From positions 1 to 64,000 of the forward strand of contig CABZPR010000005.1 in NCBI GenBank assembly GCA_902527545.1: DNA of 64,000 nt, given 5' to 3'. The DNA is from an uncultured Alphaproteobacteria bacterium (GTDB lineage: Bacteria > Pseudomonadota > Alphaproteobacteria > HIMB59). Of this stretch, positions 1-64,000 are shown one piece after another (position 1 is the first letter of the stretch; every line of letters begins with the position of its first letter). Both the position numbers and the translations under genes were made by a program. The notes beneath the pieces are model-generated. The model was not told where the DNA came from, did not search any database, and worked only from the letters and a program-made list of their open reading frames with translations.

Positions 1-1116
1 TCTAAAGTGCCTATTACCATTCTCTCAAGATGTCAAAGGTTCGACTTAAGACGAGTTGAGAAGAAGACTCTATCTGATTTTCTTAAAAGCATTGCTAAAA
101 AAGAGGATATAACAATTTCTAATGAGGCATTAAATTTAATAGTTAAAGCTAGTGATGGTTCAGTAAGAGACTCCTTGAGTATATTAGATCAAGCCAATGT
201 ATTTAAATCACAAAAAGAAATTCAAGTTGAAGAAATTGTTAATATGCTAGGTTTTGCAAGGCAAGGTGATTTGTATGAATTATCAAAATGTATATTAGAT
301 AATAATTTATCAAAGCTAATTTCTATGCTTGACGATATGTATCAAAGAGGTTCAGAGACCTCTAAAATTATTGAAGATATGATGAATATAATAAATTGGT
401 CATGCAAATTAAAAATAAACCAAGAGCTTATTAAGGATGAATTTTTAACTGAAGAAGATAAAAATTTTGCATCCTTTGTCATCCAATTCGATAGTGGCAA
501 GTTAAATATTTTTTGGCAAAGTTTAATTAAGGGTTATGATGAAATTAAAATCTCACCTCAACCTCATCTAACTCTAGAAATGGTAATGCTTCGGTGTGCT
601 TTCTTGTTAAATGATAATCAATCAACAGACTTAGTAGAAAAAAAAAAGCCTGAAATAAATCAGAATACAATTCAATCCTTTCCTAATATTGATCAAGTAA
701 TTCAAAACAAAGTTAAACAAGTATCACCAATTTCTTTAAAAGAAAAAATTGATATTCATCAGAAATTTTTTCAATTTTATGGAAAAAATTTCTCACCTCT
801 CATGGCAGGAATTATTGTTGAAAATGTTGAAATAATTGATTTTTCAGAGAAAAATAAAATATTACGATTTGATGTCTCTGACAAAAATTTTAACGGAAGC
901 GAAGAATTATACAAAAATTTGGAAAATGATTACAAAATCGAAATGAAAATTAAAACAGAAATAACAACTTTAGAGACAATTAAGTCTCTTTATAAAAAAG
1001 AATTAATTGACCAGGAGATGAAGACTGATGAATTTAAAAAAGTTCTTGCTAAATTTCCTAATGCAAAGATTATAGATATTGAAGAATTAGAAAGAGGTGA
1101 TGGAAATGATGGGTAA
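1..1116 (+). CDS. dnaX: DNA polymerase III subunit gamma/tau, 3' part
   Basis: Clamp-loader ATPase subunit that loads the sliding clamp and links the replicative polymerases. The frame is open from the first base, so the N-terminal nucleotide-binding domain lies outside the window. The visible part opens with the clamp-loader SRC motif (TILSRCQRF), whose Arg acts on the neighbouring subunit's ATP. The lid domain follows (segment around SDGSVRDSLSILDQA), then the collar and a Lys/Glu-rich C-terminal part. The GTG at base 7 is an internal Val codon. The gene overlaps ybaB by about 11 bp, the usual dnaX-ybaB-recR order. Identity is secure; only the length of the missing 5' part is unknown. Confidence 0.93.
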   Translation, partial: SKVPITILSRCQRFDLRRVEKKTLSDFLKSIAKKEDITISNEALNLIVKASDGSVRDSLSILDQANVFKSQKEIQVEEIVNMLGFARQGDLYELSKCILDNNLSKLISMLDDMYQRGSETSKIIEDMMNIINWSCKLKINQELIKDEFLTEEDKNFASFVIQFDSGKLNIFWQSLIKGYDEIKISPQPHLTLEMVMLRCAFLLNDNQSTDLVEKKKPEINQNTIQSFPNIDQVIQNKVKQVSPISLKEKIDIHQKFFQFYGKNFSPLMAGIIVENVEIIDFSEKNKILRFDVSDKNFNGSEELYKNLENDYKIEMKIKTEITTLETIKSLYKKELIDQEMKTDEFKKVLAKFPNAKIIDIEELERGDGNDG

Positions 1117-1432
1117 TATGGGCGGTATGATGAAAAAAGTCCAAGAAATGCAAGCCAAAATGCAAGAGATGCAAAAGGAGCTTGAAAATAAAACTGTTAA
1201 GGCTGAATCAGGAGGAGGAATGGTTAAAGTTACAATGAATGGTAAACAAATTGTTCAATCAATTGATATAGATCCTTCACTGTTATCATCTGATGAAAAA
1301 GAGGTATTGGAGGACTTAATCAAAGCCGCACTCAATCAAGCTAAAGAAAAAGTCGAGGAAATGTCAGCTGAAGAAATGAAAAAAATTACTGGTGGGTTAC
1401 CATTGCCTCCAGGAATGAAGATGCCTTTTTAA
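1106..1432 (+). CDS. ybaB: YbaB/EbfC family nucleoid-associated protein
   Basis: Small dimeric DNA-binding protein of the YbaB/EbfC family, normally sitting between dnaX and recR as here. Features seen are a Met/Gln-rich N-terminal helix (KKVQEMQAKMQEMQKEL), the beta segment with GGGMVKVTMNG, and the C-terminal GGLPLPPGMKMPF tail typical of the family. Several in-frame starts exist (GTG 1097, ATG 1100, 1106, 1109). I prefer 1106 because an AGAGG motif ends 8 nt before it. The gene overlaps the dnaX stop and is followed one base later by recR. Its cellular role is described only broadly for the family (nucleoid organisation, possibly recombination support). Confidence 0.93.
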   Translation: MMGNMGGMMKKVQEMQAKMQEMQKELENKTVKAESGGGMVKVTMNGKQIVQSIDIDPSLLSSDEKEVLEDLIKAALNQAKEKVEEMSAEEMKKITGGLPLPPGMKMPF

Positions 1433-1433
1433 C

Positions 1434-2030
1434 TTGTCACAAGACGAACTTCAAAAATTTATTAATTTAATTTCTAGGTTACCTGGAATTGGCCAACGCT
1501 CTGCGCAAAGAATAGCTTTATATTTAATAAAAAATAAACAAGAACTAATGTTACCTTTAGGAGAAAGTATAAAGGAAACGGCATCTGTAGTAAAAAAATG
1601 TACTAATTGTGGGATATTAGATGTTATTATTCCATGTAAAATTTGTTCTTCAGAAAATAGATCAAAAACTACAATATGCATCGTTGAAGATATGGCTGAT
1701 GTATGGGCATTTGAAAGATCTGGATATCATAAAGGTCTTTATCATGTTATTGGCGGGCTTTTATCAGCCTCAAAAAATTTTACAGAACAGGATTTAAATT
1801 TAAATAAACTCAAAGAAAGAATTATAAACAATCAAGTAAAAGAAATTATTTTAGCATTGAGTGCAACAATTGAGGGACAAACTACAGCTTTAGTAATAAA
1901 AGATAAACTAGAAAATCAAAATATTAAAATTACGCAACTCGCATATGGTGTTCCTGTAGGAAGTGAAATTCATTATCTAGATGATAACACCTTAGGAGCA
2001 GCTTTAGAGTCGCGTAAAAACTTAAACTAA
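1434..2030 (+). CDS. recR: Recombination mediator protein RecR
   Basis: RecFOR-pathway protein that with RecO helps load RecA on SSB-coated gapped DNA. The 198-residue length is normal for the family. Visible are the N-terminal helix-hairpin-helix (SRLPGIGQRSAQRIALYL), a four-Cys zinc finger at about residues 56-71 (CTNC...CKIC), a Toprim domain from about residue 80 (CIVEDMADVWAFERSG) and the C-terminal GVPVGSEIHYLDDNTLGAAL. The start is TTG, one base after the ybaB stop, and no ATG lies near it. It is the last gene of the dnaX-ybaB-recR unit; a 71-bp gap follows. Confidence 0.95.
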   Translation: MSQDELQKFINLISRLPGIGQRSAQRIALYLIKNKQELMLPLGESIKETASVVKKCTNCGILDVIIPCKICSSENRSKTTICIVEDMADVWAFERSGYHKGLYHVIGGLLSASKNFTEQDLNLNKLKERIINNQVKEIILALSATIEGQTTALVIKDKLENQNIKITQLAYGVPVGSEIHYLDDNTLGAALESRKNLN

Positions 2031-2057
2031 TTTAAAAAGAAGTAACACTCTAAAAGT

Positions 2058-2087
2058 TTGATTTATTGTGTCTGATAACTGTATAAA
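2058..2087 (+). promoter_or_regulatory. Possible sigma70 promoter upstream of def
   Basis: TTGATT and TATAAA separated by 18 bp lie in the 71-bp gap between recR and def, with the -10 element 14 bp before the def ATG. The layout fits a housekeeping promoter for def-fmt-truA. In DNA this AT-rich chance matches are common, so it is only a candidate. Confidence 0.35.
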
Positions 2088-2101
2088 CTATATTAAATTC
2101 C

Positions 2102-2614
2102 ATGTTGAAGCTTATTTATGCACCTGATCCCATACTAAAAAAAGAGAGTGTATCTATACCCCAGGTAGACGATCATCATAGAGAACTTATAAAACAAATG
2201 TATGAGATTATGTATTCTGCAAATGGAGTTGGTTTAGCCGCTCCACAGATAGGTTTAAATATTCGCATATTTGTTCTTGATGCAGGATCTAGAGATGAAG
2301 AAAAAAAACCTATCACAATGATAAATCCTAAAATTATATCATTACATGAAAATAAAGTGCCATATGAGGAGGGTTGTTTATCTTTCCCAGAACATTTTGC
2401 AGAAATAGACCGTCCTGAAAAAATTAAGATAGAGTATCTTGATGAAGATAACTCAAATAAAATCTCTACATTTACAGGTTTTGAGTCGAGAATAATACAA
2501 CATGAATTGGATCATTTAAACGGTATTTTATTCGTTGACCATTTAAGTCGTTTAAAAAGAGACGTGATTATCAGAAAGATGAGAAAGTATAAAAAAGAAA
2601 AAGAAATAATTTAA
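2102..2614 (+). CDS. def: Peptide deformylase
   Basis: Removes the formyl group from the initiator Met of nascent proteins using a bound metal. All three family motifs are present: GVGLAAPQIG (about residues 42-51), EEGCLSFP with metal ligand Cys92, and QHELDHL with His134, Glu135 and His138. The length (170 aa) is normal. fmt begins at the next base after its stop, so enzymes that remove and add the formyl group are co-transcribed, the common bacterial def-fmt arrangement. Confidence 0.96.
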   Translation: MLKLIYAPDPILKKESVSIPQVDDHHRELIKQMYEIMYSANGVGLAAPQIGLNIRIFVLDAGSRDEEKKPITMINPKIISLHENKVPYEEGCLSFPEHFAEIDRPEKIKIEYLDEDNSNKISTFTGFESRIIQHELDHLNGILFVDHLSRLKRDVIIRKMRKYKKEKEII

Positions 2615-3544
2615 ATGAAAAAACAACGTGTAGTTTATTTTGGCTCACCAGAATTTTCCCTTCCTCCTCTAAAGACCCTCTATCTTGGGGGATATGACAT
2701 AGTGGGGATTTATACACAAGAGCCAAAAAAAAAATTTAGAGGACAAAAAAAATATAATACACCAGTTCAACAATGGGCAGAAAGTCAACTTCTACCTGTT
2801 TTTACTCCCAACATACTTGATGATACATCTTTGAAAGAATTTCAATCATTAAAGCCTGATGTCGCGATCCTTTTTGCTTATGGGAAAATAGTCCCACTGA
2901 ATTGGTTAAACACTCCTTTAAATGGTTTTATAAATATACACGCCTCGCTTCTACCAAGATGGAGAGGAGCAGCACCTGTTCAAAGAGCCATTGAAAATAA
3001 TGATAAAGAGACAGGTATTAGTATTATCAAAATGAACGATAAAATTGATGAAGGTCCTGTTTTAGTTCAGCAGAATATAGAAATTAATGAATTAACTGAT
3101 GGTAAACAATTAATTGATCAAATTAGTTATGACTCTTGCTCATTGTTATATAATACTTTAAAAAAATATTTTTTAGGTCAAATCCAATTAAAAGAACAAG
3201 ATCATTCACAATCTACATATGCAAAAAAAATAGACAAATTTGAAACACAAGTAAATTGGGGATTATCTGCAAGTATAATTGAAAAAAAAGTAAGAGCTTT
3301 TTACCCATCACCAGCAATGTGGTTTAAATATAAGGGTCAGAGATTTAAAATTTTAAAAGCCAAAATATCTAATTTACAAGATGAAGAGGGGAAGATTATA
3401 AATTTACCTCTAACTATAGCATGTAAAAATGACAGTCTAGATATTTTAGAAATTCAAGCTGAAGGAAAGAAACCATTAAACATTAAAGAGTTTGTTTTAG
3501 GGAATAATCAATTTCAATTAAATGCAATAATCGATAATGACTAA
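2615..3544 (+). CDS. fmt: Methionyl-tRNA formyltransferase
   Basis: Transfers formyl from 10-formyl-tetrahydrofolate to initiator Met-tRNA. The N-terminal Rossmann-type catalytic domain contains the start VVYFGSPEFSLPPL, the catalytic region INIHASLLPRWRGAAPVQRAI with the Asn and His of the active site, and MNDKIDEGPVL. A C-terminal tRNA-contacting domain begins near residue 205. The length of 309 is standard. It abuts def and its last 8 bases overlap truA. Its substrate links it functionally to the folate genes near 44-47 kb. Confidence 0.96.
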   Translation: MKKQRVVYFGSPEFSLPPLKTLYLGGYDIVGIYTQEPKKKFRGQKKYNTPVQQWAESQLLPVFTPNILDDTSLKEFQSLKPDVAILFAYGKIVPLNWLNTPLNGFINIHASLLPRWRGAAPVQRAIENNDKETGISIIKMNDKIDEGPVLVQQNIEINELTDGKQLIDQISYDSCSLLYNTLKKYFLGQIQLKEQDHSQSTYAKKIDKFETQVNWGLSASIIEKKVRAFYPSPAMWFKYKGQRFKILKAKISNLQDEEGKIINLPLTIACKNDSLDILEIQAEGKKPLNIKEFVLGNNQFQLNAIIDND

Positions 3545-4274
3545 TATAAAACTTACAATTGAATATCATGGTTTACCTTATTGTGGTTGGCAATATCAAA
3601 AAAATGAGAAAACTGTGCAAGGTGAAATAGAAAAAGCAATATTTAAATTCTCTGGTGAAAAAAAAACTATTCAAGGTGCTGGAAGAACAGATGCAGGTGT
3701 TCACGCTATTGGACAATGTGCCAATTTTGATTTACAAAAAAAATTCGATGACTATCAAATACTAAGTGGAATAAATTTTCACCTCGGGACTGAAAAGATA
3801 AGAGTTACTAAAGTTGAAAGTGTTGACAATGATTTTAATGCTCGTTTTACAGCTAAAAATAAAATATATCATTACCAAGTTTTTAATGGTCTAGCCCCGT
3901 CAGTTATTGAGGATGATTTCAGTTTACACATTCGACAACCTTTAGATTTAAATGCAATGCAAGATGCTATTAAGTTGTTTATTGGTAAACACGATTTTTC
4001 TTCGTTTAGAGCACATGGTTGTCAGGCTAACAAACCATTTAGAACTATCGACGAAGCATCAATTGATGCTAAAGGTAATAAAATTATTTTTGAATTCAAG
4101 GCACAATCCTTCCTTTATCAACAGATTAGAATAATGGTTGGATCTTTATTGGAAGTTGGATTAAAAAATAAAAATCCAAATTGGATAAGGGAATTAATTG
4201 AAGTTAAGGATAGAAGGTTAGCAGGACCAACGGTCCCTTCAAAAGGTTTGATTTTAAAGGAGATATCTTATTAA
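3537..4274 (+). CDS. truA: tRNA pseudouridine(38-40) synthase TruA
   Basis: Isomerises uridines 38-40 in the anticodon arm of tRNAs. The catalytic motif GAGRTDAGVHA is present with nucleophile Asp52. Other family blocks are the N-terminal IEYHGLPYCGWQYQ and the C-terminal FLYQQIRIMVGSLLEVG with GPTVPSKGLIL. The 245-residue length is typical. It overlaps fmt by 8 bp. The ribosome-binding sequence of the following glycosyltransferase (AAAGGAGA) lies inside its last codons, so the two are probably translated from one message. Confidence 0.95.
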   Translation: MTNIKLTIEYHGLPYCGWQYQKNEKTVQGEIEKAIFKFSGEKKTIQGAGRTDAGVHAIGQCANFDLQKKFDDYQILSGINFHLGTEKIRVTKVESVDNDFNARFTAKNKIYHYQVFNGLAPSVIEDDFSLHIRQPLDLNAMQDAIKLFIGKHDFSSFRAHGCQANKPFRTIDEASIDAKGNKIIFEFKAQSFLYQQIRIMVGSLLEVGLKNKNPNWIRELIEVKDRRLAGPTVPSKGLILKEISY

Positions 4275-4329
4275 CATACTCATATATACACAATGTTTTG
4301 CTCCAAAAGTAGGCGGCATTGAGTCTGTA

Positions 4330-5319
4330 ATGACAAACATAGCTCAACATGCATTTAGCGAGCGAAATAAAGTAACAGTTCTATCTGATGGGTCTAAACT
4401 CCTCTCCTCAGACTTTGATAATAAATGTAAATTTGATATTTACAGATTTGATCAAATCAAGTTTCTAAGAAAAAGAATTAAATTTAGTTTTGCTCAAAAC
4501 TTTTTAAAGCAAAACAAGATTGATATTATTTTCTTTGATAGTTGGAAATCACTAGAGTTATTTGATTATTCTACAGATACTAAAAAAATTTGCCTAGTTC
4601 ATGGAAATGAAATATTAAAATTAAGTGATAAAAATAGGATTATAAATTCTTTAAATAAAGCAGATTTATTAATCTTTAACTCTCAATTTACTAAAAATAA
4701 AACAATTAAAAATTTTAAAACTTCAAAAAAAATTAACCATAAAGTAATCTACCCAGCTTTTATTAAAAAAATTTCTAAAAATAAAATTAATAAAAAAAAA
4801 TACGATTTATGCACAGTAGCTAGACTTGAATACAGAAAAGGGCACCATTTAGTATTTGAAGCAATGTCTATACTAAGAGATGATTATAAAATATCACTTA
4901 AATATGCCATTCTTGGAGATGGACCAGAATTATCTAGATTGAAGGATCTTGTTATGAAGTTCTCACTGCAAAAGCAGGTAGACTTCATACACCACGATAT
5001 CTCAAGTGAAAAAATTTATAAAAACTCTTCTGTTCATATCATGCCAACTATATCTACACCTGAAAGTATTGAGGGTTTTGGTATATCCAATGTTGAAGCT
5101 GCTTCTTTTGGTTTGCCTTGTGTGATCAGTAATAGTGGGGGTACCCCGGAGTCAATTGGTGACAATGGTATAATTGTAAAAGAAAATGACCCAAAAAAAC
5201 TTGTCAAATCAATTATCGATATTTTCAAAACGTATCAAAGTTATAGTAGAAAAAGTTATGTATTTGCCAAGAATTTTGAGTCAAAAAAGAAGATAGAAGA
5301 ATATTTAGATAACTTTTAA
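4330..5319 (+). CDS. Glycosyltransferase family 4 (GT-B fold)
   Basis: Retaining GT-B glycosyltransferase of the GT4/RfaG-like type; the donor and acceptor sugars cannot be told. The C-terminal half shows the nucleotide-sugar region VARLEYRKGHHLVFEAM, AILGDGPELSRLKDL and the ESIEGFGISNVEAASFGLPCV block containing the E-x7-E motif. The first ATG gives 329 aa but cuts off a conserved N-terminus: upstream codons read NILIYTQCFAPKVGGIESV, the usual first strand and GGIE loop of the family. No ATG, GTG or TTG occurs upstream before the stop at 4255. An AGGAG at 4258-4262 precedes ATT 4270 by 7 nt, so translation probably starts there. The 3' end overlaps the convergent peroxiredoxin gene by 15 bp. 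Confidence 0.88.
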   Translation: MTNIAQHAFSERNKVTVLSDGSKLLSSDFDNKCKFDIYRFDQIKFLRKRIKFSFAQNFLKQNKIDIIFFDSWKSLELFDYSTDTKKICLVHGNEILKLSDKNRIINSLNKADLLIFNSQFTKNKTIKNFKTSKKINHKVIYPAFIKKISKNKINKKKYDLCTVARLEYRKGHHLVFEAMSILRDDYKISLKYAILGDGPELSRLKDLVMKFSLQKQVDFIHHDISSEKIYKNSSVHIMPTISTPESIEGFGISNVEAASFGLPCVISNSGGTPESIGDNGIIVKENDPKKLVKSIIDIFKTYQSYSRKSYVFAKNFESKKKIEEYLDNF

Positions 5320-5781
5320 AATTTCATCAAAACTTGTTTTTTTGAATTCCCCAGGGTCTTCAGTAATAATTTTTATTACCTCTAAATTCTCTAAAAGTAT
5401 GACAGACCTAATTAGTCTTTCACCCATAAAATTACCTTCATACTCTCTTTTAAGTTTCGATAATTCCATAAATTCTTCATTTCCGTCTGATAAAAATTTT
5501 ATAACCGTTTTTCCTAAGTCTTTTCTCCACAAATCTAAAACATATGGATCATTTGTAGTGATACAACAAATCATGTCTAATTTTTTTTCTTTAATAATTT
5601 TTTCTGCTCCATTGATAAAAGGAGGTAAATGTTGTACGTGGCATGTAGAGGTGAATGCACCAGGTATGCATATTATAAGAACTCGTTTATTTTTAAAATC
5701 ATTATGTAAATTAAAATCTTTCGTACCATCAGAGGAAACTAATCTCAGATTAATATTTGGTATAAGTTCTCCTAGTTTCAT
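5305..5781 (-). CDS. Peroxiredoxin (Prx5-like)
   Basis: Thiol peroxidase reducing hydrogen peroxide or organic peroxides in the cytoplasm. The active-site segment PGAFTSTCHVQHLPPF carries the peroxidatic Cys47 in the Prx5-type context (family consensus PGAFTPTC; here Pro is Ser). The length of 158 aa fits the family, and no fused glutaredoxin domain is present. Other cysteines (38, 72, 73) exist, so the resolving mechanism is unclear. Its ATG overlaps the dapE stop (ATGA), placing it last in the dapD-dapE unit, although no functional link to lysine synthesis is obvious. Confidence 0.88.
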   Translation of the reverse strand: MKLGELIPNINLRLVSSDGTKDFNLHNDFKNKRVLIICIPGAFTSTCHVQHLPPFINGAEKIIKEKKLDMICCITTNDPYVLDLWRKDLGKTVIKFLSDGNEEFMELSKLKREYEGNFMGERLIRSVILLENLEVIKIITEDPGEFKKTSFDEILKVI

Positions 5782-6941
5782 GATTTGAAAAAATTTTCTA
5801 ATGTTTTGAAATATATTTTCTCAGTAGTTTGTAGATCTTCTACAGAAACACATTCATTAACTTTGTGTAAAGTTTTATTAATTGTTCCAAACTCAAAAAC
5901 AGGACATACTTCTTGCATAAATCTAGCATCTGATGTTCCACCACCAGTATCTTGACTAGGATCTAATCCTGTAACATCTTTTATTGCTTTAATACAATGT
6001 TTTGTAAATTGATTATCGAAAGATTGGAAGGGCATACCTCTAAAAGTTAATTTCAAGTTATACGAGCAATTATTTGCGGAACAAATCTGCGTTAAATGCT
6101 CATCAAAATAGTTCTGTATTTTTTGTTTATCCCAGTTGTCATTAAAGCGCATGTCACCAACAGTAATTAATTTTTCAGGGATTACATTCTTTGCTTTATT
6201 ATTTAAATTGATCTGAGTAAATTGAAGCGTAGATGGTTCAAAATATTCTGCACCATCATCAAGTTTTTGATCATCAAAAAAAGAGATGACCTTAGACAGA
6301 CAATGCAGAGGGTTTTGAGCTAGCTGAGGATAAGCAGCATGACCTTGTTTACCAATAATTTCAACTTCAACATCTACAGCTCCTTTTCTTCCAACCTTAA
6401 TCTGATCACCGATTATTTTCTCAGAGGATGACTCAGTAGCTATTGAACCATCTATTCTTATATTATTCTCTTTCAACCATCCTACGACTTTTTTTACACC
6501 ATTTATGGAGTCTGCCTCCTCATCCCCAGTTATAATAAAACTTATGGTGCCGTTAAAATCTTTATTTTCCTTTATAAATTTAAATACGCTTACCATGCTG
6601 GCTGCAGTACACCCCTTCATATCTTCTGATCCACGACCATAAAGATATCCATCTTTAATTGTTGGTTCAAAAGGTGGAGTATCCCAATCCTCTAAGTTAC
6701 CAGGAGGAACTACATCTACATGACATAAAAAATTAAAATGTTTTCCATTCGTATTGGTTGGCCCGTATGTAGCCATAATATTAATTACTTCGTAACTCCC
6801 ATCTCCATCAAAGTTTAGTTGCTTTGTTGTAAAACCATTTTCTTCAAAAATTCCCAATAAAAAATCAAAAATATCTTGTTTTGCTGGTGTGACGGAGTCA
6901 AAAGATATTAATTTTTTTGAAAGCTCTATTGTATCTAACAT
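5778..6941 (-). CDS. dapE: Succinyl-diaminopimelate desuccinylase
   Basis: Zinc-dependent M20-family hydrolase giving LL-diaminopimelate in lysine and peptidoglycan synthesis. Visible are the first metal motif FLCHVDVVPPG, the metal-bridging GRGSEDMKGC, the catalytic GDEEADSINGVKK, an internal dimerisation domain with GRKGAVDVEVEIIGKQGHAAYPQ, and the C-terminal GGGTSDARF. I start it at ATG 6941, where it follows the dapD stop by one base and matches family N-termini (387 aa). An upstream in-frame Met would add 18 unrelated residues inside dapD. Confidence 0.94.
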   Translation of the reverse strand: MLDTIELSKKLISFDSVTPAKQDIFDFLLGIFEENGFTTKQLNFDGDGSYEVINIMATYGPTNTNGKHFNFLCHVDVVPPGNLEDWDTPPFEPTIKDGYLYGRGSEDMKGCTAASMVSVFKFIKENKDFNGTISFIITGDEEADSINGVKKVVGWLKENNIRIDGSIATESSSEKIIGDQIKVGRKGAVDVEVEIIGKQGHAAYPQLAQNPLHCLSKVISFFDDQKLDDGAEYFEPSTLQFTQINLNNKAKNVIPEKLITVGDMRFNDNWDKQKIQNYFDEHLTQICSANNCSYNLKLTFRGMPFQSFDNQFTKHCIKAIKDVTGLDPSQDTGGGTSDARFMQEVCPVFEFGTINKTLHKVNECVSVEDLQTTEKIYFKTLENFFKS

Positions 6942-6942
6942 T

Positions 6943-7773
6943 TTAGTCTCTAAGTAATTCATTAACGGAGGTTTTTGAACGAGTTTTTTCATCAACCGTT
7001 TTCACAATCACAACACAGTACAATGATGCATCTCCTTTAGAGCTTGGAAGACTACCTGGAACAACAACAGAATATGGAGGGACTTTTCCCATATAAATTT
7101 CTTTAGTTTCACGATTATAAATTTTTGTTGAAGCTCCAATAAATACTCCCATGGATAATACTGACCCCTCTCCAACTATTACTCCTTCCGCTACTTCTGA
7201 CCTTGCACCTATAAAACAATTGTCCTCTATTATGACTGGGTTTGCCTGTAATGGTTCTAAGACTCCTCCTATGCCTGCGCCCCCTGAGATATGACAGTTT
7301 TTTCCCACTTGAGCACAAGAACCAACCGTAGCCCAAGTATCAACCATAGTTCCTTCATCTACATATGCACCCAAATTAACAAAGCAAGGCATAAGCACTG
7401 CACTTTTTGCAATAAATGCTGATCTCCTTACAACACAATTAGGAACAGCTCTAAAACCAGCTGATTGAAAATTTTCTGATTTCCAATCTTGGAATTTTGA
7501 GGGAACTTTATCCCACCATGAAGTAGACCCGTCTTTTACACTCGGACCGCCAGTTATTATTTCCATATCTTGAATTCTAAAACTTAAAAGAATTGCTTTT
7601 TTAAGCCATTGATTCACATGCCAATCATTTTCTATTTTTTCGCATACTCGAAGCTTTCCCTCATCCAATAAATTAAGGACACTCTCTACATTTTTTTTTG
7701 CTTCATTATTCTCAATAAAATTTATCTGATCTCTTTGATCCCATAACTTTTCAATTTTATCTTGATGGCTCAT
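6943..7773 (-). CDS. dapD: Tetrahydrodipicolinate N-succinyltransferase
   Basis: Transfers succinyl from succinyl-CoA to tetrahydrodipicolinate, the step before the aminotransferase and DapE in the succinylase branch. The protein has an N-terminal helical domain and a left-handed beta-helix of hexapeptide repeats (about residues 110-230), with blocks such as [38 protein letters not shown] and [10 protein letters not shown]. Its length of 276 is standard. The gene sits directly upstream of dapE, 6 bp after the HAD phosphatase gene. Confidence 0.95.
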
Positions 7774-7779
7774 AATACT

Positions 7780-8463
7780 TTATATCACGTTTTTTAAGAA
7801 ATTTTCCAAATCATCAGTAGCGTGAGATATGTAGCCTTTTTCATCAATAATTTTTCGAATATCTTCTTGCTGATTGACATCTTTATTTAGATTGTATTCA
7901 AGGTTATTCGTTACCCAAACTGTTTGCCAACCCATTTTATGAGGCTCTCTCAAATTAATATGAAGATCCTCAAACATAGCTGTAGAATTATTGTCTAAAT
8001 TGAATTTATTTTGGAATGAGTCATAAACCTCTTTGTGAGGTTTTGGCATGTAATCACTTTCAGAAATGTCAAAACATCCATCAAAAATATTAGTCATATG
8101 AAGTTTTTCTAAAACTTTTTCCACATGTTCAAAATTAGCATTTGTAAAAATATACTTTTTTCCATTTAAGCTTTTTAATATTTCTGCAAGAGATGTATTC
8201 GGTTGAACTACTTCGTAATTTATTTGATGTACGTAGTCCAAATATTCTTTAGGATTTACTTGATGTTCAATCATAAGACCTCTGAGTGTTGTTCCATATT
8301 GATGATAATATTTAGACCTCAGCGCTTGTGCATCCCCAGAGGTTAAATTTAATTTTCCCTCAATAAACTTACCCATAAGTACGTGTACTTTATCAAATAA
8401 ACCACACTCTGCTTTATAAAGTGTATTGTCTAAGTCAAAAACCCAATTTGTTATATTGTTCAT
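7780..8463 (-). CDS. HAD-family phosphatase, pyrimidine 5'-nucleotidase type
   Basis: Haloacid-dehalogenase-fold phosphatase. Motif I is VFDLDNTLY with nucleophile Asp10 and acid/base Asp12. KKYIFTNAN supplies motif II, a Lys near KPHKEVYD motif III, and MFEDLHINL motif IV. The pattern DLDNTLYKAECGLFD, together with the motif FEDL, matches the pyrimidine 5'-nucleotidase group (yeast Sdt1/Phm8-like) that in alphaproteobacteria often sits beside dapD. The natural substrate is not readable from sequence. It follows engB after 43 bp. Confidence 0.85.
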   Translation of the reverse strand: MNNITNWVFDLDNTLYKAECGLFDKVHVLMGKFIEGKLNLTSGDAQALRSKYYHQYGTTLRGLMIEHQVNPKEYLDYVHQINYEVVQPNTSLAEILKSLNGKKYIFTNANFEHVEKVLEKLHMTNIFDGCFDISESDYMPKPHKEVYDSFQNKFNLDNNSTAMFEDLHINLREPHKMGWQTVWVTNNLEYNLNKDVNQQEDIRKIIDEKGYISHATDDLENFLKNVI

Positions 8464-8506
8464 AAGCGTGTTAAACTAATGTTTATTATACAAAAGCCAA
8501 GAAGAT

Positions 8507-9082
8507 TTATAAAAATTCAAAAATTTTTTTTTGAATTTCAAATATGTTTTCATTTGTTTTTGAACTTACAATGTAGTTTTCAAATTCAGTATTTAAATTG
8601 TCTAAAAAAACGGACTTTTCTTTTATTTTTTTATCACTTTTCGTATAACAAATAATAATTTTTTGTTTTATTTGTTTCATTGAGTCTATCATCTCTATGT
8701 CTATTTTTTTTGGCCCCAATGAATTATCAATTAATACAAATATTTTTTTTAAATTTTCACGAGATGTTAAATATTGAGAGACAAGATCTGATATTTGAAA
8801 TGCCTCCTTTTGAGATATTTTTGCAAATCCATACCCAGGAAGATCAACAACCATCATTGAGTCCCCATGATTAAAAAAATTAATTTGTCTTGTTTTACCA
8901 GGGGTATTGGAAATATGTGCCATTTTTTTCATAAAAACAGCATTGATTAAACTAGATTTTCCAACATTTGACCTACCTATGAAAGCTATTTCTGGAAAAC
9001 TTACATTAGGATATTGACGAGGTTGTGTAGCGCTTAGTAAAAACTTAGTTTGTTTTTTGAAATAATTTGAGACAAGGCTCAT
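8507..9082 (-). CDS. engB: Ribosome biogenesis GTPase EngB (YihA/YsxC)
   Basis: Essential GTPase acting in large-subunit assembly. G-motifs are visible: G1 GRSNVGKSS, the G2 region NTPGKTRQINFF, G3 DLPGYGFA and G4 YTKSDK. At 191 aa it is one compact domain, as expected. Its start overlaps the yidC stop by one base, so it is translated with the rpmH-rnpA-yidD-yidC group. This gene order is widely conserved in Proteobacteria. Confidence 0.95.
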   Translation of the reverse strand: MSLVSNYFKKQTKFLLSATQPRQYPNVSFPEIAFIGRSNVGKSSLINAVFMKKMAHISNTPGKTRQINFFNHGDSMMVVDLPGYGFAKISQKEAFQISDLVSQYLTSRENLKKIFVLIDNSLGPKKIDIEMIDSMKQIKQKIIICYTKSDKKIKEKSVFLDNLNTEFENYIVSSKTNENIFEIQKKIFEFL

Positions 9083-10770
9083 TAACTCTTCATAATTTTT
9101 CTTTGTATGATGTATTGTTGGGCCATTGATAAAACATTATTTGTTGTCCAATAAATAACCAGCCCCGCTGCGAAGCCACCTAAAATGAAAGTAAATACTA
9201 TTGGCAATAAACCAAAAATTTTGGCCTGCATTTTATCCACTGGAGCTGGGTTCAGTTTAAATTGAATATACATCGAAATACCCATTAAAATTGGCCAAAT
9301 ACCAACATTTAGAATTTGCAAAATACCTGGAACATTCCATTCCACAAATCCAAAAAGAGTAAGAGCCCCTAAGGGATCGGGCGCTGAGAGATCATGTACC
9401 CATCCTATAAAAGGCGCATGTCTCATCTCAATCGTTACAAATAAAACTTTATACAAGGCAAAGAATACTGGTATTTGCAACAGTATTGGTAAGCAACCAG
9501 CTATAGGGTTTGCCTTTTCTCTTTTATATAAAGCCATCATTTCTTTTTGCATTCCAGCTCTATCATCACCGTATTGTTCTTTGAGTCTCTGCATTTCAGG
9601 AGCAAGTTTTTTCATTTTTGCCATTGATTTAAAAGATTGTTGAGCAAGTGGGAAAAAACAAATCCTCATTAAAACTGTAAATAGAATTATTGACCAACCA
9701 AAGTTTCCTACGTACCCGTATATGAATTCTAAAACGTTAAAAATAGGTTTTGTTAAAAAATAAAACCAACCAAAGTCCACTGAACGATCAAAACCATCAA
9801 ACCCATATTCTTCCATATATTTATCGATAATATTTACAATTTTTGGCCCTGCAAAAATCTTGAAATTATGGGAGATACTCGCATTATTTGAAACAGCTAT
9901 TCTTTCCCCGACAATATCAGTTTGAAAATTATCTATATTATCAACAAAGCTGTAACTGTATGTCTGCTGAACAGGTTCGTTTTGGTTAGGGATTATCGCA
10001 GTCTGCCAATACTTATCTGTCATCCCGATCCACCCTCCAACAGAAGAATGTTTAATTTTTTTATCGTCTTTTAAATCGTCATAATCATATTCTTCCAATA
10101 CCCCATCAGTGATTGATAGAGGACCCTCATGAAGGATGAAGAAATTTTGCATCTCTGGAATTCCTTGTCTTTTGGATAATCCGTAGGGATATAGGTCAAA
10201 AGAAAGACCTGAATTATTTATAACCCTTTGATCAACACTAAATAAATAGTTTTCATCAAGAGTTATGATCTTTTCAAAAGTAATATTCTGATCACTAGTC
10301 CAAGTCAGTTTTACAGGTTCATTAATACCAACAGTGTTTTTATCAGCAATCCAAATACTAGAACTATTAGGTAACTCAATTGTGCTATCAGAGCTAACCC
10401 AACCTGTATCTAAATAATAAGCATTATCAGACCCTAAAGGATTCAAAAATTCAATTAAGTCAGATGTTGGATCTAGTGTCTCCCTGAATTCTTCTAAGAT
10501 TAGATCATCAATTACTGCTCCATTTAAATTTATAGAGCCTTTAATTTTAGAGTTATCAAAGTTCACTCTACCTGACTGATTTATCACATCACCTCTATCA
10601 GCTAAAACAGTAGAAGAGGATTTTTGAATACTGAGATCAACAAGACTTTCATCATTTGTTTGTTCTTCAGTCATTGGCGCTCTCTCTGGTTGAGGAACTA
10701 GTAACTGAAAACCAAAAATAATTGCCATTGAAATAATAATAGCTAGGAATAAGTTCTTTTGATTTTCCAT
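9082..10770 (-). CDS. yidC: Membrane protein insertase YidC
   Basis: Inserts and folds inner-membrane proteins with or without SecYEG. The layout is that of a Gram-negative YidC: an N-terminal membrane anchor (about residues 7-25), a large periplasmic beta domain to about residue 340, then the conserved five-helix core. The core begins near GNFGWSIILFTVLMR, which contains the conserved intramembrane Arg, and includes the cytoplasmic hairpin KMKKLAPEMQRLKEQYGDD and the segment NPIAGCLPILLQIPVFFALY. The length of 562 aa is typical. It starts one base after the yidD stop. Confidence 0.96.
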   Translation of the reverse strand: MENQKNLFLAIIISMAIIFGFQLLVPQPERAPMTEEQTNDESLVDLSIQKSSSTVLADRGDVINQSGRVNFDNSKIKGSINLNGAVIDDLILEEFRETLDPTSDLIEFLNPLGSDNAYYLDTGWVSSDSTIELPNSSSIWIADKNTVGINEPVKLTWTSDQNITFEKIITLDENYLFSVDQRVINNSGLSFDLYPYGLSKRQGIPEMQNFFILHEGPLSITDGVLEEYDYDDLKDDKKIKHSSVGGWIGMTDKYWQTAIIPNQNEPVQQTYSYSFVDNIDNFQTDIVGERIAVSNNASISHNFKIFAGPKIVNIIDKYMEEYGFDGFDRSVDFGWFYFLTKPIFNVLEFIYGYVGNFGWSIILFTVLMRICFFPLAQQSFKSMAKMKKLAPEMQRLKEQYGDDRAGMQKEMMALYKREKANPIAGCLPILLQIPVFFALYKVLFVTIEMRHAPFIGWVHDLSAPDPLGALTLFGFVEWNVPGILQILNVGIWPILMGISMYIQFKLNPAPVDKMQAKIFGLLPIVFTFILGGFAAGLVIYWTTNNVLSMAQQYIIQRKIMKS

Positions 10771-10771
10771 A

Positions 10772-11008
10772 TTATTTTTTTATTGGGTCGTAACCAGACG
10801 ATCCTAACGGATTACATTTTAGAATTCTAACCATTCCCATTGTTATTCCTTTCAAAACACCAAATTCTTGAATAGCCTCAATAGTATATTCAGAGCATGT
10901 TGGAAGATGTCTACATGTTTTTGGTAACATAGGCGATATGAATAATTGGTAGAATTTAATTGGTGTAATAAAAGCTATCTTCCAAAACTTTTTGATATTA
11001 TTTTTCAT
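10772..11008 (-). CDS. yidD: Membrane protein insertion efficiency factor YidD
   Basis: Small amphipathic inner-membrane-associated protein that assists YidC-dependent insertion. The family core is present: FYQLFISPMLPKTCRHLPTCSEYTI carries the conserved cysteines, followed by GVLKGITMGMVRILKCNP and the C-terminal GYDPI. I start it at ATG 11008, overlapping the rnpA stop by 11 bp; an upstream in-frame Met would add six residues. It lies between rnpA and yidC as in most bacteria. Confidence 0.93.
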   Translation of the reverse strand: MKNNIKKFWKIAFITPIKFYQLFISPMLPKTCRHLPTCSEYTIEAIQEFGVLKGITMGMVRILKCNPLGSSGYDPIKK

Positions 11009-11327
11009 GAGATAAGAATTTTTCAATATCTTGTTTTAAATCAATAAAAGGTACTTTCAAAACTGTTTTTTTGAGTATTATTACAAATTTGACTTGATTT
11101 AATGTATTTATAAGACTGCATGTGCGAATTGCCTCTCTAGCCCTTCTTTTAGCCCTATTTCTTTCAACTGCATTGCCAAGCTTTTTACTAGCTATAATAC
11201 CAACTAGAAAAGTTTCTAAATCTGCGTCATGAAGAATATAGCCATTAAAACTTGAACTTTTAAAGTAGTTCCCTTTGTTTCTGATTTGAGAAAATTGGGA
11301 AGATTTTTTTAGTGTAGGAAGTCTCAA
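10998..11327 (-). CDS. rnpA: Ribonuclease P protein component
   Basis: Protein subunit of RNase P, which trims tRNA 5' leaders. The signature block GNAVERNRAKRRAREAIR (family RNR motif) is present, and the N-terminus LPTLKKSSQFSQIRNKG matches the family. There is no internal Met. The first codon is TTG, 3 bp after the rpmH stop, and without a clear Shine-Dalgarno sequence, so translation is probably coupled to rpmH. Its length of 109 is ordinary. Confidence 0.94.
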   Translation of the reverse strand: MRLPTLKKSSQFSQIRNKGNYFKSSSFNGYILHDADLETFLVGIIASKKLGNAVERNRAKRRAREAIRTCSLINTLNQVKFVIILKKTVLKVPFIDLKQDIEKFLSHEK

Positions 11328-11330
11328 AAA

Positions 11331-11465
11331 TTAAGCAGATAGTCTAGATCGACCTTTAGCTCTTCTAGCATTAATGACTTTACGACCACCAACAGTTGAC
11401 ATTCTAGAACGAAATCCATGCCTTCTTTTTCTAACTAATTGACTTGGTTGATATGTTCTTTTCAT
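11331..11465 (-). CDS. rpmH: 50S ribosomal protein L34
   Basis: A 44-residue ORF with the L34 sequence: it begins [19 protein letters not shown] and continues through [18 protein letters not shown], ending RLSA. This is the family's usual length and nearly invariant sequence. It heads the minus-strand rnpA-yidD-yidC-engB unit. An AGGTG lies 9 nt before the ATG. No dnaA gene accompanies it, unlike in many other bacteria. Confidence 0.96.
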
Positions 11466-11495
11466 TGCTAATACACCTAAAAAATTGGTTCCTAC

Positions 11496-11522
11496 ATTTA
11501 ACAATTATTGATATGAAGTCAA
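11496..11522 (-). promoter_or_regulatory. Possible promoter of the rpmH operon
   Basis: On the minus strand a TTGACT is followed after about 15 bp by TTAAAT, roughly 30 bp before the rpmH start, in the 73-bp divergent gap shared with panC. The -35 match is good, but spacing and -10 quality are modest. The panC start on the other strand lies only about 17 bp from the -35. Confidence 0.35.
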
Positions 11523-11538
11523 TAAATAAAAACAAATT

Positions 11539-12369
11539 ATGTTGATAATTAAAGATATTTCTAATTTACAGTTATATTTGACTGCTTATGAAAATCGAAA
11601 ATATTCAATTGGTTTTGTTCCTACTATGGGCGCCCTTCATAAGGGACATGGAGAGCTAATAAAAAAATCAAAAAATGATAATCACAAAACTATTGTAAGT
11701 ATTTTTGTAAATGAAAAACAATTTAACAGTAAAGAAGATTTTAACTCTTATCCTAGGAATAAGGGCCTTGACTACGATTTTTGCTCTGACAACGATGTAG
11801 ATCTAATATTTGAACCATCAGCAGAAGAAATTTACAATAAAGATGAAACTATTTTAAAAAATACTAATTTTAATAATATTCTTTGTGATAAATATAGAAA
11901 AGGACACTTTGATGGTGTGATTACTGTACTAAATAAATTGTTTTCAATTGTAAATTGTAACAAGGTTTATTTTGGTGAAAAAGATTTTCAGCAACTCAAG
12001 ATAATTGAAAAATTTATTAAAGAAAAATATAAATTTTTAGAAATAGTATCCGTACCAACAAAAAGAAATGAAGAAGGTATTGCCTATTCATCAAGAAATG
12101 AAAAATTAAGTAAAAAACAAATTCAAGATTTTGTTAGTTTTCATCAACAAACTGTAAATTTTTTAAAATCTTTAGAAAAATCATTTGATATTGAAACTGC
12201 AAATCAAAGAGCTAAAGATTTCATTATGGAACAAAATATCGAAAAGTTAGATTACTTTGAATTTAGAAATAATGATGACTTGACCACCAATGGTAGAGTT
12301 TCTGACTCGAGACTTTTTTATGCTATCTATAAAGGCAATGTTAGACTTATTGATAATTTAAAAGTTTAA
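11539..12369 (+). CDS. panC: Pantoate--beta-alanine ligase
   Basis: Makes pantothenate from pantoate, beta-alanine and ATP, a coenzyme A precursor step. The nucleotidyltransferase motif HKGH (residues 34-37, in PTMGALHKGHGEL) is present, as are VSIFVNEKQFN, KVYFGEKDFQQLKII and the KMSKS-like IAYSSRNEKLS. The length of 276 is normal. No panB is adjacent. The gene ends 3 bp before the 3' end of the opposing tRNA-Arg. Confidence 0.94.
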   Translation: MLIIKDISNLQLYLTAYENRKYSIGFVPTMGALHKGHGELIKKSKNDNHKTIVSIFVNEKQFNSKEDFNSYPRNKGLDYDFCSDNDVDLIFEPSAEEIYNKDETILKNTNFNNILCDKYRKGHFDGVITVLNKLFSIVNCNKVYFGEKDFQQLKIIEKFIKEKYKFLEIVSVPTKRNEEGIAYSSRNEKLSKKQIQDFVSFHQQTVNFLKSLEKSFDIETANQRAKDFIMEQNIEKLDYFEFRNNDDLTTNGRVSDSRLFYAIYKGNVRLIDNLKV

Positions 12370-12371
12370 AC

Positions 12372-12446
12372 TGGCGGTTCTGCAAGGATTCGAACCCTGA
12401 ATTCTTGATCCGTAGTCAAGTGTGATATCCGTTTCACCACAGAACC
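12372..12446 (-). tRNA. tRNA-Arg (anticodon ACG)
   Basis: Cloverleaf read on the minus strand. The acceptor stem GGTTCTG pairs with CAGAACC, followed by discriminator G and an encoded CCA. The anticodon arm CTTGA-CTACGGA-TCAAG gives anticodon ACG, and the T arm contains GTTCGAATC. The length is 75 nt. ACG with A34 deaminated to inosine reads CGU, CGC and CGA in most bacteria. A repeat-bearing AT-rich segment directly upstream contains TATAAA and probably its promoter. Confidence 0.95.
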
Positions 12447-12453
12447 TTATTAC

Positions 12454-12488
12454 TGATTTATATACTCTTTTTGTAAATAATAAACTTA
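12454..12488. repeat. 35-bp direct repeat, copy 1
   Basis: Direct repeat matching 13091-13125 in 34 of 35 bases (core TATACTCTTTTT followed by TAAATAATAAACTTA). This copy lies just upstream of the minus-strand tRNA-Arg, where the opposite strand reads TATATAAA, and precedes the Sel1-repeat gene on the plus strand. The two copies bracket that gene. Confidence 0.85.
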
Positions 12489-12551
12489 ATTGGATTTTTT
12501 AAATGAAAGACATTTGTAAAACGATAAGTTATTACAGTTATATAAAAGTAA

Positions 12552-13046
12552 ATGAAGAGAAACGTTTTAACTATCATTGTTGTATTATTTTTTAATCCAT
12601 TTCTATTTGCGAATGAAAGTGAAACTTATCTTGTATCACAATTTATGGAAAACACACCTCAGACAGAAAAAGGTATAAAACTATTTTTGGATGGTAATTA
12701 CAACGATGCTTTAAATAACTTTATATCTTTATCTGGTAAAGGCAATTCAGCAGGCTCGAATAATGCTGGCATAATTTATGAATACATAAAGAAAAATGAT
12801 AAAAAAGCTATGCATTATTATAAATTAGCCGCCGAAAAAGGTAGCCCACTAGGACAGTACAATTATGGTGTTCTTTTGTTTTATGTAAAAAAAAATCCTA
12901 TAGAGGCTTACAAGTGGATACTTTGTTCAGCTAAACAAAATTATTCTGAGGCAATTATTGCTAAACAAAATATGGAAGATACTAAAATTATTACCAATGA
13001 GCAGATTAAAGAAGCAGAAGTTTTAACAACAAATTGTAAAAATTAA
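12552..13046 (+). CDS. Exported Sel1-repeat protein
   Basis: A 164-residue protein with a Sec signal peptide (MKRNVLTIIVVLFFNPFLFA, cleavage likely before NESE). Helical repeats of the Sel1/TPR-like type follow: one around GNYNDALNNFISLSGKGNSAGSNNAGIIYEYI, one in KKAMHYYKLAAEKGSPLGQYNYGVLLFYV, and one in NPIEAYKWILCSAKQNYSEA, each with the A-x-x-x-G/A spacing of the family. Such proteins act as periplasmic scaffolds, but no partner is visible here. The gene is flanked by the two copies of a 35-bp direct repeat. Confidence 0.75.
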   Translation: MKRNVLTIIVVLFFNPFLFANESETYLVSQFMENTPQTEKGIKLFLDGNYNDALNNFISLSGKGNSAGSNNAGIIYEYIKKNDKKAMHYYKLAAEKGSPLGQYNYGVLLFYVKKNPIEAYKWILCSAKQNYSEAIIAKQNMEDTKIITNEQIKEAEVLTTNCKN

Positions 13047-13090
13047 TAAGAAAATTATTTAAACTTTATCAACACCATGATGCATTAACT

Positions 13091-13125
13091 TGATTTATAT
13101 ACTCTTTTTATAAATAATAAACTTA
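13091..13125. repeat. 35-bp direct repeat, copy 2
   Basis: Second copy of the repeat at 12454-12488, with a single difference (G to A). It lies downstream of the Sel1-repeat gene and 33 bp before the next gene, where on the plus strand it could contribute promoter sequence. The upstream flank has no intact tRNA. Confidence 0.85.
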
Positions 13126-13158
13126 TATGAATAAAACTATATTGGATGTATACGAAAA

Positions 13159-13839
13159 ATGAAAAAATTATTATGTTTTAAAATAGTTATATTTAATATT
13201 TTTTTTCTCTCAAGTTTACTCTCAGCAGATAACCCATTAACTGGAAAAGTTCTAGTATGTAATGAAAATTCAGAATTTTATTTTTTTCATCAAGATGAAT
13301 ATCTCTATAAATCGCCATCTATTGAAATAAATGATTACGATTTTATAGAAAGAATTCTTGAAGAAGAAAACGATGATTATAAATATGAGAGATTTAAAGA
13401 TACATCTTTGGTAACAGAAATAACCCAAATTAATGTTCATGATTTAAAAATAAGTTGGTTCAGAAAAGATAAAGTTGTAAAAGCTGCTTGTTTTCTTTGC
13501 TCAAGGAGACAATCAATGTTATATGAAGAACTTGATAGGATTACAATTAATGTTAAATCTTCATTTGCCTATGGGCCCTATAAGTTGGATGAAGAAGAAT
13601 TTTATATGCCACCCTCCTTTGAGGATAGATTTGACCCGATTTTAGGAGCATGGGTTGACTGGCACTTTCGTGAGATAGGATGCGAAATAATTAATTCAAT
13701 AGAAGAAGGTGAGAAAATTTTTATACACAAAAAAAATTTTATCTTGGATAATTTAATTAAAAAAGAACAAGATGAAAAAATCAGATTAAAACAAAAAGAA
13801 ATAGAAAATCAAAAAAAACTAGAAGATAGAAAGATTTGA
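13159..13839 (+). CDS. Exported protein of unknown function
   Basis: I do not recognise this 226-residue protein. It has a Sec-type signal peptide (hydrophobic stretch about residues 6-22, likely cleavage after LLSA). A globular middle contains a few cysteines (CNENSEF, AACFLCSRR), and residues about 195-226 form a Lys/Glu/Gln-rich tail likely to be helical (KKEQDEKIRLKQKEIENQ). It starts 9 bp before the ion-channel gene and may be co-expressed with it. The midsection resembles the short exported proteins common in marine alphaproteobacteria, but no family can be assigned. Confidence 0.65.
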   Translation: MKKLLCFKIVIFNIFFLSSLLSADNPLTGKVLVCNENSEFYFFHQDEYLYKSPSIEINDYDFIERILEEENDDYKYERFKDTSLVTEITQINVHDLKISWFRKDKVVKAACFLCSRRQSMLYEELDRITINVKSSFAYGPYKLDEEEFYMPPSFEDRFDPILGAWVDWHFREIGCEIINSIEEGEKIFIHKKNFILDNLIKKEQDEKIRLKQKEIENQKKLEDRKI

Positions 13840-13848
13840 TAGCGGTAA

Positions 13849-14631
13849 ATGAAAGAAACCTTTTTTAAAATACGAGAAAGCAAGTTATTTCAATACTCAG
13901 TTTTATTTATAATCATATTTAATGCATTTACTATCGGTTTAAATACTTACAATTTAGGAGAGTTCACAAGAGATCTAATTAAATATCTTGATTATTTAAT
14001 AACTATTTTTTTTGTTATAGAAATTTCAATACGTTTTATTGGCGAGCCTAGAAAATCAAATTTTTTTAAAAATGGGTGGAATATTTTTGATACAATTATC
14101 GTCTTAATATCGTTAATTCCTATACCTAATAATTCTAGTTTTCTCTTATTAAGATTATTAAGAGTATTCAGAGTTTTGAGAATTATTTCTATTATACCTG
14201 AGTTAAAACTAATTATTGAGTCTTTGATTGGATCTCTAAAAAGAGTTTTTTATGTAAGTTTGTTGCTTTTCATAATTCTCTATATTTATGCAACTATTGG
14301 AGCAATAGTTTTTTCAAACAGCATACCTGAGAGATGGTCTGATGTGGGCGTTTCAATGATCACTTTATTTCAAGTTTTAACATTATCATCTTGGGAGCAG
14401 GTCATGTTGCCTCTTCAAGATATTTACTGGTGGGCATGGATTTATTTTTTTAGTTTTATAATTGTCTGTGCTATTACAATGCTAAATCTTCTGATAGCAA
14501 TATTGGTTGATGTAGTTGTAAATCAGAACAAAAAAAAAGATGAAATGATAAAAACTAGAAATAATGCTGAAAAATTAAATGAACAATTTTCTGACGAGAT
14601 TAGTTTAGATAAACTAAAAAAAGATCAATAA
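13849..14631 (+). CDS. Voltage-gated-type cation channel (single-domain, six-helix)
   Basis: Ion_trans-family channel subunit, expected to form a tetramer in the inner membrane. S1 to S4 span about residues 14-120. S4 is LLRLLRVFRVLRIISI with four Arg at every third position (102, 105, 108, 111), a normal voltage sensor. S5 is about 131-155, the pore helix and filter about 168-186, and S6 about 194-222, followed by a charged, probably coiled-coil tail (NQNKKKDEMIKTRNNAEKL). Bacterial Nav channels have TLESW in the filter; here it is TLSSWEQ (178-184), so the ion selectivity may differ. Its stop overlaps a 58-residue membrane ORF (TAATG). Confidence 0.87.
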   Translation: MKETFFKIRESKLFQYSVLFIIIFNAFTIGLNTYNLGEFTRDLIKYLDYLITIFFVIEISIRFIGEPRKSNFFKNGWNIFDTIIVLISLIPIPNNSSFLLLRLLRVFRVLRIISIIPELKLIIESLIGSLKRVFYVSLLLFIILYIYATIGAIVFSNSIPERWSDVGVSMITLFQVLTLSSWEQVMLPLQDIYWWAWIYFFSFIIVCAITMLNLLIAILVDVVVNQNKKKDEMIKTRNNAEKLNEQFSDEISLDKLKKDQ

Positions 14632-14807
14632 TGTCAGCAGAAATCATAATGCCTATTATTTATTTAATATGTCTTCTGATTTTAGTAGGACCTCGTTTTT
14701 TGGATACAAATTCTTCCTTTAAACAGTTTTTGAGTAATTTAAGTATATGGGCATTAATAGTAATTGTAATTACTCTCTCTTACCAAGCATATAATTATTT
14801 TACCTAA
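14631..14807 (+). CDS. Small two-helix membrane protein (58 aa)
   Basis: Begins MSAEIIMPIIYLICLLILVG; a second hydrophobic stretch (about residues 39-55, IWALIVIVITLSYQAY) follows a short polar linker containing PRFLDTNSS. The ATG overlaps the stop of the ion-channel gene by one base (TAATG), typical of coupled translation. Its stop overlaps the convergent 3' end of the metallo-beta-lactamase-fold gene by 4 bp. I do not recognise the family. An accessory role for the channel is possible but rests only on position. Confidence 0.6.
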   Translation: MSAEIIMPIIYLICLLILVGPRFLDTNSSFKQFLSNLSIWALIVIVITLSYQAYNYFT

Positions 14808-15841
14808 ATTTTTCTTGTTTGGCCGTGAGTCATATAAGAAAATTCATCTTTGCTTATCTTCAACTTCTCAGTTAGTTCTTCGAGCAATTTTATAGGTTCA
14901 TCCATAGGTTCATCTGTTAATTGAAATGTTCCCCAATGCATAGCTATAGATTTTTTAGATTTAACATCTTTGTGAATTTGAATTGCCTCTTCAACATTAC
15001 AATGTGAGTCTTTCATAAACCACCTTGGAGCATATGCCCCTATGGGTATTGTTGATAAGTCAAACGATCCAAATTTTTTTTGAATATCCTTAAAATCCTT
15101 TGAATATCCGGTATCGCCAACAAAAAAAAACTTAAAATTATTTGCTTTAACAACCCAACCACACCAAAGTGTTTTATTTGTATCGTTAAATGTTCTCTTA
15201 CTCCAATGTTGTACTGGGACAGAATGAATTTCTAAGTTTTTGAACTGAGTCATTTGCCACCATTCATGTTCCATAACATTTCTTGCGCCTAATTTTGATA
15301 TAATTTCTTTTAATTTAAGTGGCACAAAAAATCTTGGTTGATTTACATTTTGTTTTTTTAATAAAAGTTGAATAGTCTTTGAGTCAAGATGATCATAGTG
15401 ATTATGAGAAATTAAAACAAAGTCAATAAATGGTAATTCCTCTATTTTTAATCCAGGAGGTGTCGTTCTTGAAGGTCCCATAAAACTCAGAGGTGATGCT
15501 CTTTTTGTAAAATGGGGGTCAGTTAATATATTAATACCATCAATTTGTAGTAAGAAAGTTGAATGTCCAATCCATGTAATGGTATTTTCAGATTTATTAG
15601 ATTTTAAGTATTTAGGGTCATTTTTAACCATAGGAAATGCAATCGGTTCCGGCTTACTTGACTCCCTCCTCCATTTCCAAAAATCTTTGAAACTACTTTT
15701 ATGTGAAACGTAGTTATTGACAAAGACCCCGTCTACTAAATTGAAAGGTTTAAAGAGAGTGTTAGCCATAATTTTTGTTTTTAGAATTACAAAGGATAAT
15801 GAGAAAAATATAACTTTTTTTATAAAATCTCTTCTGTGCAT
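14804..15841 (-). CDS. Tat-exported metallo-beta-lactamase-fold hydrolase (NAPE-PLD/UlaG-like)
   Basis: The N-terminus MHRRDFIKKVIFFSLSF is a twin-arginine signal (RRDFIKK plus a hydrophobic stretch), so the folded metalloprotein is probably exported. The MBL domain shows TWIGHSTFLLQIDGINILTD, the zinc motif ISHNHYDHLD (HxHxDH), VPVQHWS, the FVGDTGYS metal Asp, and IAMHWGTF. This pattern matches the N-acyl-phosphatidylethanolamine phospholipase D-like branch of MBL proteins, suggesting a phosphodiester or lipid substrate. The substrate itself cannot be read. Confidence 0.83.
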   Translation of the reverse strand: MHRRDFIKKVIFFSLSFVILKTKIMANTLFKPFNLVDGVFVNNYVSHKSSFKDFWKWRRESSKPEPIAFPMVKNDPKYLKSNKSENTITWIGHSTFLLQIDGINILTDPHFTKRASPLSFMGPSRTTPPGLKIEELPFIDFVLISHNHYDHLDSKTIQLLLKKQNVNQPRFFVPLKLKEIISKLGARNVMEHEWWQMTQFKNLEIHSVPVQHWSKRTFNDTNKTLWCGWVVKANNFKFFFVGDTGYSKDFKDIQKKFGSFDLSTIPIGAYAPRWFMKDSHCNVEEAIQIHKDVKSKKSIAMHWGTFQLTDEPMDEPIKLLEELTEKLKISKDEFSYMTHGQTRKI

Positions 15842-15862
15842 CTAAATAAAGTTAATAAAAAA

Positions 15863-16588
15863 CTAATTATTAATTATTTTAACGAAGTTTTTATACATTT
15901 GGTTGCACTGCATAACCATAGTATCAATTTCTTTCGATACTAAATCTTTCATTTGAGGTAAGGCATCGGCTCCAAGAGATTTTTCGAGGGCATTTTTATA
16001 TTCAGGAACTTGAGCCCAATCATCTACAGTAGTTTTTCGAATTTCTAAATGAAATTGAATTCCATAGGCATACTTATCATAACCAAAAATTTGATATTTT
16101 GTGGAGGGTGAAGTGCCTATAACTGTTACTTTAGAGTTATTCTCCAAACCTACTACTTCATAAGAATGCCATTGTAATGCTTTTATTTTATTTGGAAGAA
16201 AATTAAAAATATGATCTGCTTTTGCAGCCTCTTCAATGTTAATGTCCAATACGCCAATTTCAGGCGGTTTAGACTCAACTACCTTTCCTCCCAATACCTC
16301 TCCTAAAAGCTGACATCCTAAGCAAAACCCTAAAAAAGGTTTCTTAAGGTTTAAAACATATTCACCTATTGCTTTTTTTTCAGCCACTAACCATGGATAT
16401 TGATCTTCCATAAATGTATCCATAGGACCGCCCATACAAAGCATAGCGTCAAATTCATCTAAATTATTTGGAATACTATCACCCTCATCTAATTGGATAG
16501 TTGTTATACTATGACCATCTTCTATAAGAAAATCTTTAAACGTTCCCGGATCCTCAATTGAAATATGTTGCAGAGATATAAATTTCAT
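15863..16588 (-). CDS. Class I glutamine amidotransferase-like protein
   Basis: A 241-residue GATase1-fold protein resembling the GMP-synthase-type amidotransferase domain but free-standing. The nucleophile elbow FCLGCQLLGEVLGG supplies the Cys; the YGIQFHLEIRK segment supplies the His and Glu of the triad. The block MLCMGGPMDTFMEDQYPWL is typical of this stand-alone group, which includes gamma-glutamyl-amine hydrolase-like enzymes. It is upstream of the MBL-fold gene on the same strand with 21 bp between; no pathway link is evident. Confidence 0.82.
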   Translation of the reverse strand: MKFISLQHISIEDPGTFKDFLIEDGHSITTIQLDEGDSIPNNLDEFDAMLCMGGPMDTFMEDQYPWLVAEKKAIGEYVLNLKKPFLGFCLGCQLLGEVLGGKVVESKPPEIGVLDINIEEAAKADHIFNFLPNKIKALQWHSYEVVGLENNSKVTVIGTSPSTKYQIFGYDKYAYGIQFHLEIRKTTVDDWAQVPEYKNALEKSLGADALPQMKDLVSKEIDTMVMQCNQMYKNFVKIINN

Positions 16589-16642
16589 TAAATTAAATTA
16601 ATTTGAACTCAAAAAAAGGGCATGCCTTGTATAGCGCTAAAC

Positions 16643-16807
16643 TTAATCGTCGTCGTCGCCGGTTACTGTATCTTTAACTTTGTTGTAACCTTTAGATACG
16701 GCACCCGCTACAGTATCGTAAGCATCATTAGCTTTTTCGCTCACAGTTGCACAACTAGTGATAAAAAAAAATGAGGAAAGTATTATTAATATTAGTTTTT
16801 TTGACAT
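16643..16807 (-). CDS. Small lipoprotein (54 aa)
   Basis: Begins MSKKLILIILSSFFFITSCA: a short basic N-terminus, hydrophobic core and lipobox ITSC, so Cys19 is probably lipidated. The mature part is a short helix-prone stretch with Ala/Lys/Val pattern (SEKANDAYDTVAGAVSKGYNKVKDTV) ending in four Asp residues. It resembles entericidin-like or CsbD-like tiny envelope proteins but cannot be assigned. Four consecutive Asp codons (GAC-GAC-GAC-GAT) close the gene. Downstream, AAGG-CATGC-CCTT followed by a T run on the minus strand may be a weak terminator. Confidence 0.7.
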   Translation of the reverse strand: MSKKLILIILSSFFFITSCATVSEKANDAYDTVAGAVSKGYNKVKDTVTGDDDD

Positions 16808-16896
16808 TACTGGATTATCAGAAATCTACTAAAAATGTCAATTTATTTAAATGATAATCTAAAATATATTTCATAAAGGATAATAAAATTTTTATA

Positions 16897-17736
16897 ATGA
16901 TAGAAATTTCTTTAAATGAAGATCAAAAAAAAGATTTTCAAAAAAACGGTTTTTTGATTATTGAGAGTTTTCTTGATACGACTCATTTTGAGCGATTGTA
17001 TGAGAGGTTTCATAGTTTATTTAATGGAAACTTCGAAACAGGTATTGAACCTGACGAGTGGAATTGGAAGTTTGAAAGCGGACCCAAAGATGTTACTAGA
17101 CAAATCTGTAATGCATGGAAATCAGATAATTCAATAAAGGAAATAGTTTGCAATGAATTTTTAGGAAAAGCTTGTGCTGAATTAATGGGCTGGAGTGGAT
17201 CAAGACTTTTACAAGACAATGTTTTATGGAAACCACCTGGAGGTAAAACTTTAGCTTATCATCAAGATGCTGCATATGATGATTGGATTATTCCACAAAC
17301 TATGATGACATGTTGGATGCCCATAGATAATGTGGATAAAAAAAAAGGGACACTTGAATATGTAAAAGGATCACATCTTTGGGGATTGAGCCCTCCTAAG
17401 GGACAATTTCATTCTCCAAGAGATTATAAAAAAGAGTTAAATGAATATGCGTCAAAATTAAATAAAGAAATTCAAATTCAATATGTTGAGGTTCCAGCAG
17501 GTGGTGTAGCATTTCATCATGGTTATACTTGGCACGGCTCAGGTATCAATAATACAAATAGCAATAGAAGGGCAATAGTTGCTCATTGCGTTCCCTCTGA
17601 CTCAAAGTTTCATCCAACAAACATAGGAGGTACTGCGAGAATTTATAAAAAATATAAAAAATTAGAAACAGATGAGTTAGATGAAAGTTTTTTTCCAATT
17701 ATTTGGACAAAGGGAGGGTATAGAACAAATGTTTGA
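16897..17736 (+). CDS. Phytanoyl-CoA dioxygenase (PhyH) family protein
   Basis: Fe(II)/2-oxoglutarate-dependent oxygenase of the PhyH family, 279 aa. The double-stranded beta-helix iron ligands are visible: H-x-D in LAYHQDAAYDDW and the distal His in AFHHGYTWHGSG. The 2-oxoglutarate-binding Arg lies shortly after, in NNTNSNRRAIVAHC. The family hydroxylates many small substrates (phytanoyl-CoA, ectoine, secondary metabolites), so the substrate is open. The DUF1192 gene begins inside its last codons, with an overlap of 8 bp. Confidence 0.87.
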   Translation: MIEISLNEDQKKDFQKNGFLIIESFLDTTHFERLYERFHSLFNGNFETGIEPDEWNWKFESGPKDVTRQICNAWKSDNSIKEIVCNEFLGKACAELMGWSGSRLLQDNVLWKPPGGKTLAYHQDAAYDDWIIPQTMMTCWMPIDNVDKKKGTLEYVKGSHLWGLSPPKGQFHSPRDYKKELNEYASKLNKEIQIQYVEVPAGGVAFHHGYTWHGSGINNTNSNRRAIVAHCVPSDSKFHPTNIGGTARIYKKYKKLETDELDESFFPIIWTKGGYRTNV

Positions 17737-17905
17737 TGAAGAAGAGCCAAAAAAAACAAAACCAATTGATTTAGATGATTTGAGTGTTGAAGAAATTGAG
17801 GAGATGATTGGCAATCATAAATTAGAAATCAAAAACTTAGAGATTTTATTGAAAAAGAAAAAAGACAAACTTAAATTAGCCGATCAATTTTTTAAAAAGA
17901 ATTAA
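17729..17905 (+). CDS. DUF1192 family protein (58 aa)
   Basis: Begins MFDEEEPKKTKPIDLDDLSV and continues EEIEEMIGNHKLEIKNLEI with a Lys-rich end (LADQFFKKN). This layout, an acidic MFDEE start, a Pro/Lys linker, a LSVEELEE-like turn and a coiled coil, is that of DUF1192, a small protein widespread in alphaproteobacteria with no known function. A GGGAGGG sequence about 10 nt upstream is a strong ribosome-binding site and decides this ATG over an upstream in-frame one. It ends against the convergent DUF1330 gene (4-bp overlap). Confidence 0.82.
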   Translation: MFDEEEPKKTKPIDLDDLSVEEIEEMIGNHKLEIKNLEILLKKKKDKLKLADQFFKKN

Positions 17906-18192
17906 AATCCCTCTATTAATATGAGGTCACTTTTTGTACTTTTTTGCCTAATTTTCATAGCCTCTGAGTATTCAACAGACTCATAACATTTTTTAGCACT
18001 TTCAAAACTTTCAAATTCTACAACAGTAGTTCTGTCTACAGGCCACTCCCCCTCTAAAACATCAGTTTTTCCACCTCTAATTATGTATTTACCCCCATAT
18101 TTTTTCATCACTTCAGTTGATAAGGGAGGATATTTTTGAAATAGTTCATTATTGTGAATTGAAACTCTCACAATTATGTATCCTTTTTTCAT
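17902..18192 (-). CDS. DUF1330 domain protein
   Basis: A 96-residue single-domain protein of the dimeric alpha/beta-barrel type. The typical DUF1330 order is present: KGYIIVRVSIHNNELFQKYP, the KYGGKYIIRGGKTDVLEG block, then EGEWPVDRTTVVEFESFESAKKCYESVEY. The family has no established activity. ATG 18192 is preferred over a TTG two codons upstream. Nothing in the surroundings points to a pathway. Confidence 0.85.
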   Translation of the reverse strand: MKKGYIIVRVSIHNNELFQKYPPLSTEVMKKYGGKYIIRGGKTDVLEGEWPVDRTTVVEFESFESAKKCYESVEYSEAMKIRQKSTKSDLILIEGF

Positions 18193-18198
18193 AACCAA

Positions 18199-18402
18199 GG
18201 ATAAATTAATACTTTTAAACAGAGTTATCCACAGTTATTCGTCATGCATGTAGTTTATTGGTTGGATGATGATAAGACATTTCAAATTAATTAAAAAAAA
18301 AACCATGTTTTTCAAGTTTTTTTTATAGTTTGTTCTTTTGTTTTAAATCCAATTAAATTGTTTGTACAAATTTTGTGAAAATACATTAATCTTTTAAAAG
18401 TT
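18199..18402. promoter_or_regulatory. AT-rich gap with two DnaA-box 9-mers
   Basis: This about 200-bp gap contains a perfect DnaA box TTATCCACA (18225-18233) and a one-base variant TTATGCACA (18401-18409) in the same orientation. Between them lie long A and T tracts, including a run of ten A followed by T-rich DNA. The second box overlaps the start codon of the next gene. It could be a small DnaA-binding region or, less likely on this evidence, part of a replication origin. GC skew cannot be judged by eye. Confidence 0.35.
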
Positions 18403-18843
18403 ATGCACAGCTATCTGGCTAGTATTAAATTGATCATTTATTTCCTGATTTTTCAGGCTTTTTTTGTAATAAAAACTTCATATTCAGATCATCTCACAGC
18501 AAAAATCACAGGTTTTGTTGATGCTTCAAGCCCAATTCACATTCTGGGGTATGATAGGAAATATTATTTCGAGGAAAATTCTGCACCTCTTTTTATTGTT
18601 GTAGAGCAGGATATAAACAAATTTAATCAGATTAATTTGAAAGCATTTCCACATATCAACATCGGCCTGTTTGCCTTTCAAGATACTGATGGAAATGGAG
18701 AATTTTCGAGAGATTTTAAAGGTCAACCTCTAGAACCATTCGGGTTTTCATTAAACCCTGATTTAAATTTTGAAGATGTTGTTTTTGAAAACATAGTTTT
18801 TGATATGACTAAATTTCAACAATTGGAAATTCGACTTAATTAA
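18403..18843 (+). CDS. Exported DUF2141-like protein
   Basis: A 146-residue protein with an N-terminal Sec-type signal (hydrophobic about residues 8-24, likely cut near YSDH). The C-terminal half, [19 protein letters not shown] followed by [14 protein letters not shown] and FEDVVF, matches the DUF2141 pattern of a D-x-D/N-G-N-G acidic loop, a GxPxEPxGFS segment and FEDA(A/V)F. The family is uncharacterised and probably adopts a beta-sandwich fold. The gene overlaps the convergent cysNC end by 8 bp. Confidence 0.7.
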
Positions 18844-20701
18844 TAATATTCAATATTTTTTTTACAGCCTTACTTAAAGAAACTTTAGAGGTATCAATTT
18901 CTAGGTCAGGATTGATAGGTTTTTCATAGATACTGTCTATCCCTGTGAAATTTGGTATTTTACCTTGTCTTGCCCTTTTATATAAACCCTTTGGATCTCT
19001 TTTTTCAGATACTTTTAAAGGAGTAGAAATATAAATTTCTTTAAAATCATTTTTTTCAAAAAGTGATCGTGCCATTTCTCTTTCTAATCTAAATGGTGAT
19101 ATAAAAGCAGTGATCACAATTAGTCCAGCGTCACACATAAGTTTTGCCACCTCTGCAACTCGCCTTATATTTTCAACTCTATCTTTGTCTGTAAAACCTA
19201 AATCTTTATTTAATCCGTGTCGAATATTGTCTCCATCAAGAATGTATGTTTTTTTACCTTGAGAGTATAATATTTTTTCTAGTTCATTAGCTATTGTGGA
19301 TTTTCCTGATCCCGAGAGACCAGTCATCCACAGCACTTGACCTTTATGACCGTTTATCTTCTCTCTTAAATTCTTATTAATGGTTAAGTTTTGAAGTTGA
19401 ATATTTTGTGATCTACGCAGAGAAAAGTTTATCATTCCCATTCCAATAGTTTGATTATTAATTGGATCAATAATTATTAAAGATCCCAAAATTTTATTTT
19501 CTTTAAAAGTCGAAAAGGGAACAGCTTTATTAAATGAGATAGAAATTTCTGCAACATCATTGAGTTTAAGTTCATTTCCAGCAGCAAATTCTAACGTATT
19601 TACATCATATATTTTTTTTATGTTCATAATTTTAATACTGGTTGAGATATTATGAATTTTCGCTAAATAAGTTCTTCCAGTAAAACCCTTATCCTCTGAC
19701 ATCCAAATAACATTCATGTTAAATTGGTCAGCCATATCAATTGTGGAGTTTTCTGAGCAGAGTATATCGCCCCTGGAGGTATCTATCTCTTTGTCTATGG
19801 TAAGTGTAACACTTTGCTTAAAATTTGCAGTTTTAAGTGATCTTTCACCTACAAAAATATCTTTTACTTTTACTTTTCGATTTGACGGAAGAGAAATTAA
19901 CTCATCACCCTTTTTAATTTTTCCCTCAGCGACGGTTCCTGAATATCCTCTAAAATTCAAATTAGGTCTATTGACACTTTGAACAGGAAGTACAAAACTG
20001 TTTGAGCTTTGTATTTTAGTTTTAGTAGTTTCTAAATAGTCAAATAGTGTTTTATCATTGTACCATTTCATGTATTTAGATTTTTTGTGAATATTATCTC
20101 CCTTAAGTGCTGATATAGGAATACTTTGAATATTTTCAAAATTTAATTTTTTTGAGAAAAAATTGTATTCAGAGCTTATTTTTTCGTAAATATTTTTATC
20201 ATAGTTAACTAAATCCATTTTATTAATTGCCAAGATAATATTTTTAATTCCAAGAAGAGATGCAATAAAAGAATGTCTCTTAGTTTGTGTAAGTATGCCA
20301 TTACGGGCATCAACCAGCAAGATAGCTAACTCAGCTGTTGAGGCCCCAGTCGCCATGTTTCTAGTATATTGCTCGTGACCTGGTGTATCTGCTACAATAA
20401 ACTTTCTTTTGTTACTTGAAAAAAATCGATATGCAACATCTATAGTAATACCTTGTTCCCTCTCAGCTGATAAACCATCGACCAGTAATGCAAAATCTAT
20501 ATTCTCACCTTGTGTTCCATATTTTTTTGAGTCGTTTTTTAATGAAGCAACTTGATCATCAAATATCATTTGAGATTCATAAAGCATCCTCCCAATTAAT
20601 GTACTTTTACCATCATCAACAGATCCACAAGTGATAAACCTTAATAGATCAAGGGAGGCTTGACTTTTTAAGTATCTGCTAATTGTACCGGCTTTATACA
20701 T
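18836..20701 (-). CDS. cysNC: Bifunctional sulfate adenylyltransferase subunit 1 / APS kinase
   Basis: Residues 1-445 form CysN, the GTPase that drives ATP sulfurylase. G1 is [16 protein letters not shown]3 [11 protein letters not shown] and G4 NKMDLV, followed by EF-Tu-like beta-barrel domains. From about residue 450 a CysC APS kinase is fused: Walker [10 protein letters not shown], then [16 protein letters not shown] and [10 protein letters not shown]. The product is PAPS. It starts directly after the cysD-fusion stop with no gap, so both subunits are co-transcribed. No PAPS reductase or sulfite reductase gene is in view. Confidence 0.95.
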
Positions 20702-22174
20702 TTAAAAATAACCATCAATTTTTTTGATTTCCATAGAGCTACTTGAATCTGTATCGATAGCTCTTCCTTGTCTTTCGGATGTTTTGGATTGAAGAAGTTC
20801 AAGAACAATGTCTTCAAGTGAATTTGCATTTGATTCAATAGCACCAGTTAAGGGATAACAACCAAGTGTTCTGAACCTAATTCTTTTTAATTCAATTTTT
20901 TCGTTAGATTGAATATTAAATCGATCATCATCTACCATAATAATCATTCCATCTCTCACGACTACAGGTCTAACTTTTGCAAAATATAAGGGAACAATTG
21001 GTATTTGTTCTTGGTAGATATATTGCCAAATATCTAATTCTGTCCAATTAGATAAGGGAAAAACCCTTGTGCTTTCATCCTTATTGACTTTAGAGTTATA
21101 TAAAGACCAAAGCTCTGGACGCTGATTTTTTGGATCCCATTGATGAGAGGGGTTTCGGAATGAAATAACCCTTTCTTTAGCTCTTGATTTCTCTTCATCT
21201 CTTCTTGCTCCACCAAAAGCAGCATCGTATTTATACTTGTCCAAGGCTTGTTTTAGACTCTGAGTTTTCATTATATCAGTGTGGAGAGCAGAGCCATGAT
21301 CAAAGGGATTAATATTTGATTTAATACCATCAGGATTAATATGTGTTATTAGCTTCATACCACTATTTTTTTCTACCCAATTTCTAAATAAATACATTTC
21401 TCGGAACTTCCATCGAGTATCAACATGTAGTAGTGGGAATGGGGGAAGACTAGGGTAAAAAGCTTTTTGAGCAAGCCTTAACATCACTGAACTATCTTTT
21501 CCTATTGAGTAAAGCATGACAGGATTTTTTGTTTCACTAACTACTTCTCTGATGATATGAATACTTTCCGCTTCTAGATCTGACAGATAACTGTTTGGAG
21601 GTAAATTAAATTTATTGTGTAGTTTTGTATCATGAATTTTGAGATCATTTATATAAAATAAATACTCAGGAAAATGAATTGAAAGTTTGAATTTATTGTT
21701 AATTTGATTTTCATCAATTTTTTGATCAAGAAAAATTTTAAGAAGATAAGCGTCTGGAAAAATAATAATATTTTTTTTTCTTAATTTTGAGAAATATTTT
21801 AAACTCTCAGAAATATCTTTTATTTTATTTGACTTAACTTTGACCCATAGTCTTCCATTACGTCTATCATTTGCAAATAAAAATTTATTATTATTTATCT
21901 CAACGTATTGGATAAACAAAATAAGTAATCTTTGTTTTTCAAATTTTTTTATGGAATCCTCATAAATTAATTTGTTTATATGGCCTGCATGTATGTTTAA
22001 AAAGCTTTCTATATTTAAATTCTCTGGAAAAATTGATATTTTTTCCAACCACCTTTCATAAGATCTTTTTGTTTTAAATAAATTTTTACTAAAAAGGAAT
22101 TTATAATGACTATCGCTATCCCAAGCTGGAAATTTTATTGATGGGTTAATTTTAAAAAATAAAGTATGATTCAT
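20702..22174 (-). CDS. cysD: Sulfate adenylyltransferase subunit 2 with unknown N-terminal domain
   Basis: The C-terminal 295 residues are a complete CysD, the ATP-pyrophosphatase subunit that adenylates sulfate: [15 protein letters not shown] (from about residue 197), PP-loop SIGKDSS (223-229), [31 protein letters not shown] and the C-terminal [15 protein letters not shown]. Ordinary CysD is about 300 residues and begins at that point. Here about 195 residues precede it in one uninterrupted frame, rich in Lys, Ile, Phe and Asn, with segments such as [15 protein letters not shown] recognise no family in this extension. A separate upstream gene plus frameshift cannot be excluded from one sequence. 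Confidence 0.9.
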
Positions 22175-22257
22175 TATAATTGACCATTTGTCGTATTATT
22201 GAAAAAAATACAAAAAATAATCTAAATGTATATAAAAAAAAGTAAAATTTTAAAAAA

Positions 22258-23022
22258 ATGACAAATAATAACATAATACGACAATTTGAGTTTTTCAATG
22301 AAATCAGTGAAAATCTTGAGTTATGTTCCCAAAAAATTCTTAATATTTATGATAACTATGATCAAAGTATTGAATTAAAAGACGATAAAAGTCCATTAAC
22401 AGAAGCAGATTTAGCATCACACGAACACATTTCTGATTTATTATCATCTATTTCAGCTTACCCCATAATTTCAGAGGAGGGTGAGCAAAAGTATACTGAT
22501 GAGCCAAAATACTGGTTAGTTGATCCTTTGGATGGTACTAAAGAATTTATCAATAAGAATGGTGAATTTACAATTAATATTGCTTTGATTAACAACAATT
22601 ATCCCACCCAAGGGTTTGTTTACATTCCAAAAGATAAGACATTATTTTTTGGGGGTCTTAATAAAGGTTCATACAAGTTATTAAATGACAATATCAAACC
22701 TATTTCTGTGCAATCACCATCCGATAAATTAAAGATTGTTACGAGCAGAAGTCATCTCAATCATGAGACTAAAACTTATTTATCTCAGTTTAATAATTTT
22801 GATACTCTTCAAGCCGGTAGTTCTTTAAAGTTTTGTATGATAGCAGAGGGTTTGGCAGACTTATATCCTAGGCTGGGACCTACTTCTGAATGGGACACTG
22901 CAGCAGCACAAGCAGTTGTAGAGGGAGCAGGTGGTACTGTAAAAGACCTAAAAGGTAATAGGTTAAAATATTCAAAGAAAGATATAATCAATTCTCATTT
23001 TATAGTTAGAGGTAAAATCTAA
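22258..23022 (+). CDS. cysQ: 3'(2'),5'-bisphosphate nucleotidase CysQ
   Basis: Hydrolyses PAP (and PAPS) to AMP, removing the by-product of PAPS use. Inositol-phosphatase-superfamily motifs are visible: DDKSPLTEADLASH, the metal-binding PIISEEGE, DPLDGTKEF and SEWDTAAAQAVVEGAGG. The length of 254 is typical. It is divergent from the cysD-fusion/cysNC operon across an 83-bp gap, so sulfate activation and PAP removal sit side by side. Confidence 0.94.
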   Translation: MTNNNIIRQFEFFNEISENLELCSQKILNIYDNYDQSIELKDDKSPLTEADLASHEHISDLLSSISAYPIISEEGEQKYTDEPKYWLVDPLDGTKEFINKNGEFTINIALINNNYPTQGFVYIPKDKTLFFGGLNKGSYKLLNDNIKPISVQSPSDKLKIVTSRSHLNHETKTYLSQFNNFDTLQAGSSLKFCMIAEGLADLYPRLGPTSEWDTAAAQAVVEGAGGTVKDLKGNRLKYSKKDIINSHFIVRGKI

Positions 23023-23024
23023 AT

Positions 23025-24005
23025 TTACTTACTAGGGTTTTTTTCTTTATAAGTTTTTTCTAAACTTATGTCATCTACTTCAGTGTATATTTGAGTTGTA
23101 GATAAAGAACTATGTCCTAGTAATTCTTGAATTATTCTTAAATCCCCACCATTTTTTAATAGGTGAGTTGCAAAACTATGTCTTAATGAGTGAGGTGTTG
23201 CTGTTTTTGGCAGCCCCAAATTAACTCTGGCATTCTTCAAATCTCTTTGGAAAGCCGAAGCTTTAAGCGGATTACCTCTATCTCCCACAAATATCGAAAC
23301 ATCGCTTGGCAAATCATAAGGTATTTCTTTTATATAATTTTCTAATGAGTTAGCTACAATATCAAGAACTGGCACTAATCTTTCTTTATTACCTTTGCCC
23401 AAGATTGTAAGAGAATTTTTATCAATTAAATGACTTTTAGTAATAGAGAGGGCCTCATTAATACGTAGCCCACATCCGTACAAAAGATAAAGCAGAGTTA
23501 TATTTCTTTTTTGAACCCAGCTTTTTTTTGATATTTTTTTTAATTCTTCAATTAAAAGCTCAATATCTCCCTCTGCTATAGGTTTAGGAAGGGATCTTGG
23601 AATTTTTGGATTTTTTAATAATTGAACCTCACTATAAGCAATTTTATATAAATCATTATTTAGAGATGAATACTTAAAAAAATTTTTAATAGAACTAATC
23701 GCTCTTCTCCTTGATCTTGCTGATAATGGTTTTTTATAAATATTTTTATATTTTCTATTCTCACTGAGATCTGCCAACCAAGCTCTAAATGTCTGCAAAT
23801 TTAAATCCTTTAAATTTGACAAAGATACGGAATTTCCATTATAGAATTTAAAGAAAATTAAAAAATCACATACGTCAAAGCAGTAAGATCTATATGTGTT
23901 TTCCGAGTGGCCTTTTATGTCTTTTAAATAAGTAGCCCATTTATCAAAGTCTTGTATTGAGGATTTATCTATTTTTAACTGTTCTAACAGTTCTATAAAA
24001 TTCAT
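23025..24005 (-). CDS. xerC: Tyrosine recombinase XerC
   Basis: Site-specific recombinase that with XerD resolves chromosome dimers at dif. An N-terminal SAM-like domain (about residues 1-110) is followed by the catalytic domain. Catalytic residues are visible: Arg in YGCGLRINEALS, Lys in TILGKGNKERL, His and Arg in PHSLRHSFATHLL, His in LLGHSSLSTTQ and nucleophile Tyr in IYTEV. At 326 aa it is slightly longer than usual. XerC is favoured over XerD by the priA neighbourhood, as in other alphaproteobacteria, but this is not certain. It is divergent from priA. Confidence 0.88.
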   Translation of the reverse strand: MNFIELLEQLKIDKSSIQDFDKWATYLKDIKGHSENTYRSYCFDVCDFLIFFKFYNGNSVSLSNLKDLNLQTFRAWLADLSENRKYKNIYKKPLSARSRRRAISSIKNFFKYSSLNNDLYKIAYSEVQLLKNPKIPRSLPKPIAEGDIELLIEELKKISKKSWVQKRNITLLYLLYGCGLRINEALSITKSHLIDKNSLTILGKGNKERLVPVLDIVANSLENYIKEIPYDLPSDVSIFVGDRGNPLKASAFQRDLKNARVNLGLPKTATPHSLRHSFATHLLKNGGDLRIIQELLGHSSLSTTQIYTEVDDISLEKTYKEKNPSK

Positions 24006-24039
24006 TACATTATATTATAAATTAGAATCAAAATTTAAA

Positions 24040-26112
24040 ATGGATTATTACTACCAAGTTATGCCAATAGGGCAAATAAATGATAGCCTGACTTATAAAT
24101 ACTCACATTCTATCGAGGTAGGCTCGATTGTTGAAATACCTTTAAGAAAAAGAAAATCAGCAGGTGTTATTGTATCTCAAACAAACATTAAAGATTTAAA
24201 ATTCGATCTCAAAAAAGTACTTTCAATTAGTAATTATTATCAATTTACTGTTTGCACAGAAAACATTGATTTTTACAAGTATGTGTCAATACACTGCTTC
24301 ATAGATTTAGGTATGGTTTTGAAGATGGCAATACAACAATTTCCTAGAACACAATTAAAAAATTATTACCTTTTTGAAAATAAAATTTATGAAACTCAAA
24401 AAAATCTCATTGATAAATACAATCTATCAAAAAAAGATTGGCAGAAATTATTAGAAGAAAAAAAAATTTCTCAAACTACAGATAGTTTTATTTTTAATGG
24501 AATGGCGCAAAATATTTCTTTAAACCTTGATCAAGAAAATATTTTTAAATCACTCCAAATAAATAAAAATAATGATTTTCAAGTTCACCTTATAGATGGT
24601 GTTACAGGTTCGGGTAAAACAGAGTTGTATTTAAAAGCTGTTGAGTCAAATTTAGTAAGAGGAAATCAATCTTTAATACTTTTACCAGAGATAGCTCTAA
24701 CTGAAGAATGGTCTAGAAGATTTTTTAAATATTTTGGTTGTAAGCCCTTTATTTGGCACTCCAAACAATCAAAAATTCAAAAAGCTAGAATAATCAGATC
24801 TCTTCTATCGGGTGAACCATGTGTGTTAGTTGGAGCAAGGTCATCAGTTTTACTTCCTTTTAAGAATTTAAAATTAATTATATGCGATGAAGAGCACGAC
24901 TCATCTTATAAACAAGAAGACGGCCCAAAATATCAAGCAAGAGATATGGCCATATATAAAGCAAAATGTTCAAAAGCTTTATGTCTATTGATAAGTGCAT
25001 CCCCATCACTAGAGAGCCTTCATAATTCTAATCAGAGAAAATTTCATATTCATCATCTTTCCAATCAATTTCACAAAACTCAATTACCATTAGTTGAAAT
25101 TGTTGACATGAATCAATCAAAACCTAGCCCTAGGGCTTGGATATCAAAACAAGTATTTGATGAAACTAATAAGATCTTAAAACAAAAAGGACAAGTTTTA
25201 TTTTTTCTTAATAGACGCGGCTATGCTCCATCTAAAATATGTGTAAGTTGTCATACACCAATACAGTGTCAAAATTGTGCAGTAAATTTAGTTTATCACA
25301 AAAAAATTGATAGACTCATTTGTCATCATTGTTCAAATTATTTTGAGCCTAACCAAATATGTAAAATGTGTTCATCTGAAAAATTCATATCGATTGGTAT
25401 AGGGTTAGAAAGACTTCAAGAGGAAGTTACACGACTTTTTCCAGGATATTCAAATCAATTATTTTCCAGTGACACCCTAAAATCAAAAAAAAATAAAAAA
25501 GAGATCATTGAAAATGTATTTAATTTAGAGACTAGTCTGTTGATTGGCTCACAAATAATTGGTAAGTCTTTTCATTTTCCAAATTTAAAATTAGTAAATA
25601 TTATTGATGCAGACTCAAGTCTGTATAGTCCTGATTTCAGAGCTATGGAAAAAACATACCAGCTTTTGCAACAAGTAGCAGGGAGATCTGGTAGAGAGGG
25701 TAACAGGGGTAAGGTCATAATTCAAACTTATAATCCTAAGCATTCGATATACAATTCACTTAAGAACCAAAGTAGAGATCAATTTATAAAATTAGAACTT
25801 CAAAGAAGAGAAGAGAACAATCTTCCTCCATTTTACAAAATTGTTCAAATTCAATTAATCCACCCTAATGTCTCAGCTATAAGAGAGGCTTGCCAAGAAA
25901 TTCTTGATATATCCAAAAAAAATAGACTTGATATTTTAGGGCCTGTCCCCTCATTGATTCCATATAAAATGAAGCACTTTCATGAGAATTTTTATTTTAA
26001 AGAGAGGACATATAAGGCTTTGAGAAAAAAAATAGATATCTTAATGTCAAAAATAGCCCCAAAATACAGGCGTTTTATAAATATTGACATTGATCCACTA
26101 TCAATCGCTTGA
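24040..26112 (+). CDS. priA: Primosomal protein N' (PriA helicase)
   Basis: Superfamily-2 3'-5' helicase that restarts stalled replication forks. An N-terminal DNA-binding region of about 150 residues precedes Walker A GVTGSGKTE (187-195), DEEHD for motif II, and FFLNRRGYAPS. The zinc-binding region has paired CxxC motifs (CVSCHTPIQCQNC, CHHC, CKMCSSE). Helicase motifs V and VI follow, with QQVAGRSGREG. The length is 690 aa, slightly short in the N-terminal domain. The F1-ATPase operon begins 65 bp downstream. Confidence 0.95.
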   Translation: MDYYYQVMPIGQINDSLTYKYSHSIEVGSIVEIPLRKRKSAGVIVSQTNIKDLKFDLKKVLSISNYYQFTVCTENIDFYKYVSIHCFIDLGMVLKMAIQQFPRTQLKNYYLFENKIYETQKNLIDKYNLSKKDWQKLLEEKKISQTTDSFIFNGMAQNISLNLDQENIFKSLQINKNNDFQVHLIDGVTGSGKTELYLKAVESNLVRGNQSLILLPEIALTEEWSRRFFKYFGCKPFIWHSKQSKIQKARIIRSLLSGEPCVLVGARSSVLLPFKNLKLIICDEEHDSSYKQEDGPKYQARDMAIYKAKCSKALCLLISASPSLESLHNSNQRKFHIHHLSNQFHKTQLPLVEIVDMNQSKPSPRAWISKQVFDETNKILKQKGQVLFFLNRRGYAPSKICVSCHTPIQCQNCAVNLVYHKKIDRLICHHCSNYFEPNQICKMCSSEKFISIGIGLERLQEEVTRLFPGYSNQLFSSDTLKSKKNKKEIIENVFNLETSLLIGSQIIGKSFHFPNLKLVNIIDADSSLYSPDFRAMEKTYQLLQQVAGRSGREGNRGKVIIQTYNPKHSIYNSLKNQSRDQFIKLELQRREENNLPPFYKIVQIQLIHPNVSAIREACQEILDISKKNRLDILGPVPSLIPYKMKHFHENFYFKERTYKALRKKIDILMSKIAPKYRRFINIDIDPLSIA

Positions 26113-26177
26113 TGCGTCATTTGTATGATGCCTGTTGGCCTAGTGATGTGATAAAAAATTGAGGTTAACTATACAAA

Positions 26178-30572
<4,395 letters not shown>

Positions 30573-30574
30573 TT

Positions 30575-30940
30575 ATGATTAATTTGAAGGTCGTATCCCC
30601 TCAAAAAGTAATTTTTGAAAAAGAAGTTGAAATGGCAGTTTTGCCAGGAGCAGAGGGTGATTTTGCTGCAATGCCTAATCATTCTCCTTTCATCAGTTCT
30701 TTGCGACCTGGTCAAATGGCAATTATGTCTTCAAACAAAGTCGATGAGAGTTTCTTTGTGTCAGGTGGTTTGGTTATGCTTAAAGAAAAGGTTTGTGAGG
30801 TCTTAGTAGATCAAATAGAGCCATTGTCTGATGTTAATAGCTCTAACTACCAACAATCTAAAACCTATCAAGAACTAGAGGGTAATGAAACTGCTTTGGG
30901 TACGTTTGAACAAGTGGTAAATAACCCGCCTTATAAATAG
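30575..30940 (+). CDS. atpC: ATP synthase F1 subunit epsilon
   Basis: Rotor subunit at the foot of gamma. The beta-sandwich domain begins INLKVVSPQKVIFEKEVEMAVLPGAEGDFAAMPNH, typical of the family, with FFVSGGLVMLKEKVCEVLVD. The C-terminal helical hairpin is short and poorly conserved (SSNYQQSKTYQELEGNE), common in alphaproteobacteria, where epsilon inhibition is weak and the zeta protein may serve instead. The 3' end overlaps the convergent rppH by 10 bp. Confidence 0.94.
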   Translation: MINLKVVSPQKVIFEKEVEMAVLPGAEGDFAAMPNHSPFISSLRPGQMAIMSSNKVDESFFVSGGLVMLKEKVCEVLVDQIEPLSDVNSSNYQQSKTYQELEGNETALGTFEQVVNNPPYK

Positions 30941-31404
30941 TCTTTAAATTCTTTTAATAATTTTTCGTAAATTGCTTTTTTAAAAGGCACTATGTTGGGA
31001 ACCAAAAAATCTGGTTTAACCCATTTATAATCAGAAAATTCAGGGTGAGATGTTTCAATATTTATATCTTTCTCACTGCCTTTAAATTCATACAAGAACC
31101 ATTTTTGACGCTGACCTTTGTATTTACCTTTCCAAAGAGTTTTTGATAAGTCTTTAGGTAAAGAATAGTAATACCAGTCTTTGCTCTGTGAGATTAACTT
31201 AACTTTATTTTTTTTTATACCAATCTCTTCCTCCATTTCTCTAAGAGCTGCCACTTCAGATTTTTCTTTGGGATCAATCCCACCTTGTGGCATTTGCCAA
31301 AATTCTGAAGGGTGGTCTATTCTTTTTCCAACAAATATTTCTTTATTTTGATTAATAATCATCATACCAACATTTGGTCGATAATCTTTGGGGTTTATTT
31401 TCAT
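30931..31404 (-). CDS. rppH: RNA pyrophosphohydrolase (Nudix)
   Basis: Nudix hydrolase of the RppH type, which removes pyrophosphate from mRNA 5' ends and so starts decay. The start YRPNVGMMIINQNKEIFVGKR and WQMPQGGIDPKEKSEVAALREMEEEIG (Nudix box Gx5Ex7REUxEExGU) match alphaproteobacterial RppH (formerly IalA/NudH). QKWFLYEFKG and EFSDYKWV follow. The length of 157 is standard. It overlaps the ctpA stop by one base and is the last gene of this minus-strand run. Confidence 0.93.
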   Translation of the reverse strand: MKINPKDYRPNVGMMIINQNKEIFVGKRIDHPSEFWQMPQGGIDPKEKSEVAALREMEEEIGIKKNKVKLISQSKDWYYYSLPKDLSKTLWKGKYKGQRQKWFLYEFKGSEKDINIETSHPEFSDYKWVKPDFLVPNIVPFKKAIYEKLLKEFKDYL

Positions 31405-32630
31405 TAATTTAATACAGCTATGGTTTTGACTGCATCAATGGCACGAGATAGCTGATAATCTCTTTCAAGAATATCATCAGTTGACTCTTCCTCCTCACTT
31501 TCTTCATTTGTCTCATTATCTAAAGCTTCTCGATAATCTGACTCTCTAAACGTAAAGTTATTATCAATCACATTTAGTTCAGCTCTAGGCACTACAACAT
31601 CCGGCTCAATACCAACTGCTTGTATTGAATCCCCACTTGGTGTGTAATACTTTGCGATGGTGAGTCTGATTGCACCGCTGTCAATAGGTATAATGGTTTG
31701 CACAGAACCTTTTCCAAATGACTTTATACCCATAATTACTGCTCTATCATGATCTTGTAATGCACCAGCAACAATTTCAGATGCCGAGGCAGAACCCTCA
31801 TTGATTAATATAATCAATGGTTTTCCATTAATTAGATCTCCTTTTTTAGCAGAGTAAACTTGAACATCTTTCTTTTCTCTTCCTCTGATTGAAACTATTT
31901 CTCCTTTATCAAGGAACATATCTGTAACTGATACAGACTCATTTAATAATCCCCCTGGATTATTTCTTAAATCCAGAACATAACCAATTGGAGCATCAGT
32001 ACCATCTTCAAGTTCTTTTATACTTTTTTTTAATCCTGTTGTTGTTTGCTCATTAAATTGAATTATTCTTATGTATCCTACATCGTTAATCAAACGATGT
32101 TTAACAGATGCAACTTTAATTATATCTCTTTTAATATCGACATCGAATGGATCTTCGGAAGATCTAAAAATTGTTAAAGTTATAGTGGTCCCTGGTTCAC
32201 CTTTCATAATATCAATTGCTTCCTTTAAAGTCATATCGACTACTGATGTGCCATCTAAATGCGTTATATAATCTCCAGCTAAAATTCCAGCCTTATAGGC
32301 AGGGGTATCGTCAATTGGAGAGACTACTTTTATGAAACCTTTATCTGTCGTGATTTCGATGCCTAATCCACCAAAAGAACCTGATGTGTCCATCTGCATT
32401 TCTTTATAAATTTCTTCACTCATAAAACTTGAATGAGGATCCAGAGCCTGTAGCATCCCATTCAAAGCTTTTTCTATTAACTCTTTATCAGTTACCTCTT
32501 CAACATATTGATTTTTTACTCGGTTATAAACTTCGTTGAAAATACTTAATTGTTTATAGGTTTCTTTAGTATCAGAAAGACTGACATTCACATTAAAGAT
32601 TAAAATTAAAATAAAAAATATTTTGAGCAT
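31404..32630 (-). CDS. ctpA: C-terminal processing protease CtpA (S41)
   Basis: Periplasmic S41 serine protease. It has a signal peptide (MLKIFFILILIFNVNVSLS), a PDZ domain around GIEITTDKGFIKVVSPIDDTPAYKAGI and GTSVVDMTLKEAIDIM, and the catalytic Ser in NEGSASASEIVAGAL with the Lys in GIKSFGKGSVQ. An acidic stretch (ETNEESEEEESTDD) lies near the C-terminus. I start it at ATG 32630, giving a signal peptide directly; the upstream in-frame ATG inside rsfS would add 28 unrelated residues. A substrate in envelope or peptidoglycan turnover is likely. Confidence 0.93.
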   Translation of the reverse strand: MLKIFFILILIFNVNVSLSDTKETYKQLSIFNEVYNRVKNQYVEEVTDKELIEKALNGMLQALDPHSSFMSEEIYKEMQMDTSGSFGGLGIEITTDKGFIKVVSPIDDTPAYKAGILAGDYITHLDGTSVVDMTLKEAIDIMKGEPGTTITLTIFRSSEDPFDVDIKRDIIKVASVKHRLINDVGYIRIIQFNEQTTTGLKKSIKELEDGTDAPIGYVLDLRNNPGGLLNESVSVTDMFLDKGEIVSIRGREKKDVQVYSAKKGDLINGKPLIILINEGSASASEIVAGALQDHDRAVIMGIKSFGKGSVQTIIPIDSGAIRLTIAKYYTPSGDSIQAVGIEPDVVVPRAELNVIDNNFTFRESDYREALDNETNEESEEEESTDDILERDYQLSRAIDAVKTIAVLN

Positions 32631-32640
32631 ATTTGATTTT

Positions 32641-33009
32641 TTAAGAGGCAGTATTGATCGTGTTGAAGTCTTCAGACCATAGTTTTTCCAAATCGTATAT
32701 TTCTCTAACTTCATTTCTAAAAATATGCACTAAAACATGTCCAGCATCAATGACCGTCCAGTCGCAAAGGGGCTTTCCTTCTGGTTTATTGCAATAAAGT
32801 TTATTTTTCTTAAGGTATCGGTAAACCTTATCTGAAACTGAGTCTACATGCTTATTTGATCGCCCGGATGCAACGATCATGAACTCAGCGAATTCTGCCT
32901 TTCCTTTTAGAGAAATAACTGAGATATTCTCAGCCTTATTGTCTTCAAGACTGTCGACTATAGCCTTAACAGAAGGGTCTTTATCGTGATTAAGAATTTC
33001 GTAACTCAC
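32641..33009 (-). CDS. rsfS: Ribosomal silencing factor RsfS
   Basis: Binds L14 on free large subunits and blocks subunit joining in slow growth. Family blocks KAENISVISLKGKAEFAEFMIVASGRSNKHVDSVSDKV and DWTVIDAGHVLVHIF with EVREIYDLEKLW are visible. The start is GTG, inside the end of nadD with a 20-bp overlap; nadD-rsfS is a common pair. The length of 122 is usual. Confidence 0.94.
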   Translation of the reverse strand: MSYEILNHDKDPSVKAIVDSLEDNKAENISVISLKGKAEFAEFMIVASGRSNKHVDSVSDKVYRYLKKNKLYCNKPEGKPLCDWTVIDAGHVLVHIFRNEVREIYDLEKLWSEDFNTINTAS

Positions 33010-33547
33010 TAGATGACATCTCTACACCTATATTATCAAGAATATGGAAACAAGGAGTAGAGCAGTTAATAAAACTATTTAAATTAGGCATAAATAAATG
33101 GGAGAATTGCTTTTGGACTGTTGAATTTTCAATAAATTCATCATATCTCGGTCTATAAATAACGCAAATACTAATATTTTTTAAAATCCACTCATATTCT
33201 TTCCATTTGTGAAAATGACCAAGCTGATCAAGCCCTATAATTAAATAAAAAGAGCTAAGGTCACATTTAGTCTTAATTTTTTGCAACACATCATAGGTAC
33301 ATTTCATTTTATAACGATGTTCAAAGTCAGAAACTTTTACTAACGGCTCTTTAATTTTTGATCGGATATTTGATAATTGAGAATTTATTGAGTTTAAATT
33401 TTGATTAGCTTTAAGAGGATTTTGATAAGTGGGAAGGATAAATAGTTTTTTCAGATTTAAACTTTTTATTGAACTTTCTATTACATGAACGTGTCCCTCG
33501 TGTAAGGGATTAAAAAATCCACCATACAGTCCAATCTTTCTATTCAT
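32990..33547 (-). CDS. nadD: Nicotinate-nucleotide adenylyltransferase NadD
   Basis: Adds AMP to nicotinate mononucleotide in NAD synthesis. The nucleotidyltransferase N-terminus KIGLYGGFFNPLHEGHVHVI, with GGFFNPxHxGH, and YLIIGLDQLGHFHKW are clear. The C-terminal SSSELR motif (family SSTEIR) is present, but the protein ends two residues later, at 185 aa. Homologues usually continue for about 20-25 more residues forming a last helix. The stop lies inside the rsfS start region, so the truncation may result from overlap with rsfS. Confidence 0.9.
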   Translation of the reverse strand: MNRKIGLYGGFFNPLHEGHVHVIESSIKSLNLKKLFILPTYQNPLKANQNLNSINSQLSNIRSKIKEPLVKVSDFEHRYKMKCTYDVLQKIKTKCDLSSFYLIIGLDQLGHFHKWKEYEWILKNISICVIYRPRYDEFIENSTVQKQFSHLFMPNLNSFINCSTPCFHILDNIGVEMSSSELRNS

Positions 33548-33953
33548 CTATTTTCCTCAAAAATTTTTTAGAGACACCATTTTCCTCGAGGAATTTATTT
33601 AGAATATCTATAAATTGTAATTGTAATTTTGAACTTGTATGAAATAAAATCGGCACTCTTTGTTTAAAAAAATAAAGTAAAGATATAATAAATTGCAAAT
33701 CGTTTTCTTCCTCTATATAAACTACACCTTTGTTTATCAAACGCTCTTTGTTATATTTAAAGAAAAGGTTATTAAAGGGCTCACTTATAAGAGTCACTTT
33801 ATTAATTTCATTTAATTCTTTTTCATTTAAAAAATTTAAACTTTCTAACTCATATATTGAAGATTTGATTATATGAGTAACATCCTCTTTGTTCAAAGAG
33901 CTAAGATATTCGATCTGAGATTTTAATTCTTGAAAATTATTACGGAATTCCAT
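33540..33953 (-). CDS. Protein of unknown function between proA and nadD
   Basis: A 137-residue, probably cytoplasmic protein with no signal peptide. It is rich in Leu, Glu, Asn and Lys, with a largely helical pattern (FQELKSQIEYLSSLNKEDVTHIIKSS) and a central hydrophobic segment LQFIISLLYFF. I recognise no domain. It is tightly built into the operon: its ATG shares one base with the proA stop (TAATG) and its end overlaps nadD by 8 bp, which supports a real, translated gene. Confidence 0.65.
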   Translation of the reverse strand: MEFRNNFQELKSQIEYLSSLNKEDVTHIIKSSIYELESLNFLNEKELNEINKVTLISEPFNNLFFKYNKERLINKGVVYIEEENDLQFIISLLYFFKQRVPILFHTSSKLQLQFIDILNKFLEENGVSKKFLRKIDE

Positions 33954-35206
33954 TAAGGCCTAGTGGTGTGATTGCCTATTACTTGATATTTAAATGTTGT
34001 TAGGTGTTTTGCTCCTACTGGCCCTCTCACATGAAGCTTGTCAGTAGAAATACCTATTTCTGCTCCAAATCCGAATTCTCCACCATCAGCAAATTGAGTG
34101 GAAGCATTATTCATTAAAATGGCACTTTTACAGTTTTGAAAGAAATACTCTATAGATTGTTGATTGTTACTTAAACAGCTCTCGGTATGTCCACTAGAAT
34201 ATTTGTTTATATGCTCTACACATTCTTCAACATTATCAACTAGTTTTACTGTAATTTTCTTATCTAAATATTCAGTTGACCAATCTTCTTCTGTTGCATC
34301 TCGATCGATTGAATAAATATCTTTGAGTCGACTACATCCAATAATTTCACATCCTTGTGATTTTAAATTATCTAAAACAGATAAAATATCTTCTGCTGAA
34401 TTATTAGAGTGTATAAGTAAAGTCTCTGTTGCACCACAAATCTCTGGTCTTCTCAGCTTGGCATTTGCGATGACCTCAGTGGCTTTATCTTTATCATATC
34501 CTTCATCCCAAAAAGTATGACACAAACCTTCCAAATGTTTAATTGTAGGAACTCTTGAATTTTTAGAAATTGTTTCAATTAACGATTTTCCCCCACGAGG
34601 AATAATCACATCTACATCTCCTTCAGCTTTTAACAACTCTTCAACAAAACTACGATCAGTATTTTGAATAAAACAGACAAGATGAGTATCAAAATTTAAA
34701 TCTTTTAAAGCATCTTGAATGCACTCATAAAGTTTTTTATTAGTTTCGATACACTCAGAGCCTCCTCTAAGAATAGAAATATTTCCAGATCTAAGGCAAA
34801 GACATGCAGCATCTATTGTGACATTAGGTCGAGACTCATAAATAATACCAATCACACCAATAGGCACTGAGACTTTTGTAAATTGCAACCCATTAGTGGC
34901 ATTGGTCCAACTTTCTAAAGTTTGATCAAGTGGATCTTGCATTTGAGCTATTTTCTCTACGTCACGAGATAGTTGATCTATTTTTTCTGAAGTCAAAACT
35001 AATCTATTAATCATAGGTGCAGAAATATTATTTGATTTAGCTCTTTCTACATCTGCTTGATTAGCTTTTAAAATTTCATTTTTATTAGATAATAGAAAAC
35101 CACTAATATTCATTAAAATTCTACTTCTATCCTCTGCAGATAGTTTAGACATGGCACTCGATGCCCTCTTTGAATGGTTTAAAATTTCTTGAAAATAGTC
35201 ACTCAT
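33953..35206 (-). CDS. proA: Glutamate-5-semialdehyde dehydrogenase
   Basis: Reduces gamma-glutamyl phosphate to glutamate semialdehyde, the second proline step. Aldehyde-dehydrogenase-like fold with GVIGIIYESRPNVTIDAACLCLRSGN, IIPRGGKSLIE, the catalytic Cys in RRPEICGATETLL, and the C-terminal FADGGEFGFGAEIGISTDKLHVRGPVG. The length of 417 is standard. It overlaps the proB stop by 4 bp; proB and proA act one after the other. Confidence 0.96.
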   Translation of the reverse strand: MSDYFQEILNHSKRASSAMSKLSAEDRSRILMNISGFLLSNKNEILKANQADVERAKSNNISAPMINRLVLTSEKIDQLSRDVEKIAQMQDPLDQTLESWTNATNGLQFTKVSVPIGVIGIIYESRPNVTIDAACLCLRSGNISILRGGSECIETNKKLYECIQDALKDLNFDTHLVCFIQNTDRSFVEELLKAEGDVDVIIPRGGKSLIETISKNSRVPTIKHLEGLCHTFWDEGYDKDKATEVIANAKLRRPEICGATETLLIHSNNSAEDILSVLDNLKSQGCEIIGCSRLKDIYSIDRDATEEDWSTEYLDKKITVKLVDNVEECVEHINKYSSGHTESCLSNNQQSIEYFFQNCKSAILMNNASTQFADGGEFGFGAEIGISTDKLHVRGPVGAKHLTTFKYQVIGNHTTRP

Positions 35207-36321
35207 CTCGATCTCACCAAGTTATCTTTATGAATAATCTCATCCTCTCGGACAAAACCAAGAATTTGACTGAATTCTGATGATTTTTTACCTTTTATTT
35301 TATCCATTTCTTGAAAATCATAATTAATCATGCCTCTAGCTAACTCTTTTTTATTGTAATGGATCGAAACAGTATCACCACGATAAAACTTTCCATCGAT
35401 TGACTTTACACCGATTGCCAACAGACTTGAATTTTTCTTGAGTGCTTTTGAGGCCCCTTCATCAATATGAACAATTGCTTTTTGTATTGGTCTATTCCAA
35501 ATCCATTGCTGGCGGCTTGTCAGAATATTTTTGGAAGGGTGAAACCATGTTGAAGATTGAGGATCAATCTTACTCAAAGGATTATTCACCAAACCATTTG
35601 ATATGATCATGGTGGATCCAGATTGAATACAGAGTTTTGCAGCATTGATTTTTGCCAACATCCCACCAGAACCAAACTCACTTAAATCTTTATCAATATA
35701 TTTTTCTATTTGTTGATCAACCTCTTCAACAGATGTAATCAGTTTAGCTTGTAATGATTTTTTAGGATTTGCAGTATACAGACCATTCACATCAGATAAT
35801 AAAATTAATAACTCTGCTGACAGGGCATTTGCAATCATAGCAGAAAGTTTATCATTATCTCCAAAACGAATTTCTTCTGTCGAGGTAGTATCATTTTCAT
35901 TAATTATTGGAACAACATTTAAATCCATGAGAGAGTAAATTGTATTTCTGATGTTCAAATATTTTCTTCTTTCGTTTAAATCTTCAGCTGTTATTAAAAT
36001 CTGAGAACTTTGAATATTTAATTTTGCAAAAGCTTTTTGCCATTGTTGCGAGAGTTGTATTTGACCTATTGATGCAGCAGCCTGCTTTTCATGCAAATTA
36101 GTCAACTTTTTTTTTGAGAGTATATTCCTACCTAAAGCGATTGCACCAGATGAAACAATGATTATCTTAGAACCTCTCTTTTGGAGTTCTTTCACATCTG
36201 CAATTAGGGAGCTTAGCCATTTTTTCCTCAGCACATGCTTTTCATTAACTAAAATATTTGAGCCAACTTTAATGACAATAACTTTTGATTTTTTAGCTAA
36301 TTCTAAAAATTTTTTATTCAT
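35203..36321 (-). CDS. proB: Glutamate 5-kinase
   Basis: Phosphorylates glutamate, the first and feedback-inhibited proline step. An amino-acid-kinase domain, residues 1-260, has VIVIKVGSNILV, IIVSSGAIALGR, NENDTTSTEEIRFGDND and SDVNGLYTANPKK. A C-terminal PUA domain (about 280-370) is present, so this is the long form. It overlaps obgE by 8 bp upstream and proA by 4 bp downstream. Confidence 0.96.
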   Translation of the reverse strand: MNKKFLELAKKSKVIVIKVGSNILVNEKHVLRKKWLSSLIADVKELQKRGSKIIIVSSGAIALGRNILSKKKLTNLHEKQAAASIGQIQLSQQWQKAFAKLNIQSSQILITAEDLNERRKYLNIRNTIYSLMDLNVVPIINENDTTSTEEIRFGDNDKLSAMIANALSAELLILLSDVNGLYTANPKKSLQAKLITSVEEVDQQIEKYIDKDLSEFGSGGMLAKINAAKLCIQSGSTMIISNGLVNNPLSKIDPQSSTWFHPSKNILTSRQQWIWNRPIQKAIVHIDEGASKALKKNSSLLAIGVKSIDGKFYRGDTVSIHYNKKELARGMINYDFQEMDKIKGKKSSEFSQILGFVREDEIIHKDNLVRSR

Positions 36322-37300
36322 CTTGTAAATATTCCAAACATAAATTTGTTAATTGATCTAATTGATGGCCCGTTGCAGCTGAAATCAATTTAACTTCTTG
36401 ATTTAAAGTCTCAAATTCTTTTTTAATTTCCTCAACCCTTTTCTGATCAGCAATTTCAATCTTATTTAGTGCAATAATTTCTTTTTTTTGTTCTATTTTA
36501 CCTCCATAATTTAAAAGTTCTTGTCGAATAACTTTATAATTTTCAAAAGGTTTTTCTTCAGTGATATCTACGACATGAATTAAAATTTTACATCTTTCAA
36601 CATGGGATAAGAAATCATGACCTAGTCCTTTCCCAGCACTAGCATGTTCTATGAGTCCAGGTATATCTGCTAATACAAATTCAAGATCTTCTTTTTGAAC
36701 CATTCCGATGTGTGGATGAAGTGTTGTAAAGGCATAATCAGCAACTTTTGACTTAGCATTCGTTACAAAATTTAAAATTGAAGATTTACCTGCATTTGGC
36801 ATTCCCACCAAACCAACATCAGCTAATATTTTCAGTTTTAATCTGACAGTTGACTCTTGTCCTTTTTCTCCTTGTTGGAACTTACGAGGTGCTCTATTAG
36901 TAGAACTTTTAAAGTGAGCATTGCCTTTGCCTCCCTGACCTCCTCTTAAAAAATGATAAGTTTCATCATCTTTTAAAATCTCATGAATTTTAATACTCAT
37001 GTCTTCGGTGTATATCTCAGTTCCACAAGGGACGTCTAAAATAAGGTCTTTACCGCTTGCGCCAGTTTTTAATTGACCAGCACCACCCATACCATTTTGC
37101 GCATTATGATGCTGGTTAAAACGATATCTTTGGAGAGTGTTGATTCCTTTATTCCCTCGAAAAATAACATCACCACCTTTTCCACCATTTCCACCATTAG
37201 GACCTCCGTACTCCACAAATTTTTCTCTTCGAAAACTAAGAGCGCCGTGCCCACCATTTCCTGATTTAATATATATTTTTGCTTTATCTATAAATGCCAT
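36314..37300 (-). CDS. obgE: GTPase ObgE/CgtA
   Basis: Ribosome-associated GTPase in 50S maturation and stress response. The glycine-rich Obg fold (residues 1-158) opens MAFIDKAKIYIKSGNGGHGA and is followed by the G domain with G1 GMPNAGKSS, G3 DIPGLIEHAS and G4 NKIE. At 328 aa it lacks the variable C-terminal OCT domain found in some bacteria. It lies downstream of rplU-rpmA, the usual order, and upstream of proB. Confidence 0.96.
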   Translation of the reverse strand: MAFIDKAKIYIKSGNGGHGALSFRREKFVEYGGPNGGNGGKGGDVIFRGNKGINTLQRYRFNQHHNAQNGMGGAGQLKTGASGKDLILDVPCGTEIYTEDMSIKIHEILKDDETYHFLRGGQGGKGNAHFKSSTNRAPRKFQQGEKGQESTVRLKLKILADVGLVGMPNAGKSSILNFVTNAKSKVADYAFTTLHPHIGMVQKEDLEFVLADIPGLIEHASAGKGLGHDFLSHVERCKILIHVVDITEEKPFENYKVIRQELLNYGGKIEQKKEIIALNKIEIADQKRVEEIKKEFETLNQEVKLISAATGHQLDQLTNLCLEYLQDE

Positions 37301-37332
37301 AACAGTTTAATTTGAGGTTTTTTTAAGTGGGT

Positions 37333-37578
37333 TTAGTTAACGCAAACAAACTGTCTGTTTCGAGATTTTTTAAACAGAACTTTGCCTTCAACTAAGGAGA
37401 AAAGAGTATGATCTTTTCCAATCCCAACATTTTCGCCCGGGTAAAATTTTGTACCACGCTGACGAACAATAATATTTCCAGGAATTACGTGTTCTCCACC
37501 AAACTTTTTAACCCCAAGCCTTCTACCAGCCGAGTCTCTTCCGTTTTTGGAACTTCCACCTGCTTTTTTTGTTGCCAT
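37333..37578 (-). CDS. rpmA: 50S ribosomal protein L27
   Basis: L27 with its family N-terminus [20 protein letters not shown] and LGVKKFGG, reaching the peptidyl-transferase centre. The block [25 protein letters not shown] is also standard. The length of 81 aa is normal. It follows rplU by 4 bp. Confidence 0.96.
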
Positions 37579-37582
37579 AGTT

Positions 37583-38107
37583 TTACTTTTTTACCTCAGT
37601 TGTTTCTTTTTTCACAGTCTTTTTTTCTTTAGGTTCAACCTTTTTAGGTTTCTCAGCTTTAGCTTCAACTTTTTTTGTTTCTGTAGCTTTTACTTCAGTA
37701 TTTTTTGAAGTTTCAGCCTTTTTTTCAACTTTTTTTGGAGTTTCTTCTTTCGGCGCAGCTTTCTTTACCGGCTCTTTAAAGCTTTCTTCTCCTATGGCTG
37801 ACTTGATTGCCATGACCTTTAGTATAGAGATATATTGACGATGACCTTTAGTTCTTTGAAAATGTTTTCTTCTATTTTTTCTAAAAACTCTAATCTTATC
37901 GTCCCTTGTCTGGTACAGTAATTTTGCAGATACTTCAGCACCTTTTACAGCTGGAGAACCAAGTTCAAACTTATCTCCATTTCCAACTGCAACGATATCT
38001 TTAAAAGATATTGTATCACCAACGTTACCCTCTATTTTATCAATCTTTAAAACATCTCCTGGAGACACTTTAAATTGCTTACCAACTGATTTAAGAACTG
38101 CGTACAT
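37583..38107 (-). CDS. rplU: 50S ribosomal protein L21 with charged C-terminal tail
   Basis: The first about 108 residues are L21 ([20 protein letters not shown] ... [21 protein letters not shown]). L21 is usually about 103 aa; this one runs on to 174 with a Lys/Glu/Ala/Thr-rich low-complexity tail built of loose KKVEKKAE and [11 protein letters not shown]-like repeats. Similar tails occur in some alphaproteobacterial L21 proteins. It heads the rplU-rpmA-obgE-proBA run on the minus strand. Confidence 0.95.
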
Positions 38108-38119
38108 AATAAGTCGGTC

Positions 38120-38147
38120 AATATATATAGGTCTTTATTTATGTCAA
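38120..38147 (-). promoter_or_regulatory. Probable sigma70 promoter of rplU operon
   Basis: On the minus strand a consensus TTGACA (38142-38147) is followed after 16 bp by TATATT (38120-38125). The -10 lies only about 12 bp before the rplU ATG, which would give a very short leader. This is the best promoter match I found and it sits where the ribosomal protein operon needs one. Confidence 0.5.
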
Positions 38148-38196
38148 TAGTCAAAAATGCAATAAAATAGGGATTTATTTGAGGATTAGTTTTTGA

Positions 38197-38610
38197 TTAA
38201 TTTATTTTGCAAGACTTACACAAAACATAAAATTCAAGGTTATACCTTGTGATTTCTAATTGATTATCCTTAACCAGATCACTGACACTATCCTTTAAAT
38301 ATTTATTTTTAATCTCTTTTACCTTTCCACATCTCTCGCAAATGGTAAAAGCGGTATTGCTCGCACAGTTTGAGTTATTACATATTATAAATGAGTTAAT
38401 ACTCTCAATTTTGTGAATTTTTCCTAATTCAACCAATTTATCTAAAGCTCTGTAAACTTGAAGAGGTGAGTTTAAACCCTCTTTCTTCAGACTGTCTAAT
38501 ATAAAGTATGCCTTTAAAGGCTCACCACTGTTTTGCAAGAGATCAAGAACAATTCTTTGATTTTTGGTCAAACTTTGATTTTTTTTAGAATGTGAATGTG
38601 TTGAACTCAT
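38197..38610 (-). CDS. zur: Zinc uptake regulator Zur (Fur family)
   Basis: Zinc-sensing Fur-family repressor, 137 aa. The N-terminus is His/Ser-rich (SSTHSHSKKNQ), followed by the winged helix (NQRIVLDLLQNSGEPLKAYFILDSL ... QVYRALDKLVELGKIHKIE). The dimerisation domain carries the structural zinc cysteines (CERCGKV and CKSC). Another pair, CNNSNC, lies before these. It ends the znuC-znuB-zur operon and is adjacent to znuB with a 1-bp gap, so it probably represses its own synthesis through the palindrome upstream of znuC. Confidence 0.9.
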   Translation of the reverse strand: MSSTHSHSKKNQSLTKNQRIVLDLLQNSGEPLKAYFILDSLKKEGLNSPLQVYRALDKLVELGKIHKIESINSFIICNNSNCASNTAFTICERCGKVKEIKNKYLKDSVSDLVKDNQLEITRYNLEFYVLCKSCKIN

Positions 38611-38611
38611 C

Positions 38612-39433
38612 TTAATTTGACAATTCTATTTTTTTTTTTGAAATTAGCAATTTTTTCAGAGGTATTAGAGTTAAGATAAAGACACCTAAGGCTATTGCTA
38701 GTATAGTTGGACCTGTTGGAGAATTCCAAATCATTGAAGTTTGTAATCCGAGGACAACTGAAACAAGTCCTATCACTGATGAAATTATTGCCATTTGTAT
38801 AGGGGTAGATGATAAATTTCTAGAGGCAGCAGCAGGTATTATTAGAAGACCTGTAATTAATAATATTCCAACAATTTTAATTGAAATTGCTATTACGCTG
38901 GCAATTAGAATTGTAAAAATAGCATTAGCTAGATCAGCATTTAAACCTTCTGCTTTAGCTAATTCTAAATTTACAGTTGCAGCAAATAGAGGCCTCCAAA
39001 TTAGTATTAACACTATCAAAACAATGCTTCCACCAATCCAAACGAACAAAACATCAGTGATGTTTACTGATAAAATATCACCAAAAAGTAGACCCATAAG
39101 ATCAATTCTTATAAACGAAAGTATGCCTAATAGAACTAAACCAATTGCTAAAACTGAATGTGCTAAAAGACCTAGTAATGCATCATCAGGTAGATTGGTT
39201 CTTTTTTGTAAAAAAAGTAGTGATAAAGCAATAAAGCAAGAAACAGCAAAAACTGCAATGATCAGATTAAAATTCATCGCATAAGCGATAACAACACCTA
39301 ACAATGCAGAGTGGGCGATTGTGTCACCAAAATAAGATAGTCTCCTCCAAATAATAAAACATCCAAGTGGGCCTGTAATTAATGCCAAACCAATACCTGC
39401 TGCAAACGCTCTGATAATAAAATCATCAAACAT
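38612..39433 (-). CDS. znuB: Zinc ABC transporter permease ZnuB
   Basis: Inner-membrane permease of the ABC-3 type, 273 aa with about eight hydrophobic helices. Family features are FIIRAFAAGIGLALITGPLGCFIIWRRLSYFGDTIAHSALLG near the start and ILLITGLLIIPAAASRNL. The gene shares one base with znuC upstream and is directly followed by zur. ZnuA delivers zinc from the periplasm and ZnuC supplies the ATPase. Confidence 0.94.
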   Translation of the reverse strand: MFDDFIIRAFAAGIGLALITGPLGCFIIWRRLSYFGDTIAHSALLGVVIAYAMNFNLIIAVFAVSCFIALSLLFLQKRTNLPDDALLGLLAHSVLAIGLVLLGILSFIRIDLMGLLFGDILSVNITDVLFVWIGGSIVLIVLILIWRPLFAATVNLELAKAEGLNADLANAIFTILIASVIAISIKIVGILLITGLLIIPAAASRNLSSTPIQMAIISSVIGLVSVVLGLQTSMIWNSPTGPTILAIALGVFILTLIPLKKLLISKKKIELSN

Positions 39434-40185
39434 TATTTATTTTTATCCGCCTTATCTATGCTCCCATCAGGCAAATGATGATGATCATGATTATGCTTAT
39501 ACAGCGATAAAGTAGGATCAATATTACTACCAAATAGCTTAATGTATTCTTGATCTTTTATAACTGAACTGGGAATACCAGAACAGCAAACATGCCCATT
39601 GAGACAAATAACATAATCAGTTTGAGACATAACTACATGTAAGTTATGCGATATCAAAAGAATGCCACAATTAATTTTTTTTACAATTTCTTGAATTGTT
39701 TTGTATAAAGCAATCTCTCCAGAATAGTCTACCCCTTGAACAGGTTCATCTAATACCAGAAAATGGGGTTCTTTAGCTATGGCACGGGCCATGAGTAATC
39801 GTTGAAATTCACCTCCTGATAAATTTCTTACATCTTCATTAATCAGATGTTGGATACCTGTAATTCCAAGTGCATCATTTATTTCACTAGTTTTATGCTT
39901 TGTTACTAAATTAACAAAATCTATTGACCTCAAGGGTAAAGACCAATCAATTGAAATTTTTTGTGGTACATATGAAATTCTAATATCTTTTTTAATTGTG
40001 TTTGTACCTTCATCAGGTTTTAAAATATCTAAAGACATTTTAGCAGTAGTTGATTTACCTGATCCATTGGGGCCGATTAGTGTTACAATTTCTCCTTGTG
40101 AGACTTTTAAGGAAACACCCCGCACTAACCATTTTTGATTTCTAAAGACTCCACAATTATTTAATTCAACCAGACTCTTATTCAT
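39433..40185 (-). CDS. znuC: Zinc ABC transporter ATPase ZnuC
   Basis: ABC ATPase with Walker A GPNGSGKSTT, signature LSGGEFQRLLMARA, Walker B FLVLDEPVQGVD and switch His in ISHNLHVV. The C-terminus holds a His-rich stretch (YKHNHDHHHLPDGS), matching the metal-rich character of its partner ZnuA. It is the first gene of the minus-strand znuC-znuB-zur operon. Its start lies 23 bp from a long palindrome shared with divergent znuA. Confidence 0.94.
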   Translation of the reverse strand: MNKSLVELNNCGVFRNQKWLVRGVSLKVSQGEIVTLIGPNGSGKSTTAKMSLDILKPDEGTNTIKKDIRISYVPQKISIDWSLPLRSIDFVNLVTKHKTSEINDALGITGIQHLINEDVRNLSGGEFQRLLMARAIAKEPHFLVLDEPVQGVDYSGEIALYKTIQEIVKKINCGILLISHNLHVVMSQTDYVICLNGHVCCSGIPSSVIKDQEYIKLFGSNIDPTLSLYKHNHDHHHLPDGSIDKADKNK

Positions 40186-40193
40186 TTTTTAAT

Positions 40194-40222
40194 TTGACTT
40201 ATTAATAGTGTTATATTATTAC
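40194..40222 (+). promoter_or_regulatory. Probable znuA promoter overlapping the Zur site
   Basis: TTGACT (40194-40199) and TATTAC (40217-40222) are spaced 17 bp and the -10 falls within the palindrome at 40209-40240. A bound Zur dimer would therefore cover the -10 region, the usual way of repression. Inferred from position and sequence only. Confidence 0.45.
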
Positions 40223-40240
40223 ATATGTAATAGTATAACA
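40209..40240. promoter_or_regulatory. Zur operator candidate (32-bp near-perfect palindrome)
   Basis: The left arm TGTTATATTATTACAT and right arm ATGTAATAGTATAACA are reverse complements except at one position pair. It lies between divergent znuC (23 bp away) and znuA (19 bp to ATG). The pattern TGTTATA...TATAACA with an inner TATTACATATGTAATA resembles Zur boxes of Gram-negative bacteria (GTTATAnnATAAC type). Location, symmetry and the presence of a zur gene in the same operon all point to zinc-dependent control. Confidence 0.8.
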
Positions 40241-40258
40241 TTAGAGGTGGTAATTAAT

Positions 40259-41539
40259 ATGAATTTTTTCAAAAGATCAATATTTTTCGGACTTTCTTTT
40301 TTATTTTTAAGTTTTAATTCTCATGCAGATGTGAAAACGGACATTAAAGTAGTCACTACAATAAAGCCTTTGCATTCATTGATATCAAGAATTATGGAAA
40401 CAAGAGGAGAACCTCAATTAATTATTGAAGGTACAAATAATCCTCACACATTTGTTTTTAAACCATCTCATGCAAAAATGATTGAAGAAGCTGATATTAT
40501 TTTTTGGATTGGCGAGGATTTAGAGGCTTTTATGGAAAAACCTTTAGACTCACTTGCTGAGAAAGCACAAGTTATTTCATTTATGGAGCTATCATCTATA
40601 GAAAAATTAAAATTTAGAGAAAAAAATATTTTTGATGATCATGATGGCCATGAAGATGAACATGAAGGCCATGAGGATGAGGATGATCATGGTCACAAGG
40701 ACGACGATCACGATGATGATCATGATGGCCATGAAGATGAACATGAAGGCCATGAGGATGAGGATGATCATGGTCACAAGGACGACGATCACGATGATGA
40801 TCATGATGGCCATGAAGATGAACATGAAGGCCATGAGGATGAGGATGATCATGGTCACAAGGACGACGATCACGATGATGATCATGATGGCCATGAAGAT
40901 GAACATGAAGGCCATGAGGATGAGGATGATCATGGTCACAAGGACGACGATCACGATGATGATCATGATGGCCATGAAGATGAACATGAAGGTCACGATG
41001 ACGATCACAAGGACGCACATGCGCATGCACACGGTGAGTTTGATCCACACATTTGGCTAGACCCAGAAAATGCTAAAGAAATGGTTAAAATTATCCGAGA
41101 CGAATTAATTAAAATAGATCCAGATGGTCAAAGACAATATTCAGTTAATACTGCAGGGGCAACATTGGAACTAGATAATTTAATCAATAGTGTAGAAAAA
41201 GAATTATCAAAAGATATTAGCTATATTGTATTTCACGATGCTTACCAATATTTTGAGAATAGATTTGGAGTAATTCCTGCTGGAGCATTGACTTTAAATC
41301 CAGATGTTTTACCAGGAGCTAAACAAATAGCAGATATACAAGATGTTATAAATGACAAAGGTATTAAATGTATTTTTTCTGAACCTCAATATAATCCAAA
41401 AATAATTGAAACTATCGGGAATGATATGAAAATTTCTACTGGTGTAATGGATCCTTTGGGAGCTTATATAGATGCTGGACCTTCAATGTATAGTGATCTA
41501 ATTAATGGAATTGCAAATTCAATTAAAGATTGTCACTAA
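40259..41539 (+). CDS. znuA: Zinc ABC transporter substrate-binding protein ZnuA
   Basis: Periplasmic zinc-binding lipocalin-free cluster A-I protein, 426 aa from ATG 40259, which follows an AGAGGTGG site. A signal peptide (about residues 1-23, ending NSHA) is followed by the N-lobe with first ligand His in NNPHTFVFKPSHAKMI. A very long Asp/His/Glu/Gly-rich loop comes next (about residues 124-260), then DPHIWLDPENAKEM, VFHDAYQYF and FSEPQYNPKIIE of the C-lobe. Zinc ZnuAs have such loops but usually of about 20-40 residues; here it is about 135, made by tandem 27-residue units. A longer frame upstream (from 40208) crosses the operator and is not likely translated. Confidence 0.93.
   Translation: MNFFKRSIFFGLSFLFLSFNSHADVKTDIKVVTTIKPLHSLISRIMETRGEPQLIIEGTNNPHTFVFKPSHAKMIEEADIIFWIGEDLEAFMEKPLDSLAEKAQVISFMELSSIEKLKFREKNIFDDHDGHEDEHEGHEDEDDHGHKDDDHDDDHDGHEDEHEGHEDEDDHGHKDDDHDDDHDGHEDEHEGHEDEDDHGHKDDDHDDDHDGHEDEHEGHEDEDDHGHKDDDHDDDHDGHEDEHEGHDDDHKDAHAHAHGEFDPHIWLDPENAKEMVKIIRDELIKIDPDGQRQYSVNTAGATLELDNLINSVEKELSKDISYIVFHDAYQYFENRFGVIPAGALTLNPDVLPGAKQIADIQDVINDKGIKCIFSEPQYNPKIIETIGNDMKISTGVMDPLGAYIDAGPSMYSDLINGIANSIKDCH
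40634..40992 (+). repeat. 81-bp tandem repeat in znuA (4 identical copies plus partial fifth)
   Basis: Units begin at 40634, 40715, 40796 and 40877 and are identical base for base; a fifth matches for 35 bases from 40958 before diverging. Each encodes 27 residues with pattern DDHDGHEDEHEGHEDEDDHG followed by HKDDDHD. Because the unit length is a multiple of three, frame is kept and several other frames stay open too, producing long spurious ORFs on both strands. Confidence 0.95.
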
Positions 41540-41622
41540 TAAAATTTGAAATAAGTTTCAGAAAATTGAAATATTCATAGAAACTTAAAGGCTAAAAAAA
41601 AACTAATTTACATGTCTTTCTT

Positions 41623-41643
41623 ATAGGCATTTTATATGCCTAT
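41623..41643. promoter_or_regulatory. 8-bp inverted repeat overlapping a small ORF start
   Basis: Arms ATAGGCAT (41623-41630) and ATGCCTAT (41636-41643) with a 5-nt spacer TTTAT. The right arm contains the ATG of the 54-codon ORF. It could be an operator or an RNA hairpin covering the start codon. Its surroundings are far more AT-rich than the arms. Confidence 0.4.
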
Positions 41644-41800
41644 GAGAAAAATTAAAAATAAAGTTTGTAATCTTAGAATAAAAAGACTTGTCGAGAAAAA
41701 ATATTATCCAATATCATTTATTGATAGAGTAAATGTTATTTATCAATTGAACTCTCAAAAAAAAAATAAAGTGAATGTCACTAACATGAGTAAGCCTTGA
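41636..41800 (+). CDS. Possible small basic protein (54 aa)
   Basis: Starts MPMRKIKNKVCNLRIKRLVE and ends VNVTNMSKP, strongly basic in its first half, without a hydrophobic segment. There is no evident Shine-Dalgarno sequence, and the start lies in an inverted repeat. Nothing resembles a known family. It may be a small gene or merely an open stretch in AT-rich DNA; the absence of other genes in this 378-bp gap is the main reason to list it. Confidence 0.3.
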   Translation: MPMRKIKNKVCNLRIKRLVEKKYYPISFIDRVNVIYQLNSQKKNKVNVTNMSKP

Positions 41801-41917
41801 TACAGCTAACTAAACAAAGTTATTTAAAACTCATTTCAATCTAATAGTGCTATTTTGTCTTTAATTTTTATCCTGAAAGTATTGATAAATAATGAAATTT
41901 AACATAGTTTAACTCTG

Positions 41918-42334
41918 ATGAACTTATCAAACGCTTGTAAAAAAGACATTGATGTGGTCTTAGAAAATTGTGGCTGGAGACAGACCAAACAGAGAGTGGT
42001 GCTTTTAAAGTCAATTTTTGATGGAAATCATAAACATTTTTCTATTAATCAAATTAATGAAATTTTAAAAGACAATAGAAGTTATTTTTCTCTGACTACT
42101 CTTTATGAAAATCTAAATACCCTTGTTGATAAAGGATATTTAAAACAAATCGTTGTTGATAAACAATCATTTTACGACACTAATACTACCGATCACATAC
42201 ATGTTTATAATCAAGAAGAAAACCGAATCTATGATTATGACGATTGCAAAGAGCTTCACAAAGATCTTCCTATACCAGCTTGCTTATCACTTCTTGAAGA
42301 ATATTCACTAGTTATAAATTTAAAAAAAAAGTAA
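41918..42334 (+). CDS. irr: Irr-like Fur-family iron regulator
   Basis: Fur-family protein, 138 aa. The winged helix (GWRQTKQRVVLLKSIFDGNHKHFSINQINEIL ... LTTLYENLNTLVDKGYLKQI) precedes a block FYDTNTTDHIHVYNQEENRI that closely parallels the alphaproteobacterial Irr segment YFDTNTSDHHHFF.E..N. The heme/metal-binding HHH of Irr is here H-I-H, so one His is missing. It lacks Fur's CxxC zinc sites. Irr controls iron and heme genes; a periplasmic iron-binding protein gene follows 105 bp downstream, fitting that role. Confidence 0.8.
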   Translation: MNLSNACKKDIDVVLENCGWRQTKQRVVLLKSIFDGNHKHFSINQINEILKDNRSYFSLTTLYENLNTLVDKGYLKQIVVDKQSFYDTNTTDHIHVYNQEENRIYDYDDCKELHKDLPIPACLSLLEEYSLVINLKKK

Positions 42335-42439
42335 ATTTTTAATCTGTAGTTCATTTCAGAAATAGTTTTTTTTTATTCATTTGTAACATTCATTTTTTTT
42401 TGTATTTAGATTTTTTCAATTTGAGATTAGTAATATGAT

Positions 42440-43441
42440 ATGAAAAATTTAATTTCTTTTTTAATAAAGATTTTAGTAATTAATTTCTTTATTGGTTTTA
42501 GTGGTGCACATGCGGATGATTTATTAAAAATTTACTCAGAAAGACAACCAATGTTAATTGAACCTCTTTTAAATGAATTTGAGAGTCAAACTGGTATTTA
42601 TGTTGAATGGATATATTCCAAGAAAGGCTTAGTTCAAAAAATTATTTTAGAAAAAGATAAGCCTGTAGCTGACGTATTCTTAGCATCAGATATATCAAGA
42701 TTAATTGATGTAGCTGAAGCAGGAGCCTCAATTAAAATTAATAATTCTTCTGCTGTGCCCTCTCATCTCCAAAGTGATAACTGGATAGGCCTTACTCAAA
42801 GAGCAAGGATTATATACGTGAATAAAGATTTAGGTCTTAATGATATTACTTATGAGGATTTAGTATCTGAAAAATATAAAGGAAGAATATGTACAAGATC
42901 TGGTTTTCACCCATATAATGTTTCATTGTTTGCATCTTTGATGGCTCATCATGGTGAGGAGTGGTTAGAGAATTATTTGATTAATTTAAAAGCAAATTTA
43001 GCTAGAAAACCTCAGGGTAACGACAGAGACCAAGTCAAAGCAATATATGCAGGGGTTTGTGATCTAAGTATCGGCAACCATTATTATTATTTCAAGATGC
43101 TCAATAATGAAGAACAAAAGATATGGCTAGAGAAAGCAACAATTGTTTTTCCTAACCAAAAGGATAGAGGAACTCATGTTAATATTTCTGGTATAGCTTT
43201 ACTTAAAGAAAGTTCTAGAGAAAAATCTGAAAAACTTTTGGATTTCTTAGTTAGTCAAAAAGCTCAGGCCATATACGCAAATGACAATAATGAATTTCCT
43301 GTTTCACCCGATGTACCTTTATCAGATGGTGTGAATGAATTAGCAGGAGGTGCTAAGTTTGACAATATTGATTTATTAAAAATAGCTGAAAATCGAAAAG
43401 CTGTTATTAATATTTTAAATAAAATAAATTACGACGAGTAG
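42440..43441 (+). CDS. Iron(III) ABC transporter substrate-binding protein (FbpA/FutA type)
   Basis: Periplasmic iron-binding protein, 333 aa. A signal peptide ends near SGAHA-DD, followed by LLKIYSERQPMLIEPLLNEFESQTGIYVEWIYSKKG, typical of FbpA/FutA. The ferric-ion ligands include the tyrosine cluster in GNHYYYFKML. No permease or ATPase gene is adjacent, so the rest of the transporter lies elsewhere or is absent. The upstream gene is the Irr-like regulator. A strong hairpin terminator follows. Confidence 0.87.
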   Translation: MKNLISFLIKILVINFFIGFSGAHADDLLKIYSERQPMLIEPLLNEFESQTGIYVEWIYSKKGLVQKIILEKDKPVADVFLASDISRLIDVAEAGASIKINNSSAVPSHLQSDNWIGLTQRARIIYVNKDLGLNDITYEDLVSEKYKGRICTRSGFHPYNVSLFASLMAHHGEEWLENYLINLKANLARKPQGNDRDQVKAIYAGVCDLSIGNHYYYFKMLNNEEQKIWLEKATIVFPNQKDRGTHVNISGIALLKESSREKSEKLLDFLVSQKAQAIYANDNNEFPVSPDVPLSDGVNELAGGAKFDNIDLLKIAENRKAVINILNKINYDE

Positions 43442-43485
43442 TAGATTTTTTATATTTCAAAGGTTGGTCGCTTCAAATAGGCCCG

Positions 43486-43514
43486 ATGCACCCCATTGGT
43501 TAGGGTGCATTTTT
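43486..43514 (+). terminator. Rho-independent terminator after the iron-binding protein gene
   Basis: An 8-bp GC-containing stem ATGCACCC (43486-43493) and GGGTGCAT (43503-43510) with a 9-nt loop, followed by a short T run. It stands about 45 bp after the stop codon. The stem is unusually GC-rich for this DNA, supporting function. Confidence 0.75.
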
Positions 43515-43583
43515 CATAAATGAATGTGAAATTGTAGCAATCGCTTCAGTTGAATAAATAATCTTTATAACTAAAATTTGCTT

Positions 43584-44789
43584 ATGAATAATTCTGAAAT
43601 ACTCAGTGTTTTATTAAATTCTGATAAAGAATTAATAATTTATAGAAACTCAGATAAAAATAATTTCGAAATATATACGGATTTTGCTGAAAAAGTTAAT
43701 TTAAATATAGGTAATTTAGATAAGTTTTTAAATAAATTAGAGCGATTTAAATCAAATAAACCCTATGATTGTTATGTTGGCTTCTTCGGTTATGAATTAC
43801 TTTGTAAGAATATTAATTTAAAAGTAAACAAAGATAATTCATCTTTTCCTGAGGGAGTTTTTTTTCGACCACAAACTAAAATAATCTTAGATAAACAAGT
43901 TAAAATTGTAACCAAATCTAAATCAAAATTACTAAAAGACCTTAAAGCTTTAAATAAAACTACTTTTTCACATAGCAATAAAATATCTGTAAGTCCAAAC
44001 GTCCAAGTATATGAAAAAATCTTTAATAAATTTAAAAAAAATATAAGGGCTGGTGAAACCTATCAAATAAAAATTGCTCAAAAATATTCGAACAAAAAAG
44101 ATTTAGATGTAGTGAATTTATTTTTCAATTTGATGAAGAAAAATCTTAGTCCAGAGTCTTTTTGTATTAGAACAAATGATTTTAATATAATTAGTTGCTC
44201 TCCTGAAAACCTTTTTAAGGTAAAAGGAAAAAAAATAATCACCTCCCCAATAGCAGGAACAGTAAGTAGAGATAAGGTAAAATCAACAAAAGAGGCTAGA
44301 AAGTTTTTTGAAAATAATCAAAAAGAGGACAAAGAACATAATATGATTGTTGACTTAGAAAGAAATGATTTAAGTCGTATAACTAAGGCAAACACTGTCA
44401 AAATTCAAAATTTAAAATTTGTTCAAAAATACCAATATATTTTCCACAATGTCTCTGAAATTTCAGGAACACTTCTTGATAATGTAAGGTTATCTGCAGT
44501 GATTAAGGCGATGATGCCCGGTGGCTCAGTTATAGGTTGTCCAAAAATTAATACTTTAAAATTACTCAATAAAGAGGAGAAAGAACCAAGAAGAATTTAT
44601 ACTGGTTCTTTTGGTTACTATCGCTCTAAACAGGATATGAGTTTTAACATAATAATTAGATCTATTTTAAATTTTCAAAAAAATAATGAGGTATTTGCTG
44701 CTAGTGGCGTGATTTTAGATAGTACTGCAAAAAATGAATACCATGAAAATTACTTAAAAGCTAAATCGTTATTGGATTTATTAAAATGA
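43584..44789 (+). CDS. pabB: Chorismate-using synthase component I (PabB/TrpE family)
   Basis: Chorismate-binding enzyme, 401 aa. The family core is visible: FKKNIRAGETYQIKIAQKYS, FNIISCSPENLFKVKGKKI, SPIAGTVSRD, EDKEHNMIVDLERNDLSRI, and MPGGSVIGCPKINTLKLL. It starts a folate operon (pabA, pabC-like, folP, folB, folK), so aminodeoxychorismate synthase is the likely role. However, it has PIAGT, the anthranilate-synthase form; PabB enzymes usually have PIKGT with a catalytic Lys. ATG 43584 is chosen over TTG 43578. It overlaps pabA by 4 bp. Confidence 0.82.
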   Translation: MNNSEILSVLLNSDKELIIYRNSDKNNFEIYTDFAEKVNLNIGNLDKFLNKLERFKSNKPYDCYVGFFGYELLCKNINLKVNKDNSSFPEGVFFRPQTKIILDKQVKIVTKSKSKLLKDLKALNKTTFSHSNKISVSPNVQVYEKIFNKFKKNIRAGETYQIKIAQKYSNKKDLDVVNLFFNLMKKNLSPESFCIRTNDFNIISCSPENLFKVKGKKIITSPIAGTVSRDKVKSTKEARKFFENNQKEDKEHNMIVDLERNDLSRITKANTVKIQNLKFVQKYQYIFHNVSEISGTLLDNVRLSAVIKAMMPGGSVIGCPKINTLKLLNKEEKEPRRIYTGSFGYYRSKQDMSFNIIIRSILNFQKNNEVFAASGVILDSTAKNEYHENYLKAKSLLDLLK

Positions 44790-45352
44790 ACTTACTTTTA
44801 ATTGACCACGAAGACTCCTTTACTTATAACCTGGCACATTTGTTATCAGGATTTGGTAATTTAGAAGTAAAAAATTTTTATGACATTAAAGAAAAATCTA
44901 TAAAAAAATCTGACATCATTATTTTTTCTCCAGGACCAGGGAAGCCCTCAGATTACCCAGTATCACTTGATATTTATAATAATTATAAATCAAAGAAAAA
45001 AATAATTGGTATTTGTCTTGGTTTTCAACTTATTGCTAATGGAGAGGGCGGAACTATTACTAAGCAAGAAAAAATATTTCATGGTTATCAGACTTATATT
45101 AGAACGAATTCAAAAAGTTTAAGATTTCCTAATAATGCTTTATATCAAGTAGGTAGATACCATTCTTTAAAACTAAAAGAGCCATTTAATTCCTCTTCAA
45201 TGCATATTACAATGAGATGTGAAGAAACTAATGTTGCAATGTGTTTGGAAAGTCATAAATATGATATTTGTGGTTTACAATTTCACCCAGACTCGTTTTT
45301 GACTCCAAATGGCAAACAATTTATTCGAAAAATCATTCAATATAAAAAATAA
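44786..45352 (+). CDS. pabA: Glutamine amidotransferase component II (PabA/TrpG)
   Basis: Class I amidotransferase supplying ammonia to the chorismate enzyme before it. It has LLIDHEDSFTYNLAHLL, FSPGPGKPSDYP, the nucleophile in IGICLGFQLIA, and the His of the triad in GLQFHPDSFLTPNG. The family has HPES at this site; here Glu is replaced by Asp, conservative but unusual. At 188 aa it is normal. PabA-type subunits can serve both folate and tryptophan pathways. It overlaps pabB by 4 bp. Confidence 0.88.
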   Translation: MNLLLIDHEDSFTYNLAHLLSGFGNLEVKNFYDIKEKSIKKSDIIIFSPGPGKPSDYPVSLDIYNNYKSKKKIIGICLGFQLIANGEGGTITKQEKIFHGYQTYIRTNSKSLRFPNNALYQVGRYHSLKLKEPFNSSSMHITMRCEETNVAMCLESHKYDICGLQFHPDSFLTPNGKQFIRKIIQYKK

Positions 45353-46088
45353 TTCATATTACTCCTCACAATTTAAGCCACTGTGGGGTCAAAAAGGTGT
45401 TTTTACATCCATACCTGTAATTGGAAAAACACCAAGGTTAATAGGTTTAAATAAATATTTGAGAACTTTTAACACAACATGTCGGGATTATAAATTTGCT
45501 ACCAAAATAGATTTAAACATTATCAGAAGTTTAGTAGGAGCGGATTTAAAGAAAATCAAAAATTTTAATCACTTATTGAGAATAGCAACTAATGGAACAA
45601 CATTATCAATTTCGTTTAGAAAGAGAACAACAACTAAAGACAGTGTCATTGGATTTATAAAAAAATACAAAAGAAGAGACTTTAAAAATAAAAACTTATT
45701 TTACAAAAAATTATTAAAATTCATGAGTGAAATAAATTACTCTGAAAATGAAATTATATTACTAAGAGACGATGAAATTACAGAAGGAGCAGTCACAAAT
45801 TTAGTTTTTGTAAAGAGAGATAAAATTTATATTCCCAAAACTGGGTATTATCATGGAAATACATTGAAGCTTATTGAAGAAATATCAAAATCGAAATTTA
45901 TTAAAAGAAAAATTTTATTAGAGGATCTAAAAGAATACAGTGAGATATTATCGATTGGCTCTGGTAGAGGTATTACCTCAATAAAAAAAATTCAAAGTGT
46001 TTTATGGAAGAGAGCGTCTACAAAATATTTTCAAAAATTAAAAAAAGATTATGAAACTATGATAAAAAGGAATTATTATGAAATTTAA
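45309..46088 (+). CDS. pabC: Aminotransferase class IV protein (4-amino-4-deoxychorismate lyase-like)
   Basis: PLP-dependent fold-type IV protein. The C-terminal half contains the family pattern SENEIILLRDDEITEGAVTNLVFVKRDKIYIP and GYYHGNTLKLIEE (compare DEALLLD..G.VTEG..SNIF...G.L.TP). The PLP-binding Lys is probably in FYKKLLKF. Position after pabA and before folP supports aminodeoxychorismate lyase. Its N-terminus is unclear: ATG 45309 overlaps pabA by 44 bp, has no Shine-Dalgarno and yields about 15 residues without family resemblance. Homology appears to begin near GVFTSIPV. Sequence is divergent. Confidence 0.72.
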   Translation: MANNLFEKSFNIKNNSYYSSQFKPLWGQKGVFTSIPVIGKTPRLIGLNKYLRTFNTTCRDYKFATKIDLNIIRSLVGADLKKIKNFNHLLRIATNGTTLSISFRKRTTTKDSVIGFIKKYKRRDFKNKNLFYKKLLKFMSEINYSENEIILLRDDEITEGAVTNLVFVKRDKIYIPKTGYYHGNTLKLIEEISKSKFIKRKILLEDLKEYSEILSIGSGRGITSIKKIQSVLWKRASTKYFQKLKKDYETMIKRNYYEI

Positions 46089-46893
46089 TCAACATTCCTT
46101 TGCTTTGAAAAAGCCTTTACTAGTAGGTATATGTAATTTTACACCTGACTCATTTAGTGATGGGGGAAAAACATTTTCACGATCTACTGCATTGAAACAT
46201 ATAAATGCAATGGTTAAAGATGGTGCACAAATTATTGATATTGGTGCTGAAAGCACTAGACCAAATAGCGAGCCAATTACATATATTGAAGAAATAAATC
46301 GTTTATCCAAAATCTTACCATATTTAAACTATAAGAAATACCTTGTCTCTGTGGACTCGTATAAAATTGAGTCCCAAGAGTATGCACTGAAAAAAGGTGC
46401 CCATATCATTAATGATATTAATGGAGGATCAGAAGAGCTATTTAAACTTATAAAGAAATATAACGCAGGACTTTTCTTAATGCACAAAAGAGGAACACCA
46501 AAGGAAATGCAAAAAAAACTTAATTCCAGAGTAAATATGGTAAGAGAATTTGATTATTTTATTAAAAAAAGATTGAAAATACTTAATAAAATGAAGATTA
46601 ATCTCAAAAAGGTATGGTTTGATCCTGGTATAGGATTTGGCAAAACACTAAATCAAAATTTACAATTAATGAAATCTTTGAAGAAATTCAGTAGTGCAAA
46701 TATCCAAGTATTATTGGGATCCTCACGAAAAAGTTGGATAAATCATATTGATACATCAAATGCTGATGAAAGGATTGGAGGATCTTTAGCTTCTGTAGCG
46801 CATGCTCTCGAACAAAATATTCATACATATAGAATTCATGATGTCAAAGAGACAAATCAAATGATAAAAGTTTTGAAAGCATTAAATAAATGA
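46078..46893 (+). CDS. folP: Dihydropteroate synthase
   Basis: Joins p-aminobenzoate to the pterin diphosphate. TIM-barrel motifs: LVGICNFTPDSFSDGG, the GAQIIDIGAESTRP segment, INDINGG, and GSSRKSWI. The length of 271 is standard. It overlaps the pabC-like gene by 11 bp and folB by 4 bp, forming one compact folate operon. The fused-form alternatives (FolB or FolK fused to FolP) are not seen; each enzyme is separate here. Confidence 0.95.
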   Translation: MKFNQHSFALKKPLLVGICNFTPDSFSDGGKTFSRSTALKHINAMVKDGAQIIDIGAESTRPNSEPITYIEEINRLSKILPYLNYKKYLVSVDSYKIESQEYALKKGAHIINDINGGSEELFKLIKKYNAGLFLMHKRGTPKEMQKKLNSRVNMVREFDYFIKKRLKILNKMKINLKKVWFDPGIGFGKTLNQNLQLMKSLKKFSSANIQVLLGSSRKSWINHIDTSNADERIGGSLASVAHALEQNIHTYRIHDVKETNQMIKVLKALNK

Positions 46894-47237
46894 AATTTTT
46901 TATCGAAATAGAAGAACTAAAAGTCGACACAATTATTGGAGTATTCGAAGAAGAAAGGTTAAAACCCCAAACTATATTAATAAGTATAAAATGTCAGTTA
47001 GATATTGATCATAATCAAGATCTTGACAATATTGAAAATGTTACAAGTTATTCAGATATCAAAAATGAAATAATTAAATTTGTTTCAGCCTCTCAATATA
47101 AAACATTGGAAAAATTAATTACAGATCTTAAAAAACAACTAGATGATAAGTTTCCAATTCAAATAGAAAAATTAGAAATAAATAAAATTGAGATTGCTAA
47201 AAAATATAATGCAAAAAAAGTTAGCGTATCGATATAA
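46890..47237 (+). CDS. folB: Dihydroneopterin aldolase
   Basis: Tunnel-fold enzyme giving the hydroxymethyl pterin used by FolK. FFIEIEELKVDTIIGVFEEERLKPQTILISI matches the family N-terminus (conserved G-x-x-x-x-E), and ENVTSYSDIKNEI with YKTLEKLITDLKKQL carries the catalytic Tyr and Glu regions. The length of 115 is normal. The folK start lies inside its final codons. Confidence 0.9.
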   Translation: MKFFIEIEELKVDTIIGVFEEERLKPQTILISIKCQLDIDHNQDLDNIENVTSYSDIKNEIIKFVSASQYKTLEKLITDLKKQLDDKFPIQIEKLEINKIEIAKKYNAKKVSVSI

Positions 47238-47736
47238 ATCATATATTGCTATCGGATCAAATGTAGGCAATTGGAGAAGTAATTTTAACAATGCATTAAA
47301 CTTAATGAATAAATTTGGTCATGTTAAAAAGGTCAGTAGGGTTTATTTCACCAAGCCCTTTGGTTTAACCTCCCAAAAATATTTTCATAATGCTGCCTTT
47401 TTATTTCTCACTAATTTATTTTTTAATGATCTATTTATAAAAATGAACGCTGTAGAAAAGCTGATTAAAAAAAATAAAATTTTAGAGAATGGGCCAAGAA
47501 GAATTGACTTAGATCTTATTCAATTCGAAAACTTGAAAGTTAAAAATCATTTAATATCAATTCCTCATTCTTCCTCACATTTAAGAGATTTTGTTATACA
47601 GCCAGTATTAGACCTCAATCCTAATTTTATTGATTTAAAAACCCAATATACTTACAAAAGACTCATAAATAATTTAGATGAACGATTTATTATTAAGAAA
47701 TCTCGTCAAACCCAAGATTATCAAGGATTTTTTTAA
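47209..47736 (+). CDS. folK: 2-amino-4-hydroxy-6-hydroxymethyldihydropteridine diphosphokinase
   Basis: Activates the pterin for FolP. It has YIAIGSNVGNWRSNFNNAL at the start, HVKKVSRVYFTKPFG, and the GPRRIDLDLIQFENL signature with two Asp ligands for magnesium, followed by IPHSSSHLRDFVIQPV (family PHPR..R.FVL.P). I start it at ATG 47209, a 29-bp overlap with folB. Its last 44 bp overlap the convergent TrpF-like gene, the longest such overlap in the window. Confidence 0.9.
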   Translation: MQKKLAYRYKSYIAIGSNVGNWRSNFNNALNLMNKFGHVKKVSRVYFTKPFGLTSQKYFHNAAFLFLTNLFFNDLFIKMNAVEKLIKKNKILENGPRRIDLDLIQFENLKVKNHLISIPHSSSHLRDFVIQPVLDLNPNFIDLKTQYTYKRLINNLDERFIIKKSRQTQDYQGFF

Positions 47737-48355
47737 GCTTTTCCTCATCCACACTATTAGATTGTTTTAAACCTGTTGAAATATCAATTCCATGAGGAGA
47801 TATTGTTTTAATTGCCTCTTTTATGTTATCTATATTTATTCCCCCACCAAGGTAGAGAGGTTTCGCAAAGATCTTTAATTGATTGATTTGTTTTTCACAT
47901 TCCACAAGAGATTTTTTTTCAATAGTATCTTTTCTGTAAATATTTAAATCATAATAAAAACTACTTATATTATTTAAAATCTCTTCAAAGAAATTATAGT
48001 CAAAATTCTCATAATTTACCGAAATTGAAATTTTTGCATCTGTTTTATTATTCAGCAATTCAATTTCTTCATTTTTATATTGATTAGATATGCAAACCTC
48101 TTTTATTGCTACATCATTTACGATACTAATTACTTCTTGCATCTGTATATTTCCAATCAATAAAATTGGATTTAATTTTAAATTGTAGGATGCAATAGTC
48201 AGTTCTTGAATTTCTTTAGTGCTAAGTGTATTTGGGCCATATAAGTAATCACTTACAAGGCCCACCCTACTTACAGAGTACTTTTGAATTACTTCTAAAG
48301 ATTTTTGATCTGTAATACCACAAACTTTAAGTTGGATATTACCATAATTGAACAT
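47693..48355 (-). CDS. Divergent phosphoribosylanthranilate isomerase-like protein
   Basis: A 220-residue TIM-barrel-like protein. LKVCGITDQKSLE (Cys12) matches the N-terminal KxCGIT motif of TrpF, and PLYLGGGINIDNIKEAI with SPHGIDISTGLKQ matches its C-terminal phosphate loop and DVSSG region. Between them the match is poor: the usual GF(I/V)FxxxSPR after strand 2 is absent (GLVSDYLYGPN) and no GGTG-like loop follows the candidate Asp136. It could be a working but divergent TrpF or a relative with another substrate. No other trp gene accompanies it. Confidence 0.7.
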   Translation of the reverse strand: MFNYGNIQLKVCGITDQKSLEVIQKYSVSRVGLVSDYLYGPNTLSTKEIQELTIASYNLKLNPILLIGNIQMQEVISIVNDVAIKEVCISNQYKNEEIELLNNKTDAKISISVNYENFDYNFFEEILNNISSFYYDLNIYRKDTIEKKSLVECEKQINQLKIFAKPLYLGGGINIDNIKEAIKTISPHGIDISTGLKQSNSVDEEKLKKILDNLGFDEIS

Positions 48356-48358
48356 TAA

Positions 48359-50521
<2,163 letters not shown>

Positions 50522-50615
50522 CTACTTAATTAATATTGAAATCATTAAAATTTAACCTGTAAGTAAGTCAACAATACGAATTGTCTCTGTTAATAATTTA
50601 CAAAAATCCTTGAAA

Positions 50616-51260
50616 TTATTTGCTTTTAAAGAACTGGTTATACAAAATGTAGGCAGCAAACATTCCAATAACTTGACAACTAATAAAAAATATTACAGTG
50701 GAGGGATTGATACCCGTAAATGACTCAGTAAACATTCTAGCAATTGTTACAGCCGGATTTGCAAAACTTGTAGATGATGTAAATATAAGAGCTGCTGTAA
50801 TATAAATACCAACATTAAATGAAACTACATTTTTACCATCTGCTCTCGATAGGAGTATGACCAATAACAATCCAGTTGCAGCGAAAATTTCGGAAATATA
50901 TATATTTGCTCCACTTCTTATATTTGAAGAAATTTCTATTACATTTAATCCAAATATATAATTTGCAAAAAGTGCTCCTAGTATAGCTGCAATAATTTGT
51001 ATTAGTATATAAAGAAATAAATCCCTAGAACTCAATTCTTTTTGTAAGAAAAATATAATTGAAACAATAGGATTAAAATGAGCCCCAGAAAAATTTGCAA
51101 ATATTCTTATTATAAAAATTAGTGTGAAACCTATAACAACAGCATGACTAAATAAAATTACCATTTGATCATTCGTATATTGCTGTCCTGCTATGCCAGA
51201 TCCAACAATTGATACTAATAAAATAAATGTGCCTATAAATTCAGATATGTATTTTTGCAT
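50616..51260 (-). CDS. Aquaporin/MIP family channel
   Basis: Six-helix MIP channel, 214 aa. The first constriction motif is in FSGAHFNPIVSI (NPI instead of NPA), the second in SFANPAVTIARMF (canonical NPA followed by the selectivity-filter Arg). Other family marks are ISEFIGTFILLVSIVGSG at the start and the paired half-helices. Alphaproteobacterial relatives conduct water, glycerol or small neutral solutes. Placement next to katG suggests peroxide or water permeation could matter, but that is only contextual. Confidence 0.85.
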   Translation of the reverse strand: MQKYISEFIGTFILLVSIVGSGIAGQQYTNDQMVILFSHAVVIGFTLIFIIRIFANFSGAHFNPIVSIIFFLQKELSSRDLFLYILIQIIAAILGALFANYIFGLNVIEISSNIRSGANIYISEIFAATGLLLVILLSRADGKNVVSFNVGIYITAALIFTSSTSFANPAVTIARMFTESFTGINPSTVIFFISCQVIGMFAAYILYNQFFKSK

Positions 51261-51299
51261 TTTTAAAGTCTTAATGTATCATTGCTAAGTTTTAAAGAA

Positions 51300-51605
51300 A
51301 TGTATTATGAATTTTTAGTTACATACCTTGATGCACCATTTCTATTGCTATCTGCTGTAACCACTGGTTTGATAATTCGTATTTTTTATAAACAGTATAT
51401 GAATACAAAGCTACCAATGAGGGTAGTTATTTCTATAGCTCTTTTTCTTATTAATGCGATTATTTTAGTTCCTGGAATTGTCTTTTTATATAGATGGGTA
51501 ATGTTATGTGGTTTTTACCAACCAAGCGGCGTTTTTGAAACAGGGTATGGTTGTAGTGGGGACGTTTTTAGTCTACTTGTTCCAGGGCTTTTTTTACTTT
51601 CGTAA
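51300..51605 (+). CDS. Small membrane protein of unknown function
   Basis: A 101-residue protein with about three hydrophobic segments: FLLLSAVTTGLIIRIF, VVISIALFLINAIILVPGIVFL and the C-terminal VFSLLVPGLFLL. Between the last two is a Cys/Gly-containing loop (MLCGFYQPSGVFETGYGCSG). I recognise no family. ATG 51300 is preferred over TTG 51282. It is divergent from the aquaporin gene and its end overlaps the convergent aminotransferase by 38 bp, so its true C-terminus should be regarded with some caution. Confidence 0.5.
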   Translation: MYYEFLVTYLDAPFLLLSAVTTGLIIRIFYKQYMNTKLPMRVVISIALFLINAIILVPGIVFLYRWVMLCGFYQPSGVFETGYGCSGDVFSLLVPGLFLLS

Positions 51606-52881
51606 ACATTTCATCGACCTGATTTTCTTTGATTATTAAAGGTGGAGAAAAAGCAAGCGTATCTCCGTTAGCTCTTACCATTAAGCCAAGATCCCAAGCT
51701 TTTTTCATAGCTTCAAACCCTCTTGCACCAACAGCGTTACCTTTAGGCTCTAATTCGAGTGCAGCAATCACTCCTAAATTTCTAATATCGATTATATGTT
51801 TTGTCCCCTTCAGACTATGAGCGGCTTCTTCAATAATAGGAGCCATATGAGCAGCATTATCAAATAATCCCTCTTCTTGATAAATATCTAGTGTTGCTAA
51901 GGCTGCAGCGCAAGCAACAGGATGGCCAGAGTAAGTATATCCATGAAATAATTCTATTGGAGCATCCGCATTTTCCATCATTGACTCATAAATAAAGTCT
52001 TGAACTATGGTTGCACCCATAGGGATGGTGGCATTTGTAATGCCTTTTGCACATGAAATAATATCTGGTGTTACACCAAAAAACTCTGATCCAGTTGCTT
52101 TTCCCATACGGCCAAAAGCAGTTACGACTTCATCAAAAATTAATAAAATGTCATGTTTTGTGCAGAGCTCTCTTAATCTTTTTAAGTATCCTTTAGGCGG
52201 AGGCAGCGCACCAGTTGATCCAGCAATTGGCTCAACAATTACAGCTGCAATAGTTGATGCATCATGCAATTGAACAAGACGCTCTAAATCATCGGCAAGT
52301 TCTGCTCCATGTTCAGGTTCACCTTTTGAAAAAGCATTTAATTTTAAATTGTGGGTATGGCGTAAATGGTCAACACCATTTAGCATTGATCCGAAGTACA
52401 TTCTATTTTTTACCATACCACCTACGCTTATTCCTCCAAAGCCCACACCATGATAACCTCTTTCGCGACCTATTAATCTAGTTTTAGATGAATGTCCGCG
52501 TGCACGTTGATAAGCTAGCGCAATTTTCAATGCACTATCTACTGCTTCAGATCCTGAATTAGAAAAGAAAACATGATTCATTCCTTCAGGAAAAATCTCT
52601 GCTAAACGATTAGCTAGTTCAAATTGTTTTGGATGTCCAAATTGAAAAGGTGGAGAGTAATCAAGATTTTCAATTTGTTTATTTACAGCTTCTTGAATTT
52701 TTTTTCTACCATGACCAGCGTTTACACACCAAAGCCCTGCAGTGCCATCTAAAATTTCTCGATTATCGTCACTAATAAAATGCATATCTTTAGCACCGAC
52801 TATAATTCTTGGATCTTTCTTAAATACTTTGTTAGGAGTGAAAGGCATCCACAGCGGTTCTAAATTATTTGGCTTATTCAT
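51568..52881 (-). CDS. Omega-amino acid--pyruvate aminotransferase (class III)
   Basis: Class III PLP aminotransferase, 437 aa. Start LEPLWMPFTPNKVFKKDPRI and LDYSPPFQFGHP resemble beta-alanine/omega-amino acid:pyruvate transaminases. It has VFFSNSGSEAVDSALKIA, LLIFDEVVTAFGRMGK, the PLP Lys in ISCAKGITNA and a C-terminal Arg in MVRANGDTLAFSPPLII. Likely substrates include beta-alanine, taurine or related amines. Upstream are a structured leader and a 27-residue membrane peptide on the same strand. A GGAGAG precedes its ATG. Confidence 0.9.
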   Translation of the reverse strand: MNKPNNLEPLWMPFTPNKVFKKDPRIIVGAKDMHFISDDNREILDGTAGLWCVNAGHGRKKIQEAVNKQIENLDYSPPFQFGHPKQFELANRLAEIFPEGMNHVFFSNSGSEAVDSALKIALAYQRARGHSSKTRLIGRERGYHGVGFGGISVGGMVKNRMYFGSMLNGVDHLRHTHNLKLNAFSKGEPEHGAELADDLERLVQLHDASTIAAVIVEPIAGSTGALPPPKGYLKRLRELCTKHDILLIFDEVVTAFGRMGKATGSEFFGVTPDIISCAKGITNATIPMGATIVQDFIYESMMENADAPIELFHGYTYSGHPVACAAALATLDIYQEEGLFDNAAHMAPIIEEAAHSLKGTKHIIDIRNLGVIAALELEPKGNAVGARGFEAMKKAWDLGLMVRANGDTLAFSPPLIIKENQVDEMFTKVKKALEQVD

Positions 52882-52906
52882 TTTCTCTCCAGATTTTAAT
52901 AAAGAT

Positions 52907-52947
52907 ACATTATTCCCTCACAATTGCTTCAGCAAGGGTAATAATGT
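52907..52947 (-). promoter_or_regulatory. Leader hairpin upstream of the aminotransferase gene
   Basis: An 11-bp stem: outer arms ACATTATT/AATAATGT and inner CCC/GGG, with one bulged base, enclosing a nested TTGC-TGAA-GCAA hairpin on the minus strand. It lies 26 bp before the aminotransferase start, in the transcript leader. Such a long paired element in this compact genome suggests RNA-level regulation or a processing site. It matches no riboswitch I can name. Confidence 0.55.
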
Positions 52948-52965
52948 CATCTTTTAGGGTAGGGA

Positions 52966-52987
52966 GAGGGCAGCGTGGACTGCCCTC
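52966..52987. promoter_or_regulatory. GC-rich hairpin downstream of the 27-residue peptide gene
   Basis: A perfect 8-bp stem GAGGGCAG/CTGCCCTC with a 6-nt loop, 8 bp after the peptide stop codon on the minus strand. No T run follows on that strand, so it is not a standard terminator; it may slow decay or form part of the leader structure of the aminotransferase message. Its GC content stands out strongly from its surroundings. Confidence 0.6.
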
Positions 52988-52994
52988 ATCACAA

Positions 52995-53078
52995 TCACAT
53001 TTTTGATCCGATGAAACCAGCTATGAACCAAATAATCATAACTATAAAGGGGTAGTGTCCTGTAAACATATCTGCCAT
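52995..53078 (-). CDS. 27-residue membrane peptide
   Basis: The peptide starts MADMFTGHYPFIVMIIWFIA and ends GFIGSKM: a short polar start, one hydrophobic helix and a small basic end. A GGAGG lies 5 nt before its ATG, one of the strongest ribosome-binding sites in the window, strongly supporting translation. It is followed by the GC-rich hairpin and then by the aminotransferase on the same strand. I do not know its family or function. Small single-helix peptides often assist a membrane complex. Confidence 0.65.
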   Translation of the reverse strand: MADMFTGHYPFIVMIIWFIAGFIGSKM

Positions 53079-53124
53079 TTAAACCTCCATGATTCCTTTA
53101 ATAAAGTTATAGGATTTCATATTA

Positions 53125-53143
53125 ATATGCAATATTTGCATAT
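53125..53143. promoter_or_regulatory. Perfect 8-bp inverted repeat, operator candidate
   Basis: ATATGCAA-TAT-TTGCATAT, perfectly symmetric, about 47 bp upstream of the 27-residue peptide gene (minus strand) and about 125 bp before cinA. The symmetry suits a dimeric transcription factor. A DnaA-box sequence TTATCCACA lies 22 bp beyond it (53165-53173). The remaining sequence of this gap is AT-rich with no other feature seen. Confidence 0.5.
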
Positions 53144-53267
53144 GTATAGTCAAATTTTGTAAATTTATCCACATTTATTGTGAATTATGGGGATTAATTA
53201 TGCATTTTTTTTATACCAATAAGCACCATTGTTATTTCTTCGTCCTTATAATAAGTATAACTACCTT

Positions 53268-53747
53268 ATGAGCGTCGTTTCGAAAACAATCAAATATTTA
53301 CTCGATAAAAACATATCAGTTTCAACAGCAGAATCTTGTACTGGTGGTTTGCTTGCAGCAGAATTTACAGCGGTGTCTGGTATATCTAAAATTTATAAAA
53401 CTGGTTTGATAACATATTCAAATGACTCAAAAATTAAAAATCTCAAAGTCAAACCAAGTACTATCAAAAAGTACGGTGCAGTCAGCCGTCAAGTATGTGC
53501 TCAAATGTGTTTACATTTACACAAGATTTCCAAAAGTCAGCTAACATTTTCAACAACAGGTGTAGCTGGTCCAAACGGTGGTACCAAATTAAAACCTGTT
53601 GGTTTAGTTTTTATCGGATTATATTTTAAAAAAAATATTTATATCGAACGATTAAATTTCAACCCAAAACTTTCTAGAATTCAAATTCAAAAAGGCACAG
53701 TGAAAGAATGTTTTCACATGTTAAATAATATTATAGATGAGCTATAA
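53268..53747 (+). CDS. cinA: Nicotinamide-nucleotide amidase (CinA C-terminal family)
   Basis: Stand-alone CinA C-terminal domain (PncC type), which recycles nicotinamide mononucleotide by deamidation. Key blocks are VSTAESCTGGLLAAEFTAVSGISKIYKTGLITYSN and FSTTGVAGPNGGTKLKPVGLVFIGL. From ATG 53268 the length is 159 aa, typical; an upstream in-frame codon would add 13 residues. It overlaps the helicase gene by 11 bp. There is no competence-associated N-terminal domain. Confidence 0.9.
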   Translation: MSVVSKTIKYLLDKNISVSTAESCTGGLLAAEFTAVSGISKIYKTGLITYSNDSKIKNLKVKPSTIKKYGAVSRQVCAQMCLHLHKISKSQLTFSTTGVAGPNGGTKLKPVGLVFIGLYFKKNIYIERLNFNPKLSRIQIQKGTVKECFHMLNNIIDEL

Positions 53748-55038
53748 GCGAAATTATAATAGTTTACTACCTGACGATTTCGAACTCAGTAAAGAATTTG
53801 AAAATATCACTGATCAACTAGAAAGCACAAAAGATCATTTTTATATTACTGGTAAAGCAGGTAGTGGTAAGTCTACACTATTGGCCTACTTTCGATCTAT
53901 AACAAAGAAGAATACAGTTGTTCTTGCTCCAACAGGAGTTGCTGCAATTCGAGTTAAAGGACAAACTATTCACTCATTTTTTGGTTTTCCACCAAAGGTT
54001 ATTCAAACACGACATATAAAAAAAGTAAGACAAATCGAAATTCTTCAAAATTTGGAAACATTAATTATTGATGAGATATCTATGGTTCGTGCTGATGTTT
54101 TTGATGCGATTGATTATAGCCTTCGTGTTCACAGAAAAAAACTTACACAACCATTTGGCGGAGTTCAGTTAATCGTTTTTGGGGATTTATTTCAACTACC
54201 ACCAGTTGTGAATATGGATGAGTCAGGACTTCTACAGCGCATTTATCCCAAAGGTCATTTCTTCTTTCATTCAAATATTTTCCAGGATGCCCAATTTAAA
54301 ACGCTTGAATTACATAATATTTATCGTCAAAAAGATGAACATTTTATTCATTTGCTTAACTCTGTTAGAGATGGCTCAATTACTCACACGCAGATCGAGA
54401 ATATAAACTACTCTTTAACTGATCACATTGAGATGGATGAAGGTAAAATCATACTTACTACAACTAATGCTCGAGCGAGCAGCATTAATCAAAAATATTT
54501 AAGCCAGTTAAATCAGGAGGAGTTTTCTTACAGGGGACAAGCTACTGGTCAATTTTATAAAGAATTATTTCCCACTGATGAAATCTTAAAATTAAAAAAA
54601 GGAGCTCAAGTAATTATGATTAAAAATGATCCTGAAAAAAGGTGGGTTAATGGATCTATTGGTATAATTCATGATATCGCTCAAAAAAAAATAAAAGTAA
54701 AAATTAATAATAAAATATATGAGGTCAAAAAAGAAAAATGGGATCGTATTCAATATACCTATGATGATGATCAACAAGAAGTTCAAGAGGAAATAACAGG
54801 ATCTTTCAAACAGTATCCAATGAGATTAGCTTGGGCAATCACAATTCATAAAAGTCAAGGACAAACATTTGAAAGAGTAATTATAGATATGAGTCAAGGC
54901 TCTTTTGCCCCAGGACAACTTTATGTTGCACTAAGTAGATGTATAAGTTTAGAAGGCATAGAACTGCTTAGACCTATTAAAAAATCAGATATCATTGTTA
55001 ACAATCAATTGATAGGTTTCCAAGACAGATTAATTTAA
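53737..55038 (+). CDS. PIF1-like AAA/SF1 helicase
   Basis: SF1B-type helicase of the Pif1/RecD-like group, 433 aa. Walker A is ITGKAGSGKSTLLAYF, followed by APTGVAAIRVKGQTIHSFF (motif Ia), LIIDEISMVRADVFDAID (Walker B), FGDLFQLPPV (motif III), and the C-terminal AITIHKSQGQTFERVIIDM with QLYVALSRC (motifs V and VI). An SH3-like insertion precedes these. The family unwinds G-quadruplex or forked DNA 5'-3'. It is bracketed by cinA and a small membrane-protein gene. Confidence 0.9.
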   Translation: MSYKRNYNSLLPDDFELSKEFENITDQLESTKDHFYITGKAGSGKSTLLAYFRSITKKNTVVLAPTGVAAIRVKGQTIHSFFGFPPKVIQTRHIKKVRQIEILQNLETLIIDEISMVRADVFDAIDYSLRVHRKKLTQPFGGVQLIVFGDLFQLPPVVNMDESGLLQRIYPKGHFFFHSNIFQDAQFKTLELHNIYRQKDEHFIHLLNSVRDGSITHTQIENINYSLTDHIEMDEGKIILTTTNARASSINQKYLSQLNQEEFSYRGQATGQFYKELFPTDEILKLKKGAQVIMIKNDPEKRWVNGSIGIIHDIAQKKIKVKINNKIYEVKKEKWDRIQYTYDDDQQEVQEEITGSFKQYPMRLAWAITIHKSQGQTFERVIIDMSQGSFAPGQLYVALSRCISLEGIELLRPIKKSDIIVNNQLIGFQDRLI

Positions 55039-55039
55039 G

Positions 55040-55213
55040 ATGGCTAAAAAAATATTATATAGTATTGCAGTCTTTAGCATTATAGGTTTGGGCCTATATA
55101 TTACTTCGACATTTGAATACCACGAATACTATGAGGAATGTGAAAAACAAAGCAACACTCAAGGAGGTATAGAGTCCTGTGTAGACTTTATGATTGAGGA
55201 AGCAAAAAAATGA
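55040..55213 (+). CDS. Small single-helix membrane protein (57 aa)
   Basis: Starts MAKKILYSIAVFSIIGLGLY: a hydrophobic N-terminal segment that is either an uncleaved anchor or a signal. A hydrophilic part follows with two cysteines (EECEKQSNTQGGIESCVDF), possibly disulfide-linked in the periplasm. The gene starts 1 bp after the helicase stop and its TGA overlaps the alaX start (ATGA), so its place in the operon supports translation. No family recognised. Confidence 0.65.
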   Translation: MAKKILYSIAVFSIIGLGLYITSTFEYHEYYEECEKQSNTQGGIESCVDFMIEEAKK

Positions 55214-55893
55214 TTTATCTCAAAGACAGTTATACAAAGAGTTTCGAAGAAAAAATTTTATTAGTCGAGGGTGACAAAATCATTACTCAAGATAGCTCTT
55301 TTTATGCTCAAAGTGGTGGGCAACCTGGAGACAAGGGAGTACTAGAAATTAATGATAAAAAATTCAATGTTATCAATACAGTTAAACATGAGTTAGGTAT
55401 TGCCCATGTTGTTGACTCAGAAAATATAAATCTTTCTGGACAAATAAAAGGCCATATTGATTGGGATCATCGATATCGCCTAATGAAAATGCACACCTCG
55501 ATGCACTTAATGTGTGCAGCATTACCTTATTATGTTACAGGAGGATCAATTGGTTTAGAAAAAAGTAGGATTGATTTTGATTTAGGCGAAGAGACATTTG
55601 AATTTGAAACTTTAAATAAAATCATTAATGAATTTATTCAACAATCTCACTCTATTTCTTATCAGTGGATAACTAATGAAGAGCTAGATCAAAAACCTGA
55701 GCTAGTACGAACCTTGTCAGTTAAACCGCCAAGAACAAATGATAAAATTCGACTTGTTAAAATAGGAGATATTGATTTACAACCGTGTGGTGGAACTCAC
55801 GTAGCTAATACAAATGAAATTGGCGAATTTAAATTTATTAAGTATGAGAGTAAAGGAAAAATGAATAAACGTGTTCAGTTTACTCTCATATAA
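55210..55893 (+). CDS. alaX: Alanyl-tRNA editing protein AlaX
   Basis: Free-standing editing domain that removes wrongly attached amino acids (mainly Ser) from tRNA-Ala. It shows the AlaRS-type editing core: FYAQSGGQPGDKGVL near the start, the zinc-site HTSMHLMCAAL (His-x3-His), and CGGTHVANTNEIGEF with Cys and His. The length of 227 corresponds to the AlaX-M form. It is preceded by the 57-residue gene with 4-bp overlap and followed by an EamA transporter with 1-bp overlap. Confidence 0.92.
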   Translation: MIYLKDSYTKSFEEKILLVEGDKIITQDSSFYAQSGGQPGDKGVLEINDKKFNVINTVKHELGIAHVVDSENINLSGQIKGHIDWDHRYRLMKMHTSMHLMCAALPYYVTGGSIGLEKSRIDFDLGEETFEFETLNKIINEFIQQSHSISYQWITNEELDQKPELVRTLSVKPPRTNDKIRLVKIGDIDLQPCGGTHVANTNEIGEFKFIKYESKGKMNKRVQFTLI

Positions 55894-56792
55894 TGCACAA
55901 AGCATCCTTTAAAGATTTTTTACTTTTATTTTTATTAGCTGGTATATGGGGAAGTGCGTTCTTTAACATCAAAATTGCTTCAGAAAGTTATACACCCATG
56001 GCACTTGCCTTTGGTAGAATTTTTTTTGCTGCAATAGTAATGCTTATTTACTGTTGGATAAGAAAAATTTCAATTGAAGCATTTGGAGAAAATTGGTTAT
56101 GGTACGCAACTATAGGATTTGTGAATTTAGTTCTCCCCTTTTTTTTTATTTCATTCGGTATATTAAAAGTTCAAAGTAATCTAGCAGCAATCTTGATGTC
56201 CACGGCACCTATTGCAGCAACAATCTTAGGACATTTATTTATTCAAAATGAAAAAATTAATCTTTTAAAATTTGTTGGAATATTAATAGGCTTTCTTGGT
56301 ATCGTTTATTTATTTTCAGATAATATTCTAATCAATCAGTCAAATATCTTTTACGCATTTATGGTAATCTTGGGTCCAGTTTGTTACACCATAGGTGGAC
56401 TATTTTCACTCAAGCTAAAACATATTAAAAATGAAGTACTTACATCAAGTATTTTAATTTGGGCAGTTATTCTTTTATTACCAATTATGTTCATTTTTGA
56501 AAATCCAACAGAATTGAGACCGTCTCTTAATGCTACAATTTCTCTTTTGTATCTTGGTATCGTTGCGACTGCGATAGCTTGGTTAATGAGATTTTATATT
56601 CTTAAAAATAATGGCTTAGTTTTTCAATCACAAGTTGCCTACATCATTCCAATTTTTGGATTGATATTTGGATATCTTTTTTTAAATGAAAAAATAACTT
56701 ATAAAATTATTGTTGCCCTTATTGCTGTTTTAATTAGCACTTACTTAATTGAAAAAAGTAAAAAAAATAAGATTACTGATAAACTATCTTGA
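55893..56792 (+). CDS. EamA/DMT family transporter
   Basis: Ten-helix drug/metabolite superfamily permease with two EamA repeats (about residues 10-135 and 150-290). The first repeat opens LLLFLLAGIWGSAFFNIKIA with the family W-G-S motif, and each repeat ends with a helix and acidic loop such as LFIQNEKINLLKF and LFLNEKITYKI. Substrates vary greatly (amino acids, nucleotides, metabolites), so none is assigned. Positively charged C-terminal tail KSKKNK. Confidence 0.88.
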   Translation: MHKASFKDFLLLFLLAGIWGSAFFNIKIASESYTPMALAFGRIFFAAIVMLIYCWIRKISIEAFGENWLWYATIGFVNLVLPFFFISFGILKVQSNLAAILMSTAPIAATILGHLFIQNEKINLLKFVGILIGFLGIVYLFSDNILINQSNIFYAFMVILGPVCYTIGGLFSLKLKHIKNEVLTSSILIWAVILLLPIMFIFENPTELRPSLNATISLLYLGIVATAIAWLMRFYILKNNGLVFQSQVAYIIPIFGLIFGYLFLNEKITYKIIVALIAVLISTYLIEKSKKNKITDKLS

Positions 56793-56829
56793 TGTTATTT
56801 GCTTATAATATACTGTACGCAATCTAATT

Positions 56830-57759
56830 ATGTCAGCAGATATCTTAATTAAAATTGATAATTTAAAAAAAACTTTTCAAGGAGGTTTAGAAGCCCTCAA
56901 AGGAGTCAATTTAGAAATTCAAAGAGGTGAAATTCTTGCACTTCTTGGTCCAAATGGTGCTGGAAAAACAACACTCATTAATGCCATATGTGGGATAGTC
57001 TTACCTACATCAGGAACCATTTCAGTTGATGGATATGATGTTGTTAAAGATTTCAGAAAAACTCGATCGATGATTGGCCTTGTGCCTCAAGAACTCCATT
57101 TAGAAGCCTTTGAAAAAGTTTTTCAAAATGTCTCTTACACTAGAGGCTTATATGGTAAGAAAAAAGATCCTGCATACATAGAAAAAATTCTTAAAGATCT
57201 CAGCCTTTGGGATAAAAAAGATAGTAAGCTTCGTGAGCTTTCTGGAGGTATGAAAAAAAGAGCATTAATTGCAAAGGCATTGAGCCATGAACCAAAAATA
57301 CTTTTTTTAGATGAGCCTACTGCAGGTGTAGATATTAATTTGCGAAGAGATATGTGGAGAGCGGTAAAGGAGCTTAAAGAAAATGGTGTAACAATTATTC
57401 TTACTACTCATTATATCGAAGAAGCCGAGGCTATTTCTGATCGAGTATCTGTAATCAATAATGGCGAGATCATAATTACTGATAATAAGAATGATTTAAT
57501 GCAAAAAATGGGTCAAAAGAATTTAACTATAGAATTTCAGGAGCCTTTCAGTCAAATCCCATCTACTTTAGAGTCGTATAACTTAAAAATGAATAGTAAT
57601 AACTCTTTAACATATTCATATGACTCTCACGGATCTTCGACTGGTATTACCGCACTTCTTCAAGACATAAAGACAGCTGGTCTAAAATTAAAAGATTTAA
57701 ATTCCTCCCAGACATCGCTGGAGACGATATTCGAAAAACTTTTGGAGGAGAGTGTATGA
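56830..57759 (+). CDS. ABC-2 exporter ATPase
   Basis: ABC ATPase, 309 aa: Walker A GPNGAGKTT (about residues 39-47), signature ELSGGMKKRALIAKAL, Walker B ILFLDEPTAGVD and switch His in LTTHYIEEAEAISDR. The C-terminal 70-residue extension fits DrrA/CcmA-like exporters. It overlaps its permease by 4 bp. Together they form a two-gene export system; cargo is unknown. The operon may begin here, 37 bp after the EamA gene. Confidence 0.92.
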   Translation: MSADILIKIDNLKKTFQGGLEALKGVNLEIQRGEILALLGPNGAGKTTLINAICGIVLPTSGTISVDGYDVVKDFRKTRSMIGLVPQELHLEAFEKVFQNVSYTRGLYGKKKDPAYIEKILKDLSLWDKKDSKLRELSGGMKKRALIAKALSHEPKILFLDEPTAGVDINLRRDMWRAVKELKENGVTIILTTHYIEEAEAISDRVSVINNGEIIITDNKNDLMQKMGQKNLTIEFQEPFSQIPSTLESYNLKMNSNNSLTYSYDSHGSSTGITALLQDIKTAGLKLKDLNSSQTSLETIFEKLLEESV

Positions 57760-58517
57760 ACTGGACAGGCATAATGGCGATTTACTTGCATGAAATGGAT
57801 CGAATGAGAAGAACAACTGTTCAAAGTATATTTTCTCCTGTGATATCATCCTCTCTTTATTTTGTAGTCTTCGGTGCTGCAATCGGCAGTCGCATCCCTG
57901 TGATTGAAGATATATCATATGGTTCTTTCATAGTGCCTGGTATGATAATGTTAGCTTTACTTACACAAAGTGTCTCAAACGCTTCCTCAGGTATCTTTTT
58001 TCCAAAATTTCTTGGAACTATAAATGAAATTTATGCTGCCCCACTATCAACAACAGAGATTGTTATTGGTTTTGTTGGCGCGGCCACTACAAAATCAATA
58101 ATTTTAGGAAGCTTAATATTAGCAACAGGGTTATTTTTTGTTGAAATATATATTATGCATCCTTTTACAATGATTTTAATGCTCGTCTTAACATCTTTAA
58201 CTTTTAGCTTACTAGGTTTTCTCATAGGGATGTTGTCATCAAATTGGGAGGAGCTATCAATATTTCCTACACTAATTTTATCTCCACTTGTATTTCTTGG
58301 CGGCTCGCTATATTCAATCAACTGGTTACCAGAGTTCTGGCAGAACGTTTCTTTGGTAAATCCAGTTCTTTACTTAGTAAGTGGTTTTCGATGGAGTTTT
58401 TATGAAATGGCTGATGTAAGTATTACAACAAGTTTGATTATGATATTTACTTTTTTAATTCTAAATATTTCTGCAATTATTTATATTTTTTCAAAAGGCT
58501 TCAAAATTAAAGACTAG
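57756..58517 (+). CDS. ABC-2 exporter permease
   Basis: Six-helix ABC-2 type permease, 253 aa. Features include the N-terminal amphipathic start AIYLHEMDRMRRTTVQSIFSPVISSSLYFVVFG, the conserved GSFIVPGMIMLALLTQS, and the C-terminal LGGSLYSINWLPEFWQNVSLVNPVLYLVSGFRW, close to the LxxxxxPLxFxxG-type region of this family. Works with the ATPase encoded just before it. Substrate cannot be told: homologues export drugs, lipids or polysaccharide. Confidence 0.9.
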   Translation: MNWTGIMAIYLHEMDRMRRTTVQSIFSPVISSSLYFVVFGAAIGSRIPVIEDISYGSFIVPGMIMLALLTQSVSNASSGIFFPKFLGTINEIYAAPLSTTEIVIGFVGAATTKSIILGSLILATGLFFVEIYIMHPFTMILMLVLTSLTFSLLGFLIGMLSSNWEELSIFPTLILSPLVFLGGSLYSINWLPEFWQNVSLVNPVLYLVSGFRWSFYEMADVSITTSLIMIFTFLILNISAIIYIFSKGFKIKD

Positions 58518-58523
58518 TAACAG

Positions 58524-59957
58524 ATGTCAAATAGGATCGTCTGGTTTAAGAAGAATTTAAGATTTAAAGACAATGAAATTCTTATTGATGAAAGTAAAAG
58601 ATCTATATTAATTTACATTATAGAACCTGAGTTGTGGAAGCAAAAAGATATGTCTTTAAGGCAATGGCAATTTACATTAGAGAGTGTAAATGACCTTAAA
58701 CGACAATTATTAAAAAATAATTTATATTTAAATATCTTTTTTGGTGACGCGATTGAAATATTCAAGTTTTTAAAGGATAAACATAGCTTTTCAAGCGTAA
58801 TTAGCGAACAAGAAACAGGTATTGAATGGACTTACCAAAGGGACAAAAAATTAAAAAAATTTTTTTTTCAAAATAAAATTGATTGGATTGAGTGCTCTTA
58901 CCCAGGCGTTAAAAGAGGACAACATGATAGAAACCTATGGGCAAAAAATTTTAGAAACGAGATTATTAAAAAGTCTAATTTGCCCATTATAAAACAATCA
59001 GTTAATTTAGAATTAACAAAACATGAATTACCAAAATTTTTTTATGATTCAACACCATGTCCATATAGGCAAAAGGGTGGATCTGTCGAAGCAGAAAAAT
59101 TGCTTCAGTCTTTTTTAAATAAAAGAGGTGAAAATTATCAATTTGAGATGTCTAGCCCGATAACTGCTGAAAAAAGCTGCTCAAGATTATCAACTCATTT
59201 GACATATGGTACAATATCACACCGCACAGTTTTTCAAGAGGCCGAAAAAAAAAGAGATCTAATAAAGTATACCAATAAAAATTTTGCTAAATCTATAAAT
59301 TCATTTTTATCTAGGTTATATTGGAGATCGCATTTTGTTCAAAAATTAGAGGATCAGCCATCAATTGAACATGCAAGCTTTATTCCTGTGTATGATCAAA
59401 TACGTGATAAAGATGAAGAGAAATTAGAGGCTTGGATTGAAGGTAAGACTGGAGTTCATTTTATCGATGCATGTATGATTTATTTAAGAAATAATGGATG
59501 GATCAATTTTAGAATGAGAGCAATGTTAGCATCATTTGCTTCTTATAATTTATGGCTTGATTGGAGATACTTTGCTCCACGCTTGGCAGCGTTGTTTACA
59601 GACTTTGAACCTGGAATTCATTACAGTCAAATACAAATGCAATCAGGTACAACCGGTATCAATACGATTAGAATGTATAATCCTTATAAGCAAGCTATGG
59701 ATCAAGATCCTCTCGGTAAATTTATTAAGTCACAAATTCCTGAAGTAAAAAATTTCCCACCTGCTTTTTTTCATAATTCCCCAAAAAAAAGTTTGAACGT
59801 AAATTTGTTCGATAATGAGTTTCAAAAAGAAATAATAAATGTTAAAGAAACTGCTCAGTATGCTAGAAAAAAAATTTTTGATATTCGCAAATCACAAGAA
59901 CATAAAATACTTGCAAAAAATGTTTATTTAAAACATGGTAGTAGAGGAAGAAATTGA
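58524..59957 (+). CDS. Photolyase/cryptochrome family flavoprotein, atypical
   Basis: A 477-residue member of the photolyase/cryptochrome family: N-terminal antenna-type domain (IVWFKKNLRFKDNEIL) and FAD-binding helical domain with LTYGTISHRTVFQ, RLYWRSHFVQKL, GWINFRMRAMLASFASYNLWLDWR and NPYKQAMDQDPLGKFIKSQIPEV. Several residues used by canonical CPD photolyases differ: by alignment to E. coli PhrB, Glu274 becomes Arg264, Asn341 becomes Phe329, and Trp382 and Trp384 become Ile and Met, while Trp277 is kept as Trp267. This may be a non-CPD photolyase or a cryptochrome-like receptor. It follows the ABC permease by 6 bp. Confidence 0.85.
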   Translation: MSNRIVWFKKNLRFKDNEILIDESKRSILIYIIEPELWKQKDMSLRQWQFTLESVNDLKRQLLKNNLYLNIFFGDAIEIFKFLKDKHSFSSVISEQETGIEWTYQRDKKLKKFFFQNKIDWIECSYPGVKRGQHDRNLWAKNFRNEIIKKSNLPIIKQSVNLELTKHELPKFFYDSTPCPYRQKGGSVEAEKLLQSFLNKRGENYQFEMSSPITAEKSCSRLSTHLTYGTISHRTVFQEAEKKRDLIKYTNKNFAKSINSFLSRLYWRSHFVQKLEDQPSIEHASFIPVYDQIRDKDEEKLEAWIEGKTGVHFIDACMIYLRNNGWINFRMRAMLASFASYNLWLDWRYFAPRLAALFTDFEPGIHYSQIQMQSGTTGINTIRMYNPYKQAMDQDPLGKFIKSQIPEVKNFPPAFFHNSPKKSLNVNLFDNEFQKEIINVKETAQYARKKIFDIRKSQEHKILAKNVYLKHGSRGRN

Positions 59958-59965
59958 ACTAATCT

Positions 59966-61624
59966 ATGTTTGAAAAACCTGATTATATCGTAATTGGTTC
60001 TGGATCAGCAGGATCTACAATCGCTTACAGACTTGGGGAAAACCCTCAATTAAAAATTCTAGTATTAGAATTTGGCGGCAATGACAATAGTCCTTTTATA
60101 CAAATGCCTGCAGCACTCTCATACCCAATGAATATGAATAAATTCGATTGGGGATATAAAGCAGAACCCGAGCCTACTTTAAATGGTAGGTCTCTCGTGT
60201 GCCCTAGAGGTAAAGTTATAGGAGGGTCTTCGTCAATTAATGGAATGATTTATGTAAGGGGTAATGCTGGTGATTATAATCAATGGGCAGAAAGTGGTGC
60301 AAAAGGTTGGGATTATCCCGATGTCCTTCCATATTTTCAAAGAATGGAAGCAAGCCACGGAGGCAATTCAGAGTTTAGAGGAAAATCAGGCCCTCTAAAC
60401 ATAACTCATGGCAAAAGAGATAACCCATTACACAATGCTTTTGTAAGAGCGACGGAGCAGGCGGGATACACCTACACTGATGACTACAATGGCTTTCGAC
60501 AGGAGGGTTTTGGACCAGCTGATATGACCGTTTGGAAAGGCTCTCGTTTTTCAACAGCAAAAGCTTATTTAAAGCCTGCATTAGCGAAAAAAAATGTACA
60601 ACTCATAACAAAGGTTCTGGTCGATAAAATTATTTTTCAAGAAGACAAAGCTAAGGGAGTTGAAGTATACCATCGGGGCCAAAAAAAAACCTTTAGTGCA
60701 AATATTGGTGTTGTTTTATCAGCTGGCGCTATCAATAGTCCAACAATTCTTCAAAGATCGGGTATTGGAGAGGGCAATGATTTAAATAATTTGGGTATCA
60801 AGGTTATTAAAAACTTACCAGGTGTTGGTAAAAACTTACAAGATCATTTAGAAGTTTATTTTCAAGTTAAATGTTTACAACCAGTAACACTTAATAAATA
60901 TTTAAATCCTTTTTCTAAATTACTTATCGGCATGCAATGGATGTTTCTTAAAAGTGGGCCAGGTGCAACAAACCAATTTGAAACTCTTGGTTTCATTCGC
61001 TCTGATAAAAACATACCATATCCTGATATACAATTTCATTTTCTTCCAGTCGCAATTAGATATGACGGAAAGGCGCCTAGCGAAGGTCACGGTTTTCAAT
61101 TGCATGTTGGGCCAATGCGTTCAAAATCTAGAGGTTTTGTAAAATTAAAATCTAGTGACCCATTTGATTCACCAACTATAAAATTCAATTACATGTCTCA
61201 TGAAGATGATTTTCCAAACTTTAGAAAATCACTTAGACTCAGTAGAGAGATACTGAGTCAAGAGGCCCTAGTTTCTTTTAAAGGAGATGAAATTCAACCT
61301 GGTGATGACGTTGTTTCAGATGAAGGTCTCGACGAATTTATAAAAAATCATTGTGAAAGTGCTTATCATCCATGTGGTACCTGCAAGATTGGAAAAGAAG
61401 ATGACCCTTCTTCTGTCGTTCTAAACGATTGCAAAGTAAAGGGTTTTTCAAATTTATTTCTTGCAGACTCATCAATTTTTCCTCAGATATGCAATGGCAA
61501 TCTTAATGCCCCATCTATAATGACGGGTGAGAAAGCCTCAGATCACATCTTGGGAAAACCTCTTTTAGCACCATCAAATCTACAACCTTATACCCATCCA
61601 AATTGGCAAAATTCACAAAGATAA
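59966..61624 (+). CDS. GMC-family FAD oxidoreductase (choline dehydrogenase-like)
   Basis: Flavin oxidoreductase, 552 aa. FAD-binding PDYIVIGSGSAGSTIAYRL (GxGxxG) near the N-terminus, CPRGKVIGGSSSINGMIYVRG and VVLSAGAINSPTILQRSGIG (GMC signatures 1 and 2), and the C-terminal catalytic region with ESAYHPCGTCKIG and NGNLNAPSIMTGEKASDHIL. It resembles BetA and related alcohol dehydrogenases. No betaine-aldehyde dehydrogenase gene is adjacent, so choline is possible but unproven as substrate. It begins 8 bp after the photolyase-family gene. Confidence 0.9.
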   Translation: MFEKPDYIVIGSGSAGSTIAYRLGENPQLKILVLEFGGNDNSPFIQMPAALSYPMNMNKFDWGYKAEPEPTLNGRSLVCPRGKVIGGSSSINGMIYVRGNAGDYNQWAESGAKGWDYPDVLPYFQRMEASHGGNSEFRGKSGPLNITHGKRDNPLHNAFVRATEQAGYTYTDDYNGFRQEGFGPADMTVWKGSRFSTAKAYLKPALAKKNVQLITKVLVDKIIFQEDKAKGVEVYHRGQKKTFSANIGVVLSAGAINSPTILQRSGIGEGNDLNNLGIKVIKNLPGVGKNLQDHLEVYFQVKCLQPVTLNKYLNPFSKLLIGMQWMFLKSGPGATNQFETLGFIRSDKNIPYPDIQFHFLPVAIRYDGKAPSEGHGFQLHVGPMRSKSRGFVKLKSSDPFDSPTIKFNYMSHEDDFPNFRKSLRLSREILSQEALVSFKGDEIQPGDDVVSDEGLDEFIKNHCESAYHPCGTCKIGKEDDPSSVVLNDCKVKGFSNLFLADSSIFPQICNGNLNAPSIMTGEKASDHILGKPLLAPSNLQPYTHPNWQNSQR

Positions 61625-61629
61625 AATTT

Positions 61630-62163
61630 ATGATCAGGTTAGTGCTTTTGTTTCTGGTACTCCCATTAACTGCATATTCTGATAAACATATTCCATATTA
61701 TAAATCTCTTGCTCATGATGAGTCTTGGCTACGTCACTATCCAGAAAATCAAGATTTGAATAAACAAACTGAGAAATTTCTCCTTACAGAGGAAAATATG
61801 CCTGTAAAGGTTATTGAAGAGTTTAGAAATAGTTGGAGTTCTTATACAGACTGGTACCGCATTGAATTATTTAATGGAATACAAGGTTGGATTGCTCACA
61901 ATCAGTTATCTAAAAAAAGAACATTGCTGATACTAGAGGATATTGAGCTCTATGCATTGAAATCTTATGACTCTGAGTCTTGGATGACTATTCAAAAAGG
62001 ATTAATACTTGCACCAAAAATTGTAAACTTGTTAGAGGTAAAAGAAACAATGGTGAAAGTAAGTATACCTGAGGGCAATAAATCCTCTATTAAAGGATGG
62101 ATACCCATAGATGACAGATTATGGGGAGTCTCTGATAAAGAAACGCAAATTTTAAATGATTAA
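61630..62163 (+). CDS. Exported SH3-domain protein
   Basis: A 177-residue exported protein with signal peptide MIRLVLLFLVLPLTAYS followed by two SH3b-like domains: GPxxxxR-type segment ending in WYRIELFNGIQGWIAHNQL, and a second ending GWIPIDDRLWGVS. The family (DUF1058/SH3_4) is common in alphaproteobacteria, often beside D-glycerate or 2-hydroxyacid dehydrogenases, with a role probably in the envelope. ATG 61630, 5 bp after the preceding stop, is preferred over one inside the previous gene. It overlaps the SOUL gene by 8 bp. Confidence 0.85.
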   Translation: MIRLVLLFLVLPLTAYSDKHIPYYKSLAHDESWLRHYPENQDLNKQTEKFLLTEENMPVKVIEEFRNSWSSYTDWYRIELFNGIQGWIAHNQLSKKRTLLILEDIELYALKSYDSESWMTIQKGLILAPKIVNLLEVKETMVKVSIPEGNKSSIKGWIPIDDRLWGVSDKETQILND

Positions 62164-62710
62164 ATACTTACTATTTACATTACTCGTGGTACAAGACTTG
62201 ATGGCCTATAATGAATCGCCTTATAAAGTAGTTCATCAGACAGATACATATGAAATTAGATTTTATGAGGAGCGTCTAGTAGTTCAAACCCAATACACTA
62301 ATCAAAATAATGGATTTCGAAAACTTTTTAATTATATTTCTGGCAATAATAAACAAAGTGAAAAAATTTCAATGACCACACCAGTGAATGTTACTCAAAT
62401 TGAAAACGAGTACGTTATGCAATTTTATTTACCAAGTAAATACAAACCAAATGAAATACCTTTACCATCAGATAATTCAGTAAAAATTTCTTCAATTAAG
62501 CCAGGTTATTTTGCAGTAATTAGATATTCTGGTTTTGCTTCCGATAAAAATTTTTATAAACACCGAGATGTTTTAAAAAGTGATTTAATTACTGATAATA
62601 TTGAAGTAATTGGATCTGCTATTAAAGCTACTTATGATGGTCCGTTTACATTGCCTAATCTTAGAAGGAATGAAGCAATTTATAAAGTTGATTGGAAGAA
62701 TCCTCTTTAA
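62156..62710 (+). CDS. SOUL heme-binding family protein
   Basis: SOUL/HBP family protein, 184 aa, with a hydrophobic N-terminus (KYLLFTLLVVQDLMAY) that suggests export. Family blocks are YKVVHQTDTYEIRFYEERLVVQT, FRKLFNYISGNNKQSEKISMTTPVNV, YVMQFYLPSKY, FAVIRYSGFASD and NEAIYKVDW. Family members bind heme or porphyrin in animals and plants; bacterial function is not known. The upstream SH3 protein gene overlaps it, so both are probably envelope proteins made together. Confidence 0.9.
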   Translation: MIKYLLFTLLVVQDLMAYNESPYKVVHQTDTYEIRFYEERLVVQTQYTNQNNGFRKLFNYISGNNKQSEKISMTTPVNVTQIENEYVMQFYLPSKYKPNEIPLPSDNSVKISSIKPGYFAVIRYSGFASDKNFYKHRDVLKSDLITDNIEVIGSAIKATYDGPFTLPNLRRNEAIYKVDWKNPL

Positions 62711-62919
62711 GTCACAAACACTTGCTTATTGATTTAAGATTTAGTCTGCTCCTTTAATTATTTTAATCATATTTATTGATGTTTTTTTACCAATATGACT
62801 GATTTTATTGGACAATCTGGGATATTCACAAGTTGCATAGTTTCATTAACTTCTTAGCATTATTTTTTTTTTGATTCAGTATTTATAAGTTTCTCAACTC
62901 AAAAATAAGAGAGGTATTT

Positions 62920-63261
62920 ATGAAACTAATAACAGCAATTATCAAGCCCGATAAAGTTGAAGCTTTGAGACAAGCACTCACAGGTGTGGACATCCAAGGT
63001 TTAACTATTGTTGAGGCTAAAGGATATGGGCGCCAGAAGGGTCATACCGAACTGTACCGAGGCGCAGAATATGAGGTACATTTTCTTCCTAAATCTCGAG
63101 CAGAGGTTTTAGTAGATTCTGCAGACGTCGAAAAAGTCATCACAACAATTTCTGAAGCAGTTAAATCAGGAAAAATTGGAGATGGAAAAATTTTTGTAAC
63201 TGAAGTGCAAGAAGTTGTCCGAATACGTACAGGAGAACGAGGCGCTGAGGCAATTAAATAA
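62920..63261 (+). CDS. glnB: Nitrogen regulatory protein P-II
   Basis: Trimeric signal protein sensing 2-oxoglutarate, ATP/ADP and, through uridylylation, glutamine. MKLITAIIKPDKVEALRQAL, the T-loop KGHTELYRGAEYEVHF with Tyr46 and uridylylation site Tyr51, and GKIGDGKIFVTEVQEVVRIRTGERG are all present. The length of 113 is standard. It is followed 9 bp later by amtB, so this copy is probably the GlnK-type partner that regulates the ammonium channel. A GAGAGG lies before its ATG. Confidence 0.95.
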   Translation: MKLITAIIKPDKVEALRQALTGVDIQGLTIVEAKGYGRQKGHTELYRGAEYEVHFLPKSRAEVLVDSADVEKVITTISEAVKSGKIGDGKIFVTEVQEVVRIRTGERGAEAIK

Positions 63262-63270
63262 GGAGATCCA

Positions 63271-64000
63271 ATGAAAAAAATATTAACTTTCTTAATCCCT
63301 ACTTTGCTTTTCTCTGGAGTTGCAAGTGCGGAAGTATCTGCTGAAACAGCCTTTGTATTTAATACATTTTTATTTGTTTTTAGTGGAGTCTTAGTGATGT
63401 TCATGGCATTAGGTTTTGCCATGTTAGAAGCTGGATTTGTTCGTAAAAAAAACACATCAGCAATTTTATTAAAAAATATAGCTTTATACTCAATTGCAGG
63501 AATAATGTTTTATTTAATCGGTTACAGTTTAATGTATGTAGATGTTTCAGGTTGGATAGGTTCATTAGGTGGTGCTTTTTATGATACCGCTGATGATTTA
63601 ACAGCTGCAACTGAAGAGGGTGGCTACTCTTTAGCATCAGATTGGTTCTTCCAAATGGTGTTCTGTGCTACAGCAATTTCAATCGTATCTGGAGCTTGTG
63701 CTGAAAGAATTAAAGTATGGCCATTTATGATATTTGCAGCATTTATGACAGGAATTATCTACCCAATTTATGGTTCTTGGACCTGGGGCGGTGGATGGCT
63801 CACAGAAATGGGCTTTTCTGATTTTGCTGGATCTACTATTGTTCACTCAGTGGGCGGATGGGCAGCTTTAACCGGCTGTTTAATTCTTGGTCCTAGAGCT
63901 GGCAAATATGGTGCAGATGGAAAGATCTCTCCAATCGCTGGTGCAAACATGCCTTTAGCGTGTCTTGGTACCTTCATCCTTTGGTTTGGATGGTTTGGAT
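63271..64000 (+). CDS. amtB: Ammonium transporter AmtB, 5' part
   Basis: Ammonium channel, cut by the window end after about 243 residues. A signal peptide (MKKILTFLIPTLLFSGVASA) precedes the Amt core: MALGFAMLEAGFVRKKN, DWFFQMVFCATAISIVSGACAER, IYPIYGSWTWGGGWLTEMGFSDFAGSTIVHSVGGWAAL with the conserved pore His region, and GPRAGKYG. An AAGGAG site precedes its ATG. Translation lies 9 bp after glnB, the widespread glnK-amtB pair for nitrogen-limited growth. Confidence 0.95.
   Translation, partial: MKKILTFLIPTLLFSGVASAEVSAETAFVFNTFLFVFSGVLVMFMALGFAMLEAGFVRKKNTSAILLKNIALYSIAGIMFYLIGYSLMYVDVSGWIGSLGGAFYDTADDLTAATEEGGYSLASDWFFQMVFCATAISIVSGACAERIKVWPFMIFAAFMTGIIYPIYGSWTWGGGWLTEMGFSDFAGSTIVHSVGGWAALTGCLILGPRAGKYGADGKISPIAGANMPLACLGTFILWFGWFG

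Follow-up and report, generated by a model that had tools for sequence, protein, structure and literature searches.

A complete CysD behind an undescribed N-terminal domain

The question raised by this locus is what some 195 residues of no known family are doing in front of a CysD. In the window, by which we mean the whole 64-kb stretch of DNA analysed, positions 20702–22174 of the minus strand form a single 490-aa frame in the ORF list, supported by family models and by the genomes of the genus, in which an N-terminal domain (residues 1–196; 21587–22174, minus strand) precedes the catalytic part of CysD (residues 197–490 plus the stop codon; 20702–21586, minus strand). Residues 193–490 matched CysD models along their length and above every cut-off (NF009214, 498 bits; NF003587, 464 bits; TIGR02039, 484 bits against a cut-off of 396.6, over positions 1–294 of 294), and S223, G225, K226, D227 and S228 of the SxGKDS motif, presumably the PP-loop motif of CysD, were invariant in 11 aligned fusions; judged from these features, the enzyme part is intact. 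CysNC (bifunctional CysN/APS kinase; 18836–20701, minus strand; NF004035, 895 bits) adjoins the fused cysD downstream and a cysQ identified by eye (22258–23022, plus strand) runs divergently. The original prediction of a complete CysD beginning at about residue 197, fused to residues of no known family and sharing an operon with cysNC beside a divergent cysQ, was borne out. In the genus of the window, the fusion has housekeeping genes as neighbours. Elsewhere in the window, an ORF resembling zinc-binding proteins (40208–41539, plus strand) contains a long repeated stretch rich in His, Asp and Glu.

An assembly join or frameshift near residue 195 is ruled out by the related genomes, where the recurrence that had been set as a test of the fusion was found: 28 of the 36 other genomes of the genus (HIMB59/AEGEAN-169 type) carry it whole, as a single frame with no stop, starting at residue 1 (in two cases at 2 or 4) and ending at residue 490, while three of the remaining eight have pieces cut by contig ends and five have no match. 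Among the starts listed (the first four to eight per locus), L007, L028 and L032/L079 have a start codon near the CysD boundary, so the loci do not have an internal start in common. In its title, PMC10308909 treats HIMB59 and AEGEAN-169 as the same, and a term search of its text returned no mention of sulfur, sulfate or cysD.

Distribution and selection

In the sister family, 11 of 23 genomes encode a CysD, in every case lacking the N-terminal domain. Profile searches with the domain gave matches in 7 of 81 relatives of G270, 6 of 385 genomes of the class, 3 of 398 of the phylum, 3 of 93 relatives of G495 and 3 of 149 relatives of G688, these five sets overlapping one another and including the centre genomes and members of the genus. 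Outside the genus, all 13 genomes with a domain match had it on a CysD frame. Two class-wide matches (L041, L042) were set aside as chance-like, one having stops inside it and the other lying in an unrelated 668-aa frame. When 80 chosen genomes were searched for CysD, the short fusion turned up in 17, among them G395, G407, G409 and G411, whose fusions the domain profile had missed. The short fusion is patchily distributed in other Alphaproteobacteria and in another class. Neighbours were read for 12 distant fusions: 11 are followed directly by CysNC, and the remaining one is at a contig end. A second CysD is encoded elsewhere in G607, G688, G937 and G944. No relatives of the domain were found in the phage records, plasmid records or viral contigs searched.

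In a tree of 56 CysD cores, from which the N-terminal domain was excluded (L188, L190, L205 and L208 had no usable core), all 23 short fusions formed one clade (bootstrap/SH-aLRT 100/99). In pairs of short fusions, which share members, dN/dS was 0.11–0.35 for the N-terminal domain (11 of 12 pairs with a defined value) and 0.03–0.10 for the CysD part (10 of 12 defined). The N-terminal domain is under purifying selection.

Family and predicted fold of the domain

Searched alone, the first 195 residues had no match up to E 10 in Pfam, NCBIfam or PDB sequences, and scans of 14 or 22 N-terminal domains against Pfam, PHROGs and NCBIfam gave scattered weak matches, none common to more than two members. 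On these searches the domain is a new, undescribed family. None of the DNA-binding families in the scans matched it, which counts against autoregulation. A PDB profile match to Helicobacter HP0242 constructs (E 1.1e-4, helices only) was rejected as a helical resemblance.

AlphaFold models anchored on the window sequence (pLDDT 85.8, pTM 0.80) and on L092 from another class (pLDDT 89.6, pTM 0.82) concur in a series of helices, then three strands, a helix, a strand and a helix. The predicted helices of residues 17–80 (21935–22126, minus strand), whose elements recur in the second model, include a possible helix-turn-helix, assigned by eye from the topology. With both models, structure searches matched residues 82–171 approximately (21662–21931, minus strand) to integrase and other RNase H-like cores, the best match in each case being the HIV-1 integrase core (window model, Z 6.8, rmsd 2.5, 82 residues aligned; L092 model, Z 7.2, 77 aligned), in both cases below the level of Z 8 under which a match may be merely a common arrangement. 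Foldseek at E ≤ 0.001 gave one match for the window model and none for the L092 model, and against viral models nothing at that threshold; absence of a family from the fold lists was not taken as exclusion. The profile and structure searches proposed at the outset for the first 195 residues yielded no family and a weak RNase H/integrase-like resemblance, with Z about 7.

Among 22 aligned members, the only invariant acids are, with placement by eye, E41 in a helix and D105 in a hairpin (NDxRxxRxW), and no acid of the catalytic triad of IS630 or DDE transposases is conserved. With two invariant acids, one in a helix and one in a hairpin, catalysis seems unlikely.

A second, IS630-type fusion

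A different extension of about 340 residues precedes CysD in G885, G898 and G902 (L153, L155, L156). That of L153 matches HTH_29 and HTH_23 and, weakly, DDE_3, and this type of extension resembles IS630 transposases in 77 plasmid records, six of them over at least 80% of its length and all at below 60% identity. Two of the three catalytic acids appear by eye to have been lost, and dN/dS values of 0.14 and 0.23 in two pairs indicate purifying selection on the extension. A helix-turn-helix part precedes an RNase H-like part, an order also predicted for the short domain (the former by eye, the latter from the weak fold match), and, as in the short fusion, the whole is joined to the N-terminus of a CysD beside a divergent cysQ and a downstream cysNC (neighbourhoods L202, L203). 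The short domain differs from the IS630 type in having no family match, no significant profile similarity and a separate CysD clade. The IS630-fused CysDs formed their own clade in the core tree, and a branch joining the short fusions with five stand-alone CysDs to the exclusion of the IS630-fused ones had support of 81/91; that the two fusions arose separately is the simplest reading and a probable one.

IS630 ancestry of the short domain may be entertained at most: judged by eye, the two resemble each other in the order and spacing of their elements, but the profile similarity is not significant. None of the 22 short domains matched a transposase or DDE model of Pfam at E ≤ 1, and the profile–profile comparison with IS630 (P 0.012–0.061; one of 150 column shuffles as high) scored 22.6 against 22.3 for the best of 15 unrelated decoys. 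In G886, G888, G895 and G937, CysD matches of the stand-alone type lie in open frames of 417–432 aa, which may hold true extensions or simply upstream sequence that happens to be open.

Paired inverted sites at the start of the fused gene

Two inward-facing sites, which do not figure in the earlier reading of the window, flank the region between cysD and the divergent cysQ. Site 1, beginning TTGTCGTATT (22188–22202, plus strand), lies 14–23 bases upstream of the cysD start codon; site 2, its inverted copy (22270–22284, minus strand), lies inside codons 5–9 of cysQ, with a 7-mer spacing of 88 bp to site 1. The facing sites have the consensus TTGTCGYAAT, and the aligned cysQ/cysD region of 12 genus members shows a motif resembling AATACGACA in two copies that face each other. 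In the 64-kb window the exact 9-mer is found at two places, both at cysQ/cysD (0.25 expected; two copies in 3 of 100 shuffles); the 10-mer with one mismatch was no scarcer there than expected by chance (7 copies against 5.1). Of 37 genus loci, 35 have both arms, and the 7-mer occurs a further 20 times in 441,625 bases; the related TTGTCGCAAT / ATTGCGACAA occur in most distant fused loci. A promoter scan gave seven consensus matches against 1.7 expected.

The pair was scored in 21 of the 23 short fusions of the tree, omitting L085/L106, whose start was not located, and L152, which lies at a contig end, with a matrix built each time without the lineage under test. At spacings of 30–159 bp, the best inverted pair fell at 87–89 bp in 17 of the 21 loci, covering 8 of 10 lineages. 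The score observed at 85–90 bp was reached by none of 200 shuffles in 19 loci, by one of 200 at L104 and by 116 of 200 at L103. The exceptions were L024, where 80 bp was preferred (14.0 against 11.3 at 88 bp), L102, where 79 bp was nearly tied with 88 bp (26.7 against 26.3), L105, whose pair was weak, and L103, which had none.

Control loci (other cysDs and other gene starts) were scored with the matrix from all lineages. No pair at 85–90 bp was found at 15 stand-alone cysDs (best score 0.9) or at the three IS630-fused cysDs (scores below −12), the latter differing in this respect too from the short fusion. Of 169 other gene starts, two exceeded 10, both of them cysQ starts of the same divergent region, and the next scored 8.6. 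At spacings of 80–96 bp, the cysQ/cysD pair, with a score of 32.0, was the sole pair of at least 13 in the window; pairs of at least 13 away from the fused gene start occurred at L036 (17.6 at 96 bp), L112 (15.1 at 96 bp), L108 (13.6 at 90 bp) and L109 (13.6 at 85 bp). In viral contigs, the exact pair pattern at spacings of 81–95 bp was found nowhere at 87–89 bp; four stretches had a spacing of 92 or 94 bp, all inside open frames and three of them copies of one gene. With 17 of 21 fused loci against none of 18 other cysD loci, the operator-like site pair is tied to the fused domain.

The spacing stays constant while the distance to the cysD ATG varies, and some lineages have an arm inside cysD or cysQ codons, which favours a role at the DNA level, in the geometry of a protein–DNA complex. 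The locus of G406 (L103/L083), the sole fused one with no pair, departs by eye at R42, R83 and R107, which belong to the five domain residues that hardly vary, a correspondence seen in this one case. Counting for autoregulation, the isoelectric point exceeds 8 in 18 of 22 N-terminal domains; counting against it, the other four have values of 6.2–7.3, the CysD cores of the fusions having a median of 6.9, with 7 of 23 above 8. Three of the four loci with neutral or acidic domains score a pair at 86–88 bp with the full matrix; at the fourth the pair is weak when its own lineage is omitted from the matrix.

A site lies over or inside the first codons of cysQ in the window (22270–22284) and at the cysQ starts of L099, L108, L109 and L112. 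The CysQ proteins with a site in their first codons share R-Q or R-H near the N-terminus, which may reflect the DNA site.

A proposed self-regulating enzyme and its alternatives

Where CysD is fused, facing motifs about 88 bases apart nearly always stand at the start of its gene, which suggests possible control of the gene by its own product. The helical part of the domain, with its possible helix-turn-helix, and the catalytically empty RNase H/integrase-like core may together recognise two inward-facing TTGTCGYAAT sites; both sites, 87–89 bp apart, would be bound jointly by looping or bridging, with the effect of repressing or tuning the PAPS module (cysD-cysNC and, in the window, cysQ) at the level of transcription. 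The signal may be the state of the CysD/CysNC complex or of its nucleotides (ATP, APS, PAPS), and the PAPS would be used for sulfation rather than reduction. That the fused CysD regulates its own PAPS operon through the N-terminal domain, a proposal founded on sequence, we regard as evenly balanced between belief and doubt. For it speak the site pair with its constant spacing, the scarcity of such pairs at other gene starts, the single clade of the fusions and purifying selection on the domain; the weak fold match, the exceptions among the 21 loci and the high-scoring pairs at other places speak against. Among the roles first offered for the domain, the regulatory one is the best supported, because the paired sites stand at the gene start; a link of the domain itself to a sulfotransferase, or channelling of sulfate by it, gained no support. 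We put forward more tentatively, and with more doubt than belief, a fuller account: an ATP sulfurylase subunit would have absorbed an integrase/transposase-like domain that has lost catalysis but keeps its hold on two inverted sites resembling terminal repeats, 88 bp apart and now at its own promoter, and the resulting CysD would regulate itself within a PAPS-for-sulfation operon, in marine bacterioplankton and elsewhere.

A separate transcription factor might instead bind the paired sites, the N-terminal domain being a structural or channelling part of the CysD–CysNC complex that shares only the history of the locus. The CysNC that directly follows 11 of the 12 distant fusions read would suit such a part, a LysR-type gene lies near the G270 fusion (by eye), and binding by the domain itself is something that we infer. 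Against this, no regulator gene is common to the neighbourhoods read (by eye), and site pair and domain occur together across 10 lineages with one clear exception; we consider a separate factor unlikely, if still credible. It is improbable that the domain is a decayed integrase or transposase module and the pair a remnant of element ends, neither now regulatory: the integrase-like fold, the inward-facing inverted repeats and the existence of another CysD fusion with an IS630-type transposase would fit, but purifying selection on the domain and a site spacing kept across distant lineages are unexpected of remnants, and the IS630-like profile similarity is not significant. Least of all do we expect a role for the arms in RNA, whether as a leader structure or as a stem formed over a long range: although both pair in the folded single strand of the region, the fold energy is no better than that of shuffles (z −0.18) and the window arms lie in cysQ and upstream of cysD, so that any transcript begun between them would contain a single arm.

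If control by the fused CysD is real, a sulfate-activating enzyme itself carries a domain that reads operators at its own gene, directly linking sulfate activation to gene control, and the new family offers a sharp and cheap test in the binding of the sites and the role of their 88-bp spacing.

Comparison with known systems

PutA, BirA and NadR are metabolic enzymes that regulate their own genes. The fused CysD would resemble them in combining an enzyme with proposed gene control in one protein, and differs in its enzyme, its domain and a site pair 88 bp apart, binding being what we infer here. No description of a self-regulating fused CysD was found in open-licence PMC papers, and the motif returned only papers that their titles and the opening lines of their abstracts indicate to be unrelated.

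In the M. tuberculosis (Mycobacterium tuberculosis) CysD–CysNC complex, CysD makes APS with energy from CysN and CysC makes PAPS (PMC4373884), a division of labour to which the present module is likened; the excerpted text of that source mentions no N-terminal domain of this kind. PMC6113621, in its excerpted text, describes binding of APS by Cbl of E. coli and an effect of PAPS on exopolysaccharide genes in Vibrio vulnificus; there, sulfate-activation nucleotides influence gene expression, as the proposal here would have it, and surface polysaccharide, but the regulators named are separate proteins. The sulfated-capsule cluster of Cobetia marina has a cysNC-cysD-cysQ-permease set (PMC11766843, in excerpt). 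Compared by description only, the likeness extends to CysD, CysNC and CysQ, to a permease in some fused loci (TauE family in G688) and to polysaccharide and sulfotransferase neighbours at several distant fused loci; that excerpt mentions neither an N-terminal extension of CysD nor paired sites.

Use of PAPS

The original prediction offered a link of PAPS synthesis to a particular sulfotransferase as one role of the domain, and a search for cysH and sulfotransferase genes elsewhere in the genome. In 24 genomes of the genus, many incomplete and including the source assembly (87% complete), no PF01507 match other than CysD rose above the cut-off; sub-threshold matches sit in frames of 514–530 aa, which we take to be GMP synthase. 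The source genome encodes a 541-aa TPR-sulfotransferase, and Sulfotransfer_3 is matched in 25 of 29 genomes of the genus. Table 3 of PMC5069961 lists cysD, cysN and cysQ for HIMB59 and no cysH, cysI or cysJ. Given that no cysH was found and that a TPR-sulfotransferase is present, PAPS from the module probably serves sulfation, not reduction, and supply of PAPS by the module to a sulfotransferase gains support. CysD, CysNC and CysQ (by eye) stand together in the window, as in a PAPS-for-sulfation module. Several distant fusions lie among polysaccharide genes, the nucleotide-sugar and aminotransferase families being Pfam-confirmed at L101, L108 and L109 and the rest read by eye, with a sulfotransferase nearby at L101 and a TPR-sulfotransferase at L100. 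A TauE/SafE-type permease adjoins cysQ beside the fused CysD at L107 (7740–8540), L108 (10937–11716, the one of the three checked with Pfam) and L109 (11129–11917).
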